From: Glaciozyma antarctica PI12
Lineage: Eukaryota > Basidiomycota > Microbotryomycetes > Kriegeriales > Camptobasidiaceae
Direction: 5' to 3'
DNA: 64,000 nucleotides
NCBI GenBank assembly: GCA_002917775.1
Contig: KZ627151.1
Span: 694,607 to 758,606 of the forward strand
Part shown: one piece after another, positions 1-64,000 of the stretch
How positions within the stretch are numbered: the stretch's first letter is position 1
Layout: the number at the start of each line of letters is the position of its first letter
The notes under the pieces: model-generated
The model's input: the letters and a program-made list of their open reading frames with translations, nothing else
Database searches by the model: none
What the model was told of the DNA's origin: nothing
Translations under genes and position numbers: made by a program

Positions 1-449
1 GACCCGTGAAGATCAAGACGGATCCGAGAAGCTCGAGAGCACCCGTGCAGACGCCAGTAACCGCCTTTGCTCCTGCGAACAGCGAGAGGCTTCACTCGCC
101 AGAGAACGTCGTCGTCCGGCGAGAGAGAGCGCTGGGAAAAGGGATCCACACGCCGTGGAGGAGGTGCCAGGCAGGGAGTCGCTTCTGAAGGAGAGAAAGG
201 CAGCCCAAGAGCAGATCATCTCCGCAGCTTCAACGTTGAAGCAAGGCAGCGAGGGAGAGCGTCGCGAGGTGATTAAATTGTGAATACTCGCCAGGTGACC
301 TGCGATTGAAGAATTGATTCCCCCTTGTCCGCTCGCTGAGCTCCTCCCCCTCCTGCCACCTGCCATCAAAGCCCGCAAGCACCATCCCCACCTCGCCCCA
401 CTCTCCGGCGCACCTCCGCGCGCTCCCACTAGCTCCGCGCGCCGCACCG
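1..449. other. Left-edge region upstream of DCP1, no gene supported
   Basis: The stretch ends at the DCP1 start codon and reads as 5' leader or promoter sequence, CT-rich in its last 130 bases. Short open frames exist on both strands, but none has an intron pattern, codon bias or protein motif that supports it. A divergent gene could begin just outside the window. Confidence 0.4.
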
Positions 450-2237
450 ATGGCGTCCAACCCCGCCCTCATCCGGCAACAGCTGAACCTCAAGAACCTC
501 CGACGGCACGACAGCTCTATCGAGGAGATCGTAGCTTCTACGAGCTATACGACGGTGTATTACAACACTGGCAAAGACTGGGTACGCTGCTTGCGAAGGT
601 TCGGCGGAAGACGAGCTCACTCCGACGCAGGTCAAGACGAACATCGAAGGGCCTATGTTCTTGTTCCGTCGGTGCGTAACGGAGTGGAGGAAGGAGGGAG
701 TGAGCTGATGAGGGACGCAGAGCCGTGGAACCGACGCATGGCTTCTTCATCCTCAACCGTAACGGCCTCGAATACGTGCACGAGCTGCTCACGCCTGACT
801 CGGAGGTGCGAATGGAGGGAGAGTTTATCCTCTACGAACCGCACGCCGAAGCTGGTGCGTTCATTTCCCTCCGAGAGGGCGTGGACAAGAGCTGATGGCC
901 TGGTGGTGCTAGATCGTGCGACGGGGATCTGGGTCTGGGAAGAGAAGGAGCGCGTAGCTCTCTGTGCCCGTATGGAGGAGTACGTCCTCTCCCCTTCCTC
1001 TCCCAGCTCAACTAATCCAGGACCGTAGACTCCGACTCCTCTCCTGCCCTCCTCCCGCCGCGCCCGCGCCAACCACCGCACCCCAATCAACGCCCCTCGA
1101 CTTCCTCTTCGCCTCCTCCCTCGCCTCTCCCCCAGCCCCTGCACCCGCTGTAGTACCCGCCGCGAAACCGCAGGGAAAGCCATCCGGGATGCAGCTCCTC
1201 GATTCGATCTTCAAGTCCGCCAACCCTCCTCCTCCTCCGCCAGTGAAGCCTGAACCACCACGGGATGCGCGTGACCTCCTGGCGCTCATTGGACACCCGA
1301 CGATGCTCCTTCCGCCACCGCAACCTGTCGCTAAGCCGAATCCCCTCCTCGCGCTCCTCCCCCAGCTCCCTCAGCAGCAACAGCGACCTCCCATTCCTCA
1401 GCAACAGGCAGCAAACCCTCAGCAACAACAACTGCGCTCGCTCCCTCAGCAGCAGCAGCAGCAGCAACCATCACCCCGGCAGCAGCCTATTCCTCAGCAG
1501 CAGCAACCCTCCCCTCAGCAGCATCGCTCGACCCTTCCACAAGCCTCGCTGCAACAACAACGTCTCCTACCCATCCCCACATCTCAGCAGCCCGTCTCCC
1601 GCCCTCATCCCACCCAAGCTGTCGCCCGCCCTCCTCCCACCCAACCCGTCTCCCGCCCAGCTCCCACCCAGCCCGTCCCTCCTCCAACCGCTCCCCGCCT
1701 ACCTCCCACCGCACCCACCACCAAACCCCCGGTATTCGCACCCCCTCTTCTCAGCCACGACGTTTTCGCCCTCCCCCTGCCCAAGAAGGTCGTCGCTCCA
1801 GTGGCGGTTCTGGCGAAAGCGGTGCCGGTCTCGGGGTCTGCGGCCGTCGTTCCGGTGGCGAGTCTTGCGAAGGCAGCCCCAGCTCGAGCAGAGACTGCCA
1901 TCGCACCGGTGAAGGAGAAGGAGGCGCTCGTTGCACCGAGCAAGGCGGAGCCGGTCAAGAAGGTGTTCGTCAAGGCCGTCCCTAAGGACCTAGCGCTGGA
2001 CCTACTGGACGCAACAGCCTCCCAAGCGCGACTCGGGATGAACGGGAAATCGCACGACGGGGAAACGGAGCCGTTGGACAAGAACGAGTTTGTACGGGAG
2101 TTGATGGCGTTGCTCCAGGTGAGTTTTTCGCGATTTTGAGTGGGAAGGAGCTGATGAGGGAGCAGAAATCGGCAGTGACGACGGCGTTGTATTCGGGGTA
2201 CTTGAGGAGGTTTTCGGAGGAGGAGGAGGGGAGGTAG
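450..2237 (+). CDS. DCP1: mRNA-decapping enzyme subunit 1 (Dcp1)
   Basis: Activator of the Dcp2 decapping enzyme, acting in cytoplasmic 5'-3' mRNA decay. The N-terminus carries the Dcp1 EVH1-like fold signature: LNLKNLRRHDSSIEEI near residue 12, TTVYYN and then, across small introns, NIEGPMFLFRR, HGFFILNRNGLEYVHELL and GIWVWEEKERVALCARME. The matching Dcp1 family pieces are 'GPLFLFRR', 'FILNRNS' and 'IWFYD'. A long, low-complexity middle rich in Pro and Gln (polyQ runs near 1370-1560) follows, then a short C-terminal helix (EFVRELMALLQ, and after one more intron KSAVTTALYSGYLRRF) that resembles the Dcp1 trimerisation helix. The ATG at 450 directly precedes the conserved block. The EVH1 part is a firm assignment; the exact intron borders in the first 600 bases are inferred. 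Confidence 0.88.
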
Positions 2238-2505
2238 GAATGAGATGGAGTTGGTCGTGCGAGTGGGCGGTGGGAGAGGACTGCTTTTGGTTTGTGAGGG
2301 TGGAGAGATATGAGCTAGACGAGATCTGCCTCGCGGTATCGGCTGGGTGGAGAGATGGGAGTGAGACGAGCTCCGCTGTCAAGATATCGGACGAGGAGCA
2401 GTTCAGGACAGAGGGAGGGAGGACAATCGTCGCGGCGTGGCCCCCGAGCCACGCCTTGGGTCGCGACTTCGACTTCTCCTCTGTCCCCGTCGTCGTCCAG
2501 TCCCA

Positions 2506-5500
2506 ATGGCACCGACGCCCAGGAGCAGGCTCAAAGCCCTCCCCGACCTCCGTACAGCCCTCACCGCTCTGCGCGGCACCCCCCAACTCACCCCTCTCGC
2601 CACCTCGCTCTCCCCTCTCCTCTCTCCCGTCCGTCCCTTCTCCTCTCCCTCAGCTCCTACTAACACGACTCCACAGACTCGACCGCCTCTCGAATCCTTC
2701 CTCCCGCCCCTTCTTGAGCTCTTCCGCACAGGCCTCCTGGAGGTGTATTACCCACCGGGACCAGTGGCGACTCTCGCGCTCTCTACGGCTGCGGGATTCT
2801 TGCTGCATGTGTTGAATGTCGAGCTCCCGTTGTGCTGGGATATGGAGAGGGAAGAGGGGAGGAGGATGAGGGAGGGGAAGGAGGAGGAGGGGAGAGCGTG
2901 GGAGGAAGCGCTGGGGTCGGTGTTGTTGGGGTTTGAGGTGAGTGCGATTTGAGTGGGGAGAGAGGGAGGAGCTGATGAGCGTAGACGCACTTGAGGACGA
3001 GCGACGAGATTGATCCTGCCACGGAGGGGAGCGTCAAGGACCAGCTCTGTGAGTCGCGTCGCGTCTCTCCGCTCGCAGGAGCTGACGAGGAACAGATCGA
3101 ACGGCGTTTGGGTCGAGCGTCTTTGACTCCCTTATCGCGCTCCTGGCATCGGAGAACGCGTGGCGAATCCCGCCTCGCCACCGCTATGCTGTGCGCTCTT
3201 CCTCCTCTCGACGATGCAGCACCGACTGACAGCTCGGAGCAGGTCCTCGACACGCTTGGAGAAGCGATCGCGAAGCACTCGCCTAACAAGATCCTTCTTC
3301 GCTCTCTCCTCCCTCCGTGCGTTCCTCTCCCTCCTTTGACTCTCGCTCTCGCTCACCGATCGCACAGCTCCCTCCTCGGGTCCCTCATCTCCGACGGTAC
3401 CGGTTCGTCCTCCACAGTCCTTCCGCGTCCAGAACTAACGCACGCAAACAGATCGACTTCTCACCACCTGCGGTTTCGAGCTCGCATACCGCCTCATATC
3501 GGGATCCAAGTCGGAGAAGGCTTCCTGGGCCGCGGAGATCTTTACCGAGGACGTTTTTGGGGAAGACGCGGGGGAGCTGAGGGAGTCGTTCGTCAACCTA
3601 TCGGGATCGGAGTTCTTTCAGGTGCGTCTTGTGGAAAAGGAAGAGGGAGGGAAGCTGACGCTGCGTAGGGCGCGAGGGAGATGCTCGATTCGCTGTCGAG
3701 GAAGAATATCGCGCGGTCCGTACACTCCCTTCCTCTGTCGCACTTTCGCTCACTTCCCTCTGCAGATCTCAAGCCTTTACGACCCCTTTCATCCTGCACA
3801 ACCAAACCAAGCTCTTCCCCGACGAAGCCTCGACGACTCCCTGGTGGATCTGTCGCGACTTCCTCGCCGCGATCGTCGACATCGAGCGTGGCGGAAAGCT
3901 CGTCGAAGCTCGCTTCGTCGTCGACTTCGAGACGGTCCAGCGCGTCGAGGTCGAGGCGCAGCAAGGACGAGGTGAGTCGCTGCCTCCGGACTCCGGACAA
4001 AAGCTGATGTAGGCGCAGACGCGTTGTCAGTCACGTTCTTCCTCTCTGAACCGGCTACGCTCTCAAATGTTCCTATCGACGATCTCCCGGCTGAGATCTA
4101 TCACAAAGTCGTCTTCCGCCCTCCGTTCTCCTCCCTTCCCTCCCTTCACGCCACGCTCGCCGACCGCGCTCTCGTGCGTCTTTTCGCTCTTCAACCCGGC
4201 GCCACTAACCAAATTTCGCACTGCAGAACTACCCCTCTCTCGCCCTCCCCTCTTCGAACCGCAAAGCGTCCGACGCACCTCCCATCAGCGCGTCCTACGT
4301 CCAACGCATCCTCAAGCCCTCCAGCAGCATCCAAGCCTCCGAAAACGAGGAGCAGAGTCTCACTCGAGAGCGAGCGGAGCACCTGGCGAGTATCGCTGAA
4401 GTCGATCGCAGCGATAGCGCGAGCTCGCAGGGAAGCGCGGGGGCGGGCGAAAAGACGCCGGCGGCGGGGCAGGGGAGATTGGAGGTGGATTCGAGGGCTG
4501 GACTCGAGCGACGACCGTCGAATGTCGAGGAGGAGACGCCGAGTCAGTCGCAGAGGGTTGGGAAGGAGGATGGGAACGAGTCGTCGGAGCTTTCGGAGAT
4601 CGAGTCGGACGACGAGGTGGTGGTGCTGAATGGGAGGGCCGAGGGGAGTAAAACGTCGCGCAAGGGATCGGGACCGGCAGCGAAGTCGAGGACGCCATCC
4701 GCCGAACTCGATTCAGACGCCGTATCGATTGAGGAACCAGCGCCGTCACCCGCGTTCGTTCTCGTCTCTCCCGCTGCGAGAGCGAAGGCGCAAGCGAGGA
4801 ACGAGGCGAAGAAGGCGTCTCCACCTCGCAAGGTCGTCGCTTCGCCAGGCTCGCACGCAGGCTCTCAGGGATCCTCCAGCAGTCGCCCTCGTCGAACGAG
4901 CTGGACGCCAAAGAAGCTCGACGAGACGGTCATGGAGATACCCAAGGCCAAGCACGCTCAACCGAAGCAGGTCGTCGCCGAGGTTCCCGCTCCTGGCACG
5001 AAGAAGCCCAAGGACGTTCCGCAGGTCAAGAAGGCTGCCGTCGAGGAGCTCCCGATCCGCACGACTCGCTCCCGCGCCGCCCGCTCCAGTGCCTCGACCG
5101 CCCCCTCTACCGCCACGAAGGCCGCCAAACTTCGCTCGAAACCTCCTCCCAAGCGCCAGCGCGAGCGATCTCCCTCCCCCGATCCACTCTCAGACGCCTC
5201 TCCCGACGCCCTCTCCGAAACCTCTCTCGAACCTGCCGTCCCAGCTCCTCGCGACCAGCCGCCGTACCCCAAGCGTCGCAAGATCACCGACCCAAGCCCG
5301 CTCGACCCGAACGCGACGACCGCGACGACGCTCGTCGAGAGTCAGGCGGAGAGCGAACCTTATACGCTCGTGGCGGTGGTGAAGGAGAAGAAGATGACGA
5401 GGACGTATAGAAAGAAGGTGTCGCCTGTTAAGGAGAGGGAGAGGGTTGGGGAGGATAGTGAGGAAGAGAGGGAGAAGGTCGTTGAGGAGATGGAGGAGTC

Positions 5501-7635
5501 GGAGGAGGAAGAGGAGGCTGTTGTCGTCAAGCCAGAGCCGAAGTCGAAGGCTGTCAGCAAAGCGAAGGGGAAGGGGAAGCAGAAGGACGTCGAGATGGAG
5601 AGCGAGCCAAGTGGGGAGCAGGAGGGACGTCGCCAGACTCGCGGTGCGAAGGCTGCGGCGAAGCGAGCTGCTGGGACCGAGCACCAGACCCAGAGGTACG
5701 TCGACCGTGGCGCTGACAACGTCCTCGCTCGCTGACTTTTCGATTCCACAGTACCTTCTCCGACGTCGTTCTCCCACCTCTTCCTGCCGGCAAGAAGTTC
5801 AGCAAGTCGCTTGCGAACCCGAAGCGGAAGCAGTCGACCGTCCTCGTCGCCGCGACGCCGGACGACCAAGATCCCTCTACCAAGTCTTCGAAATCTCCCT
5901 CGCCGCAGCCTGTCGTCAAGCCTCGCACGACCAAGGCCATCACGTCGTTCTCGCGGTACGTGTGGCTTCTCGTCCCTGCGTTCTCCGTCGCTCATGACTT
6001 CTTCGCAGGCTCGTCCAGTCGCGTCCGGGACCCGCTCCGCGCTCTCCCTCGCCCGAAAGCCGAGCCGGAACATCAGTACCATTCGGAGGAAGAGAACGAC
6101 GACGATTTCTACGACGTCCCCGACGAGCCCATGCCTCCTCCACGCCAGCAGCCGTCCTCGATTGTCGCATCTAGCTCCCGCGCCGCTTCAAATCACATCA
6201 AGAACGTCGGCCTTGTCGTGGATTCCGGAACGGGACCGTCTTTCTCGCCCATGCTCGACCCTGCGGACGACCCGACCTTCGTCGACCGAGCTGTCGAGCA
6301 GGAGCAGATTCTCGCGCAGTTGGAGGAGGAGAAGGCGCTCGCGATCGTTCAGGAGGAGGTGGAGATGGAGCTCGAGGTCGAAGTCGTAGCTGCGACGGTC
6401 GATGCACCAGCTGTCGTCGAGGAGGAGGAGGAGCCCGAGACGATCGACGAGGTCGAAGAGGAGGATCAGGAGATGCAGCCTGTCGGAGCTGAGTCGCTTG
6501 CCGGGCGCAAGGACGGCGTCGCGTACCTCGGAGGCCACCAGATCGGCCCGCTCGCGTCGAGCGACAAAGGTCAGCTCGCTCTCGACACGACTCAGATCAA
6601 GGAGGCTGTTTCGGAGGACGACGCGGACGACGAGCGTGGTGGTCGACTTGGAGAATTCGGAGGGGAGCGAGCGGAGGAGGACGTCGAGATGGAGGACGAC
6701 CAGGTCGAACACGCCTCGGAGGCTACGCAGGTTGGAGACGACTCTGGCTTCTTTCAGTCTGAGCCTTTCCCGCCTCGTCGTCAGAAGCGTGAGTTCTCTC
6801 TCTTCTCATCCTCGTGCAGGATTTTGACTTTTCGCGCATTTCAGATATCGCAACACCTCCTCGGGCCAACTTCCACGTCGCCAAGAAGCCCTCTCCAATC
6901 CGCTCTACTCCCGCCGCGAAAGCTCAATCGCCCATCAAGCCCGTCCCAGCTCGCAAGATCGCTCCACCCCCTCAGCCAGCTCGACCCATCGTCGGCCAGC
7001 GTGATTCGCCCGCCACAAAGCACATCGTTCATCGACCCCCGCACCTCCCTCCTCCAGCAAATAAGGCCGCCGCAGGACCTCTCAAGTTCGTCGCTGTCCC
7101 TATCGCCAAACTCCCAGCCAGGCGCTCCGTCGCCGCTCCTCCCAAAGCCGTCGCAGGGCCCCGCAAATCGGTTGCCGGACTTTCGCACGGCGTTCAGATT
7201 TCGCCGAGGAGGGAGAAGGAGTTGCGAGGGGAGAAGTCGCCGAGGAGGAAGGAGGTGGAGGAGGAGGAAGGGAGCGAGATGGAGCAAGTTCGCTCGACGC
7301 TCGAGGGATTGATCAACGTGCGTTCTTTCCTTCTTCCTCGCGGCACGGTGCTAAAAGGGCATCGCAGGTCATCATAGCTCGTGTGCGCCAGCACAAGACG
7401 CAAGAGCGGGAGCTCTACGAGCGATCCGTCGAGCGACTCAACAAGAAGGCCTCGCGGTTCTTGGAGGAGCTGCACGAGGAGACGTGCGTTCTCGTATTTA
7501 CTGAGTCGAGCGAAGCTGATGAGTGCGAGCAGGGAGGAGATTGTGGTGGGAGCGAGGGAGGGGCTCAAGGAGGCTGAGGAGGGGGCGAAGAAGGTTGGGG
7601 AGATGGTGAGGCGCTTGAAGGAGATGAGGGCGTAG
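2506..7635 (+). CDS. Large SYCP2/Red1-like meiotic chromosome-axis protein (probable)
   Basis: Encodes roughly 1,400 residues over many small introns. The N-terminal third reads as a helical ARM-like domain (VFDSLIALLASENAWRIP, LDTLGEAIAKHS, ELAYRLISGSKSEKASWAAE). A PH/Spt16M-like beta-rich piece follows (TTPWWICRDFLAAIVDIE, VEARFVVDFETVQRVEVEA, ALSVTFFLSEPATL). Domain order and spacing resemble vertebrate SYCP2, where 'ELAYQWFS', a W-x3-DF stretch and the Spt16M-like domain occur in the same order. The middle is a long disordered Lys/Glu/Pro/Ser-rich linker. The last 90 residues form a heptad-like coiled coil (EQVRSTLEGLIN, HKTQERELYERSVERLNKKA, VGEMVRRLKEM) where SYCP2, Red1 and ASY3 carry their filament-forming coiled coil. 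The ATG at 2506 is the first in frame with the conserved part. Identification is by remembered family features, so moderate. A generic chromatin scaffold is the main alternative. Confidence 0.55.
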
Positions 7636-7764
7636 TGGTTCCTGCTTGCGATCGTACTTGCTTTGTCGTCCTCCAAGAAGCAGCCACGAGAGCACGCATC
7701 CCTCCAACATCATTGTCGAATTACGAGCACTTCCTCTGGGTTCCCTCCCTCCGCTCCCCCTCGC

Positions 7765-8257
7765 TCATCCGATCTTCTGAACAGGCGGAACCCGACTCTC
7801 CCGCCTTTCCGGTACCGAAAACGCGAGGATGAACCAGGCGTGAATTACTGCTCCCCAAGCATAGGTCAGCTCTGCCCTCCTCCCTGGTCTCCCAAAACGC
7901 ACCTGCTGGGAAGAAGCCTAGGAACCCTGCGCACGTCGTCAGCTCCGTTCCACCCCGATAAAAAAGCGAGAGGGCTCACAGAGGACGACGTTGATGAAAA
8001 AGTCGGCTGCGATAGCGAGCGGATCAGTTTCGGTCTCAACCTCGCTAGGAGAGCAGGGACGAACCCTTCAGTCCGCGTACGAGGAAGACGGAGAGAGGAG
8101 GGATGAAGCTGGGTTTTCTTTGATCAGCGTTGTGCAGTGGGAGCGAGAGGCACGGCGGACAAGGAGAAGATCGCGGCGGCCACAAGGCGCTGTGCGAGGG
8201 GTCAGCGGAGGAGCGAGGAAAGCAGGCGGGACGTACGGAGGTGGTGAGACGGGGCAT
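7765..8257 (-). CDS. Pmp3-family small membrane protein, divergent copy
   Basis: Second of two adjacent Pmp3/UPF0057-type genes, both on the minus strand. Splicing several tiny exons gives MPRLTTS, VAAAIFSFFIPPLSVFLVRG, a middle piece DFFINVVLWFLGFFPA and VIHAWFILAFSVPERRESR. These are the two hydrophobic hairpin segments of Pmp3 (family pattern 'LLAIFIPPxxVFxxRG' and 'INxxLxxLGWIPGxxHAWYxI'). Pmp3 proteins sit in the plasma membrane and modulate membrane potential and salt tolerance. Compared with the neighbouring copy, the family's Arg-Gly-Cys turn is Arg-Gly-Leu-Lys here, and the tail is shorter and basic/Pro rather than Gln/Tyr-rich. One donor (GTCCGC) is non-consensus but is needed to keep frame. 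It converges with the upstream axis-like gene, whose stop lies 130 bp away. Confidence 0.7.
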
Positions 8258-8725
8258 GGCTGGATTGGTGGTTCGGTGTTGATGAGAGAGAGGGAGAGGA
8301 GAGAGTCCGAGTCGTGACTGAGGCGACTCCGGTCCCGAAGAGTTCATCTCCTCTGAGTCTTGCGAGCGGCTGGTTTCGATTCGAGAAAGCGCTTCAAGTT
8401 GAGAGCAGCATACCTAAGAGCAGAATAATAACGAACCTCGAAGCGGCAGCAAAGGTGGAGCGAGGAGCTTCAAGATTAAACGGGAGGACACTCGCCACGT
8501 CGGGCGATGATAACTGAACGCACTGCTGCACTGAAGGTAGAGCGCTAGAGCGAGAAAGCTACACGCAGAGGAAGCGCGAACAGTTAAGAAGCAGCAAAGT
8601 ATTGCCGCACAGAGCATTCAGCACGCACACTCAGAGCAGGCGACTCCGCCTTGCCGCCTTGCCCAACTCAAGAATTACTGACTCCCGCCCATGCTACACC
8701 ATCCCTCTCACAACGCCTTCCCTCC
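8258..8725. other. Intergenic between tandem Pmp3 genes
   Basis: Holds the promoter and leader of the downstream Pmp3 copy and the 3' end of the upstream copy. I see no third gene and no clear repeat. Confidence 0.5.
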
Positions 8726-9324
8726 CTAGTACTGAGCCCCCGTCGCCGGCTTCGCACCATACTGCGGCTGCGCCGGAACAGCTCCATACGCTCCCTGCGC
8801 CGTCGAGCCGTACTGCTGCTGCTGCTGGGGTGGGTGGTTGACGACTACGACGTGGTTTCGAGCGGGTCTCTCGTGCTTGCTGATAAGCCACCAGGCGTGG
8901 ATAACTACGTTGTTGTCAGGGCGTTAGCTTCCCTCCTTCCTTCGTGGCCTGAGTGGGACTTACCTCCTGGAATCCATCCTAGCACGTAGAGGCACAAATT
9001 GATCCAGAAGTCGGCTGTGAACAGAGTCGTCAACTTGCCGCACTTCTCCCTGCTCCGAGTTGCAACTCCAACGCCCCCAACCCCACTAGAAGACCCCTCT
9101 CGCACGCGTAGAAAGCGCGTACCTGCGCAACCACGGAACAGGAAGACGGAGAGGGGGGAGATGAAGCTGTCCTGCAGGTTAGCTAAACTCTTCGTAGCTG
9201 TGGAGGGCGGACGTACATGGCGAGGAGGTAGAGCAGGACGTCGCTCTATGACGACGGGAGAGATCAGTGGCAGCTCAGAGCCAGCGGCAGGAGAACGTAC
9301 GGTGCTGGATGCTGGGCGGGTCAT
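8726..9324 (-). CDS. PMP3: Pmp3 plasma-membrane proteolipid
   Basis: Five exons on the minus strand (about 9301-9324, 9217-9245, 9123-9166, 8964-9014, 8726-8904) give a 108-residue protein. It reads MTRPASST, SDVLLYLLAIFISPLSVFLF, RGCA, DFWINLCLYVLGWIPG and then IHAWWLISKHERPARN. This is the canonical Pmp3/UPF0057 double membrane hairpin with its conserved Arg-Gly-Cys turn and GWIPG. A tail rich in Gln, Tyr, Gly and Pro follows. Exon 3 uses the second of two nearby acceptors (the one after GGACAG); only that choice keeps the conserved AIFISP frame. The family is known for regulating membrane potential and cation tolerance in yeast and plants. It lies 469 bp upstream of a divergent copy with equivalent intron positions, so the pair is a local duplication. 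Confidence 0.88.
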
Positions 9325-9616
9325 TGCTAAGCGCTTGGAGGGGGTGTGGGCGGGTTGGGAGAAGTGGTAGGAGGGAGAAGAGCGAAGTACCGACAACGCT
9401 TGGACGCGTCAGGCGGTGAGCTGGCACAGCTCACAGCCCGACCTATCTCCAGCGAGCTCTTTCTGCGGGATCACTCTGAAGTCTGAAGTAATTGTATAGA
9501 GAACAATTGTACAATGAGCAACTCGATTCCACCACAGGGCTGCCCCTCTCCAGCACGAACAGCTCCCCCACCTCCCAAGCCGCAGCTCCTTCTCCTCGCC
9601 ATCCAACAGCTCGTTC

Positions 9617-10117
9617 CTACGCCTCGACCTTGACCTTGCTCTTGTAGAACGCGACGTATCCCTCGATGTTCTTTGCCCTCTCCTTTGCCTGCGATCGACC
9701 CAATCTCGTCAGCTCCAGCCCACGCCGCCCAGCTCCTCCCACGCACCTGAGGGTAGAGCCACGCAGCATCCTTCACGACCTGATCAAGCACGCACGCATC
9801 AGCTGGAGGATCGTGGTCGAGGGAACGAAGGAGCAAGGACGAAGGAGGAAGACGCACCGTGCCATCATCGAGGTGGAGATCGAGGTAGTCGGCAACGCCC
9901 TTCCACCCGCAAGTCGTGTGCGTGTTGGCGGCGGAGGGCTTGAAGTACTTCTCCACGAGGTCCTCGCGAGGCTGTGCAAGAGTTGGGAGGGACGATCGTC
10001 AGCGATGCTCGAGAATGTGGGGTAGCTCGAGGTGCTCACGAAGTAGAAGTTGCCCTCCACTGTCTCTGTGCGGGTAGAGGAGGCGAGCTTGATACCGTTG
10101 AGCGTGGCGGAGGGCAT
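9617..10117 (-). CDS. DUF427 domain protein
   Basis: Small minus-strand gene of about four exons, roughly 110 residues. It begins MPSATLNGIKLASSTRTETVEGNFYF and continues EKYFKPSAANTHTTCGWKG, VADYLDLHLDDGT, VVKDAAWLYPQ and AKERAKNIEGYVAFYKSKV before the stop. The order 'FKPS..TxCGWKGxxxYxdl', 'AAWxYP' and 'A..IkgYVAFYk' is the signature of the DUF427 (PF04248) family, a small beta-rich fold common in bacteria and fungi with no established activity. The ATG at 10117 is preferred over a possible in-frame start about 24 bases upstream because the family usually starts close to this point. I can say nothing more specific about function. Confidence 0.85.
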
Positions 10118-11294
10118 TCTTCGGACGAGAGATGGGAGCATGAGAGAAGGGGCAGAATCGGCGGGCGCGCCAATACCGAGCTTCGCGGGCCGAAGGTCTT
10201 TCCTCCTTCAACCACGACGTGCAAGTTGGCAGAGAGCGTACAAGCACCACTACCGCTCGGCCCATTCCCAGCTACTCTCCATCTCCGATCCATCTCGCCG
10301 GCAAGCCTGCTCGCTGCCGACTCTCTCTCCAGAGGCTTCGGGAGCTAATGGGGGGCCTGGGGAAGGGGAAGAAGAGGGCCTGAGGAGCTTCCAGCGTTGC
10401 TCATTTTTGCCTTGGTATCCGAACCGTTGAATGTGCGTTTGGGTGGACGCGTAAAACTCAGGGGAAGGACGAGCTGAGGATGGACGAGGTTGCCTCGCGG
10501 TCCTCTGCTTCGAGAGGGATGCGCACTGCACGATGAGAGACGTCAGTAAGCAGGTAAAAGGTGTTTGTGAGAGGTACGCACAAGTCATGAAGAGATAGGG
10601 ATGCACATGCCGAGTCGCGAGAGGAGAAGCGATGGCGAGTCCAGCGATGTCCCCCTCGAGCGAGGGAAACGAACGCGCCTTCGTAAGCGACGTCTCGGGT
10701 TCGATAGCGCGAATGCTGAATCTACCGTTGGCAGAAGCTGCCGAGAACCTCGCCGACGAGAGAGCGAGGGCAGCGATTCCGGTTGAGCAATGAGGGGAGC
10801 GGAACTGCTGGCGCGCTCTGTCCGCCGACGCAGTGCTGATTGACCAGTGTAGCGAGAGAGCTGGGAGACGAATGCCACTTATGCAAATCCCGTGTCGGGC
10901 TTTGAGGAGCGAGAGCAGCGTGGAGGGATGGCGGAAGGCGAAGGAGGTAGCGGAAAGCGAACTAGTAAAGCCTGGTTCCGAGCACCGAGAAGAGCAGGTG
11001 TCTCTGAAGGCTCGCGGCCACAAAGAGCAGTGTCTGTACCTGTCCTTCACCTTCACCGACGCACTCCTGACCATCCGAGCTTCCACGCTCCCGCTGAACG
11101 CGTTGGAGAAGTAGGACTTCCCGCAGCTCAAGCAGCTCGGCTACCTTCTGTGATTCTCGAGCAGAGCAGTCTCGAAGCAGTGGAGTTGGAGAGTATGGGA
11201 GGAGACGAAGAGGCGAAGCACCAAAAAATCTCGCCAAGTCCTCTGCTGCTTCTTCCCACCACCTCCTCCAGCTCATCACGACCGCAAGCCCAGC
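10118..11294. other. Long divergent intergenic region (DUF427 / RRP42)
   Basis: Shared upstream region of two divergent genes. A 290-codon minus-strand open frame covers 10250-11131, but it lacks an ATG at its 5' limit, its codon use is poor and no family is recognisable. I do not call it a gene. Confidence 0.45.
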
Positions 11295-12419
11295 ATGGCC
11301 TCCTCCCTATTCTCTCCCTCGGAGCTGTCCTACACCTCCACGCCTCTCAGCGCCTCCTCAACGCCCTTTTTCCGCACCGACGCCCGCACTCCCCTCGCCT
11401 ACCGCGACATCGTCCTCGACACTCACGTCGTAGAAGGGACTATCGGGAGCGCAAAAGTGGTCGTAGGTGGACTTGGAGGCTACACGGAGGTGTGGGCAGG
11501 CGTGCGAGGAGAGGTGGAGGATCTGCCCAAGGATGAAGAGGGCGAGGGACACGGTCGAGTGATCGTCTCCGTAGAATGGTACGCTCTCCCATACCACTCT
11601 GCCAACCTAGCTAACGCCCCGCTTGAAAGCGCACCTACGGCCCTGCCCTCCCTCCGCGCCGACCTCCCTCTCCACCTCTCCTCTCTCCTCACCACCCTCT
11701 TCTCCACCGCCTCCCTCCCCTCCCCTCTCCTCGCCCAACTCCTCGTCCTCCCCCACTCAAAAGCCTGGACTCTCTACCTCGACCTCCTCATCATCTCCTC
11801 AGACGGCGGGAACGTCCTCGACCTCTCCATCATGGCTGCACGCTCTGCATTGGCTGTTACGCGCGTACCGAAGACGCGTGGAGTAGGGTATGAGAAGGGC
11901 GAGACGGTGGATAAGGAGGGAGTGGGTATCGAGGGAGACAGTGGGATTTCGGGACTGGTCAAGGGCGGGAAGGCAGGGAGGGACGTGGTGGATTTCGAGC
12001 TGGTTGATGGAGGATGGGAGGAGGGAGAGAGGCTGGAAGGGTGGGAAGACCTTCCTGTGGCGCTTACGCTCAACTTGGTGAGTTGCGCAAAGGGCGTTCT
12101 TTGGGAAGGACGACGGGGGCTGACGATTGAGCGCGACGCAGATCAACCAACTGCCTCATCTGGATGCGACGACGCTCGAAGAGTCTGCAACGGCTTCGCA
12201 GATCGTCTTTTGCTTCACGAGTAAAGGAGACGTCTGCGGAGTCAAGCAGATTGGGGAGGGAGAGATCGAGTGGGCGCGTTTGATGCCGCTTCTCGGGGTG
12301 AGTTCGCTTTGAAGCTGGGTCGCTGAAGGGAGTGCTGACGGCGCGTGATTCTGCAGGAGGCGAGGAAGTTCTCGTCAGAGTTGATACAGGTGTTGAATGC
12401 AAAGCTACGGGACGCTTGA
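11295..12419 (+). CDS. RRP42: Exosome complex subunit Rrp42 (EXOSC7-like)
   Basis: RNase PH-fold ring subunit of the RNA exosome, which in eukaryotes is a structural, non-catalytic subunit for 3'-5' RNA processing and decay in nucleus and cytoplasm. Four exons give about 315 residues. Recognisable blocks are the N-terminal TDARTPLAYRDIVLDTHV (family '(R)xDGRxxxdyR'), TEVWAGVRGEVE, LLVLPHSKAWTLYLDLLIIS (family 'WVLYVDVLVL'), GGNVLDLSIMAARSAL, TRVP, LPVALTLNL and, after introns, LEESATASQIVFCFTSKGDV, which matches the C-terminal part of EXOSC7. The 'DGR' motif of active RNase PH subunits is degenerate here (TDART), as expected for this subunit. The last exon reads EARKFSSELIQVLNAKL. Rrp43 and Rrp45 are less good matches. 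Confidence 0.87.
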
Positions 12420-12778
12420 TGCGTCCTGCCCATCGCCATGTACCCCGAGGCTTGCACTGCTTCGCTCGCTGCTTGCGAGTCTTCTGCTTCCTCTACTTCT
12501 CGCATGCAAGTCTTTTGCTCCAACTGCTCCTGGTCATACTGTGCTCTGCCTGCACCACCCTCCAGCCGCTCGAAGAACCACGAGCGACTTGTCCGCTCAC
12601 GTTCGCTCTCCCCTCTCCCTCTCGCTCTCTCTCTCGCGCAAAGCGAATAGAGGAGCGTGTTATGAGTACAGTCTAAACTAAAAGTCGTACTCAAACACTA
12701 CGAAAAAGCCCTCTACTTCGCAAACAAGCAAAAGGCAGCCTCAACGCTAACCGGAGGCGCCAACCCTATCCCTCGATC
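12420..12778. other. Convergent 3' intergenic region
   Basis: Lies between the RRP42 stop and the stop of the next gene on the minus strand. It contains a CT-rich patch near 12600-12640. I see no gene. Confidence 0.5.
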
Positions 12779-14664
12779 TTAATCCATCCTCCGCCGCTTC
12801 GCCCCACTCGAAGGCCCTGCGTCCTCCCAGGCCCGGTGGGGAGGTCGGGGTTCTGGTTCGGGAGAGTCGGAGGTGGAGAAGTAGCGCGCGAGGGCGTGCG
12901 GGTCTGGTTCGCCCGGAGGGAGCTGGCCGGAGGGAACGACGACGGTTTCATACTATCGAAGGAGCTAGATTAGTGAGGGTACGGAAGGAAGGAGGGATGG
13001 GACGAACCTTGGCGAGGGCGGGCTTGCCGAGTAATCTTGAGGTCGATTCGAGGAAGTCGACGAATTGAGACTCGAAGGAGGAGAGAGGGTACTTGGCGTT
13101 CAGGCGAACGAGGTGGTTGTAGAGCGTCGTCTCCTCCGGAATGTTGAGGAACTGCGTTGCGCAACATCGTCAGCGTCGATTTCGTCAAAAGAAAGAAGAA
13201 GCGAAAACGCACCTCATGAATCCGATCGCGCATACTCCGCTCAAAGTCAGCCTGCGCAGCGTCCCTCGCGCCAAACAACGCCTGCGCCGCCTCGACAAGC
13301 ACCGCATTCTTCCCCTCCCTCACCCTCGCCGCCTCCTCCTCATCGCTCTCCTCCTCCTCATCACTATCGATATCCATCTCGTCATCCGCGACACTCTTCC
13401 CCTTCCCACTCCCGGCAGCATACCCCGCGCCCCGACTCCATCCCCCTCCCCTCCCATACGCCACATCCACAGCCGAAAAGGACTTCGATCCCCGCCGTCC
13501 CTGTCCATCCGTCGACGAGGTACCCTTCGAGGCACGCCTGGATCGCCAGCGAGTGGAGAAGGTTGTACCAAGCGGCGGTGACGTTGATCGCGACGTGACC
13601 ATACTTGGCCCTGTCCTCCTCCGAACTCGACGCCTTCTCCCTCAAATCCCTCAGGAGCGAAGCGGAGAAGGCGATGAACGTCGGCACGATCTCCGCCAAC
13701 GCCTTCTTCGCTCCACTCGCGTTCCCGCCCTCGAATCCCTGCCCGGCAATATTCCTCTTCGAAAACCTCCCAGCAGCCTTCTTCTCCTCCTCGACGCTAA
13801 GCGCCGCATCGCAGCAGACGCCGCACTCGTTGACGCGGTGACGACGGCACCACAGCGTCTCGGACGTCGGAAGGATCGACTCGGAGAAGATCTCCTTGGC
13901 GCGAGAGCGCATCGCCTGCCCGCGAACGATCCGGTAGTCCATGTGCGGCGCCGTCGTGAGCTGCGTCCTCGAGGGTCCAGCGACGGCGTTCCCGTGGCCC
14001 GCCGACGAGCCAAAGACCGTCTCGTCCTGCCTGCGATCGCTCGACGACTCGCCCTTGACGTTGTCGGAGAACTGGCCCGCTTCGCCGTCGACCGAGTTGC
14101 CAAATTTCATGTCGATGAGGGATTGGGCGATGGAAGTGGTAGCGCGGGCGGCGGGGGCGACGGCCGAGTACAGGATGGTCGTGTCTGGGGAAGTGAGGGG
14201 GGCGAGAGCCTTGAGCGCCTCGACCTCCGCAGAGTTCTGAAGGTCGCCGTGGCTCACGCGCTTGATGGCGAGGTTGTGGGCGGGAGTGAGGAGGGCGTCC
14301 TCGGTGAGCCCAGCGAGACCGACGCGGCGCTCGACGGAGGGAGGAAGGTCTCCGCCGCGACGCTTGGCGTGGAGGAGGTTGACCGAGAGCTTGTAGAGTC
14401 CTGCGGCCTTCTGCTCCTGCTCGATCTGGTCCTCGTCGACCTTTGCCGCGTTATCATGCGACTCGGCAGAGTGGAGGAGGCTCGCGGTGCCATTCGAGGA
14501 GGAGTAGGCGGAGAGGCGGGCGGTGGTGGCGAGATGGAGGGTGTAAGAGAGGATGTTGGAGCGGGAGGAGCGAGATTGGGCGCGGGGAGGGATGGATTGG
14601 AGGAGGTGCGAAACGGGGTGCTGAGGTGCTCTCTGCAGGCAGCATCGAGGTCAGCGCTGCTCAT
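12779..14664 (-). CDS. Conserved unknown protein with Cys/His cluster and acidic segment
   Basis: About 530 residues, no family recognised. The first exon is mostly helical (SNILSYTLHLATTARLSAY, GLYKLSVNLLHAKR). A Ser/Asp-rich part follows, then a possible zinc knuckle (WCRRHRVNECGVCCD) and helices AWYNLLHSLAIQACLEGYL and DGWTGTAGIEVLFG. A very acidic block (MDIDSDEEEESDEEEA) follows, then helical exons (EAAQALFGARDAAQADFERS; FLNIPEETTLYNHLVRLNAK) and a basic end, AKRRRMD. The frame jump near 13.4 kb is explained by a 46-nt intron just before MDIDSD, with a GTATGC donor and a GAG acceptor. The 5' end is unsettled. The ATG at 14664 is not in the frame of the conserved first exon (LLQSIPPRAQ) without another intron, and an ATG at 14722 is the alternative. 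It could act in chromatin or ubiquitin biology, but nothing seen proves that. Confidence 0.6.
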
Positions 14665-15769
14665 CGACGTCGTTTGGGAGACGACCGCCCAGGAGCGCGA
14701 GGTCCGGGCGAACGAGGTTCATCCCCGCCTGCCCCCCTTTTCTCTCCGTCTCCCAGCCTGTCAGTCACAGCGAGGGAACTGGGCCAGTTCGCCTGAATTG
14801 ACTTGCAGTCGATCCCATCGTCGCTGTTCGGAAAGCCCAGCGAGTAGAATGCGGGGGAGGCGTAAGCGAGGCACCCGCGACGCCCGCGATTTTGCGGACA
14901 TGCAAGATCCGGCTGACTCTCGTCGTCGCAAGCAATACCGCACCAGTTTCCTCATCCACCCGTGCGCCTAGAAGGCGATACCGTCACAAGATGGACTTTC
15001 GAGTGGGGTCAATCCCGGAAAAGGTGTATCCGCCGTTCATCCGAAGGGCAGCGGCGGCACTAACAGCGTTCACAAAGCCCAAGAGGACGTCGTCAGAGGG
15101 GAAGCGAGGCGGCAAGTAAGGCTGCTGCGTCGCCCCTCCCCCCCCCCCCCCCCCCCCCCCACCCCCCCCCCCAACTGAAATCCAGAAAATCCCACGGAAA
15201 ACTAAATTCCGTTCAAGCCGGGCTGCCTCCTCGACGGGAACGCCTTGATGAGAGGAGACAGCTGCCGTTGGAGAGAAGGCACAGACAGGAGCGGAAAAGA
15301 GCGAGTCGTGGTACCCTTCCCCCTTTGAAATCGAGGAACAGAAACAAACAACGCGCCTTTGAGCCCATTCCTGCGCACAAGCACCGCTGCTCCTCTCCAG
15401 GGCCTCCAAAGCTCGCCCCCTTCTCGGATCCAACGCCATCTAGCGCATATCCCAACCAGAAGCGCAAACCACGTTCCGATGATCCCCGCAACTCAATTCG
15501 CCGCTTTCTCCGACCTAGCGAAAAAAGGGCGCGAAGGTGGCAGGCGACGCCTTCGACGTGAGGGCGCCGGAGGTCGGCCGTTCGGTCGAGACAGCGTACG
15601 GCAACACGGCTGCACCTTCAACTCAAGAGAAGAAGAAGCCGGCCTGTTGCGCAAGTACCGCCGCTCTCCCACAAACACCATGCACGCGCGCCGGCTACTC
15701 CTTCGCCCTGCCCTGTCCCTCTCCAAGTCTCCCAGCCCCAAGAACAACTGAGCCATGCAACCTGAAGAC
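14665..15769. other. Intergenic region with long poly-C tract
   Basis: Upstream of the unknown minus-strand gene. It contains the C/G homopolymer at 15138-15172. A minus-strand open frame (14984-15439) reads through the homopolymer as poly-glycine and ends with YLPPRFPSDDVLLGF-like sequence. It may be a last exon, but no start, partner exon or family could be established. Confidence 0.4.
15138..15172. repeat. Poly-C homopolymer (C23-A-C11)
   Basis: Read directly: 23 C, one A, then 11 C on the plus strand. It is by far the longest homopolymer in the window. The length may be inexact because such runs are hard to sequence. The complementary strand is G-rich and could fold as a quadruplex. Confidence 0.9.
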
Positions 15770-15955
15770 TCACCGATAGCCCTTGAGAGTCGAATCCTTG
15801 ACGTCGCCCCCGTTTCCCGGTCGGACGCTGGGCTGATCTTTGCTCCACTCCTCGAACTCGCGCTGAGAGATGAAGTGGCGGCCTTCGCTGCCTTGGAGGG
15901 TACGGGAGAAGTAGGTGCTGTTGGATTGGGGGATGAGGATAGCCGGAGGAGCCAT
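15770..15955 (-). CDS. Small open frame, possible short protein or last exon
   Basis: A 61-codon frame beginning MAPPAILIPQSNSTYFSRTL and continuing QGSEGRHFISQREFEEWSK to a TGA. Third positions are C/G-rich as in real genes here. The open frame extends upstream for about 50 more codons of Arg/Pro-rich sequence to a CTACAG that could be a splice acceptor, so the ATG at 15955 may not be the true start. An Arg-rich, acid-poor leader would suit a mitochondrial targeting sequence, which is inference. No family is recognised. Confidence 0.35.
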   Translation of the reverse strand: MAPPAILIPQSNSTYFSRTLQGSEGRHFISQREFEEWSKDQPSVRPGNGGDVKDSTLKGYR

Positions 15956-17468
15956 GGCGGGCGGGTTGGTCGTCGGACGGGAGGGGTCGAAGGCGTGCGG
16001 ATGGGCGGATGGGGGCGTGCGATAAGGCGGGGTTGGGCGGTAGCCTGGGACTCGGGGGAACGGGGGAAGGGACCGCAGGCGTTTGCGGGCGTGGCTGGTG
16101 GTCTGTAGCAAAAGGACGAGTCGTTCCGGCAGTACTCAACGAAAGCGGCCTCCTCTAACGTCAACGAACCTCAAGAGCGGGTGCCTCCGCGTGGGGCGTT
16201 CTTTCGACTCGTGACGGTTTCTTCGGATGGTACTGTATCTCTCCTTCGTTTACAAGGAGAGCCTAAGCTGCTCGTGTATCATTCCACCAGAATTCACACG
16301 TGTGTGGGCCCATGAACTGTCTCCAATCTTGAGTGAGAGAGATGTCAACGGGCGGACGCCGAATTATCGCAGCGAACGGAGGAACTCGCTTCGTTCTCTT
16401 GTCGTGTACTCCATCGATCCCAGCGCGTACAATAGCTCCCGCGCATACGATTATCACGAACGTGCACGCTCACTGCGGCTGTTCGCTCTTCCCGCCGCCG
16501 ACTCTTCGGGGGAGGAAGGAAGCACGCTTGAACCGCACCAGCCGCGACGGTACGAGAATCCCTCAGCTCCTTCACGTGCTCGAGCCGGCTCTTGTTCCTT
16601 CTGTGGCGATAGGGCAGCAGCCTTGGCGAGGAAGCGAACCTGGCGCTGAGTGCGCGAGCCTCCTTGGGTTTTTTGGGCGGTGGTGGCGCGATCCTGTCCT
16701 GTCGCAGCAATACCAGCACTCCTGCGAGCTCACTCGATACGTTTGAGCTGCTGCTTTGACGACGGTGAAGTGATCTCCTCGAAAGCTGGAGCGCGGAAGG
16801 AAAGCTGCGATGGACGTGCATCTCGGAGTCCGGCGCAATTCCCTCTTTCAAAGATTGGCCTCTCAGAGGGCAGCGAGCTCGTTCAATGCCTCTAGCAAGT
16901 CTGTATTATTGCTGTCGCTGGCACGGCGAGCAGCTTTGGCGCTACCAAAGCTGTGAACTGGCGCGGTTCTTGAGGGACGAGCGAAAGAGGCGCCGTCGTT
17001 CGACGTTCTCTCGCTTTTTCGTCTCTCCTGCGCACAGCTGCACGAAAGCTTTGGAACCTGGAGAGAGCTCTGCACTTCCTTTCTCATACCCTTCTCTCCC
17101 CGTCCCCTGCTCGTGTCTTGGGGCCAACAAGGGCCAAGGTTAGCTCGAGCCTGAGGTGCTCGAAACTTTGAAGTTTCGGCCCCGGCCTCAGCTGGTCTTG
17201 GAGCTCGGATAGGGTGTTCGTCTGCGCTCGTCTCCGACCACCTTCAGCTACTCACAGCTGCTCTTCACTACCAGCTTTCTCTCGCCGCCGCAGCCTGACC
17301 TCCGTACTTGCTCCGCGCTCCTACAAGCTTGCAGCTGCTTCTTCCCTCCCAACCTCCCTGCTCCGGCATCTCCGCCCCAACACAACAGTGCGTAGCTCCC
17401 CAGACACTGGCTATAGAGGTGCTAACGCTCTGCCGCCAGCTCACTCGAATCCGTCTCCCACCAACAGG
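15956..17468. other. Long intergenic region upstream of the SET/MYND gene
   Basis: About 1.5 kb without a supportable gene. Open frames of 60-170 codons occur on both strands, but none shows intron structure or motifs. The last 250 bases, with ACACAACAG and CCACCAACAG just before the ATG, look like 5' leader of the SET gene and may include a leader intron. Confidence 0.4.
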
Positions 17469-19441
17469 ATGAACGCAATTTTCTCGCACGCCGACTTGCC
17501 GTCAACGCTCGAGGTGCGGCAGGTCCCAGGACGCGGTCGTGGCGTCTTTGCCACCTCCGATATTGCTCCCGGTTCGTCTGCTCCTTCCTCACCCCATCGC
17601 CAGATGACACTGACGCGCTTCCGCCCACAGGAGCTACCATCTTCTCCACCACGCCTCTCGTCTCTGTCCTCGACAACCGGAACCTCCTGAGTCGGTGCAG
17701 CAACTGCTGGCTCTCCAAGGACGACGTACTAGACGGGAAGCTTCTCCTCCGCTGCACGGGCTGCAAAGTCCTGCACTACTGCTCTGCTGTACGTCCCTCC
17801 TTCTCTCCCCTTCGCGTAGACGCTGATGGTTGGAGGCGAGCAGAAATGCCAGAAGACGGATTGGGAGATGCATAAGCTTGAGTGTAAAGCGCTGGTGGAG
17901 TACACGAAGGCGAGGAAGGCGGCGGGAGGGAAGGAGGCGGACAAGGTGCCTGATACTCCGCTTCGTGCGCTCGGAAGGATCTTGTGGTCGAAAGCGAAGG
18001 AGGGGGAACCATTCGTGAGCTTTTCAGCTGCGATAATCGAGTTGGGCTAACGTCGTCGCAACAGTGGGCCGAAGTCGAGTCGATGCAGTTCCGTACGTTC
18101 GCTTTCCGCCTTCAGATGAGCTCCAGGCTGACTCCCTGACCCCGATAGACCGCACCACCCTGCACAATCGGAACAATCGGAACAGCTCCTCCAGCTCTCC
18201 GTCTTTCTCGCAACCTACGTCAGCTCTGCCATCATCGCCAGCACTATGTCCTCCGCCACCGCTCTCCTGGATCTCTGCTCCCGAGTCCGTTCCTCACCTC
18301 TCCGTACCCGCACAGATAATAACCCACGCGCTCACAGTTCACATCCAACTCCTTCTCTCTCACCTCTCCCCACCTCTCCAACATCGGCGTCTCCATCTCC
18401 CCCCTCGCCGCGCTCCTCAACCACTCCTGCGCCCCTAACGCCGTCGTCATCTTCCCCTCCCGCCCCACCTCCTTCCTCCCCAAAGTACCTTCGCGTCGTA
18501 GCGAACCTCGCGATCAAGAAGGGGGACGAGGTGTTGACGTCCTATGTCGATTTGGGCATGCCGGGACGGATGAGGAGGAAGGAGCTGAGCGAGAGGTATG
18601 CGTTCGGGTGTGCGTGTAGGCTGTGTGAGCTGGAGAAGGTTGCGAGGAATGATGGGAGGTGGGTGGATCCGAGGGAGGCGTTTGCGTGCGCAAAGGAGGG
18701 GTGCAGTGGCGTTGGGTGGATGCCTGGTGCGTTTTGATTCCCGTTCGTGTGGATATGGGCTGACTGGGTGAAAAGACTTGGAAAAGGACACGGGGAGCTT
18801 CGAGAGCCAGTGTAACCAGTGTGGAACGGTGCGCAAGGTCGACGTCGAGCAGTTCAAGGGCGTCGTCGTGGAGGCTGAAAGCATGCTCGCTCGCGCCGAA
18901 GCTCGTCAATACGAAGGTCCGTCTTCCCTCTTTCACTTTCTCACCAGCTAAACGTTTCGCAGAGGCCTCAACAGCAGCGATGCAATGCCTCGTCTCCATC
19001 GCCGCCCTCACCACGAACCACTTCGCTCCGACCGCCTACCCCCTCCTCCCGACCTACGCGACCCGTCTCGCCATCCTCCTCCACGCACATTACTGGGCCG
19101 ACGCTCTCATCTGCGCTCGCCTCTCCTGGATCGGCATGAGCGGACTCTACACGAACCCGCACCCAGCACGAGCAATCTCTGCAGCGGCGGTAGCGAAGCT
19201 ACTCGTGATTTCGCGGGACGAGGGGGACGACGAAGCGTACTGGGGCGATCAGCAGGCGCTGAGGGAGACGCACGAGGTGCTGATTCTGGCGCTGAGGGAG
19301 GTGGAGATGGGATTTGGGAGGCAGGAGGGAGTGCTCCTTAAGGAGATGAGGGGGTTGACGATGAATTCCGAGGAGGCGATGCAGCATCTCGAGGTGCAGA
19401 GGAGGGCGGGGAAGGAGGCGAGGAGGGTTACGGAGTTTTAG
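17469..19441 (+). CDS. SET/MYND-domain protein (SMYD-type lysine methyltransferase)
   Basis: A protein of about 480 residues with split-SET architecture. The first SET part (EVRQVPGRGRGVFATSDIAPG) is followed by a MYND zinc finger (CSNCWLSKDD, LLRCTGCKVLHYCSA, KCQKTDWEMHKLEC). A helical insert follows, then the second SET part with the diagnostic LLNHSCAPNAVVIF and GDEVLTSYVD. A post-SET Cys cluster comes next (FGCACRLCELEK, CAKEGC, CNQCGTV). The C-terminal helical part (AAMQCLVSIAALTTNHFAP; YATRLAILLHAHYWADALIC) resembles the TPR-like tail of SMYD proteins. SMYD enzymes use S-adenosylmethionine to methylate lysines in histones and other proteins, in nucleus or cytoplasm; the substrate cannot be told from sequence. 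At least seven introns are visible. The ATG at 17469 precedes the conserved RG-x-G motif by about 20 residues. Confidence 0.85.
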
Positions 19442-19847
19442 GAGGAATGCGATGCGGCTTCGGAGCGAGCAAGACGGGCCGAATCAATCCCCTTTGACTT
19501 GGTTTCGAGTGCTGTGTTTCCTGAATCCCTTCCTGCCATATGATAGTACGCAGTATCAGGCCAAGCGACAGGTCCACTCGATCCTCTCCACGAGAGCGGC
19601 GCACTCGCTGCTCGAGCGGTCGCTGCCAGGCGCGTTTGTTTGACGTCGCCTCTCCTTTCCGAACTCGCAACCCTCTCACTCCTACTCGCTCAGCCGGCGC
19701 TTCACCAACGCAAATGCGCTCCTACTAGCTCCCTCCCCCCTCGGCGCACACTCCGCAACCACCTCCACCTCTCTCGAGGCATTCGAGCCTCCTCTCTCCT
19801 CTCCTCTCTCTCCTCTCCTCTCTCTCCTCCCCCTCCCGAGCACCGCC
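19442..19847. other. Intergenic region with CT-rich promoter tract
   Basis: Between the SET gene stop and the TOK1 start. The last 60 bases before the TOK1 ATG are an almost pure pyrimidine run of CTCTCCT repeats on the plus strand, typical of strong leaders and promoters in this type of genome. No gene is seen. Confidence 0.55.
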
Positions 19848-22800
19848 ATGCTCCCTCCGGCGGCCTACCCCTTCAAGAAAGTTATAAAGCCCTTCCGCCG
19901 TTCTGAGGACGAGCCGCAATCGCTCACGGGCGGCGAGGAGAGCTTAGGGAGGACGAGACCATTCTCGGGGCGATCTGTGGCGGGGAAGCAGGAGGGGGAG
20001 AAGGGGGAGGATGGTGCGCAGGAGGTGGGGAATGAGGAAGTACGCGTGAGGAGTCTGGGTCTGGGGAATGGGAACGGACGAGGAGGGGAGGTGCATCACG
20101 AGGAGCCGTTCGAGGTGCAGCACCGGTACCTGCCCATCGTTAGCGGTATCGTCTGCCCGTTCAGTGTGTTGCTCGAGGTGAGTGCTCGCGTTCATATGCA
20201 CGGAGTTGGGCTAGGAGGAGGAGGTTTGCTGATGCTGGACTCATGCCACCGCAGGTCCCAGGACTGACAGAGAGCGTGGGTTGCGATCCGGTGGCTTTCA
20301 GGTAGACTGTGCCGGCTAACTCGCGTGCGTTTATTCCAGTGGTACATTCGCACTATCGGCTTTGACGTCGTCGAAACGCAAGCGAACCCCGTCAGTACGT
20401 CTTCCTTCCGAACTCGGGAGAATCGCTTCCTGATCTCACCTCTCCGCGCAAAGTTATCGACGTCGGGCTGGGCATTTCGCTTGCCGTGGGACTCGCTGCG
20501 AACCTCGCTCTCATCATGCGATTCCTCGAGGTGCGTCCGCCTTAGATTCCGCACTCGCATGAGCTAAGCTAACGACTCTCTCGCTCCCAGCGTCGCCCGC
20601 TTGAAACTACGTGGATCGCTATCACGTTCCTGATCATCCACGACCTGATCAACATTGCTGCCGTCACGATATTCGGTGTGGCACGTCGATTCGACGATGG
20701 ATTCGTACGTCCCTCCCTCACCTAGGTTGTTTTTTTTGGCTGACGAACGGCGCCGCAGACCTATGGCGATGCGTACTGGATGACAGTTGCCTCTACTACC
20801 GCGTCGTTGTTCTGCACTGTCACGTTGATGGCAGATCTCATCATGACCAAGGACTTTAGGACGAAGGGCTCAGGACTATCGGAGAAACAGCGCTCTCTCG
20901 TGATCGCGACCATGATCTTGTTGTGCTACATCGGTGTTGGCTCTCTCGTATTCAGCTTTCTTATCCAGCCTAAAATCTCCTGTACGTCTTCGCCCTGCCA
21001 TCGAGATACTCTGCTGACGCCTTGCAAACAGATATCGACTCGCTCTACTTCACGATTTGTACGATCACATCAGTGGGCTTCGGTGGTGCGTACCACTCCT
21101 TCTACTGCTCTCGCACTGCTGAAATTTCTCCCCAGATATCGTTCCTTCGACCCTCTCCTCGCGAATCTGGATATTTTTCTACGCCACCTGCGGGCTGATC
21201 CTTCTCGCATTCACCATCGCCATCGCACGCGAGACCGTCATCGAAACCTTCGAATCTTCCTATCGATACCGACGCGACGCTCTCGCCAACCGGGCGCGCA
21301 CGCGCAAGGAGGAAAAGCGACTTCGACTGAAAGCGCGGAAAGAGCGTCGCGAGCGCGAAGTGGCCGACCACTTTGCGAATGAGACTCCTGCTTCTTCGAC
21401 GCTACCAGGGATGGATGGAGAGAGAGTGGTACAGGCGGCGAGGACGCAGAGGGAGCTGGCGTTCAACGAGGAGACGGCGGACGGGCTTAGTTCGAGCAGG
21501 GCGTGGGTCAGGAGGTTTGCGAGGAAGATGGGGTGGATGAAGGCGTACGCTCCCAAGTCGCTGGAGAACGATTTGAAGAGGCAGTCGACCATGAGCTCCA
21601 TGAACACGGTGGGGGAGGACTCGTTCAAGACGTTTCGGAGCGAGCTGGCCAAGGAGCAGAGTCGCGAGTTTAGCGTCAAGATCCTCGTCGCCTCGGGACT
21701 CTTCTTGGTTTTTTGGTTGGTGAGTGCCTCGGAAGCGAGTGAGGTGCGGCGCTGATACAGACGTGCAGGTGGGAGCGGCCGTCTTTCACCTTACCGAGCG
21801 TGAGTTGAGGATCAACTTGACGGAGCCTCGACTAACGTGTCCTCGCGCCACAGGCTGGACGTGTTTTGAAGCTCTGTATTGTACGTCTTCTCACCGCGCT
21901 TGATGTGGCAGGGGCTAACGACGGCTCCTACCTCGCAGTCTGCTACGTCTTCTTCACGAGTGCGTCCCTCCCCAGGCTAGTAGGCCTCGCTGCCCTCAAC
22001 CCTCGACTAAGACACTTTCTGTGCAGCCATCGGATACGGCGACTTCTCGCCGAAGAGCTCGTACGTCGCTGCTTGCGAGCCCTTCGCAATCGTCGCTCAC
22101 GTTTCTCCCTCCCCTCAGCGCCGGTCGAGCCTTTTTCGTGTTTTGGGCGCTGCTGGGAATCGCCACCATGGTACGTCTCAGCGTTTTTCGACTCGAAAGC
22201 TTCTGATTGACGCGACGCCACCTGCAGACTCTCCTTCTCTCGGGTTCGTTCAGCTCCACCGTCTCGCTTACCCCCTCTCACCCCGTCTTCCAGTTCTTAC
22301 CGAGTCCTGGTCATCTCGCTACAGGTCCTCCATCACGGAATCGAAAGTTAGGCGCACTCTTCGTCGAGCCGGTCACAAAGCCCACGCACCAGGGACGAAC
22401 CAAGCTGCGCGCCAACTTCTCGCTCTCGAAGGCTTCGACGACGAGGAGGATATCGACCCAAAGGACCTTCCGGGGAAGCTGGTGGCGACGCTCAAGAGCT
22501 TTCATGCGCATGCGCGCTTCTTCATGGTGCGTCGTCGTCGTCTATAAGGCTGAGAGACGAGCTGACGAGGGCGTCGCAGCGTGGACGAACGGGGGACACG
22601 CCTCCGGCCTTGCGCAAGCTCATCGACGCGGCGGACGAGTTTGACGATGAGCTGGAGCAGCTGAGGGCGAATGGGGATCTGGAGGAGACGGCGGCTCATG
22701 GCGACACTCGACATGTGCGTTGCGAAGCGGGTTCTTTGTGGTCGTTTGTGAGCTGACGCCTTTCGCCCCAGTTCCTCTTCATGGTCTCGTACGAGCGTGC

Positions 22801-23612
22801 GTCCGCTTTCGACTCTTGTGTAGCGCGCTGGCTCACCACCTTCTCTTTTAGGAACCTTCGACGCGCTCCTCGACGCGGCCGACCAGCTCTCGACCGTCTT
22901 CAAAAAGCACCAAACCGAGCTCGAATCGATGCGACTCCTCAACGCTCAACTGCGCAGCGCGATTGAGGATGCTGAACGCCGAGGCGACGACGGCAGAGAG
23001 GAGGAGGAGGACATCGAGGAGACGGAGAGTGCGAGCGGGGGAAAGACGAAGCCCTCGTTGCTGCCGTTCGTGCGGAGGCCGCCTGGTGGAGAGGGGGACG
23101 ACGAGGTGGAGGAACAGATGGAGGAGGAGATCGACTCCCCCGTCGACGTCGACGACGAGGGCGAAGCGGAGGAGGAACCTGACCTTCCTGTCGCTCGCTC
23201 GTCTCTCCCCATCATCACTCGCCGACCTCCCTCAGTCCTCGACGCCTACTGCCGCTCATCAGCCATGCTTGAGCGACTGGAACACGCCATCCCTCCTCCG
23301 CCCATCAACCTCTCGCGACGTAACTCGACCGCAGCGCTTAACACGCTCGCCTCGCTCAATTTCGCAGATTCGTCCGCCAGTACCGCAAGTCTTAAGGAGG
23401 AATCGACTGTGGACGAGGAGCTGGACGAGACTGGAGTGGTGGATTCCCCCGTCGTGGGTTCGGACTCGAGTCTTGCGATCCCCGGAGCGGTGGAGGAGGG
23501 TCGCTCGAAACCGAGGGCGCGAACGCTGTCGTTCGTGGAGCCCGTCAGGCGAGAGAGAGGAAGTAGCGGTAGTTTGGCGAACAGGTCGGCGAGAATCTCG
23601 GAGCAGGGATGA
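19848..23612 (+). CDS. TOK1: TOK1-type outward-rectifying two-pore potassium channel
   Basis: Plasma-membrane K+ channel with the fungal TOK topology: six-segment plus two-segment membrane core and two pore loops. Membrane segments seen: RYLPIVSGIVCPFSVLLE, GLGISLAVGLAANLALIM, WIAITFLIIHDLINIAAVTI, WMTVASTTASLFCTVTLMAD, LVIATMILLCYIGVGSLVF. Pore loop 1 is YFTICTITSVGFGD, followed by IWIFFYATCGLILLAFTIAI. A long basic cytosolic linker leads to ILVASGLFLVFWLVGAAVF, and pore loop 2 is CYVFFTTIGYGDFSP, followed by FFVFWALLGIATMTLLLSVL. Both loops carry the GFG/GYG selectivity filter. The cytosolic tail of about 350 residues is unusually long, acidic in the middle, with a helical part (FDALLDAADQLSTVFKKH). 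About 14 introns separate the exons. Sensing of K+ gradients is known for yeast Tok1; regulation here is unknown. Confidence 0.93.
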
Positions 23613-23758
23613 TGGGGAGGGAGAGAGGGGACGGGAGGGGAGGGTAGTTGTGTACACATCGGTAACGAGCCACTTTTGTTGTTAGTCCCATCTCTCTCCC
23701 GTCCGTCTCCGTTCTGAAAGATGGTACATCAAAAACGACGATGCAACCTAACCTCTGA

Positions 23759-25321
23759 CTACAGCCCCGACACCTCCTCCATCTCCTCGTCCTCCTCATC
23801 CTCATCCAGATCCTCATCCAGCACCGCCACCCCCACCTTAACCTCGACCTTCGCCTGTCCACGTCCCTTGTACTCGTCCTTGAGCGTGTACAATCCGACA
23901 TACGGTCCGCGCGGAATGAGCTGAGCGATGTCGGAAAGTACTTCCTTGAGGTACACTTGCGGCTGCTTGACGTGCTCGGTGAGATCCTTGATCTTCCAGT
24001 ACTGCGCCGATTCGAAGAGTCGGAAGAGCATGTCGAGTAGCTCGTTGCGGGGGATACGAGCGGCGCGAAGGTCCGAGCCGGCGTTCGCAGCGGGTTTCGC
24101 GCGCTGTCAAAGGGCGTCAGTACGGATCTGGATATGAGGAGGGGGGAGGGACGCACGACAAAGTTGGAGACGCGACCACGCACGCCTGCGAGACCCATTC
24201 CACTCGCGAGACGGTTCTGAGTCGCTTGGTCGACGTCGAGCATCTTGACCGTGCGTTTCGGCTCGCTAGCCTTCTTCTGCCGATCGCGCATGATGGTGCG
24301 GTACGAGGAGGAGGCGTCCCTGGAGGAGAGTGAGGGAGTGAGGGAGCATTCGTGGTGGACGGTGCCGAGGAGCGAGGTGATGCCTGCGACGAGTCGTTAG
24401 TGGCGATGAGGGGCGAGAGAGAGAGCAAGCGCACGTCGCCGTTTTCGGTGCCCTTCTTCCCCGCTATCCTTGACCTCCTCCTCCTTCTCTCCAAAGACGA
24501 AAATGTTCTTGGTCGCCGTGTTCTGGAGCGTCAACTTGTACTCGCTCGGGACCTTGCTCGCTCGCACTTCTGGTCCCTTGCCCTTGACGTCGATCTTGGA
24601 AGATGAAGCGAGGGTCGAGGACGAAGTGGAGGGGGTGGAAGGGTCGTCGAGGATGACGGCAATCTTGGGATCCCCGTTGATGTCCTTCCTGGCTCGAGCG
24701 GGTGAGCGCTGGCCAAAGTGACCGGCGGGCGAGGTATACTCACTCGTCGTATACGCGCACGCGACCCAAGACGACTCCTTCCTCCTGCACTTCGTTCCAC
24801 TTCTCCATCAGGAACTTGGGTACCTGCGAGCGCGCGAGAGGTCAGCTCCTGGAATCGAGGAGAGGCCTGGCTGCTGGTCCTCCAGTCGCCCTCGCCAGTT
24901 CACGCGCTTCGCCCCCTCTTCTCGGCCACCCTAGCCAGCAGCTCCTATATCCAGCTCCAGCTCCTCCCCTCTAGCTGAGCTCTCCGCCCCACAGACGGAG
25001 CTGACTCCTCGAGCTGGCCTGAGCTCTCTTCTCCCGCCTTCACTCCCCGCCCCTCCATCCCTTCCGTACCATCAAGCCGTTCCACCCGAACGTCCGTGCA
25101 GCCCACTTCTCCCTCCCACCCCCCCGCACCCCATCCTCCGCTCTCCCAGCGTTCGCGCAACCCACCTTAACCAACCACACCCTCTGCCCCACATCCTCAA
25201 TCCCCAGATCCTCGTCCTCTCCCCCGTCCTCCCCAACCAGTGGCTTGGCATCCGCTAGGTCGACCGATCCGTGCTCTTGCTCAAACTCGGCGGGGAGGGC
25301 GTTCGTAGGGAAGTGCGCCAT
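23759..25321 (-). CDS. TFG2: Transcription factor IIF subunit beta (Tfg2/RAP30)
   Basis: Small TFIIF subunit, which binds RNA polymerase II and helps it enter the preinitiation complex. Exon 1 ends with VDLADAKPL and GQRVWLVK; exon 2 starts VPKFLMEKWNEVQEEGVVLG. This is the family's dimerisation half ('DLTGAK..vWLVKvPKyL'). A middle part contains EVPSEYKLTLQNTATKNIFV and MLDVDQATQNRL. The C-terminal winged helix is intact (IPRNELLDMLFRLFESAQYW, KIKDLTEHVKQPQVYLKEVL, IAQLIPRGPYVGLYTLKDEY), followed by an acidic tail. The first frame is open back to an ATG at 25519. That ATG lies only 3 bases from a TATA-like element at 25523-25531, so I chose the downstream ATG at 25321. The first intron is unusually long (24824-25165). 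The gene converges with TOK1. Confidence 0.92.
24824..25165 (-). other. 342-nt first intron of the TFIIF beta gene
   Basis: Flanked by AAG/GTGGGT and a CGCTCGCAG acceptor, with GGAGCTGACC as branch region. Most introns in the window are 45-65 nt, so this is an outlier. It is rich in AGCTC/GAGCT words, giving many short inverted repeats between about 24930 and 25040. It may hold a regulatory or structured element. Confidence 0.7.
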
Positions 25322-26076
25322 CGCGGGGCGAGAGGCGGGGGCGCGAGGGGGAGCTGGGGCGGTCGCGCGGAGAGGTGTGGCGGATGGGCGCGAGAAGAGG
25401 GTGTCGGAATGGTACGGAGCCGCCGTTGGAGGAGCCTGAGGCCTGAGGAAGGGAGCGGCTCGAACGCCTCGAGCCTCGAGGGAGCTCAAATGTTCATTTA
25501 ATTGGTTCCTCAAGTACATGTGATTTAAATATTGCTTCGCACGGTGCGGTTTCTCCTTCTGCGGGAGTTGCAGGCGCGCTCCTTCTCATCGAGTACCTCT
25601 ACCTGTAGCCAGAGTAGAGCGTCTGCGCTCGAGGAGAGTTCGCTCCCGAACGAAGCTACAAACATCGACATCAGGTACATTCCTCCTCAGCTAGCAATGA
25701 GCAGGCTGTGGGGGAGGAGGTCGCAGCAACGCCCCACTTGCACCGGTTGGTTAGTTCCTCTAGGATCGGCGGAGGGTGGGCGGGCCTTTAACGCGGTCGA
25801 GTGGCCCTGTGAATCAAGAGGAATGGTCCGAAAGAGAGAGGGAGGCAACGTTGTCGCTCTCTTTGATCTCTCACGTAGACACTAGGTCTGTCTCAGCTCG
25901 CTTCACCAGAACACGGGCCTCCTATCACCTCTCTCGACACTCCAATCCAACTTTCCAGTGTCAGATTTCCAGCATTTTGCATTTCTCGCTCGGCACCCCT
26001 TTCGCTCCGCGCTTCTCAGTCCACTAACAAAGCCTCCGTTTCTCATAAGAACGCTCATAAGAATAACCGCAGCCCT
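25322..26076. other. Upstream region of TFG2
   Basis: Runs from the TFG2 start to the stop of the minus-strand permease gene. A TATA-like element, TATTTAAAT on the minus strand, lies at 25523-25531 and fits a TFG2 core promoter with a leader of about 170 bases. Nothing else is supportable; 25900-26040 is less GC-rich than the rest, with no open frame of note. Confidence 0.5.
25523..25531 (-). promoter_or_regulatory. TATA-like element upstream of TFG2
   Basis: The minus strand reads TATTTAAAT in an otherwise GC-rich region, about 200 bases upstream of the preferred TFG2 start codon. It argues against the upstream in-frame ATG at 25519, which would be almost on top of it. The role is inferred from position and composition only. 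Confidence 0.4.
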
Positions 26077-28413
26077 CTATAGATAATAAACAAACGTCGA
26101 GGAGTCATTTCCCATCGACGAATCTCCCGCGACGCCCGCCGCAATGTTCGCTCGGCGGACAACGTTGATCCTCTTGAGCGCGTACACCTGGAGCGAGCCT
26201 CATCAGCAAGGTCTCTTCGAGAATAGCGAAAAAAAGCGTACATGGTTGACCGTGATCACCATGGACAGCACCGTCATCCCCACCGACACCCAGAGTCCCT
26301 TCGTGTACCTTGGAGCGGTGTCGGCGGAGTAAATGTAGCCGATCGCAGCCCCCGCGCAGTCTAACCAACAGAAATCAGCGCCGTTCATAATCTGTGCAAA
26401 AGTGAACTCACTTCCAACGAGCTGCATCAGTCCCGTCGCCGTTGCGCGTCGGAAGTGGCCTGCGTTGTTGTTGTTCGTCCAAGTTACGTTGAGAGCTGCT
26501 CCAGCGTACCTATAAGATCGCAGTGAGCTAACAAAAAAGAAAGAAAAGAAAGCGAGGCTCACAAAGCGCTGCCAACTACGAAGACGCCGAAGAAGCGAAC
26601 GGGAGGCGACTTTACGGTTGCAAGGATGATGTACCCTACGAGGATGTGATCAGCTTTACGTAGCGAGGGGGTGAAGGAGAGAGTTAAGAGACGCACCGAT
26701 AATGGCGATGACCGAGTAGACGAGCATGGGAACTGAGCGGCATTGGTACTTGTCGCTCATGCGAGCTCCACTGAAATCGAGCGTCAGTGCCGGCAACGTC
26801 TCTGCGAGGGGAAAGACGAACAAGAGGAAAGAGGCAGCTGCGACAAAGTACACTGGGGCCGGTATCAGCAAAGTAAAAGATTCGAAGGCGACTGAACTTA
26901 CCAGGTACAGTAAGGAGCTGTGCGTAAACCGGGTTCTTCGTGAGCTGGAGTCCTCGAATGATGATCGGCATGAACGTCGAGAGTCCATAAAGTGTAACGT
27001 CGACGCAGAACTGGTTCGCAGCGCTGTGAATCGACGAGAGTTAGTGAAGTAACGAGAGAGCTGAAGGAGAACAACGCACTGACTCCACGTCTTCCAATCG
27101 CTCGCCGCCAACCGAACCTCGCGCCACGAGAACTTCTCGCTAGGATCAAACTGCTCCTTGTTAATCTCGTACCGAACCGCACACAGTTCCCGCTCGCGCT
27201 TGTTGAGGAACCAGGCCTGCAAGATCTCGGGGGTCAGCGAAGGTTGAAGAGGGAACAACGAGACGAACCTCGGTGAGAAGGTTGGGAATGACGAGGTACG
27301 CGACGGGCACAAACGCAATAGTGATGACTCCCTCGATAAGGTACAGCCCTGTGAGTGAGAGAGAGGTCAGCTGCTGGTATCAAGGAGATTTCGCATCGCA
27401 TGGCTGACTCTGAGGAAGAGGACTCACATTGCCATCCTACAAGCGAGCCAGCGTTGATCTGAGTCAGGCCATAGGCCAGAAGTCCACCGATGGCTCCAGA
27501 GAGTGCGGCGCAGGCGAAAATGTAGGAGAGCCGAGTAGCGAGTTCCTCTCGTCGGTAGGACACTGCTCAGGATGTCAGCCTCGATCTTACACCTTGGAGA
27601 GAAACGACGTACTGGCGAGGTACAAGTTGACGCAGGGAAAGAGTCTGAAAACTTTCGTCAGCTTCGTGCGGAAAGGAAGAAAACGAGAACTGTCGTGGTC
27701 CGCGGACCGAACGTTCCTCGCGCTTTCTCGACACAAAGTCGGTCTACCCCGTCGCAGATCAACTCCCTCGCAGATCAGATCAACTCCCTCGCAGATCTAC
27801 TCCCTCGCAGACCTACTCCCTCGCAGATACAAGAAAAAAAACTCACCCAGCTTCAAAGATGCCCAAAATCACCCTCGCCGTGATCAGGTGTTCATACGTT
27901 TTCACAAAGGCGGTGCCGAGCGTGATGACCCCCCAAGCGGCGGTCGTGAGCGAGAGGAGCAGCTTTGGAGTGACAATCTTGAGGAGGTTGGCCCAGATCG
28001 GCTCAAAGGCGACGTAGGTGGCGTAGACGATGGAGACCCTGCGAGAACGCAGTTAGCAGCGTACCGCAGACGAACAAAGGAGAAAAAAACACGTACGCGG
28101 TGCCGAACTGGTTGCCTGTGAGTCCCAGGTCCTCCGAAAGACCAGCGACGTTGGCGTTGCCGATGTTGGCACGATCGAGGAATGCGAGTAGGTACAAGGC
28201 TCCCATGATGGAGATGATGTTTCGATCGAGCTGAATGAGAGAGTCAGCGTGCTGTCACTGAGACCGCCCTAAAAGAAGAGGAAGCCTCACCTTCCTCAAG
28301 AGACGTTTCTCCTCCGCTGGCTCGATGAAGAGAGTATCCGGCGCAGTGTCGGCCTCCTTCGAGTTGATCTCGACATCCATATCCTTCTCGCTAAGTGCCA
28401 CTTCTTTGCTCAT
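26077..28413 (-). CDS. MFS permease of the anion:cation symporter (Dal5/Tna1) family
   Basis: Plasma-membrane transporter of about 490 residues in more than ten exons. It starts MSKEVALSEKDMDVEINSKE. The family signature at helix 1 is clear: EEKRLLRKLDRNIISIMGAL, then YLLAFLDRANIGNANVAGL. Further segments: TPKLLLSLTTAAWGVITLG, LITARVILGIFEA, RLSYIFACAALSGAIGGLLA, GLYLIEGVITIAFVPVAYLV, LYGLSTFMPIIIRGLQLT, VYFVAAASFLLFVFPLAETL, VPMLVYSVIAIIG, GLWVSVGMTVLSMVITVNHV. The central loop (LLTEAWFLNKRERELC) matches the 'FLTxxExxxxxxR' loop of allantoate, nicotinate and pantothenate permeases. It lies next to genes for oxoproline-type metabolism and is probably their uptake transporter (inference). One intron (27645-27846) is long and filled with a tandem repeat. 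The substrate cannot be read from sequence. Confidence 0.87.
27697..27708. promoter_or_regulatory. 12-bp palindrome GGTCCGCGGACC
   Basis: Perfect palindrome with a CCGCGG core inside the same permease intron as the minisatellite. CGG/CCG palindromes are typical Zn2Cys6 binding sites, and a Zn2Cys6 regulator gene lies 8 kb away. The same core occurs twice upstream of the permease. Function is inference. Confidence 0.3.
27743..27832. repeat. Minisatellite inside a permease-gene intron
   Basis: About five imperfect copies of a 16-21 bp unit with core CTCCCTCGCAGATC, read on the plus strand. The whole array lies inside the 202-nt intron 27645-27846 of the permease gene. Copies differ in an inserted AGATCA and in single bases, which suggests slippage-type expansion. 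Confidence 0.85.
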
Positions 28414-28910
28414 CTAGTGAACACAGCCCAACAGGTAAGCGCAGGCGAAAAAACGGTTACGTGGCCGACGCACGATGAGTTCTCCCTTTGGCGGCACTGT
28501 GAACGGTATCGTCGAGGAGATAGAGCAGAGAGAGCGGGGGACTCTTGACGAGCGGGGGAGCAGGGAACCCACTCTCGATAAGAGCCGGGTTCCCCTCGGG
28601 CCAAGTTTGGCGTGAGAGACTGCCTGGCGTGCTAGCCGGCCTGCCGCTCCGTCTAGCTCGCGGAGGTGTTCACTGTTCCGCTGACTCCCCTGCTGGGCGG
28701 GAGTTCAAAGGAGAGGAGGAGGAAGGGGAAGAGGTGAACCGAATCTCGAAAGGTCAGCCGAAGTTCCTGACGCCCGGACCCTCCGCTTGCACCCTCTCCG
28801 CGGACCGCTGCACCGTGACACTCTCCGCGGAATGTTGAACGTCCAGCGGTCAACACACACTGACTCCCAAGCGAACGAAAGCTGGAGAGTAAGACAAGAA
28901 ATTCCAGAAA
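28414..28910 (-). promoter_or_regulatory. Permease promoter and HyuB 3' region
   Basis: Between the permease start and the HyuB-type gene stop, both on the minus strand. It contains two identical 11-bp boxes CTCTCCGCGGA (28794-28804 and 28821-28831) with palindromic CCGCGG cores 27 bp apart, and a further GGCGGGAG box near 28700. These are candidate sites for the cluster's Zn2Cys6 regulator, judged from motif type only. Confidence 0.4.
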
Positions 28911-31233
28911 CTAAACACCCAACTGCATCGCCGACCTCTCCTCCAAACTCCCCCTCGCCGCAAACGTCTGCTCGGCCGCGAACGCGCTCTTCCCTCTCTT
29001 CTTCGCACCCTTCTCTCCCCATCCACCACCTCCCGGCGTCAGGATACGAATACGATCCCCAGCTCCCATGCGACAAGTTGCGCGCCCTCCAATCGAGATG
29101 ATCCTGCGCACGAGATCGTCAGCGAAGGAGCGAGGAGAGTGAGGAGAAACGCACCGAGCCTTTTCGTTCTCGCTGCGCCAGTCGCCGTCCGCTTTGCGAG
29201 TCTTCTTGACCCAGAGGTTGAGTCCAGTCTTGGCTGGCTCGCCTCCAGCAAGGCCGTAAGGTCGGTGAACACGACGCTGCGAAGCTCGATTAGCTTAATC
29301 GTCGTCGGAGAGGGAAGACGGACTCACCTCGCTGAGAATGCTCGCTTGGATCTCTTGAAGGAACTCGATGTCGCGAACGACGCCGTCCCCGCCTTTGTAA
29401 AGTCCGTCTCCACCAGAGCCTTCGCGGAGGGAGAACTCATGAAGGAGGACGGGGTAGCGACGCTCAAAGATCTCGACGTCCGTCATGCGCGTGTTGGTCA
29501 TGCTGCGACGCGCGAAGAGTTAGCCATGGCCTTGAGAGGAAGAAGGAAGCTAAAGACGCACTGGGTGTGGACGCCACTCTCTCCATCCCACCCCTCGCCA
29601 GCTCCAGCTCCTCCCGCAATTGTCTCGTAGTAACCCCAGCCTTCCTCGAACCCGCCAGACTCGGTCTTCCCGCCCGTTCCGAACGTAAAATTGTTGCAGT
29701 CACCTTGCGAAGCCGCACACGCTGAGAAGGCGCGCAGAACGACGTCGGTGATGCGTTGCGAGGTGACGACGTTTCTGCGCGAAGGAGATCTCGTTAGCGA
29801 GAGACGAGGGGAGTTTCGAAATCATGGACGAACCCGCCGACGACTGCACACGTGTCTGAGGGATCCAGTAGCGAGTTCTCAGGGATGATTACTGTAAATG
29901 AGAGTGATTCAGTCGACTTGATCACGAAAAGCGATAACGCAAAGAGGAACGTACGGGTGATGGGAGCGAGACAGCCAGCGTTGAGCGGAATGTCCTCGTT
30001 GACCATCGCGCGAAGGCAGTAAATGACAGCGGAGTAGACCTGCACGCTCATGATCAGCGCAATACTCCGAGGGCGAAGAGATGGACGCACGACGGAGATG
30101 GGAGCGTTCAGATTGCCACGCATCTCGGGACCAGTTCCCTCGAAGTCGAACGCCGCGTTCCCGTTGACGCCGTCGATCGTGACCGTGAGCTCGATGGGCG
30201 TCCCGTCGTCCATGTAGTCGATCGCGTGAAGAACTCCACCGGAGGAAGCGTGGCGAGCGGCGACGGTGCGAAGGAGGTTGCGAACAGCGAACTCGGCATT
30301 GTCGCGAATGTAGCCCATGTACTGCTGCACGACCGGAAGCGTGTATTCCTCGATGACTGCGAGCAGAACGTCAGATAGGTCCCTTAAGACGACGAGGGAC
30401 GCGCTTACGACCATGGATGAGCTGAATGCCTTTCCGGTTTGAAGCAATCTGGGCGGTGAGGTCGCTCTCGACGTCGCGAAGGCAGCGAGTCCCGCTCGAT
30501 CCTTCGTAAGATGCGGGTTCGTCGACCATGCGGTAGAGAAGGCCTGCTCGGTCGTATTTGCCCTTGCGAACGATCTTGAACGAGGTCACAGCAGCTCCCT
30601 CTTCGTAGATCGTGGTCGAAGTAGGAGGCATCGAGCCAGGAAGAATACCGCCGACGTCTTGTGGGAGGCAAGATCAGGAACGTTCGAGGTGGGGAGATGG
30701 AAGAGGTAGAGCGTACCTGCGTGATGACCTCGCGATGCGACAAAGAAGATGGGCTTCTTCGAGAGAGGGTCGAAGACGGGCGTAATGATGGTGCTGAAGT
30801 GAGAGTCAGCTTTACTTCGAGCTCGGGAGGTGTTGTAAGGGAACTCACATATCGGGAAGATGACTACCTCCGGCCTTGGGAGCGTTGGTCAAAATAACGT
30901 CCCCATCTTCGATGCCGTCGCCAGAGGGAGCGTCAGGTCCGAAACCGAGGCTCTGGATCTGGTATTTGACGGCACTGTCGGAGAGTCGGCGTCAGCTCCA
31001 CCTCCGAAGCCGGAAAGGAGGACTCACAAGCTCATGGAGCCGAGGTGTACTGGAAGGTGCGGCGCGTTGGCGATGAGGTCGCCGTCCGGTGCGAAGAGCG
31101 CGCAGGAGAAGTCAAGGCGCTCCTTAATGTTCGTAGAAACACTGGTTTTTTGGAGGGAGGCGCCCATGGCTTCCGCGATAGCCATGAATCGATTCCCGAA
31201 GAGGCTGAGGCGTACAGGATCGGGTCCAGTCAT
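28911..31233 (-). CDS. HyuB-type subunit of 5-oxoprolinase/hydantoinase
   Basis: Matches the C-terminal (HyuB) half of eukaryotic ATP-dependent 5-oxoprolinase and bacterial N-methylhydantoinase B. Blocks in order: [261 protein letters not shown]. About ten small introns. The start is the ATG at 31233, at the usual HyuB N-terminus. It hydrolyses the ring opened by the HyuA partner, which is encoded divergently next door. In fungi and animals both halves are normally one polypeptide, so the split is unusual. Confidence 0.9.
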
Positions 31234-31678
31234 CTTGAAGGAGGGGGCAGCTGCGAGGAGTTTCCGGTCAGCGCCACGCCCACAAAACCCGAACTTAACA
31301 GCGTACGGGACGACTTGAATGAACAAGAGCAGTGCGGAGGAGATGAAGCTTCGAGCGCCGAAGTATCGCCCGGATTGGCAGGCGGGGGAGGCGGAAGATT
31401 TAAGGAGGGGGTCCTTGGCACTCGGCTACGACGGACAGCAAGATAAGGCCCATCCTGGGGGGAGGGGAGGAGAGGGAGAAGAGCCCCGCGAGAAACCCGC
31501 TTCCGGCGGGAGCCTGAGGAAGGTAGATGACCGCTCTTTTGAGTCCGCCACTATCGCCCAAGGCAGGCTCGAGCGTTAGACAAAGATGCAGGGTGCCTCT
31601 GTTTGCTGCTCTTACACCACCCACACCCGCCGATTGTACTGGGGGTTTGATTAAGTTCCAGTGCTCCGCCGCCCTACA
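31234..31678. promoter_or_regulatory. Bidirectional promoter between HyuB and HyuA genes
   Basis: 445 bp separate the two divergent start codons. The HyuB side appears to contain a leader intron (about 31251-31306 on the minus strand) whose ends match an intron of the DUF1445 gene. An inverted repeat CCCGC-TTCCG-GCGGG lies near 31496-31510, and further CGG triplets are scattered. A shared control region would keep the two subunits in step. Confidence 0.5.
31239..31311 (-). repeat. Intron-plus-flanks copy shared with the DUF1445 gene
   Basis: 31239-31275 matches 35571-35607 at 35 of 37 positions, and 31300-31311 matches 35629-35640 at 12 of 12. The 24 and 21 bases between the two blocks differ. 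In both places the blocks cover a donor (GTCCC/GTACGCT) and an acceptor (CTCGCAG/CTGCCCCCTCCT) on the minus strand. Here the copy lies in the leader just upstream of the HyuB ATG. Confidence 0.75.
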
Positions 31679-34600
31679 ATGCCTGCCCTGCTCCTCCCCG
31701 CTTTCCCTGTCCCTGATCACTGTAGGTTTGGACGCTGCTTACGCTCCTCTCACGCCAGCTGACGCCCTTGACAGCCATACGGGTCTCTGTGGACAGAGGA
31801 GGAACCTTCTCCGATGTGCACGCTTCGTGGCCGACTCCTGAAGGACCTCGAAAGGAGCTCGTCGTCAAGCTGCTCAGTGTAGACCTTAACAACTACCCCG
31901 ACGCGCCAACGGAGGGCATCCGACGAGTCTTGGAGATTGCGACCGGCGAGACCATCCCTCGCGGAGTTCGCCTCGACACGACCAAGATTGAGTACATTCG
32001 GTGCGTGTTGCGGTCGTGAAGCATGCGGGGACCTAGCTAATTGGAACTTCCGCAGGCTGTCGACTACCGTCGCTACAAACTGCCTGCTCGAGCGGAAGGG
32101 AGCCGAGCACGCTTTCGTCGTTACCAAGGGCTTCAAGGTCCGTCTTTTGACCTCCTTCCACCGCTGGCGGGAGCTAACTCATTCGTGTAGGACCTCCTGC
32201 GCATCTCGAACCAGTCCCGACCTTCCATCTTCGCCCTCAACGTCCAGCGGCCCAAGGTCCTGTTCAACTCCGTTCTCGAGGTGGACGAGCGAGTCACCCT
32301 TTGTGGCTTTACCTCTGATCCCAAATTCGCCAAGAACGGAGTCAAGTTCAACGCCGAAGGCGGGGTTGAATCTGGACACGAGGGAGAGATTGTACGAGGG
32401 ATCTCGGGCGAGGCAGTCAAGATTCTCAAGAAGCCAGGCCAGTCGCTGGGTACCTCAGCCTCGTTGTGATTCACGCTAATATATTTACGTAGATCCTATT
32501 CAAGTCCGTGCCGACCTCCAAGCGCTCTACGACGGAGGAATTCGCGTCCTCGCAATCTGCTTCGTTCACTCCTACACCTTCCCAGGTACGTTTCTCACCT
32601 TGCGATGCTCTCACTTTCCTAACCTTCGTTCTCTACAGCTCATGAGCTTCTTGTTGCCGAGATCGCCGAATCCATCGGCTTCACGCACGTCTCGGTCTCG
32701 TCCGTCGTAAGTCTCCATCTCTCGATCATCTGCTCCTCATTATCTGATCCCTTCGCAGCTCTCTCCTCAAATCAAGATGGTTCCCCGCGCCACCTCCTCC
32801 ACCGCCGACGCCTACCTCACTCCCGTGCTGAAGGAATACCTCGCCTCGTTCTTCAAAGGATTCGACAGCAAGCTCTCGGGCGGAAGCTCACGCGGTGGCG
32901 CACGAGTCGAGTTCATGACGTCCGAAGGCAGTCTTGTCGAGGTCGACAAGTTCTCGGGACTCAAGTCGCTTCTCAGCGGACCGGCGGGCGGAGTCGTTGC
33001 GTACAGCTTGACTTCGTGGGATGAGAAAGTCAAGACTCCCGTCATTGGCTTCGACATGGTGAGTTCTTCTTCGCCTTGTTCGCTACCTGCGTTCGTTGCT
33101 CATTTATCTCGCTTCCAGGGAGGAACTTCGACCGATGTTTCGAGGTTCGATGGTCGCTTCGAGACGGTTTACGAGACGACGACGGCGGGGATCGCAATTC
33201 AAAGGTTACCTCTCGCGCGCCTGCCACCACGAAAAACCTGCTGACTCCCTCGTCCTCTGCAGCCCTCAACTCGACATCAACACCGTCGCAACACCGTAGG
33301 AGCAATCCTGCTTGACGTTTAGGAACGGGCTCTTCCTCGTTGGACCCGAGTCCGCCGGAGCAGAGCCAGGACCTGGTGAGTGCCTTCTCGACGAGACCTG
33401 CTGCGAACGATAGACTAATGGCGTGCTCGCTAGCCTGTTACCGCAAGGGAGGACCTCTCGCTACCACCGACGCGAACCTCCTTCTCGGTCGTCTTCTCCC
33501 CGACTACTTCCCCAAGGTAAGCTCGACTTGGCGAGCCAACATCCTTGTCACTGACTCCCGAATTGCGCAGATCTTTGGCGCTACCGAGGACCAGCCCCTC
33601 GACATCGAAGCCTCGCGCAAGTCGTTCGAGCTCCTCCGCGTCGAGATCAACGAGTACATCAGGAACCATGGCGCGGATGGTGCGAAGCCTTTTACTCTCG
33701 ACGAGGTCGCGTTCGGCTTCATCAAGATTGCGAACGAGACGATGGCGTGCGTTCCTCCTCACTCGTTCACTCGTTCCTCACAATTAACTGACAAGCTTCC
33801 TTCGTGCAGTCGACCCATTCGCGCGCTCACCGAGGCTCGAGGCTTCTCAACTGCGAAGCATGTGCTCGCCTGTGCGTTCTTCCATCTTTATTCTGGTCCC
33901 CAGGCAGCTGACGAGATTTCGCAGCTTTCGGAGGCGCTGGAGGCCAGCATGCTTGCGAGATGGCTCGTTCGCTTGGGATCACCAAGATTTTAATCCACCG
34001 CTTTTCGAGCATCTTGAGCGCGTACGGCATGTCGCTGGCGGATCGGTGAGTTCTCCTTCTCTTTCCGAAGCCCGTCCCTGACCCCATTCCTCGCAGGGCA
34101 CACGAGCTTCAAGAGCCTTGCAGCGAGAAGTACTGCGACGAGACGAAGTCGTACTTTGTCCAACGCATCGAGCGCCTCAGGACCAAGGTCGTTGCGGAGC
34201 TCAAGCGTCAAGGTTTTGCGAGCGACCGTATCGTGACCGAATGCTTCCTCAACCTCCGGTACGTCCTCTCTCCGTCTTCCATCGACTCAAGCTAACCACT
34301 CCTCACAGCTACGACGGCTCCGACACCTCCCTCATGACCCTCGCACCCCTCGACGGCTCCTTTGACTTCCAAACCGCCTTCGAGGACGCCTACCGCAACG
34401 AATTCGGCTTCCTAATCGAGGACAAGCACGTCATGGTCGACGACGTGCGGGTTCGCGGGATCGGCAAGACGTTCGATACGCTCGGTGAATCCGTCTTTGC
34501 GGAATCGGCGAGGCTGTCGTTCGTTCCTGTCGGGTTGGAGGGGGGGAAGAAGGAGGGGATGGCGAGCATGTATTTCGACAAGACGGGGAGGGTGGAGGTG

Positions 34601-34744
34601 CCGGTTTTCTTGTTGGAGAAGCTGGACACGGGGGATCTTGTCCGGGGTCCTGCGGCGATCGTAGATGGGACTCAGACGCTCATCTTGGACCCAGGGTCGG
34701 AGAGCAGGATTTGCTCGAAGCATGTATACGTTACTTTGCATTGA
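31679..34744 (+). CDS. HyuA-type subunit of 5-oxoprolinase/hydantoinase
   Basis: Matches the N-terminal (HyuA) half of ATP-dependent 5-oxoprolinase. A short first exon [15 protein letters not shown] joins, through a typical intron, to [20 protein letters not shown], the family's actin-like phosphate-binding start. Further blocks: [108 protein letters not shown]-like ATP site near 33115, [36 protein letters not shown], a late HyuA_C-type region ([34 protein letters not shown]) and an end [18 protein letters not shown]. About 720 residues, ending where HyuB would begin in the fused enzyme. It uses ATP to activate ring opening of 5-oxoproline or a hydantoin. Divergent from its HyuB partner. Confidence 0.9.
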
Positions 34745-34906
34745 AGGCTTGGTTTGTAGCTTTCATCAAGCTTGGGTTTGCGAGAGCGAGCGAGCGAGGA
34801 CTTTGCGGATTTTGCGAAGATAGGGAATCGCAAGTCGTACAAATTCACAAATTCACATTTGCTATCTTCTCACGAGTCGAGGGCGCGCACAGGATGTACG
34901 CCCGAA

Positions 34907-35905
34907 TTACTTGCAAACTTCGGAATCCAGCATGTCGAGCACGAGCATATGCCCCGGCGCGTGCCCAACCACAACTCCCTCTATCCCACTATGCATAACT
35001 GCCAGCTGAGGCGTCACTCCACAGCCCCAGAACACCGCCACCTCTCCTTCCCTAACCTCGCTCGCGTCCCCGAAATCCGGCACATCGACATCGGCGATAC
35101 CGAGTGTGCGGGCGCCTTCAGGACCCCATGTGACGGGTTCTCCGTGCGCGAGGGTGAAGGGCCGAGAGAGGGAGCGGACGAGGGGGAGGGAGGAGAGAGG
35201 GTAGGGTCGCATCGAAACGACCATGTGGCCGGAGAAGACTGCGAAGCGAAGTCAGTTGCGAAGAATGAAAGTAGGGAGGAACTCACCTCCCGCTGCGCAC
35301 AGAGGAACCTTTGTCTTGTACATCGGCACGTTGCGATCTAGCTCCGTGTGGCGAGGAACCAGGCCATTGGCGACGAGTGAGGCCTCGAAAGAGTATGAGC
35401 AGCCGATGAAGAAGGCGACGCTGTCGCTTTGCCACTCCTCCTCGATGCTCTGCTTCGTCTCGATCAGCACGCCGTCTTGATAGACGGTGTACTTCGGACA
35501 GTCGCTGCGGATATCGGAGGAAGTGGCGAGGTGGAGAGGGACGCGATAGTCTCCAGGGAGGGTTTCGCCGAGGAGGGGGCAGCTGCGAGGAGTTGCCGGT
35601 TAGCGCCGCACAAAGAAGCGGACTGGAGAGCGTACGGGACTGGGTTTCGAGAGCAGAGAAGACGGAAGTCGGCTGCGTAGCGTTCGGGGAGGATGATTCT
35701 GCGGAGAGCAAGCGTCAGGCGGCGTTTAGGACCAGGAGAGCTGGCGCTTAGCGTACACGTTCGCCTGTACATGTCCGGCCTATCAATAATCGACCCTGTC
35801 AGTCCGTAGTGCGTGCCAAGGAGGTGAAGGACGCACGCAAAGCCCAGCAGTACCCGTGGAAAACGAGCCATTGCGACAGATAGCACGCAGTTCCGAGGGA
35901 GTCAT
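34907..35905 (-). CDS. DUF1445 protein (YcsI / D-glutamate cyclase-like putative hydro-lyase)
   Basis: Spliced protein of about 265 residues: MTPSELRAICRNGSFSTGTA, GHVQANVIILPERYAADF, RLLCSRNPVPCPLLGETLPG, DYRVPLHLATSSDIRSDCPK, YTVYQDGVLIETKQSIEEEW, VAFFIGCSYSFEASLVANGL, ELDRNVPMYKTKVPL, FSGHMVVSMRPYPLSSLPLV, WGPEGARTLGIADVDVPDFG, VAVFWGCGVTPQLAVMHS and VGHAPGHMLVLDM. These are the DUF1445 (PF07286) hallmarks: 'VQANLviLPreyA.DFl.fc.rNP.pCPll', 'FliGCSfsFE', 'VFWaCGVTPQ' and 'tHaPGhMfi'. The human member DGLUCY turns D-glutamate into 5-oxo-D-proline. The Bacillus member YcsI sits in the 5-oxoprolinase operon. Next to HyuA and HyuB genes, an oxoproline/D-glutamate role is likely but inferred. 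One intron shares both splice-site flanks with the HyuB leader. Confidence 0.88.
35571..35640 (-). repeat. Second copy of the shared intron-plus-flanks segment
   Basis: Partner of 31239-31311. Here the donor flank and acceptor flank are coding (they encode NPVP and CPLLGE of the DUF1445 protein), so this copy is probably the original. Confidence 0.75.
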
Positions 35906-36127
35906 TTCGCGAGCAGCAAGAGGGCGGGGTTCAATCTTTCTCGAAGTTAGTGGGTGGGGAGAGGCAACCCGCCCAAGTCCCTAATCTTTCTTACTCGGAT
36001 TTTGGTCGGAGCGCGGAGAGACTACCGCGCGGAGACGGACCGCCGCAGACCTTCGTTATCGTTTTGTGGGGGGAACCAGTCACCCCGTCACCAGCACGAC
36101 ACCCTGAGAGTATCAGGAGCCAGTCAA
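35906..36127. promoter_or_regulatory. Bidirectional promoter between DUF1445 and regulator genes
   Basis: 222 bp between two divergent start codons. It carries an interrupted CCGCGCGG and CGGACCGCCG motifs (36025-36045), which fit Zn2Cys6-type sites and could allow autoregulation. Inferred from motif and position. Confidence 0.4.
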
Positions 36128-39100
36128 ATGTCCCTTACCAACGCTGTAGCCGGGGGCTCGAACGCCTCAGGAGCTGGAGAGCCTCGAGCCACGAAGCGGA
36201 AGCTCTCTCATGTGTGAGAAACGCCGCTGCCATCCAGGAAGGTAGCCCTGAGGAAGCTAACTGTGCTCTTGCAGGTCGCGCGCGTGCAACAGCTGTCGGA
36301 GGAGGTGAGGAAGAGCGGGGCGGCGCCAAAACGTCCTCAGCTGACGCTCAACACGACGCAGGAAAGCAAAGTGCAGCGGCGATGTTCCTAGCTGTCAGAA
36401 CTGCTTGCTCTCTCACGAGGACTGCAGTTACAGTGGCGAGCACGACGGACGCAAGCCCGCCTCGAAGCAGTACCTTCAGGCGCTTCAAGCTCGCGTCAAA
36501 GCTCTCGAGGCGCTTCTCGACGGCGAGGCGATCTCTCACGCTGGGATAGAGACGGTGGAGGATGTTACTATGAGCGGGGGAGCTAGGAAGGGCAAGGGAA
36601 AAGCGGGAGAGGCAGGCGAGACGAGCGAGTCGGGAGGTACGGATGGGGAGGCGCTACCGGAGGATCTGGAACGGCTCAAGGTACGTACGGCCGAGGCAGC
36701 GTAGATGGAAATGTGCTGATAGACGCATCTTGCTAGCTTGACGACGAGACTGGCGAGTTCAGGCAATACGGCCCAACGAGCGCGTTCTCCCTCGTCCCTC
36801 CGCAGCTCGCGACCTCCACCTCTCCTCCCCACGCCGCCGCCTCCCCAGCCTCGCTCTCCTCCACCTCGTACTATTTCCTCGAAGGACGCGACGCAGCTTT
36901 CCTATCGTCCAACTCGCCAGATTTCTTTGGGGCCGCCAACGTCGACGGAGAGAGCTCGCACGTCGAGGTCGGGTGGTCCAAGAACCTCCCTTCGTTTCCA
37001 GGTTTCGATGAAGGACTCCATACCGACCTCCTCGCGTTGTTCTTTGGCTACTTTTGCTCGTGTGTTCTTTCGCCGCTTACCGTCTCTCGCGATTCTCACC
37101 TCTCACTCCCTCCACAGATGGTGCCGATGGACGAACGAAGACCTCTTTCGTCGCGATATGGCGCTCTGCCTATCTCCTCCGACGCTTCTCAACCCCACCC
37201 CTCCGAATCGTACCTCGTATTACAGCACTCTCCTCCACAACGCCCTCCTCTCCCTCGCCGTCTCCTACTCCGACGACCCTCGACTCATCGAATCAGACGC
37301 CGGGCTCAAGTTCGCTGCACTAGCGAAGGAGGCGATCGAGGATGAGGCGGAGCGACCGATGTTGAGTACGGTACAAGGGCTTATGCTGCTCGGGAGCTAT
37401 CACAGCGGGAACGCAAGGCACGGGCTCGGGTGGTGCGTTCCCTCCATCGCGTCTCGTTGAAGGTTCGCTCATGATCTCGTGGTAGGGTATACGCTGGGAT
37501 GGGGTTGAGGATGAGCACGACGCTGGGACTCGGAATCGATTGCTCGGCGTGGGTTCGACAAGGACTCGTCACGGAGGCGGTCAAGAACGAGCGAGATCAG
37601 ACTGCGTACCTTTGTTACGTTCAAGACAAGTGCGTCTCTTTCGCTTTCCCTAACGCGCCGTCTAACCTCGCTCCTCTTTCCAGGCTCTGGAGCCTCTACG
37701 TCGGCCGCGCTGCTACGCTCACCGCCTCGACCTTCGAAACCCCTCTTCCCCAGGCCAACCCCGCTCTCGATGCTGCGACCTGGTCTCCCGTCACCATCAG
37801 CGCTCCTCAAGACGATTCGGGCTTCCAAGGAGACTTTGACTTCGAGTTCGGGGGCGCAGAGGCGGTTGCCGGAGTTCCGAGCTGGGCTTCTACGACGTTC
37901 CTCTGGACTTGCAAGCTGGCCAAGCTGGCGGAACGAGTGATGGAAGCTCTGTGAGTGGTTTCTGGCGAGGAGATGAGGACCGAAAGCTGACGTTCGCCAC
38001 AGGTACGGCTTGAAGCCTCAGATTCACTCTTCGCGAGTGCAGAACCTCGTATCGCAATTGCAGTACGTATTTCACCGCTTCGATGCCGAGCTATGCTGAT
38101 CTCGTTGTGGTGCAGCCTCGAGCTCGAGAAGTGGCACTCCGAACTGCCTCCTCAGCTCCACATCGCGCCGCACGCGAAAGGCTCGCTCCCAAGCCACATC
38201 CTCATGCTCCACTTCATGTTCTGGTTCCTCCTCATCCTACTTTATCGGCCGTTCTACTCTCGACAACGCAACCGCTCAAACGCTGCCTTCAACGAGCTCG
38301 CCGCCGTCAAGGTCTGCGACAAAGCTGCCTCCAAGATCGTTCTTCTCCTCGAGGTTCGTCTCGATTCTCCGCATCCCGCCCTCATCCTTTCTAACGTTTG
38401 CTTCCTTTCCAGTTATACCGACAATCTCCAGGACTTCGCTACGCCCCCATTTCTCTCATTCAGATCACCTTCACCGCCGGGACGATCCACCTCCTCACCG
38501 CCGCCAAATCTGAAGCCCCTCGCGCGCCCAAACGAATCGCTACGGCACTCGAAGCCGCCCAAACGTGCGTCATCAGCCTCGAGGAGATTGGAAAGTCGTG
38601 GAAAGGCGCGACGCAGAGCGCGGCGATCCTTAGCAGGCTCATCGTCGAGTGGTGCCCGAGAAAGCCTGAGCCGGTGGAGGTTGGGCCGGTTGCGCAACAT
38701 GCGCTTGACCCACATTCGGACCTGGCGAAGCAGCTCCTCGCGCTCGGGTGGACGCCCCCGACGCAGACCCCCGTCGCTCCGCAAGTCCCAACGTCGCAGA
38801 GCTTTTCTCCCGTGCGTCTTCCTCCGCTTACCCCTACCACGACGCTGACTACCCGCTCAATAGACTCTCAGCAACGTCTACTCCCCGCACCTCCCCGCCC
38901 TCAACCGACCTCCCTACCCTCCCTTCCACCAACCCCCTCCCGTCCCCCTCGCTTTCGCTCCCCCCTTCTTCTCCGAACCCGATTTCGAGTTCAGCGACGA
39001 AAGTATGCTGGCCTTGTTCCAGGGAACGACGTGGGTGGGCACGGGGCTGCCGGTCACGCCGGGGTGGGGAGGGGGGCCGGAGGGGGAGGAGATTGATGCG

Positions 39101-39133
39101 CAGTGGTTGCATGGGCTTGAGAGGACGCTGTAG
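36128..39133 (+). CDS. Zn2Cys6 fungal transcription factor
   Basis: Nuclear regulator of about 800 residues. A basic start (EPRATKRKLSHV) runs into the zinc cluster, assembled from three exons: RACNSCRRRKAKCSGDVPSC, QNCLLSHEDCSY. All six cysteines are present with canonical spacing (C-x2-C-x6-C-x6-C-x2-C-x6-C). A short coiled coil follows (QALQARVKALEALL), then an acidic Gly-rich linker. The middle carries the fungal-specific regulatory domain (DMALCLSPPTLLN, LLHNALLSLAVSYSDDPRLI, MLSTVQGLMLLGSYHSGNAR, GLRMSTTLGLGIDCSAW, ILMLHFMFWFLLILLYRPFY, ALEAAQTCVISLEEIGKSW). The C-terminus is Pro-rich with an acidic, aromatic end (FEFSDESMLALFQGTTW) that could activate transcription. The first donor is GTGAGA after CATGT; only this keeps the zinc cluster in frame. 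It is adjacent to and divergent from the DUF1445 gene, so it probably controls the oxoproline-type cluster (inference). Confidence 0.9.
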
Positions 39134-40960
39134 GATTCGTTGGGAGTTTGTGTTGTCATTTATTTGCTGCGTTTCTCGCATCGCGGTGTGATGGAGGGGC
39201 CGTAGCTTTCCTTCCTTCCGCCACCCCCGTGCCAGGTCTCGAACTTGCAGCGGTCAAGATTTCGAATCTTTTCCAGACCTGCCTTCTCCTTCAGCGGAGC
39301 GAGAGCAGCAGGAGACGGATCGCGAAGCGAGATCGTCGGTGTGGACTTCGCACTCGCAAATCTCGCTACCCCTCTTGCGACGCTGCTTCTTCGCAGCGCC
39401 GGTCAGCTTTTCGCCCCTAAGCGAGATGAAGTAAGCAGAAAGATACACGCAGGTATTGGCAGGCATTAGTGACAGAGGACACGTTGAGCAGGGGAGAGCG
39501 TGCCATGCGAGGGAGGAAGGAGAGCAACTGCCTCGAGGGGAAGGGGCCGTTTTGGAGCTGTGCAGGATGATCGAGGCGGAGGGTGTTCTCTGGCGCTGTT
39601 TGAGAAAGAAAGCGCAGAGCGGGGAGGGAAGCAGGCTGTCGAAAGCGTCGACGTCCCCAGCGAAGCGAGCGAGAGCTCTCGAGCGGTGTTTTCTGGCTGA
39701 GAATCGCCTTCGATTCTCCTTCCTCTCTCACAGCTCGCAGGCAGACAGACTCGCTGGAAAGCTTCTTGAATACAGAGCTCCAGCGCGTTCTTCGCCCCAC
39801 CGCCGATGCGACAGAACAAAAGTCGTCGCTCACACGTGAAGAAGAGCTCGACCTCGTCTTGCTTCGACCCCGCGCTCTCGTCCATCCTCCACACCCTCAA
39901 TCCCGCTCCTCCCACCCACACGACAGCAGAAAGCTCAGCTCAGCTAGCTCACGACGGACGGCCTCGCCGCACCCCTCCCACGCTGAGCTCGCCTTAGCTC
40001 CCGCAACGCCAGCTCGCTCACCGTCCTTCCGCTGCCACCGTCGAAGGAGAAGCACGACCAGCTCACCAGGCAGCCCTAAACCCTACTCCCCGCCGCAGCC
40101 CAGCTCCTCACCCACGACGTCGACCGACTAGCCCGCCGCTTCGAGCTTCCAGCCAATCCCGTCGCGCGACACTCTGCCCTAGCAACGCTCGCTCCCCTCC
40201 GTCTCTACACCTCCCACAGGACTCGCTACTCGATACGACGGCTTTGACTGCACTCCAAGGCTTCGCCACGCGCCCTCTTCTTCCACGCTCCCTCCAGCTA
40301 AGTCGACGAGGAGCTTTCGTTGGTCGGATCGATGGGGACTCTGCGTGCTGAGGTCGATTAGGGAGATTCTTCTAGCGGGGTTCCTGCTCGATGCGCGGGG
40401 GACGCGTTCTCAGAAGATCGAGGAACGCGGGGTCGTGGCCGTAGACTGGCCCACCCAACGTGCGGACAGACGGCGGAGCGGACGGGACGGAGGAGGAGAC
40501 GATCGATGGACAAAACACACTTCGGCCGTCGGTCAAGATCCAGCTGCAGCCTGCAGCTGAGCGATTCTCCGCACGGGGCTCGCTGGACTGGGCCTGAGTT
40601 GGGAGCAGCTGGAGGATGGCTGTCGTTGCCAGCTATTTCGTGCTGGGACAAGACTCTGCGTTCGTTGCTGCTCCTCCATCTCACTCGCTCCAGGGGATCG
40701 GCCTCTGCGATTCAACAGGTTGCCGACGGAGAAGAGCTGACTCAGCGAACCCCAACCAATTCTCTCCAGCTCAAGTTTCGATCTGTCCTGGTTCTTCCGC
40801 CGGTCCTTCCTCTCTCTTTAACCTCCAGGAAGATCCGTCCTTGTCTCTCTAAGGAATCGCCCATCTCTCAGCACAGTCTCCGACGAATCGTCCCTCAGTA
40901 ACCCTCGACGAGACCCTCCGCCGCCGCCTTCCCCAACCGTCGCAAGCTACTCAGCACGAG
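39134..40960. other. Long region upstream of the desaturase gene, possible small gene
   Basis: 1.8 kb between the regulator stop and the desaturase ATG. Part of 39806-40250 (plus) has coding-like third positions: MRQNKSRRSHVKKSSTSSCF, ILHTLNPAPPTHTT and, in a second frame, LLTHDVDRLARRFELPANPV. The two could be exons of a small gene, but I cannot place its introns securely and recognise no family. A near-perfect palindrome lies at 40541-40559. The last 200 bases are CT-rich leader. Confidence 0.4.
40541..40559. promoter_or_regulatory. 19-bp palindrome in the desaturase promoter
   Basis: Reads CAGCTGCAGCCTGCAGCTG: two perfect 9-bp inverted arms around a single C, about 400 bp upstream of the desaturase start. 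CAGCTG is an E-box (CANNTG) form, the kind bound by bHLH factors. Binding is not shown. Confidence 0.45.
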
Positions 40961-43038
40961 ATGGCGTCTCCCGCAGCCCTCAGTTCGGCACTTGCCACCG
41001 CCCTCCCCCACTCGACCGGTCCAGCAGCATCCACTGGCGTTCGCGGAAACACCACTCCCCTTCGCATGCGCCACCCCGACTACACCCAGACCGACAACCC
41101 CGTCGATTCGGAATCGGACGACAACGCCTACGATTCCGAAGGCGAGACGACCGCCGTCGACGATCTCGCCGACGACAACTACGTTCGCAAGGTCCTCGCC
41201 AAGGAACGTCCCCTCCCTCCCATCACCCTTAAGAACCTCCACAAGGAGATCAACGTTATCTCGACTCTCGCCCTCACCGTCGTCCCCGCTCTCGCCTTCT
41301 ACGGCGCACTTAACGTCGAGGTCAGGTGGCAAACGATGGTTTGGTGTGTTCTATAGTGAGTCTCGTTTCTCCATCGCAGCGCCGGAGGCGTTCTCCCCTA
41401 GCCATCTTTACGAGTTTTTGAGCTGACCGCCTTGCCCACCCAACAGCTACTTCTTCACCGGTCTCGGTCCGTTCCTCCCCCCTCCGTTCTCTCCGGGCGT
41501 GCGCTGACCTCCTCACTTGGCAGGCATTACCGCTGGCTACCATCGCCTCTGGTCTCACCGCTCCTACACCGCCTCCCTCCCCCTCCAGTACTTCCTCGCC
41601 CTCGGTGGCTCCGGCGCCGTCGAAGGTTCCATCAAGTGGTGGTCTCGCGGCCACCGCGCTCACCACCGCTACACCGACACCGATCTCGACCCCTACTCGG
41701 CGCACAAGGGCCTCCTCTGGTCGCACGTCGGCTGGATGATCCTAAAGCCCCGTCGCAAGCCTGGAGTCGCCGATGTCAGCGATCTTAGCAAGAACGAGGT
41801 CGTCAAGTGGCAGCACCGCTGGTACCTCCCTTTGATCATCACGATGGGATTCATCTTCCCCATGGCCGTCGCGGGACTCGGTTGGGGAGACTGGAAGGGC
41901 GGGTTCTACTTTGCTGGAGCAGCGCGCTTGATGTTCGTTCACCACGTGCGTCCCTCTCCCTCGACCTCGCTCTCGCTGTTCGAGTTGCTGACGATGCTGA
42001 CTACTCGCAGTCGACCTTCTGCGTTAACTCGCTCGCCCACTGGCTCGGAGAGACTCCCTTTGACGACAAGCACACTCCCAAGGACCACTTCATCACCGCA
42101 CTCGTTACCGTCGGCGAGGGTTACCACAACTTCGTGCGTTCCTCTCCTTCGATCCCTCGTCCGATCTCCGATCCTGACCTTCTCTCCCCAACGCAGCACC
42201 ACGAGTTCCCCTCCGACTTCCGCAACGCCATCAAGTGGTACCAGTACGATCCTACCAGTGCGTTTCGTCTTCCTCAACCTTTCGCAGCGCGCCGACTGAC
42301 GCCGTTTCGCCCTCGCAGAGTGGTTCATCTTCAGCGCCTACCTCCTCGGATTCGCTACCCAGCTCAAGACCTTCCCCGACAACGAGATCAAGAAGGGACA
42401 GTACGCCATGACGCTCAAGAAGGTCCAGCGTCAAGGAAAGTCGATCACCTGGCCGTCGACCTCGAACGACCTCCCCGTCCTCACGTGGGATGAGTGTACG
42501 TCCACCCCTCTCCTCTCCCTTCGCGCTCAAGCTGACGAACCCCTCTCGCAGTCCAAGAAGCGTCCAAGACCCGCGACCTCGTCGTCATCTCTGGCTTCAT
42601 CCACGACGTCTCGTCCTTCATGGACGAGCACCCCGGTGGAACGGCGTTCGTCAAGACTCGCCTTGGCAAGGACGCGACGACCGCTTTCTACGGAGGAGTC
42701 TACGATCACTCGAACGCCGCTGGAGCCGTTCTCTCCATGCTCCGCGTCGGCTGTATCGAAGGAGGCTGTACGTCGCTTTCCTCCCTCCCTCCTCGAACCA
42801 ACACTGACGCCTTCCTGCAGACGAAGTCGAGTCGCTCAAGAAGTACTCCGAGGTCATCAACAACCTCCTCATCTCGGGCGGAGAGGGAGTCGCGGGCAAG
42901 AGTGCCGACCTTAGCGAGACGGGCAAGGCGAAGTCGATGGTCGTCATCAAGGGCGAGCCTTCGAACAAGGGCAAGCCTCTGGCCAACCCCGAGTACCAGC
43001 CCGCTTTCGACAACCTCATCGTTGTCGGGGGCCTGTAG
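40961..43038 (+). CDS. OLE1: Delta-9 (stearoyl-CoA) fatty acid desaturase with cytochrome b5 domain
   Basis: Endoplasmic-reticulum enzyme that places a double bond at C9 of stearoyl- and palmitoyl-CoA. About 545 residues in eight or nine exons. All three histidine boxes are present: [29 protein letters not shown] and, across an intron, GYHNFHHEFPSD. Membrane segments include [36 protein letters not shown] and [20 protein letters not shown]. The C-terminal third is a fused cytochrome b5 ([50 protein letters not shown]) with the heme-ligand HPGG; the fusion is standard for fungal Ole1. The N-terminus before the catalytic part is acidic and variable. The ATG at 40961 starts a clean open frame after a CT-rich leader. 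In oleaginous yeasts this gene controls oleate content. Confidence 0.96.
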
Positions 43039-43934
43039 CGTCGTTCGCGAGGTTTCTCTTAGAGGTTTTTTTTTGTTCGCACCCCCTTCCTTTCCCCCCT
43101 TGCATAGTCGGAGATCTTTACATTTGTAGCTGTTAGATTCCTCCTCTCCCCTTCTTTTTGACGAATCACGATTTCCGTACCAGTTCCTCGAGAGCGAGAG
43201 CTTCACTTCGAGAGAGAGAAACAGCGCTGAGCGAGCGCGAGGGCTTCGACGCGGGACGCGACTTTGGCGTTCACTTCTCTCCCTCCACCATCACGCGTCT
43301 CCACCCCCGCCTCTCCACGCTCTCCCTACCCAAGCTCACCCAGGCGCAGTGGGACGGCACCCCCGCAACCGAATCGACCTACTGGGCGCCCTCGAAAGCA
43401 GGCCTCTGTACCCCAGCAGAGCGCAACAAGATGTCGGTTCTCATCAACGCCAAGCTTAGCGGTATCGACTGGTCGAAAGCTACGGGGGGTACGGCGCTTA
43501 TTGAGCTACAGGAGGAAAGAAGCGGATTCCGAGCTCGCAGCGACGACTGATTGTCTCCGCAAGGACTCGAATGCTCGATCGTGCGAAGCCTAACCTCGGG
43601 AGCTTTGCGACGGTTGCCTGTACACCTCTCGAACACGATTGTCTCCGTGATCGTCTGCTCACGACGGAGCGGCTTGAGGCAGGGAGGATCGGAACCGCGT
43701 CGCGAACTTGCGATGCCGGCGCTCTCGCTGATGTTCTGTTCGACTTGACTCCATTCTCCAAGTCTGTTTGACAGCATCACACCGAGAATAGAGCGAGCGC
43801 CAGCCAACTGGGACTCGGAGAGCTTTCTGGAGCACTTTGCCATCTGAGACATCTTTCCAGGTCCGCCAGCGCGTCCTCTCCCTCGTTCATTCTCTTTCCG
43901 CTCGCATCGCTGCTGCCGTCGGAGGCAGGAGAGG
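43039..43934. other. Region downstream of OLE1 with an orphan coding-like fragment
   Basis: The first 100 bases are OLE1 3' sequence with a T-run. Between 43200 and 43550 (plus) a frame with strong C/G third positions reads FGVHFSPSTITRLHPRLSTL, SLPKLTQAQWDGTPATESTY, AERNKMSVLINAKLSGIDW and ends in TGA. It has no convincing start or partner exon, so it may be a gene relic or a last exon. No family is recognised. Confidence 0.4.
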
Positions 43935-45920
43935 ATGTCCTCTCCCTTCTCCTCGTCCGCCAGGGTCTGCAGCGACCTGTGGCGCTCGCGGAGTTCGTTC
44001 CTCGTCGCGCTCCTCCTCTTCAACTCCATCGTCCTCCTCCACCACCACCTCGCCGCCCGCCCAGCTCCTGCCACCCGCAACCTCTCCTTCAGCACACTCG
44101 CTGACTCTACTCCAGCCACCACTTCGTGCGAGGTGTGCGTTGTGGCGCCTCACGACACCCTGTGCGCCGAATACGGCAGCACCAACATCCGTCTCTCGAG
44201 GGCGTACGAAGGATCGGGATACCGCGTGAGGAGGTTTCTGGAGAAGGCGTATTCGAGGAGAAGGCTATGGTGCGGATAGGCGTGATTGGAGCTTCCGTCT
44301 CGCTGGGGCACGGTCTCGGAGGCGCTCCGACCTGGCATGCTGTCTTCCTTGAGGGGTTCAAGGAGATGTTCCCGCTGGCGACGATCTACGATGGGTCAGC
44401 TGCGGCGATGGACAGTGCGTGTGAAGATTTGTGAGGCCTGAACAGGAGAAGCTTGCTGACTTGCGGGCTTCGCAGGCGAATTCTTCGGCTTCTGCAGCGG
44501 TGCTATGCTTCCCCTGGATCTCGATCTATATCTCATTGAGCTCGTGAGCTTTCTTTTGCTCTCTGCGTGGACCTCGTTGACACCTGGATCCGTAGGACAT
44601 CAACAACGAAAGGTCAGGCGCATTCTCCAGCTCCTCCCCAACAACGTCCTTATTCCTCGGTTCGCTGCAGCCCATTCGACTACAAAATGGACGACGCGCT
44701 TGATGATGATGATTCTGCTCCACCGGGCGATATCACAGACGACAGGTGAGTCTTTGCGGACCCGTCGCAGTCGAACTGCTCATAGCTTTCTCACCGTTCG
44801 CAGCGCCTTCTACACCATGAAAGCGGACGACGCACTGTTTCGCTCCCTCTTGGAACTTCCTCAAGGACCAGCTGTCATCCGAGTCTCCACCTACGCCCTC
44901 TCCTTCTCGGAACTCGCGCGAGGATTCGCTTCGAGTCTGTGAGTTCTCCCTCCCGTCGTCAGCACAGCCAGACTGACCTCTTCTCTCAGACTCCTCTCGC
45001 AGTATTTTGACGTACCTATTGTCGCGCTTCGAAACTTTATGATCCCTCACCTCCTCCTCCACCGAAACGAAACGGCCGAGTTTTTCGCTCCGGACCCTTG
45101 GGGAGGTATTGATCTGGTGCGCGTCTCTCTCAGCTCTGTCGCAAAACCATAGCTGACGCGATTCTGCAGCGTCACATTGGAGTTGCATCGCATAAAGCTC
45201 TGGGCGACATGCTCACGCTGTACATGCGCGAACAAGTCTGCGAAGCTCGACGGCGACAGAGTTTCCCGCTCCCTCTACGAGGCGACATCTGGCCTTCAGA
45301 GGATATCCTACGCACGACCCCGAGCGTCTACGTCTGGGACAAAGTCCGTCCCTCCTCCCTAATCCCACCAGCTCCTAACGCTCTACGCAGTTCCTCACCC
45401 CAACTCCTCCGCCGCTCCTCACCCCCTCATGCAATTTCACCATCTCCAAAACCCACCCTCTCAACCCCCTCCCACACACTTCTCCCTCTTGGACTCTCAT
45501 GACCTGGAACGACAAATCCGCCTGGCAGTCCGCAGTTCCCAACGCCGTCATCTCGTTCCCTTTCACGGGGACGCGAATCGCCATCTTCGTGTGGAGCGGG
45601 ATGGGGAAGGGGATGGGGAGCGCGGCGTGTTGGGTTGAAGGAGATTTTACGGGAGCGGTGGTGGTGGATTCGTATGAGTGAGAAGGGAGTTGTAAGTCCG
45701 TTGTGAGTCCCTTTCGGGGAGTGGAGCGAGGGAGCGAGCTGATGATTCGCGAAGGTTGAATGAGATTGCGGCGGACCTGGCGCATGGGGATTAGTGAGTC
45801 GTCAGGGCTGGTGTGAGGGACTGGCTGACAAGGTTGTGCAGTACGGTGACGTGCCAGGTTATGGCGCAGACGTCTAGCGGTGGAACGGATTTCCGAATAA
45901 TGGGGATCGCAGCGCGATAG
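43935..45920 (+). CDS. Membrane-anchored SGNH-hydrolase-like protein with C-terminal beta domain
   Basis: A protein of about 455 residues with an N-terminal signal anchor (SFLVALLLFNSIVLLHHHLA), so the rest is likely luminal or extracellular. The catalytic-type domain starts VRIGVIGASVSLGHGLGGAP; the G-A-S-V-S stands where SGNH enzymes have GDS. It continues FPLATIYDGSAAAMDS, LPLDLDLYLIEL (substrate-loop region), LPQGPAVIRVSTYALSF, LLLSQYFDVPIVALRNFMIP, and ends with WGGIDLRHIGVASHKALGDM, a D-x2-H like catalytic block V. After an intron a separate beta-rich piece follows (WNDKSAWQSAVPNAVISFPF, TGTRIAIFVWSGMGKGMGSA, ACWVEGD, YTVTCQVMAQTSSGGTDFRI). Such proteins may act on acylated cell-wall or capsule glycans; that is inference. 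The first intron (44132-44178) is chosen to keep the catalytic frame. Activity cannot be assumed given the atypical block I. Confidence 0.7.
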
Positions 45921-46075
45921 AAACAGGCTTGAGGTTGTCGAAGGACGAAGGAGTTGCAGAGAGCTCAACTCGACGGCTTGACGGCACTGAGAGAGAACGC
46001 GAGGAAGCAGATCGTCGAACGAAGCACATGCCGACACGTACGATACTTTACAGTGCTTCTACAATCGATCCCTCT

Positions 46076-47335
46076 TTACAATCCCCTCGCGATAGCCAGA
46101 TCCGCCTCCTCCATCCATCCCGCCACGAACCCCATCGAAAGCTCCTCCGGACTCGCGAAAATGCTGTTGAGCGTCGCAGCGAGCCGAAGACCTCCTTGCG
46201 CGAGGAGCTTCTCGATAACGTTGGTATCTGCGCCGCGCTTGATCAGTCGCGCACAGAGGGAAAAAAAGCTGAGAGCTCACCTCGGATGGGACCGTAGTAC
46301 TCCTTCGTGTTGACCTCCTTCGCTGGCGCCTCGAAATCGTAATCGGCGGGGAAGACCATCTCGCACGTAACTTTGTGCGTCTCCCTCGCCCAACTTTCGG
46401 GACAGACGGTGCTCTCGATAGCCGAGGGCTCGGTGGCAGAGGAGGAGGCGAAAATGTGTTGCTGAGAGGGCGAGGCGAGAGATTCGGGGGTGAGAGGGTG
46501 CGGGCAGGTGAACCAGGCTTCGAGCGAGGTGCGCCACCAGGACCGCACGCCTTCCCAGAGGATGAGGCGGATGTAGGGGTCGTAGATGGTTCCTCGGAGA
46601 GCGTTCTCGATTTGAGATCTGGAGTTTCGTTAGCGACGCGGAGGAAGGAGAGAGAGGAGACGCACGAAGGAAGGGGAGCGGTGTAGTTGCTCTGCTCGCG
46701 AATCGCTTTCGTGATGAGTCCACCGTCCCAGAGCCCGTGCAGGGACATGCGGCGACCTTCGAAAATGACTGGATCGCCGTTCCCTCCTCGTTCGCGGTTC
46801 GTGAGATGGAGTGGCTGGTGGACGTCGCCGATGAAGTGAACTAGGAAGCGGAGCGAGTCCAGGCTGCGTGGATTAGCTCCGTCGAAGGCGGCGAAATGGG
46901 AGAGAGAGCACTTACTCCGTAGGATTCTCCTGTAGACGGGTCGTGTAGTTCGCGATAGCGTGCAGTACGTCGTGATCCGTCTTCCAGCCCCTCTCCCCAA
47001 AGAAGCAGACCTTGGGCGGGTAGTCCTCCAACGGGCTCGTGTAGTGCAGTTCTCCACTGAACCTGTACGCTGGGATCATACGGATCTGCGGTGCTGATGG
47101 GTTAGCTCCCGCCTCGCCCTTCGCGCCCCCCACAACGCACCCGGTCCGCCCAGGTCGCAATCCCGGCGAGGTGCCCGTTGGCGTAAGGAGGAAGCACGGC
47201 GGCGAGGGCGAGCTTGGCAGATGGGTGCAGGTGGATCTGGGCGATTGTGGCGACGGTCTCGTGCCCGACAGCTCCCCAGGCGTGTGCGGAGAGAGCCAGA
47301 CTCAGAGATAGGAGTGATAGGGCGATCCACCTCAT
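46076..47335 (-). CDS. S1/P1-type zinc-dependent nuclease
   Basis: Secreted or vacuolar single-strand-specific nuclease and 3'-nucleotidase. A signal peptide (MRWIALSLLSLSLALSAHA) is followed directly by WGAVGHETVATIAQIHL; in this family the mature N-terminal Trp binds zinc. Other zinc-site blocks: IATWADRV, ELHYTSPLEDYPPKVC, HDVLHAIANYTTRL, SLRFLVHFIGDVHQPLHL, GGNGDPVIFEGRRMSLHGLW and DGGLI. The C-terminal half carries WARETHKVTCEMVFPADYDF, VIEKLLAQGGLRLAATLNSI and a Leu end. Length (about 355 residues) is usual or slightly long, with a Ser-rich insert near 46400-46480. Five or six introns. Divergent from ALG12 with 180 bp between starts. Confidence 0.92.
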
Positions 47336-47515
47336 TCTGGCTGACGAGGGCGGTTGAGTTCGTGCGTTCAAGCGAAGGATTCGAACGAAGGTGCGTCTGA
47401 GTCGGCTCGAAGGTGGTGGCGGGAGGACAAGAGGGAGAAGGCGTCGAGAGCGCGAAGTTGTTGCTGGTTGGCCTCCTGCCACTCAAGGATCCCGCCGAAT
47501 ACCAGCCTCTCTTCC
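47336..47515. promoter_or_regulatory. Short bidirectional promoter (nuclease / ALG12)
   Basis: Only 180 bp separate two divergent start codons, so both genes must be driven from overlapping control sequence. No TATA-like element is visible. Confidence 0.6.
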
Positions 47516-49342
47516 ATGGAGCTGCTCCTAGTGGCTACGGCGTACGGCCACGTCCTCCTCAACCCGTACTCAAAAGTCGAGGAGAGCTTCTCCCTACACG
47601 CCATCCGCGACATCCTCTCTCTGGGCTTCAAGCCTCCGGTCCTGGCCCTCGCACGCCCTTTCCTTCCGCGCTTCTGCACGCAAGCTGACATAACGAACTT
47701 AGTATGACCACGTCGAGTTCCCCGGTCCCGTTCCAAGGAGCTTTGTGGGCCCGTTGCTGCTCAGCGCGTTCTCCTGGCCGTTCGTAGCTGCCGGCTCAGC
47801 CCTCTCGCTCTGGACCAACGAGCTAGCAGTTCAGATCCTCAGTTCGTCCTCTCCCCCCTCTTCCGTCTCCCGCTAACGCCCCCTCCTCAGTTCGGCTCGT
47901 GCTAGCCACCCTCGCCTGCACGTCCCTCCTCTTCCTCACTCGACGCGTTCGCACCTCCTTTGGCCCAGCCGTAGCACGCACAACGCTCCTCCTCACCATC
48001 ACCCAGTTCCACCTACTCTTCTGGGTCTCGCGCACGCTGCCCAACATGTTTGCGTTCCCCCTCGGTGCGTCTCGTTTCAAAGGAGGGAAGGAGGGAGCTA
48101 ACCCGCTCGCAGTGCAAGTTGCCATGGGACTGCTGCTGGCACCACAAGGTCGGAGAACGCGCAAGGGGAAGGGATCGTTTGTGGAGGTGCTGGTGGGGTT
48201 CGGGATCCTCACGTTCGCTGCGATCGTCTTGCGGCTCGAGCTGTGCGCGCTTTTGGCTCCTTTGGTGCTGGAGAGCTTGTGGAGTGGAGCGGCGGGAGTG
48301 AGCGAGCTATTTATTGTTGGACTTGCGGTGGCGGGTGGGAGTCATGGTGCGTTATTCTGTCCTTTGGCATGCTCTGAGAGGAGCCGACAGGCGCCGACAG
48401 GATTGACGATTGGAATCGACTCGTACTTCTGGAACCGCCTTGTCTGGCCAGAGGGCTCTGCGATCTTCTTTAACATCGTCGAGGGACAAGCCGCGAACTG
48501 GGGTGTACGTGCTTCCGCTTCTTCTCCCCTTCGCAGCGACTAACGCCGTCGCAGGTCTCCCCCTGGCACTACTACTTCACTTCCTCCCTCCCGCGACTGC
48601 TCAATCTCGCCCTCCCTTTCTCAATCTTTGCTATGGTCATCGACCGCCGAGCGAGGCGAATCGGATTCCCCGCACTGGCGTTCATCGGCGTGCTCAGCTG
48701 CCTGCCACACAAGGAATGGCGGTTCTTCGTGTACGCAATTCCGGCGCTCAACATCTGCGCCGCAGCTGGAATCCAGAGTCTGCAAGTCTTGTGCGTCGCT
48801 GTCTGGAATCCGAGAAAAGCAGCGCTGACAGCGAAACAGGTTCTCCCCCTCGCACCGACGAATCGCCTTGCGCGCCACCCTCACCGCCAATCTCATCCTC
48901 ACCGCCCTAGCTCTCTACGCCTCCTCCCGAAACTATCCCGGCGGAGTCGCCATGTCTCGTCTCTCCCTCCTCCAGTCCACCGATCCAGGTCCGTCCTCTC
49001 CATGTCCGTCTCCTCCCTAGGCGCTCACGCCCGCCCGCAGTCCCTCGATCGATCCACATCGACTCTCACGTCGCCATGACCGGTGCCTCGCGCTTCCTCC
49101 ACCCTCATTCCTCGGGCGCATGGTACCTCTCTCCTCCAGCCATCCCCTGGACCTATAACCGGTCCGAGACGCTGCGGGAGGACGAGTATGCGCAGTTCGA
49201 TTACCGCGTCGTGGCGGATCTGGGAAAGGAGTGGGAGGAGTGGGAGGTCGCGGAGGTTGTGAGAGGGTGGGAAGGGTTTCCGTGGCAGAAGCAGAGAGCT
49301 GGGGAGGGGAGCGTGGCGATTTTGAAGACGTTTAAGGAATAG
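47516..49342 (+). CDS. ALG12: Alg12 dolichyl-P-Man:Man7GlcNAc2-PP-dolichol alpha-1,6-mannosyltransferase
   Basis: Endoplasmic-reticulum GT22 enzyme that adds the eighth mannose to the lipid-linked N-glycan precursor. The start MELLLVATAYGHVLLNPYSK is followed by VEESFSLHAIRDIL and, after an intron, YDHVEFPGPVPRSFVGPLLL, the Alg12/GT22 pattern 'KVEESFnlqA.hDil..g....yDH.eFPGvVPRtf.Gp'. Many membrane segments follow (FSWPFVAAGSALSLW, LVLATLACTSLLFLTRRV, TLLLTITQFHLLFWVSRTLP, VLVGFGILTFAAIVLRLELC). Then SYFWNRLVWPEGSAIFFNIV, EGQAANWGVSPWHYYFTSSL and FIGVLSCLPHKEWRFFVYAI are typical luminal loops. About 540 residues with seven or eight introns. The ATG at 47516 is the only one ahead of the conserved start. 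Confidence 0.92.
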
Positions 49343-49432
49343 AGGGCGCTAGAATGGATGGTGAGCAGGGCAGTGCTCCTGAATAGATGGCACAGGAACG
49401 AATGCAGGATGAATTAAGGGCCATGAGGGAGT

Positions 49433-50259
49433 CTAGGAGCTTTTCGACGGGTTCCGTCGGGAGGAGAACCTGCGAGCGAGTGTCAGTCCTTCAGCGCTTT
49501 CGCTACGGCAATGTAAGACGCACTTCTCTAGGTCATCAGCCGTCACTACGCCGAGCACGAACTTGCGATCTGTGCTTCCCTGCGTTAGCTTCGAGAGGCG
49601 AGAAGGAAGGAAGGAAGAGGACGAACCTGAGTCCGTCACGAGTGCGAAGGAGACGTTCCGTGCCTTGCCCTCCACGAAGAACTGCTCGAGTTCTTCTAGC
49701 GGCGTATCCGGCGTAATAACTGCGACAGCAGCGTATCAGCACCATCCTCCTGGCCCGTCCTGTCTCCTACTCCGGTCCTAGGCCACCCACGACCTCATCC
49801 TCTCCGCACCTGTCCTCCCTCAGCTCAGAGAGGACTCACCCTCGTACGTATCCGCTTTGGAAAACCTCTTCAACGCCTCCGTCTTGAGCGCCCCCAGCTC
49901 CATCTCCTCCTGCACGCTCCCGCTCTCCAGCTGCTTCCTCAACGCCCCGATATCAATCCACCCTTCCAAGCGCCTCGTAGCCGGGTTCGACAACGGCAAG
50001 ATCCTACATCCTCATCAGCTCCCACCCGCATACAAAGAACTGGAAGGGCGTACGAGAAATCTCGCTCGAAAGCCACTGCACGCGTGGTTAGCGGGATCCC
50101 GAGAGAGGAGGAGGGACATACGGCGGAGGGCGGTGGAGATGGAGATGTCGGTGCTGAGGACTAGAGCGGGAGAGAGCTGCGGAGGCGTTAGTGGAGAAGG
50201 GAGCGGAGCAGAGGACGCACTTGGAGGTCCTCGACGGTTGCGCCTCGGAAGGAGGACAT
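49433..50259 (-). CDS. CBS-domain protein
   Basis: Spliced protein of roughly 160 residues starting MSSFRGATVEDLQ, then SPALVLSTDISISTALR, LSSEISRTPFQFFVCGWE, ILPLSNPATRRLEGWIDIGA, LRKQLESGSVQEEMELGALK, FSKADTYEGVITPDTPLEEL, EQFFVEGKARNVSFALVTDS and RKFVLGVVTADDLEKF. The order of beta-alpha units with a closing 'GVVTxxDLE' is a CBS pair. CBS pairs usually bind adenine nucleotides and sense energy state. There is no attached catalytic domain, so it is a stand-alone CBS protein. Seven tiny exons. The open frame continues upstream of the ATG at 50259 but loses coding character. Confidence 0.75.
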
Positions 50260-50725
50260 GGCGGGGTGAAGAATTTTTGCGGCGGGTGGAGGGAGGAGTT
50301 CACGGCGTGTGTAGGGAGAGCAAGTTGCGAGTAAGCTGTGGAGAATCGGTGGAAGGGAAAAGGGCAAGAGGCAGGGGGACACCGCTCGTGCACTTGTCCC
50401 TTGCACCGGCTCTCTGGCGTCTGCTGCCTTTGTCGTCAAAGTCGTTCTCAATCCTTTGCTGTTCCTCAAAAGACTTGGCCTGCTTTGCTCTTGCTGAAAC
50501 TGAGTCGTCGCTCGCGCCTTGCGGAATCTCCAGCTGCTCGCTCCGCACGGTAGCGCGTGTCGAGGCGAACAGCCTGCTATCTGCCAGCTCAAGCCAATGT
50601 GACTGCTCGAGCGACTGATTGGACGACTAAGATTACTGCTAACAACAAAGGCGGCGAAACCTGCTCCAAAACGCGAGTGCGAGAGTCCCCCAAGCCGGGA
50701 CCTTTTCTCCCTCCTTCGCAATCGC
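50260..50725. other. Intergenic between two minus-strand genes
   Basis: Leader/promoter of the CBS gene and 3' region of the RPA-interacting-protein gene. Open frames here are unsupported. Confidence 0.5.
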
Positions 50726-51743
50726 TCATGCACCATACTCCTCATCGCACCCATCGCAGAGGACCAGCGTTCCCGTATATTCCGTCCACGCAAACAAAGG
50801 CCGATGCGTTCTTGGATCCCTGCGAAACCAGCATTAGCTCGCACTCTCCAAAGATCGCGAAGGGACGCACCCGTGCTCGACGAACGCCGCCGCCAGAGGC
50901 TCCAGAATGCTCATCTCGATTCCCCAGCCACAGCCCCCGCACCTCGCGCCGGTCGAATCGCCTTTCATGCTCCCCTCGACCTGGCAGGCTGGGCACGCAC
51001 TCCCGAGCAACGCGAGCTCAAACGCCATCGCTCCTTCCTCTACAGATGGTCGGTTCGGAGACGAATGCGGCTCGTCGAGGTCCATGCCGGCGTCGTAGGA
51101 GGGGTCTGAGGCGAGTGAGGGAAGACGCGGGAGGGAGAGAGCCGAAGCGAGGTAGTCGTTCTCGTCTTCGTCGAAAAAAAGTTCCGCAGGAGGTTCTGTT
51201 ACGCTCATCAGCCCGTTTAGCACGACACTCCACGATATAAAACGCACCTTGCTCTTCCCCCTCCTCCTCCGCAAGCCTCTCGAGCCCCCACGCCTCGTCC
51301 TCCCCTCGCTCCCTCGCCAGCGCTCTCTCCCTCCTCGCCGCCAACCCCCCAGTCCTCCCCAGCACTTCCATCTCCTCCTCCGTATACTCCTCCCAAACTC
51401 CATTCCTCATCCCCCCACTCTCATACATCCCCACCACAAACGGGTTCTCAACCTCCTCCATCACGCGCGGCGGCTTGCGCGCCAATCGCGCGTTTTCGAG
51501 CGTTTGTAAGCGCAGAGTGTTGGGGGAGGAGGTGTGCCGGGAGGAGGATTGGGATTTGTGGGCGCGGGGAGGACGGGAGGGTGGTGGATGGGAGGGGTAG
51601 AAGGAGGTTGCGGTGGGAGAGGAGGGCGGGTCGGATGAGGTGGTTGAAGCAGGAGGAGGGGCGAGAGGAGAGGAACGGTAAGGGAGGGACGGGAGCGTGA
51701 AGGGCTGGTGGTACTGGGCGAGGAGGGGCTGGGGTGGTCGCAT
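50726..51743 (-). CDS. RPA-interacting-protein-like zinc-finger protein
   Basis: About 300 residues. The N-terminal half is disordered (Pro/Ser) and then acidic-helical (EEVENPFVVGMYESGG, WEEYTEEEMEVLGRTGGLAA). After a typical intron come FFDEDENDYLASAL and the C-terminal zinc region: LLGSACPACQVEGSM, ARCGGCGWGIEMSILEPLAA, FVEHG and, after a last intron, DPRTHRPLFAWTEYTGTLVL, CDGCDEEYGA. The pattern C-x2-C, C-x2-C-G, H..., H-x-P-x-F and final C-x2-C is that of the RIP_C domain of RPA-interacting protein (RPAIN), which carries RPA into the nucleus. Intron phases were chosen to keep this motif. The short N-terminal basic helix of RPAIN is not seen, so the true start may lie upstream in an unrecognised exon near 51800-51870. 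Confidence 0.65.
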
Positions 51744-52138
51744 CGCCGAGACTGGGAAGGAGAGGCGTCAGTTGAGTGGTGGGTTCGCGTCGGCGACGTT
51801 GGAGGAGCTGGAAGAGTTGAGGAGAACGTGCTAAGCCTTCAGCGTAGACCGGGGCGTGCAGCACGACCTCAGTGCATCCCTAGCCCTTGCGATGCACCGG
51901 CGTTGGCTCCCCTCAAGAGAGCTGTGATCCTCCTGTTCAATCTCCTCCCTCCCCTTGGCCCCACAAGACTTATAGCGTACCTCCTTGAGTCATCCTTTCC
52001 GCCGTAGCTTGCTATCGAAAGGAGCGGTGTGAGCGAGTTGAGGGAGGAAGCAGAGAGGCGCAAAGGACGCGACGCGTCCTCTTGGTCGTTTCCTCTTCCT
52101 TCTCTCCCAACTTGACAAGACGCGCTGGCAACGGCACA
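51744..52138. other. Intergenic, possible upstream exon of the RPA-interacting-protein gene
   Basis: Holds the divergent promoter region. An acceptor-like CTGACGCCTCTCCTTCCCAG (minus strand) just upstream of 51743 suggests a spliced leader or first coding exon that I could not place. Confidence 0.4.
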
Positions 52139-53093
52139 ATGGACTGGTCCTATACTCTCAGGGAGGAGGAGGATTCTGCCTCGGACTCCGACGACAATCC
52201 CCCAGTCGCCCCCGCCCGCGCTCGCCTTGTCACGAACAAGTCCTTGTCCTCGACCTCACCTGGAGCTCCCCCGACCAAGCGAAAGGCGGACGACCGACCA
52301 GCTGCAGCGTGTATGCTTCCTACAAGTTTTAGTGCTTCGAGGGGAGGCGCGTCGACGTGGGGTGGAGGGAGTGGCGAGGACGTGACTTCCTCGAGTGGGA
52401 GCAGCGTCGCCAGCGGGACAAGCGCACGATACCGACAGCCTTCTCGACCAGCTCCGTTACCAACTACAGGACGTCCCAAGCCTTCACTCCGAGCCGAACT
52501 CCCCATGCGCCTTCGACGCTTCTTAGCTCCCGAGTTCTTCTCCCCTTCAGCTCCCGAGTTCTTCTCCCCTTCGAAGCGCCTCTCCCCCACGCGCACAAGC
52601 CTTTCCGATCCGAGGTACTGCTCCTCACCCACCCCTCCCGTCCGCACTAACTCCCGCAGCTCTCCGTCCTCACACCCAAGCTCACCGCCTCCCTCCCGCT
52701 CACTCTCGACCTCTCATCTCCTCGATCCCCCAAAGCACCTCCGCGACGCGCAAGTCATTCCGCCCTCTCCGCCCTGCAGCTCGAGACGACTTGATCACTC
52801 CTCCGAACCCCGTCCCACACGTCCTAACCTCCTCGACGCCGAACCCTCCTTGGCTCGAAGTGGCGCTCTATGGACCTGCCTATACTGCGCCGAAGGAGAG
52901 CCCGCTTGCTTTGGGAGGAGGGGAGTTGGGAGAGGAGGGGGTGGGGGATGAGATGATTTGGGAGGGGATTGGGGACGGGGAGTATGAGGCGGTGAGGGGG
53001 AGGGTGGAGCGCAGGTTGGGGAAAATGGGGAGAGTGGAGGGGGAGCTGCCGGGGTGGGTGGGAGAGGCGTGGAGGAGGACGCAGAGGGTGTAA
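52139..53093 (+). CDS. Ser/Pro-rich protein of unknown function
   Basis: Starts MDWSYTLREEEDSASDSDDN and continues as a low-complexity Ser/Pro/Arg sequence for about 200 residues, then ends with a more ordered part (ITPPNPVPHVLTSSTPNPPW, LEVALYGPAYTAPKESPLAL, MIWEGIGDGEYEAVRGRVER, LPGWVGEAWRRTQRV). One intron near 52615-52661 (GTACTG donor, CTAAC branch) is clear. A further frame change before ITPPNP is not resolved, so the middle of the model is uncertain. A 24-bp exact tandem duplication near 52531-52578 encodes APEFFSPS twice. No family is recognised; the conserved-looking end suggests a real gene. Confidence 0.55.
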
Positions 53094-53359
53094 TGGGGTT
53101 TGTCGTCGCTGAGGGAGATGATCTGCGTAGGATTGGACTGCCGGGGTGCTACCTCCTACGGGCTTCCTCGCAGGAAGCTGGCGGAGTGACCCGATCCTGA
53201 ATCTCGGAACCGTCGCGAGGGAGAGGAGAAACGAAGCTCGGTAGCGAGGCTACCCACCTGGAGTGAAATTAAATCGAGCAAAATATTGCCCTCCCTCCCT
53301 TGAGCCGGGCGGGGGGGGAGGCTCTTGCCCCACCACCTCGTCAGCGGCGGGTCAACAAC

Positions 53360-53883
53360 ATGGGTTCGTCCCTCCTCCTCCGTAGCCGCGTCCCTGCTAA
53401 CCCCCCGCAATCAGCCGACACGAAGCCCACCCTCGCGACTCCCGCGCCCTTCTACCAGCTCTACCGCCGCTCGACCCTCGGCAACGCCCTATTCGAATCC
53501 CTCGACGAGCTCATCCAGAGCGGGCACATCAACCCCCAACTGGCGATGAAGGTGCTTAACCAGGTGCGTTCTCTTTTGCGCGTGGGAAGAGGAGGGGCTG
53601 ATGAGGGTGAGCAGTTCGACAAGAGTGCGAGTCAGACGCTCGCGAGTCAGTTGAAGACCAAGTGCTCTGCCAAGGGGCACTTGTCGACTTATAGGCTGTG
53701 CGACGACGTGAGTTGTCTTGCGGGAGGGAACGGGGAGGGTGAGAGCTGACGAGCGGACAGGTCTGGACGTTCATTCTGAGGAACCCGACGTTCAAGCTTG
53801 ATAACAACAATGAGACGGTGGGACCGTTGGCGGGAAAGTGCAGGATCGTGGCGTGCAAGGCGGGGACGGCGGAGGGGAAGTGA
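53360..53883 (+). CDS. TOA2: Transcription factor IIA gamma subunit (Toa2)
   Basis: Small TFIIA subunit, which stabilises TBP on promoters. Splicing gives [97 protein letters not shown]. This follows the whole family (family 'yYelYRrsTiG.aLtdtLDEli..g.I.pqLAmkvL.qFDk...' and 'v.fkG.L.tYRfCDnVWTFil.d..f'). Intron 1 interrupts the start codon region (ATGG/GTTCGT) and must be removed; the unspliced frame would add unrelated residues. About 120 residues including a short tail ([14 protein letters not shown]). Complete and normal in length. Confidence 0.95.
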
Positions 53884-54807
53884 GCGGGGGCTGGAGTGGC
53901 GGGAGCGGGGTGGAGTGGCGAAGGAGGGGGTAGGAGGGAGGAGCCAGGAGGGAGGGAGGAGAGGATAGGGGGAGAGATGGGTGAGGGAAGAAGTAGCTGG
54001 AGCTAGATGGGAGCAGAGTGGGGCGGAGGAAGAGCGTATGCGGCGATGAAGGACGACCGGACTTCATTCCTCCCTCTCGACCACCGCCTCCTCTCTCCAT
54101 CCCCTCCTCCTCTTCCCACCCGTCTCCCTCGACAAAACGCGCCGTAAATACGACAATAAGCCTCCGCGACGCCCTCCTTCCACGCCGCGGGGATGACCCT
54201 CCTCCCCCTTTCGACCCTTTCGCGACCGCAACAATATGAAGTACCAAGACCTGTAACACCGATTTGCAGCATTTTGAGTTCCCAGCTACTCTTTTACTGC
54301 TCTCTACGACCTTACGTGAGAGACTCATAGCTGGCCCGCGATCCTGGTGCCGTTCCTAAGACTTCGTCGACTCGCTCGCGCCACGCCTGTGGCAATCCCA
54401 ACGCTACCTTTGCTCATACGGTACACTTTCAAGCGGCAGAAGCCAGCCGCTGAGCAGGGCCTCCCAAGACTTGCCCGATTCCGAACGTCGACCTTCGCAG
54501 CTCCTGGGCCTCGTTCCCACCCGCTCGACGGAAGCTGTTCTCTCCTCCACTGCTTCACCGAAGGCTTTCCCAGCAGCTTCATGGATCGTTGAGCCGCCAG
54601 AAGGTGTGACTGCACCGAGCTTCGACCCCAATCTCCTGTCGTCACCGTACTCGCCCCCGCGCTTCTCATCGGTAAAGAGATGCGGTTCAGCGCGAGAAGA
54701 GCTCGCAAGATCACTAAGAACTGTGGAGAGGAGAGCGAGAAGCAGGTACTGAAGCAGGACCACCGGCACAAATCGACACACGACACACAATCTATTATCA
54801 ACCCTTT
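53884..54807. other. Intergenic between convergent TOA2 and CRC1
   Basis: The first 120 bases after the TOA2 stop are strongly purine-rich (GGAGGAGG-type), then CT-rich. No gene is supported. The region 54400-54800 has open frames on the minus strand, but they are simply downstream of the carrier gene's stop. Confidence 0.5.
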
Positions 54808-56223
54808 CTAGAAAACCTTGTTCATCGCCTGCAAACTCAACTCGACACCCAACTGCACGCTCCATCAGCTCTCTCCCATCGCTCAAGGAAGGAAAGTGAC
54901 ATACGAAGCAAGCCGCGTTCGCCGGGAACGCGCGCGCCATCGCCGGTGCGAAGCCCTTGAAGAGCGCCGAAGCACCGTCCGCCTTGACAGTCTTGACGGC
55001 GCAATCGACAAAGCCCTTGTAGGTGCCTTCGGGGGCGCCTTGGAGTCGGGACTTGATGACCTGTTTAAGAGATGGGGTCAGCTGAGCTCCTGAGCGGAGG
55101 ATGGGGACGCACGTCGGGAGGAATGGCAAAGGTCCACATGGTGACGCCTGCGAATCCACCGGCGACGACGACAGCACCGAGAGAGAGAGCAGCGGGGTCC
55201 TGGCCCTTGGGCGTGAGCTCCTTCTTGATCAACTCGTACGCGACAAAGTAGCTGCGTTCGGCGTTAGTCATTGCTTCCGCGGAAGGAAGGAAGGTACGCA
55301 CGCAGCGCTGCCGGGTCCATCACGAGCAAGGGTCGCGCCGGTTCCACGGAAGACGGAGCGGATGCCACCCTGCGCGTAGAGCTTGCGCACGGCGTCGAGG
55401 GGACCGTTGTAGAGCTGCTTTCCTCCCTGTCCCTGCATCTACATTCCCAAGCATCGATCAGCTCCTCTCCTGGGTGACGGGGCGGGGAACGGACCTGGAG
55501 CAACACCTTGACGCGCTCGACGGGAGCGGCGACGAAAGTGGTGGGGACGGCACTGAAGAATCCGGCAAATGCGAGCTCGGCGTTCGTGAGCGACTTGGAG
55601 GTACGCTCGGGAGTCATCGAGTAGACGATCTTCTTGCCCATCGCGTATCCCTGCGCGCGTGAGGAGAGGTTAGCTGGGGTTGAGGTGGTGAGTTCTCGGT
55701 AAGAGAGCAGCGTACCCAGAAGGAGACGGCGAACATGGGAGTAACACCAGCCAGAGGAGGTCCCATACCACGGTAGAACCTGCGCACACGACCTCAGTCA
55801 GCTCCCCAGCTCATCCCCAGCTCCCAACCGCTCAGCAGAGGCACGCACCCCTTGATTCCATCCCTCGCCAGCGTCTGCTTCACCACGTCCACGGCGCCCT
55901 TGTACTGCCCAGGAGCAGCCGTCTGCATCCGCGTCTTGGTAAGATCGAACGGCTGTCCTACAGACCCGCACCTCTCGCGTCAGCTGCGTTCGGGCGGCAG
56001 AGGGGAGGAGGGGATGTACCGACGAGGACAGAGGCGACTCCACCAAATCCACCAGAGAGGAACGACTTGAATCCAGCGGTGCTCGAAGCCTTCTTCTCTG
56101 CTACGACGGGGGCGGGAGCGGAGGAGGACGCGGGGGTTCCTGCGGTGGTCTGGGGGACGGTTCGAGCAACGCGTTAGCTAGGTTCGAGCTCGGCAGCTCA
56201 GAGAACCTTACGGAGGTGGCCAT
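54808..56223 (-). CDS. CRC1: Mitochondrial carnitine/acylcarnitine carrier (SLC25 family)
   Basis: Inner-membrane exchanger of carnitine and acylcarnitines, feeding peroxisome-derived acetyl units into mitochondria. Three mitochondrial-carrier repeats are visible, each with its P-x-[DE]-x2-[KR] motif: GQPFDLTKTRMQTAAPGQYK, AAPVERVKVLLQ and AIPPDVIKSRLQGAPEGTYK. Each is followed by the family's glycine-rich second-helix motif (GTLARDGIKGFYRGMGPPL-like; IRSVFRGTGATLARDGPGSA; GASALFKGFAPAMARAFPAN). 'GTGATLARDGPGSAAYF' is typical of the carnitine subgroup. The last intron (GTATGT donor) leads to a short exon LGVELSLQAMNKVF and stop, matching the family's 'LGVE.sl..m'. A 40-residue Ala/Pro-rich extension precedes the first repeat. 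Family is certain; the carnitine substrate is likely. Confidence 0.88.
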
Positions 56224-57088
56224 TCTACGGCTTTTGAGGGTCGAAGAGTGTGGAGAGAGGGAAAAAGGCGGAGGGCGGCCTCAGGGCGTGAATGAACGCT
56301 GCCGGCGAGCACAAGTTAGCGGTCTTGCCCGACATCCTCCTTCTTTTCCTTCTCCCATCGATGGCTACTGCTCAGGACTCTGGAGGAACTGCGAGAGTGT
56401 AGGAGATAGGAACGGACGGGCCTTGCTCCGCGGAGTGCTGTCGACAGGAGCGAGATCGCAGATTCTGCCGGGTGTTGTTCTTTCTGCTTATGATAGGGAG
56501 ACGGCGACGTGGGTGAACGAGGTACTGGTACCGCTTTTCTAAGAGAGTCTTGGACCTGCGTGCGAGAAGGGGACGCGTAGGAGGAGCGGAGAAGGGGTGT
56601 TGTGGTTGCTGACCTGCTCCCTACTACGCCAGCTGCTCCCGCTGCTCTGTCCTCAGCCCTCAGCGCTCAGCGGTGAAGAACCCGCGCCACGAATACGCGA
56701 TAATAATCTGGACCAGCGCGAAACGAGGTCCTGTGGGTTCCTCGCTGCTCCGAACCCCCCCCAGCTGTGTGCGCCTGCTCCCCCAGTTTGCTGTGCGTAC
56801 TGCCTCAGCTCACCCGCTCAAGTCCTGCTCTGTTTCTCACCGCAACAGCAACGATCGCGTTACTTCAACGCCTGAGCTTCGACCCTGTACTCAAGCACCC
56901 CTTCGAGCGGAGGACTCGGGCGAGACTGCCTCTCGCTGCCGATCTCCTGCCTCTTTGAAGACTGTTTTCACGCTCTCCTCCTTGGCCTCGATTGTCTCCC
57001 TACTCAACACAGCACCTTGTCAAGCACCAGATTTCAGCTCGCCTCCAAGGAGCCATCATCACAAGGACGAAGCACCGGCAGCACGACC
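56224..57088. other. Divergent intergenic region (CRC1 / RRM protein)
   Basis: 865 bp containing both promoters. The stretch before 57089, with CTCAACACAGC and CGACC, may include a leader intron of the RRM gene. No gene is supported. Confidence 0.45.
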
Positions 57089-59267
57089 ATGAACGACTCA
57101 TCCAAGCCGCCAGGTTTCCCGCCGCACTGGCAGCACCCGCCCTTCATTCCCTCCTCGACCACACCAGCTCCTCCACCATTCCAGCTCTTCTCCCCGCCAC
57201 CCCTCTTCTTCGCCCCGAACCTCCCGCCGACGCCACATCCTCATATCCCCTACCAGCATCCGGGCTTCTGCTCTCCGATCCCTCCTCAGAACACGCAAGC
57301 TGGATTCTACGCCACGACGGGGCAGGAATGGTCGCTTGCGGTTGATGGGCTGGGGGCGGAGGCCGGACCCGAGAGTGCCTCGGCGATGGGATGCAGTGAG
57401 TACCTTGCCTTTGAGACAGGCGTCGAAGCGAGCTTACGACTGGATCCGAGTAGAACTCACGCCCTGGCCAGGCTACCGCCGCGTTCGACAGTCAGCCCTA
57501 GCAAAGTCAGTCCTCGCTCCTCCTCGCTCCTACGAATACTAACCACTCTCGCAGTCCCGACCTCACCACGAACGTCTACGTGCGCCATCCCAATTTCCTC
57601 CATGCTTCCGCTGACCACGCAGAACGAACGCAGGTCCGCCTCCTCCCACCCGAAACGCGCGACTTCGACCTCCTCCACCTCGGCCTTCGCTTCGGCCCCG
57701 TCCGCTCCGTCCGCGCGCTTGTCAACGAAGTCTCTGCACCGGGCGTGTTCAACGAACACGGCGTTGAAGTGCTTCCGGCGGAGAAGGAGCGTGGGGGGTG
57801 CAAGGGCGTGGGGTTCATCTTGTTCGCCAAGATTGAGGATGCTGAGCGGGCGATTTTGGGACTCAACGCGCTGGGGTTTGAGGCGAGCTTTGCGAAGGTG
57901 TGTCTGACTTGACGGGAAGCGGGGATTGGGCTGACGAGCGAGCAGGATTCGGTGAGCATGAAGCTCAAGCGTCTGGCGGATTCGAGCTCGACGAATCTGT
58001 ACCTTTCCAACGTGCGTGCTCAGACGTTTCACCCGATTCCTCGCTAACATTCATTCTGCAGCTTCCGCCCTCGTACGAAGAGCAGGACATCGTCAACCTC
58101 TTCTCCCCGCTGCACGTCAAGTCCGTTCGTCTCCTGCGCGAGAGCGACGATCGTGTCGTCGATGGACAGCGCGCTGTGGGACCTTCGCGTGGGATTGGAT
58201 TTGCGAGGTGCGTCTTGTAGTTGCCGCTATGAGTAAGCTGGCTGATGATGAGGAGCGCATGATCGGAGGCATCGTGTGGCGACCGAGCAGGCGATCGCGA
58301 AGCTTCAGAACTTGCGACTTCCTGGGAGCGGCCTGCCTCTCAAGATCCGCTACGGTGGGGTGCTCCCCATCATTTTCTGTAATTGAACTCACCGACTTTA
58401 CGTGACAGCCGACAGCACGGAGCAAAAGGAGCTCAAGACGCACTTCGGCCGTGGACCCGCCAAGCTCCCTCGCGCCTGCATCACCCCGTACGTCCCTCCT
58501 CGCCTCCTCCCATCCCTCTCTAACTCCTCCAAAGTCCCTCCTCTCCACTCTCCTCGACTCTTGGCGCCTTCAACACCCCACACAACTCTCACAACTCGCA
58601 ATTCCCCATCTCCCCCGCCAAGCCTCCTCCGCCCTTCTTCACCACCGGCCGCATCAGCCCTCCCGCCGCTCTCTCCTCGCGCGCCGAACCGCCTTTCCCG
58701 CACCCATTCCCGCATCATCTCCAGCAGTACCAGCCTCGCCCGAACCAGCTCGCGAACCCGTTCATCCAGCACCCCTCCGCAAGGCACTTCAGCTCGTCCT
58801 CCCTCCTCTCCACGACTCCCGACATCGTCCCCTCGAGCGGAACGACCCAAGAGATTTTCCAGCTCCCTGCGACGACTTCGGCGGCGGCGCTCCAGCCCTC
58901 GTCGAACGGAGCGACCGAGACTTTCCACCTCTCGCCGAACGGGACGAGCGCGACTTTCCAGGCTCTCTCGAACGACACCAGCGGCAACTTGCACCTCCTC
59001 TCCAAAGACGGAGCGAGCTTTCACCTCCCCGTCAACGGAGGAGCGGATGTGTGCCGCTTCCCGGACGACGGCGGAGCGAGCGCTTTCCGTTTCCCGGACT
59101 CCGGTGTGGGCGAGGCGTTTAGGCGGGAGGCGTTTAAGTTCCCGAGTGATGGGAATGTTGGTAGAGGAGCGCGCGAGGAGGAGGGGATGGAGGTGGAGGA
59201 TGAGCTGGGGGCGATGAGTCAGGGGTGGAGGTTGAGGAGCGCGCTGGGGAGGAAGAGCTTGCCGTAG
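57089..59267 (+). CDS. RNA-binding protein with two RRM domains and repetitive C-terminus
   Basis: A protein of about 600 residues. The N-terminus (first 90) is Pro/Phe-rich. RRM 1: TNVYVRHPNFLHASADH then a long RNP-like part (LRFGPVRSVRALVNEV; GGCKGVGFILFAKIEDAERA; ILGLNALGFEASFAK). RRM 2: SSTNLYLSN, LPPSYEEQDIVNLFSPLHVK, SVRLLRES, GIGFAR and LRLPGSGLPLKIRY. The two-RRM layout with 'T.NLYlsnLP..y.e.di..lFs' resembles MSSP/RBMS-type single-strand RNA/DNA binders, but RRM 1 has an insertion before RNP1. The tail contains degenerate repeats of about 12-14 residues (SSNGATETFHLSPNGTSATF; FRFPDSGVGEAF). About nine introns; those around 58200-58400 are inferred. The role in mRNA control is a family inference. 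Confidence 0.75.
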
Positions 59268-59823
59268 GCGGGTTCGCACTTCCTGATCTTCTGAAATAGC
59301 GCTGAAGTGGCTTAGCATGATTACTTCCCACTCGCTTCGTAGCTTACCCCTCCCCTCTACCCCCCCACTCGTGCACTCGACTCTTTCCTCTCCTCGCACC
59401 CCGCACTCCACCAGATTAGTATCGCTTGAAGAATCGCTTGCCCAGATATGTACTGCCATCATTGCTTTATACTGAGAGAGATAAGCTCAGAGAGAGCGTT
59501 GAGCGAAAGCGGAAGTGGGGTGGAGGGTGGCGTGGAGAGCGAGGGTAGCGAGATTTGCGAAATGCGCCTTTGAGGAGGGACGAAGCCTGGCGGGCTTGTC
59601 TGTATGTTATGCGGGATATCTGATTGCATGCTCGTTCTCGGCAGGAAAGAAAGAGCAGAGGTGCAGCAGCGAAAAAGAAAGCTCAGAGACGTCCATTGCG
59701 GAATGTGACGACCTCGGGTCCTTCCGCCTCTCCCCCAACCAGCAAGCGAAACGGAGAAGCCTGTAGACAAGCATTAACAGATTTTCTTCCACCTAAGAAC
59801 CCGTTGCGGACTCACCTTCTCCC
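59268..59823. other. Intergenic 3' of the RRM gene
   Basis: Between the RRM gene stop and the 3' end of a minus-strand pseudogene. It is less GC-rich, with several short open frames but no supportable gene. Confidence 0.5.
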
Positions 59824-60518
59824 TCAGCACCCAAACCTCCCTCCACAAAACAGCGTCGCTCCTCCAATCACTTCCCCCCTGTACTCCTCCCTAACGCACA
59901 GATACACCTTACCACACCCCGAGCACTTCCTCTTCATCTGCACGAAGACCTTGGGATCGAAACGAACTTTGAACGTCTTGAAGTATTCGAGAGGGTGCCG
60001 ATCTCCGCGGTAGTGCTCGCCTGTCCAGCCGTTCTTATTGTACGACTAAGGAGACATGAGGCAGTACGGGTCGCCAAAGTTCGAGTTGGTACAGTAGCAG
60101 TTGCCTGCGGGGGGGTCAGCTGGTTTCCAGAAGGACCGAAAGACGGAGCAGGGAGAGACGCACCTCGCACCTCGTGGCACCTACAATCCTCGCACACGAC
60201 GTACCCGCACTGTACGCACGTATCGAGCGGATCGTGTGCTCCGATCGTGTGCTCCTCCATCTCGCCTTCCACACGCCGTGCAGGCCCCGCGCTTCGGGTG
60301 AGGTGTCTTGGGCTTCCTGTTGAGGAGGTGGTCGACGAGGTTGGCCATGTTAACGTGGTCGGTCGGGGTGAGGGTACCGGCTTGAGAGTGGGCTTCGTAC
60401 GAGGTGTGGTAGGCTTTGGTGTTCCACTGCAGGAAGGGAGAGGTCGGTGAGCTGGTGGCGTGCGCTGGAGATGAAACGGCTGACGCACGGGAGCAGGGAG
60501 GTCCGCGAGGTGCTCCAT
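59824..60518 (-). pseudogene. Broken copy of the neighbouring Cys-rich gene
   Basis: Paralogue of the gene at 60923-61608 with the same exon plan. Exon 1 reads MEHLADLPAP; exon 2 WNTKAYHTSYEAHSQAGTLT, NMANLVDHLLNRKPK and GACTACG; then, in another frame, EHTIGAHDPLDTCVQCGYVV and CEDCRCHE. The last exon reads NCYCTNSNFGDPYCLMSP, then an in-frame TAG, then SYNKNGWTGEHYRGDRHPLE, FDPKVFVQMKRKCSGCGKVY. The two lesions are a frame change inside the zinc-binding part (near 60250-60280) and the internal stop (about 60050). The sequence on both sides of each lesion still aligns with the sister gene. It is a recent, still recognisable pseudogene unless both lesions are sequence errors. Confidence 0.6.
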
Positions 60519-60922
60519 TCTGACTTGCGAGTGATTGAGCTTGATGCAGATGAAGCTTGCTGAAGTGGAGTGGACGGGAGAGAGCGGGAGAAGGGAAGGC
60601 GAAGTTGACTTCGCGATTCGAGTTCTCGTGGGCCGAGCTTCTCTCTCAGGGACCAGAAGCGAGAGGGACACCCTCAAACCTTCAGAAAGGCTTCCACAAG
60701 AGCGCAACCTTCTCTTCGACCTCCTTGCGACGACGTTTGAGCGGAAGGAGGGAGAGGAGCTTCAATACGAATGAAAACGTCCATTGCGAAGCCGTGTGTA
60801 CTCCTCCTCAAGTCGATGGTCCAGCCAGCCTGCGCGTAGCGTCAGCTCTTTCATCTCCAAGTGAACGAACGCAAGAGCACTCACTTCGCCATCCCTCTCA
60901 AGCCCGTGCGACCCTCGCCAAC
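60519..60922. other. Intergenic between the two Cys-rich paralogues
   Basis: Contains the former promoter of the pseudogene and 3' sequence of the sister gene. No gene is seen; a long plus-strand frame crossing it is the antisense of the sister gene. Confidence 0.5.
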
Positions 60923-61608
60923 TCAGCAGTACTGCTTGTGGAAGCACAGCACGACCTTCCCGCAGTTCTTGCACTCCCTCTCCTTCTCTTCGAAGACCTT
61001 GGGATCAAAGACGGTCCCGAAGCGCTCATCGCACGCGGAGATCGGGTGCCTGTCGCCGCGGTACTTGATTCCCGTTCCGCCTTCGACGTGGTAGTACGCG
61101 GGCTCCATCTTGCAGTACGGCGTTCCAAAGTTCCCGTTGGGGCAGTAGCAGGTTCCTATGAAGCCGCTGAAGGGTCAGCGTCCTGCTCCGAGGAGGGAGA
61201 AGGGAGCGAGCTGGGAGGGAGAAGCGCGGAAGAACGACTCACCTCGCGTGTAGTGGACCATGCAGCTCTCGCAAGCCATGAAGCCACACTCATGACACGT
61301 CTCCAGCTCCTCCGTAGATCCGCACGACGTGCAGAAGCACTCCTCCTTCGACCCACAGCCATGCTCGCACCCCGTGTGCGCGTGCGCGCCCTTGCCGCCC
61401 GTTTTCGAGTTGATCAGACCATCGACCATGGCTTGCATAGCGGCTCCTCCTCGGTGCTGAGCTTGCCTTGCGCTGCGCGGAGGAAGAAGGCCGCCTCGGA
61501 GGCTTGGTCGCCCCACTGGGTAAGGAGGGGACACGTCAGCGTGAGAGCGGCGCACAGGCTGGTGAGGAGAGCACGCACAGGGAGAGGACCAGCAGGAGCA
61601 TCTGCCAT
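60923..61608 (-). CDS. Cys-rich, probably zinc-binding protein of unknown function
   Basis: Exon 1 MADAPAGPLP; exon 2 WGDQASEAAFFLRAAQGKLS, MQAMVDGLINSKTGGKGAHA, HTGCEHGCGSKEECFCTSCG, STEELETCHECGFMACESCM, VHYTRG; exon 3 GTCYCPNGNFGTPYCKMEPA, YYHVEGGTGIKYRGDRHPIS, FDPKVFEEKERECKNCGKVV, LCFHKQYC. Repeated C-x2-C pairs suggest two or three zinc sites. I do not recognise the family. A problem is seen in exon 2: the frame of WGDQASEAAF ends a few codons after GKLSTEEE, while the zinc part continues in another frame, with no intron signal between (near 61440-61460). Either there is a 1-2 base error in the assembly, this copy is also damaged, or translation starts at MQAMVDG. The sister copy downstream is clearly broken. 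Confidence 0.5.
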
Positions 61609-61857
61609 CGTGTAGCTGAGTGAGGAGCAGTTGGAGAGGTTGGTGGCGGAGGACAAGAGCAGTTCGCTGCGAAAACGACCTCAGCCCCTTCGACACGTTG
61701 CGCAGACTGAGGTCCTGTGGGGCGTCTAGAGAGTACTTTCTAAGCCTCCAGAAGCAAAGCCTGAGAAGTGCGGCGAGTGGAAGGAGATCAAGAGTCAAAG
61801 CAGCGCCAACGCACTGCTCGCCTCCCGCCAACACTCCCTCTTTAACGCACGCTCCCG

Positions 61858-63582
61858 ATGGAAGACGACCGCCCCACTGCAGGCCGAGCAGATCTGGAGG
61901 AGAACGAGGAGGACGCCCTGCCTGATTGGCGTCAGTTCGCCAAATTTGCCAAGTGAGCTGCTCCTTCAGGGTGGTGGCTGATGAGGCAGGAGAGGAGGAG
62001 CTGATACGAGGTTGCGCGCTACAGATCTCTTCCCAAGTCTAAGGACGAACACACTCCCTTCATCCCCAAGCGTGGCGAGAAGGACTTTGAGCCCATCCCC
62101 TTCTCCTCCTCCCTCTCCCAATCCAGCAAGGAGGCGACTCTCTCCCAGTACCAGCTCAACACGCTCAACGAGTCCCGGTCAGCTCTCTTCAGCGCCCTCT
62201 CCTCCGGCTCCCGGTTCCACTCCTCGAGGAGCTACAACTCGTTCACCTGGCGACCAAAGGTGGAGGGAGGACGCGCTTCATGCGACGCAGGGAGCTCGGC
62301 GTATGGCGTGCACTTCTCCAACCTGGGAAGGCACAGTGCGGAGAGGAAGCGGTTGGAGTTGTTACCAGAGGAGGCGCTGTACATGGTGGAGAGGGGAGCG
62401 ATTGAGCTGTGGAGGGAGGTAGAGGAGGGAGACGAGGGCGCGCCCAAGGTGCCTATGACGGTGCAGCAGGCTTGGGCCGAGATTATTGGGCACGATGAGC
62501 TCACGGTGGAGCGGTTCCAGGTGCGTTGCGGTACTGTTGGAGGAGCATACAGGGCGATAGCTAACCAGTCGTTCACGCGCAGGTCTACGCCCACCTCAAG
62601 CGGTTAGGTTACGTCCTTACTCGCGCACGAGCAACCCCGCATCCTCAGCCGAAAGGCAAGCCTGAACTCCCTCGACGCTCGCTTTTGGCCCTCCTCGCCC
62701 TCCCCTTCTCCGCCCTCCGCCACTTCGTCTTCCAGCTCGTCTCTTCTCTCCGAAGACTCCCCCTTCTCCTCAAGTCGAACGCTCCTCTCCTCCGCCTCAC
62801 ACGCCTTCTTCGACAAAGCGAGGGCATCTCTCGTCCATTGCTCTTTGGTCGTCGCTGGGCTACCTACGGTCAGTCCTCGCCCTCGCTCCTCGCTCCTCGC
62901 CATCCGCGACTGACTTTCTCGAACAGACCAAATATTCGGCCGCCTGCAAGTCATTCCTACAGGACACGACGCTGCCCTCCCACGGTCCGCCGTCCCGCAC
63001 ACTCCCAGCCTCCTCGAACCCCTCGTCCCCGCCATCGACTCGACATCCACCACCCCCGGCCTCCCCGACCTGGAGCAAAACCCCTACCAGATCTTCTACC
63101 ACATCTACAAGCCCGTCACCAAGTTCCGCAAAACAGTTCCTCCTCCTCCCGATTTCCGTCTCGTCGTCATCAAGTGCGTTCTCTGCTCCCTCCCTCGCTC
63201 TCCCCGCTAACCCCCTCACAGCGCGAACACCACTCCCCTCCCCGATCTCTTCGAATTCGCTTCCCTCTTCTCCACCGTCCCCTTTTCGACCGAAAACACT
63301 CTCCTCCCCCCACCCCCCGTCGCACGCGTCGGCCTCCCTCCCCCTACTCCCCGTTTCCGACCTCGCGCCCCTCCGACCGCTCCGACTCTTTTGCAGAAGA
63401 TCAAGGCGTACCTCCCTGGAAGCGGGAAAAAGAAGTTCAAGCCGAGCCCGTACCCCAGGCTCAAGACGGGCAGGAGGAGCGTGCTGGTTGCGGTGGTGGA
63501 TAATGGGACGACGTCGTTTTTGAGGTTCTCGGAGGCGGAGTTTGCGAAGATGCCGTGGTTGGGGACACCGAGGGCTGCGTAG
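61858..63582 (+). CDS. SEN54: tRNA-splicing endonuclease subunit Sen54
   Basis: Structural subunit of the nuclear or mitochondrial-surface endonuclease that cuts introns from pre-tRNA. It starts MEDDRPTAGRADLEENEEDA, LPDWRQFAKFAK. The Sen54 N-terminal domain follows: IPKRGEKDFEPIP, FHSSRSYNSFTWRPK, VHFSNLGRHSAERKRLELLP, EEALYMVERGAIELW, MTVQQAWAEIIGHDELTVER, FQVYAHLKRLGYVLTRARA. The pattern 'LlPEEalyLvERG.l.l' and 'l..e.y.VYahLKRLGYiv.R' is diagnostic. A long fungal insertion comes next, then the C-terminal endonuclease-like fold (QNPYQIFYHIYKPVTKFRKT; PPPDFRLVVINANTTPLPDL; VLVAVVDNGTTSFLRFSEAE). Sen54 has no active site, as here. About 495 residues, five or six introns; complete. Confidence 0.92.
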
Positions 63583-63768
63583 TGGAATCGAGATGCTGTT
63601 GGGATGTACGATGCGCGTCGCCGTGTCTCTGGGGCGCTCTTCGAGACTTTTCCGCTTCGCAGGATTGAGCCGAGAGAGGTCTGAAATCATGCGCGTTGTT
63701 ACAAGTTGGCAAGGTTACTGAGGGACTAAGGGGCTAACGACGGAAGGGGGTATCCAAGGAGGGAGGTC

Positions 63769-64000
63769 CTACGCCGAAGGGATCTTGAGGTTCGTGAGGC
63801 GCACGACGAGTGGGAGCAGCGCGGCGTTCTCCCTCGAAGCGTGGAAGTTAATACGCTCTAGATTCGTCTTGCTGTGGTGGTTGAAGTTCTGCTCGAACCT
63901 GTGGCGCGAAAGACGTTAGCGAGGCCAGCGAGAGAGAAGGGACCAGCGCACTTGAAGAGGAAGTCCCACTGCTTCTGGAAGGGGACTTTGGTCCAGTCGC
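63769..64000 (-). CDS. 3' end of an unidentified gene (cut by the window edge)
   Basis: Two exons are visible on the minus strand: DWTKVPFQKQWDFLFK, a 45-60 nt intron with a CTAAC branch, then FEQNFNHHSKTNLERINFHA, SRENAALLPLVVRLTNLKIP and a stop. Codon use and intron are typical of real genes here. The piece is too short for me to name the family; it looks like a helical C-terminus. The gene's start lies beyond position 64000. Confidence 0.6.

Follow-up and report, generated by a model that had tools for sequence, protein, structure and literature searches.

The five genes at 26077–39133 of the window, a 64,000-nucleotide stretch of contig KZ627151.1 of Glaciozyma antarctica PI12, appear on balance to form a fungal gene cluster for the breakdown of 5-oxoproline (pyroglutamate). 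Judging from sequence comparison, a permease would import the compound, a regulator would control the genes, HyuA and HyuB would open the ring, and a DUF1445 protein would act on the D form or on a precursor. The linkage of HyuA, HyuB and DUF1445 is conserved in other Pucciniomycotina, beyond chance. HyuA as assembled is not an intact gene.

Gene models and Pfam searches confirmed the five adjacent genes that an earlier, sequence-only reading had placed here (permease, HyuB, HyuA, DUF1445 protein and zinc-cluster regulator). The cluster is bordered by TFIIF-beta and fatty-acid desaturase genes, pieces of which match TFIIF_beta and FA_desaturase, and four of its five genes encode intact proteins after splicing, the exception being HyuA. 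The MFS permease (26077–28413, minus strand; 14 exons, 486 aa) has GT-AG introns and a single terminal stop, and matched MFS_1 at E 5.2e-39 in a model lacking 7 C-terminal residues. Its nearest named family is TC 2.A.1.14, of the anion:cation symporter type, to which we take Dal5 to belong; the best NCBIfam match, 2A0114 (E 1.9e-53), scored 181.9 bits, below the family cut-off of 395. At the other end of the cluster, the Zn2Cys6 transcription factor with a Fungal_trans domain (36128–39133, plus strand; 10 exons, 834 aa, a length obtained by arithmetic) is intact and matched Zn_clus at E 2.3e-8 and Fungal_trans at E 1.5e-17 in a draft with one wrong residue. By the gene models, it is separated by a 222-bp divergent intergenic region (35906–36127) from the minus-strand DUF1445 gene, and HyuA (plus) and HyuB (minus) likewise diverge from a 445-bp region (31234–31678).

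HyuA and HyuB are the A and B halves of an OPLAH-type 5-oxoprolinase, with the domains that define the family: PF05378 and PF01968 in the A half and PF02538 in the B half. The spliced model of HyuB (28911–31233, minus strand; 11 exons, 589 aa) is intact and matched Hydantoinase_B (PF02538) at E 1.8e-205. Its metal ligands D41, H107, D110 and H134 align to D41, H99, D102 and H124 of caprolactamase CapB, for which metal-ligand roles are described (PMC8453981). HyuA (31679–34744, plus strand; 15 exons, 769 codons) matched Hydant_A_N (PF05378) at 1.4e-47, Hydantoinase_A (PF01968) at 4.9e-89, with an X put at the stop codon, and Hydant_A_C. Among the 120 HyuA homologues listed, the phosphate-site residue D21 is kept in 119 (one has a gap) and D356 in all, and the window protein keeps both, together with the GxxPGP adenosine motif in the form GAEPGP. 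HyuA would carry out a phosphorylation step and HyuB, as a separate chain, hydrolysis at a metal site, opening 5-oxoproline to L-glutamate at the expense of ATP; the conserved four metal ligands and two phosphate-site aspartates support such an enzyme.

The lesion in HyuA lies in exon 9 (33278–33310, plus strand). The frame contains one in-frame stop, TAG at 33297–33299, and the rest of the 769 codons are open and conserved. The stop falls at the ATP-binding site, in the GGG loop: the [AG]GGGS motif, which all 120 homologues listed have, is replaced in the window by A-T-P-stop-E-Q-S, so that the A half lacks both the family motif and an uninterrupted frame. The HyuA listed for Rhodotorula toruloides, a laboratory yeast, is unbroken at this motif. 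A splice-site scan offered no intron of ordinary length that would span the stop. Since HyuA is otherwise open and conserved, the lesion is either recent or an assembly error. We consider it quite possible, if short of likely, that the assembly is wrong at this point and that the cluster is fully functional in the strain: the window deviates at 6 of the 245 columns in which 119 or more of the 120 homologues listed share a single residue, four of the 6 lie inside the lesion, and the HyuA branch, at 0.161, does not exceed in length those of Meredithblackwellia (0.233) and Leucosporidium (0.202). Against an error stands a 9-bp direct repeat on the lesion, with copies at 33278 and 33289 (offset 11), which resembles a real local duplication. 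With its HyuA interrupted, the cluster in the assembled strain has probably been inactivated recently, or it relies on a second HyuA elsewhere, or the assembly is wrong there. One more A half and one more B half are indeed present in this genome on other contigs (C3 and C4), and the cluster halves group in a clade shared with Marasmiaceae, separate from them. Neither the break nor these second halves had been noticed in the sequence-only reading.

Gene order in relatives bore out the proposed linkage. Cluster-type HyuA and DUF1445 lie at most five locus tags apart in 9 of 12 fungal strains, a count from which a 13th strain was excluded, the HyuA listed for it belonging to the other type, and cluster-type HyuA and HyuB are consecutive by locus tag in 6 of 6. 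Scattered homologues, the outcome that would have spoken against a cluster, were confined to three of the 12 strains (JCM10212, JCM3766R1 and JCM10213), in which DUF1445 lies away from HyuA; in Meredithblackwellia the two genes are on different contigs. The idea of a candidate catabolic cluster is thus upheld by the linkage of HyuA, HyuB and DUF1445 in relatives, and weakened for this assembly by the broken HyuA.

In bacteria, we examined a stretch of roughly 15 kb around 28 distinct DUF1445 loci; 14 carry PxpABC parts, 10 carry HyuA and HyuB (one weakly) and 4 carry neither. PxpABC and HyuA/HyuB belong to different families that have 5-oxoproline as a common substrate. DUF1445 is therefore a common partner of two unrelated 5-oxoprolinases, which points to 5-oxoproline over hydantoin, and this double association implicates the family more strongly than either neighbourhood alone. 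Bacillus badius PxpA, PxpB and PxpC queries found no match within the window at E 1e-3. DUF1445 occurs with a HyuA/HyuB-type enzyme in Actinomycetota and Burkholderiales, so the link is not specific to eukaryotes, and the suggestion that it arose twice, once in a eukaryotic cluster, needs revising: either DUF1445 and an oxoprolinase came together on more than two occasions, or one enzyme took the place of the other.

Hydantoin and N-methylhydantoin systems also have genes annotated HyuA and HyuB, and the best solved-structure match of the window enzyme, 7hk5, is named N-methylhydantoinase. That the cluster degrades such compounds with an ATP-dependent hydantoinase is nevertheless improbable: the 7hk5 match reflects merely which structures are solved, the closest named relatives among the matches listed are fungal proteins, many labelled 5-oxoprolinase by their sources, half of the bacterial DUF1445 loci have PxpABC parts, and none of the five cluster genes encodes a carbamoylase or hydantoin racemase. 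5-Oxoproline is the best-supported substrate, and the Dal5-type permease would then import it and the Zn2Cys6 regulator would turn the cluster genes on.

Enzymes of the OPLAH type do housekeeping work in the glutathione cycle. The genes might accordingly recycle internally made 5-oxoproline from glutathione turnover, without uptake from outside, the permease and regulator being incidental neighbours. We find this unlikely, since the second A and B halves could cover housekeeping and an MFS transporter and a regulator are also found in two annotated Burkholderiales clusters, whose order is LysR, DUF1445, MFS and fused oxoprolinase. Fission yeast also speaks against it and in favour of a 5-oxoproline cluster. 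Going by cosmid names, S. pombe SPAC11D3.15, SPAC11D3.18c and SPAC5H10.01 are presumably neighbours, and we take SPAC11D3.15 to be an oxoprolinase. The transporter gene and the DUF1445 gene show joint responses: a nine-gene copper-repressed set includes SPAC5H10.01 (DUF1445), SPAC11D3.18c (transporter) and SPAC11D3.15 (PMC1929147), and SPAC5H10.01 and SPAC11D3.18c both decrease in vegetative cells deleted for klf1 (PMC3805531). A further report gives the name 5-oxoprolinase to SPAC11D3.14c (PMC12610034). The regulator tied in print to these genes is the C2H2 protein Klf1, whereas that of the window is of the Zn2Cys6 type.

The stand-alone DUF1445 (PF07286) protein (34907–35905, minus strand; 5 exons, 260 aa) is intact, matched the Pfam family, named D-Glu_cyclase, at E 2.9e-55, and a search of the genome found no further copy. 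The family is widespread, and we found no settled function for it in the literature as far as searched. In a 5-oxoproline cluster it would work on 5-oxoproline or an immediate precursor, most likely supplying an L-specific oxoprolinase with a usable compound made from the D form (or from D-glutamate). Following its Pfam name, DUF1445 might be a D-glutamate cyclase and the cluster might degrade D-glutamate, a reading to which we give limited credence. The mouse protein DGLUCY, which joins DUF1445 to DUF4392, is reported to have D-glutamate cyclase activity, and its authors assign the racemase-like homology to DUF4392 (PMC5339696). The sequence-only reading had invoked DGLUCY as a DUF1445 member that makes 5-oxo-D-proline; the membership stands, and the parallel is weak, with the racemase-like part missing here. 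Pfam found no DUF4392 in the 260-aa protein, and a PF14336 profile search of the genome gave 0 matches, a search that an intron-split gene could escape; 14 control genomes were silent in it and the added positive-control records matched in 2 of 2 cases. In one bacterial operon DUF1445 does occur with PxpA, a D-amino-acid aminotransferase and a protein with a glutamate cyclase domain. DUF4392 queries against the 28 bacterial loci (E 1e-8) matched only L035 and L036, which are the query sources, making this a weak test.

The DUF1445 alignment contains an internal repeat that superposes Cys113 on Cys223. For segments of 14, 18 and 22 residues, this pairing ranked first among 27,260, 25,424 and 23,652 pairs respectively, with z 5.4 to 5.6 against other pairs, although at 14 residues an unrelated pair still reached z 5.0. 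The two cysteines are conserved in 66/67 and 67/67 sequences, and each sits in the model at the end of a strand preceding a helix (121 and 233 in Leucosporidium numbering). Pseudo-symmetric cysteine pairs are a mark of two-cysteine, cofactor-free racemases, and two superposed conserved cysteines suggest that DUF1445 may be a racemase. Tentatively, and with no more conviction than we grant the cyclase, we propose that it may convert 5-oxo-D-proline to 5-oxo-L-proline; this would be the missing step by which L-specific 5-oxoprolinases of either kind, PxpABC or OPLAH-type, could recover D-glutamate by way of its lactam, and DUF1445 would have been set separately, in fungi and in bacteria, beside the oxoprolinase already there.

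Among known systems, Paraburkholderia clusters L032 and L041 combine the same four functions as the window, with adjoining regulator, DUF1445, MFS transporter and HyuA/HyuB-family oxoprolinase genes. Their DUF1445 proteins are 49% and 47% identical to that of the window but do not group with the fungal ones in the tree, their regulator is LysR instead of Zn2Cys6, and the window permease had no match in the Burkholderiales clusters at E 1e-8. The Burkholderiales oxoprolinase is fused, unlike that of the window, with identities of 36–38% for A and 43–45% for B (five loci). The B. subtilis pxp (kip) operon and C. glutamicum pxpTABC also join an oxoprolinase to an importer and a regulator; they differ in that PxpABC belongs to families other than HyuA/HyuB, the transporter is NRAMP-like and not MFS, and the C. 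glutamicum cluster as named is without DUF1445. As the sequence-only reading had it, the DUF1445 gene ycsI is inside the B. subtilis operon (PMC10448178), and 5-oxoproline use by C. glutamicum pxpTABC is proven genetically (PMC13274462). Pseudomonas jessenii caprolactamase CapAB is a two-chain ATP-dependent lactamase with the same metal and phosphate sites as HyuA/HyuB (PMC8453981); its substrate is caprolactam and it is distant in sequence (6yra, matched at E 1.4e-30 by the B half and at 9.6e-35 by the A half). The yeast 5-oxoproline transporter has been described as unknown (PMC13398684). A conserved fungal cluster in which DUF1445 accompanies a 5-oxoprolinase, in the window together with a permease, supplies candidates both for that transporter and for DUF1445 function, amenable to testing in Rhodotorula, which is genetically tractable, and in S. 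pombe.

Comparison with the genome and window also revealed a 73-bp block directly upstream of the HyuB start (31239–31311, minus strand), 82% identical to intron 3 of the DUF1445 gene plus its flanks (35571–35640); the genome search turned up no third copy.

All five genes that the sequence-only reading had placed side by side were located between 26077 and 39133 of the window: an MFS permease (-), HyuB (-), HyuA (+), a DUF1445 gene (-) and a Zn2Cys6 regulator (+), bordered by TFIIF-beta to the left and a fatty-acid desaturase gene to the right, in a genome of 20.0 Mb and 18 contigs. The cluster is real and is best read as serving 5-oxoproline use; its novelty is in detail, not in kind. After GT-AG introns were spliced by hand and script, the permease, HyuB, DUF1445 and regulator genes each gave a single open frame. 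Divergent intergenic regions of 445 bp and 222 bp lie between HyuB and HyuA and between DUF1445 and the regulator, respectively.

Spliced in the same way, HyuA runs to 769 codons and is interrupted once, by a TAG at 33297-33299. The [AG]GGGS motif found in 120/120 listed HyuA homologues is replaced at the same segment by A-T-P-stop-E-Q-S, and the protein deviates at 6 of 245 near-invariant columns (those where 119 or more of the 120 homologues share a residue), four of them inside the lesion. Since a 9-bp direct repeat, offset 11, covers the site, a single local duplication may explain much of the change. Intact relatives do occur, and the incompletely modelled A-half paralogue on contig C3 retains the motif.

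The enzyme genes of the cluster are conserved together in other fungi. Locus tags in source names (representatives of 90% clusters) served as a proxy for gene order. Cluster-type HyuA and DUF1445 lie at most five tags apart in nine of the 12 strains with tags for both, which are related and so not independent: JCM10207 (5745/5744), VNI00 (5374/5376), JCM5296 (4579/4584), JCM11491 (1874/1879), NBRC10512 (6494/6498), JCM8097 (8446/8442), JCM9279 (6466/6470), JCM8115 (6599/6603) and Rhopal (6302/6298). Tags for both halves were available for eight strains, and in all six with both halves cluster-type they are consecutive (JCM10207, VNI00, JCM10213, JCM10449v2, JCM3775 and JCM10212); JCM5296, for which only a second-type HyuB is listed, and V5O48 were omitted. 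HyuA and DUF1445 are further apart in the other three of the 12 strains, JCM10212 (6403/5160), JCM3766R1 (6429/5794) and JCM10213 (1859/2694). A 13th strain with tags for HyuA and DUF1445, V5O48 (Marasmius crinis-equi; 12625, 10128), was left out of both counts because its listed HyuA groups with ordinary Agaricomycete halves; its cluster-type HyuB (10127) adjoins DUF1445 (10128). Among sources lacking tags, HyuA, HyuB and DUF1445 of Leucosporidium come from a contig of identical length, as do HyuA and DUF1445 of Moniliophthora roreri MCA 2997, and in Meredithblackwellia DUF1445 is on another contig.

Whereas S. cerevisiae and mammals are reported to carry both 5-oxoprolinase halves in one chain (PMC8453981), the A and B halves here are separate genes. 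The best 120 of 7995 scored HyuA homologues measure 696 to 795 aa, as A halves without B, in a search open to fused proteins of up to 1.75 query lengths, which would rank lower. Separate halves are therefore the usual state in the nearest relatives, and we recognised those with names as basidiomycetes; the closest listed for both halves are Meredithblackwellia and Leucosporidium, which suggests that the window comes from a Microbotryomycetes fungus. The genome holds a further A half, followed by a stop, on C3 (about 2695-5710 of stretch L015), while its other B half is on a separate contig, C4 (about 4700-7010 of stretch L016). Neither adjoins DUF1445, since the sole match in the genome is the window copy.

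In trees of 39 of the 120 listed homologues each, halves of the cluster type group together, separated from the second pair and from Agaricomycete halves (FastTree support 1.0 for HyuA, 0.967 for HyuB). When A and B were combined in a 19-row tree, with rows and constraint groups picked after the first trees, Moniliophthora and Paramarasmius joined the Microbotryomycetes cluster clade (support 98/99). Grouping these two with four Agaricomycetes was rejected (p-AU 1e-7), and a constraint uniting the ten Microbotryomycetes rows was narrowly not rejected (p-AU 0.0504). Transfer between fungi is thus likely, with an ancient paralogue that was lost many times as a possible alternative.

A pattern scan supplied 2 bacterial DUF1445 loci, and 11 more came from genomes of Saccharopolyspora's phylum, of which 11 out of 119 had a match. 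Another 15 plasmid records were chosen for variety from the 60 listed of 238, giving 28 distinct loci in all once duplicates L030 and L031 were removed. Partner genes were sought at each by tblastn (E 1e-8). PxpA, PxpB or PxpC matched at 14 loci and HyuA plus HyuB at 10; neither kind matched at four (L026, L035, L039 and L044). The L026 gene occupies 7818-8567, with no oxoprolinase match of either kind in the surrounding 16-kb stretch. Four HyuA/HyuB loci are from Actinomycetota, with the halves in different frames beside DUF1445, and five, four of them close kin, are from Burkholderiales, with both halves in one frame (a single annotated gene at two of these loci); L018 is a weak case (25-26% identity, about 2.7 kb away). 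DUF1445 and HyuA are separated by an NRAMP-like transporter (26% identity to the query) at L024 and L028. One report implicates this type in 5-oxoproline uptake (PMC13274462); another describes the B. subtilis member as a manganese importer (PMC10448178). A DUF1445 tree combined 21 of the 28 loci with 45 of 120 listed proteins and the window copy; it did not settle Marasmiaceae placement. In it the HyuA/HyuB-linked bacteria are scattered, with several weak branches, and none groups with the fungi. This pattern fits repeated assembly or swapping rather than a single inheritance.

The proposed link of DUF1445 to the DGLUCY cyclase is weak. The Pfam name, D-Glu_cyclase, suits a two-domain mouse protein whose authors locate its racemase-like homology in DUF4392 (PMC5339696), which the window protein lacks. 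No DUF4392 profile match was found in the genome, where an intron-rich gene could still hide (2/2 added control records matched; built-in controls were silent). One bacterial operon unites DUF1445, PxpA, a glutamate cyclase domain protein and a D-amino-acid aminotransferase.

DUF1445 has an apparent internal repeat: the top segment pair at 14, 18 and 22 residues (27,260, 25,424 and 23,652 pairs scored) aligns Cys113 with Cys223 each time, with z of 5.4 to 5.6 relative to other pairs, although at 14 residues the highest-scoring unrelated pair comes close (z 5.0). Of 67 sequences (46 fungal, 21 bacterial), 66 keep Cys113 and all 67 keep Cys223. Two symmetric cysteines mark cofactor-free racemases, and DUF1445 may be a 5-oxoproline racemase, which, if true, would account for both of its partners. 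To our knowledge, no such activity has been described for DUF1445. The product in the mouse work, 5-oxo-D-proline (PMC5339696), argues against a fast racemase in the mouse protein.

Regarding expression elsewhere, the S. pombe DUF1445 gene, transporter SPAC11D3.18c and SPAC11D3.15 are reported to belong to a set of nine genes with a specific decrease under copper (PMC1929147), and rapamycin in rich medium is reported to raise 5-oxoprolinase protein in R. toruloides (PMC11982011).

Upstream of the HyuB start, a 73-bp block (31239-31311) shows 82% identity to DUF1445 intron 3 and its exon edges (35571-35640). No third copy turned up when the genome was searched, so it seems that an intron was duplicated inside the cluster. 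By eye, the third permease intron (27645-27846, 202 nt) contains several near-copies of a 16-17-bp unit resembling TCTGCGAGGGAGTAGA.
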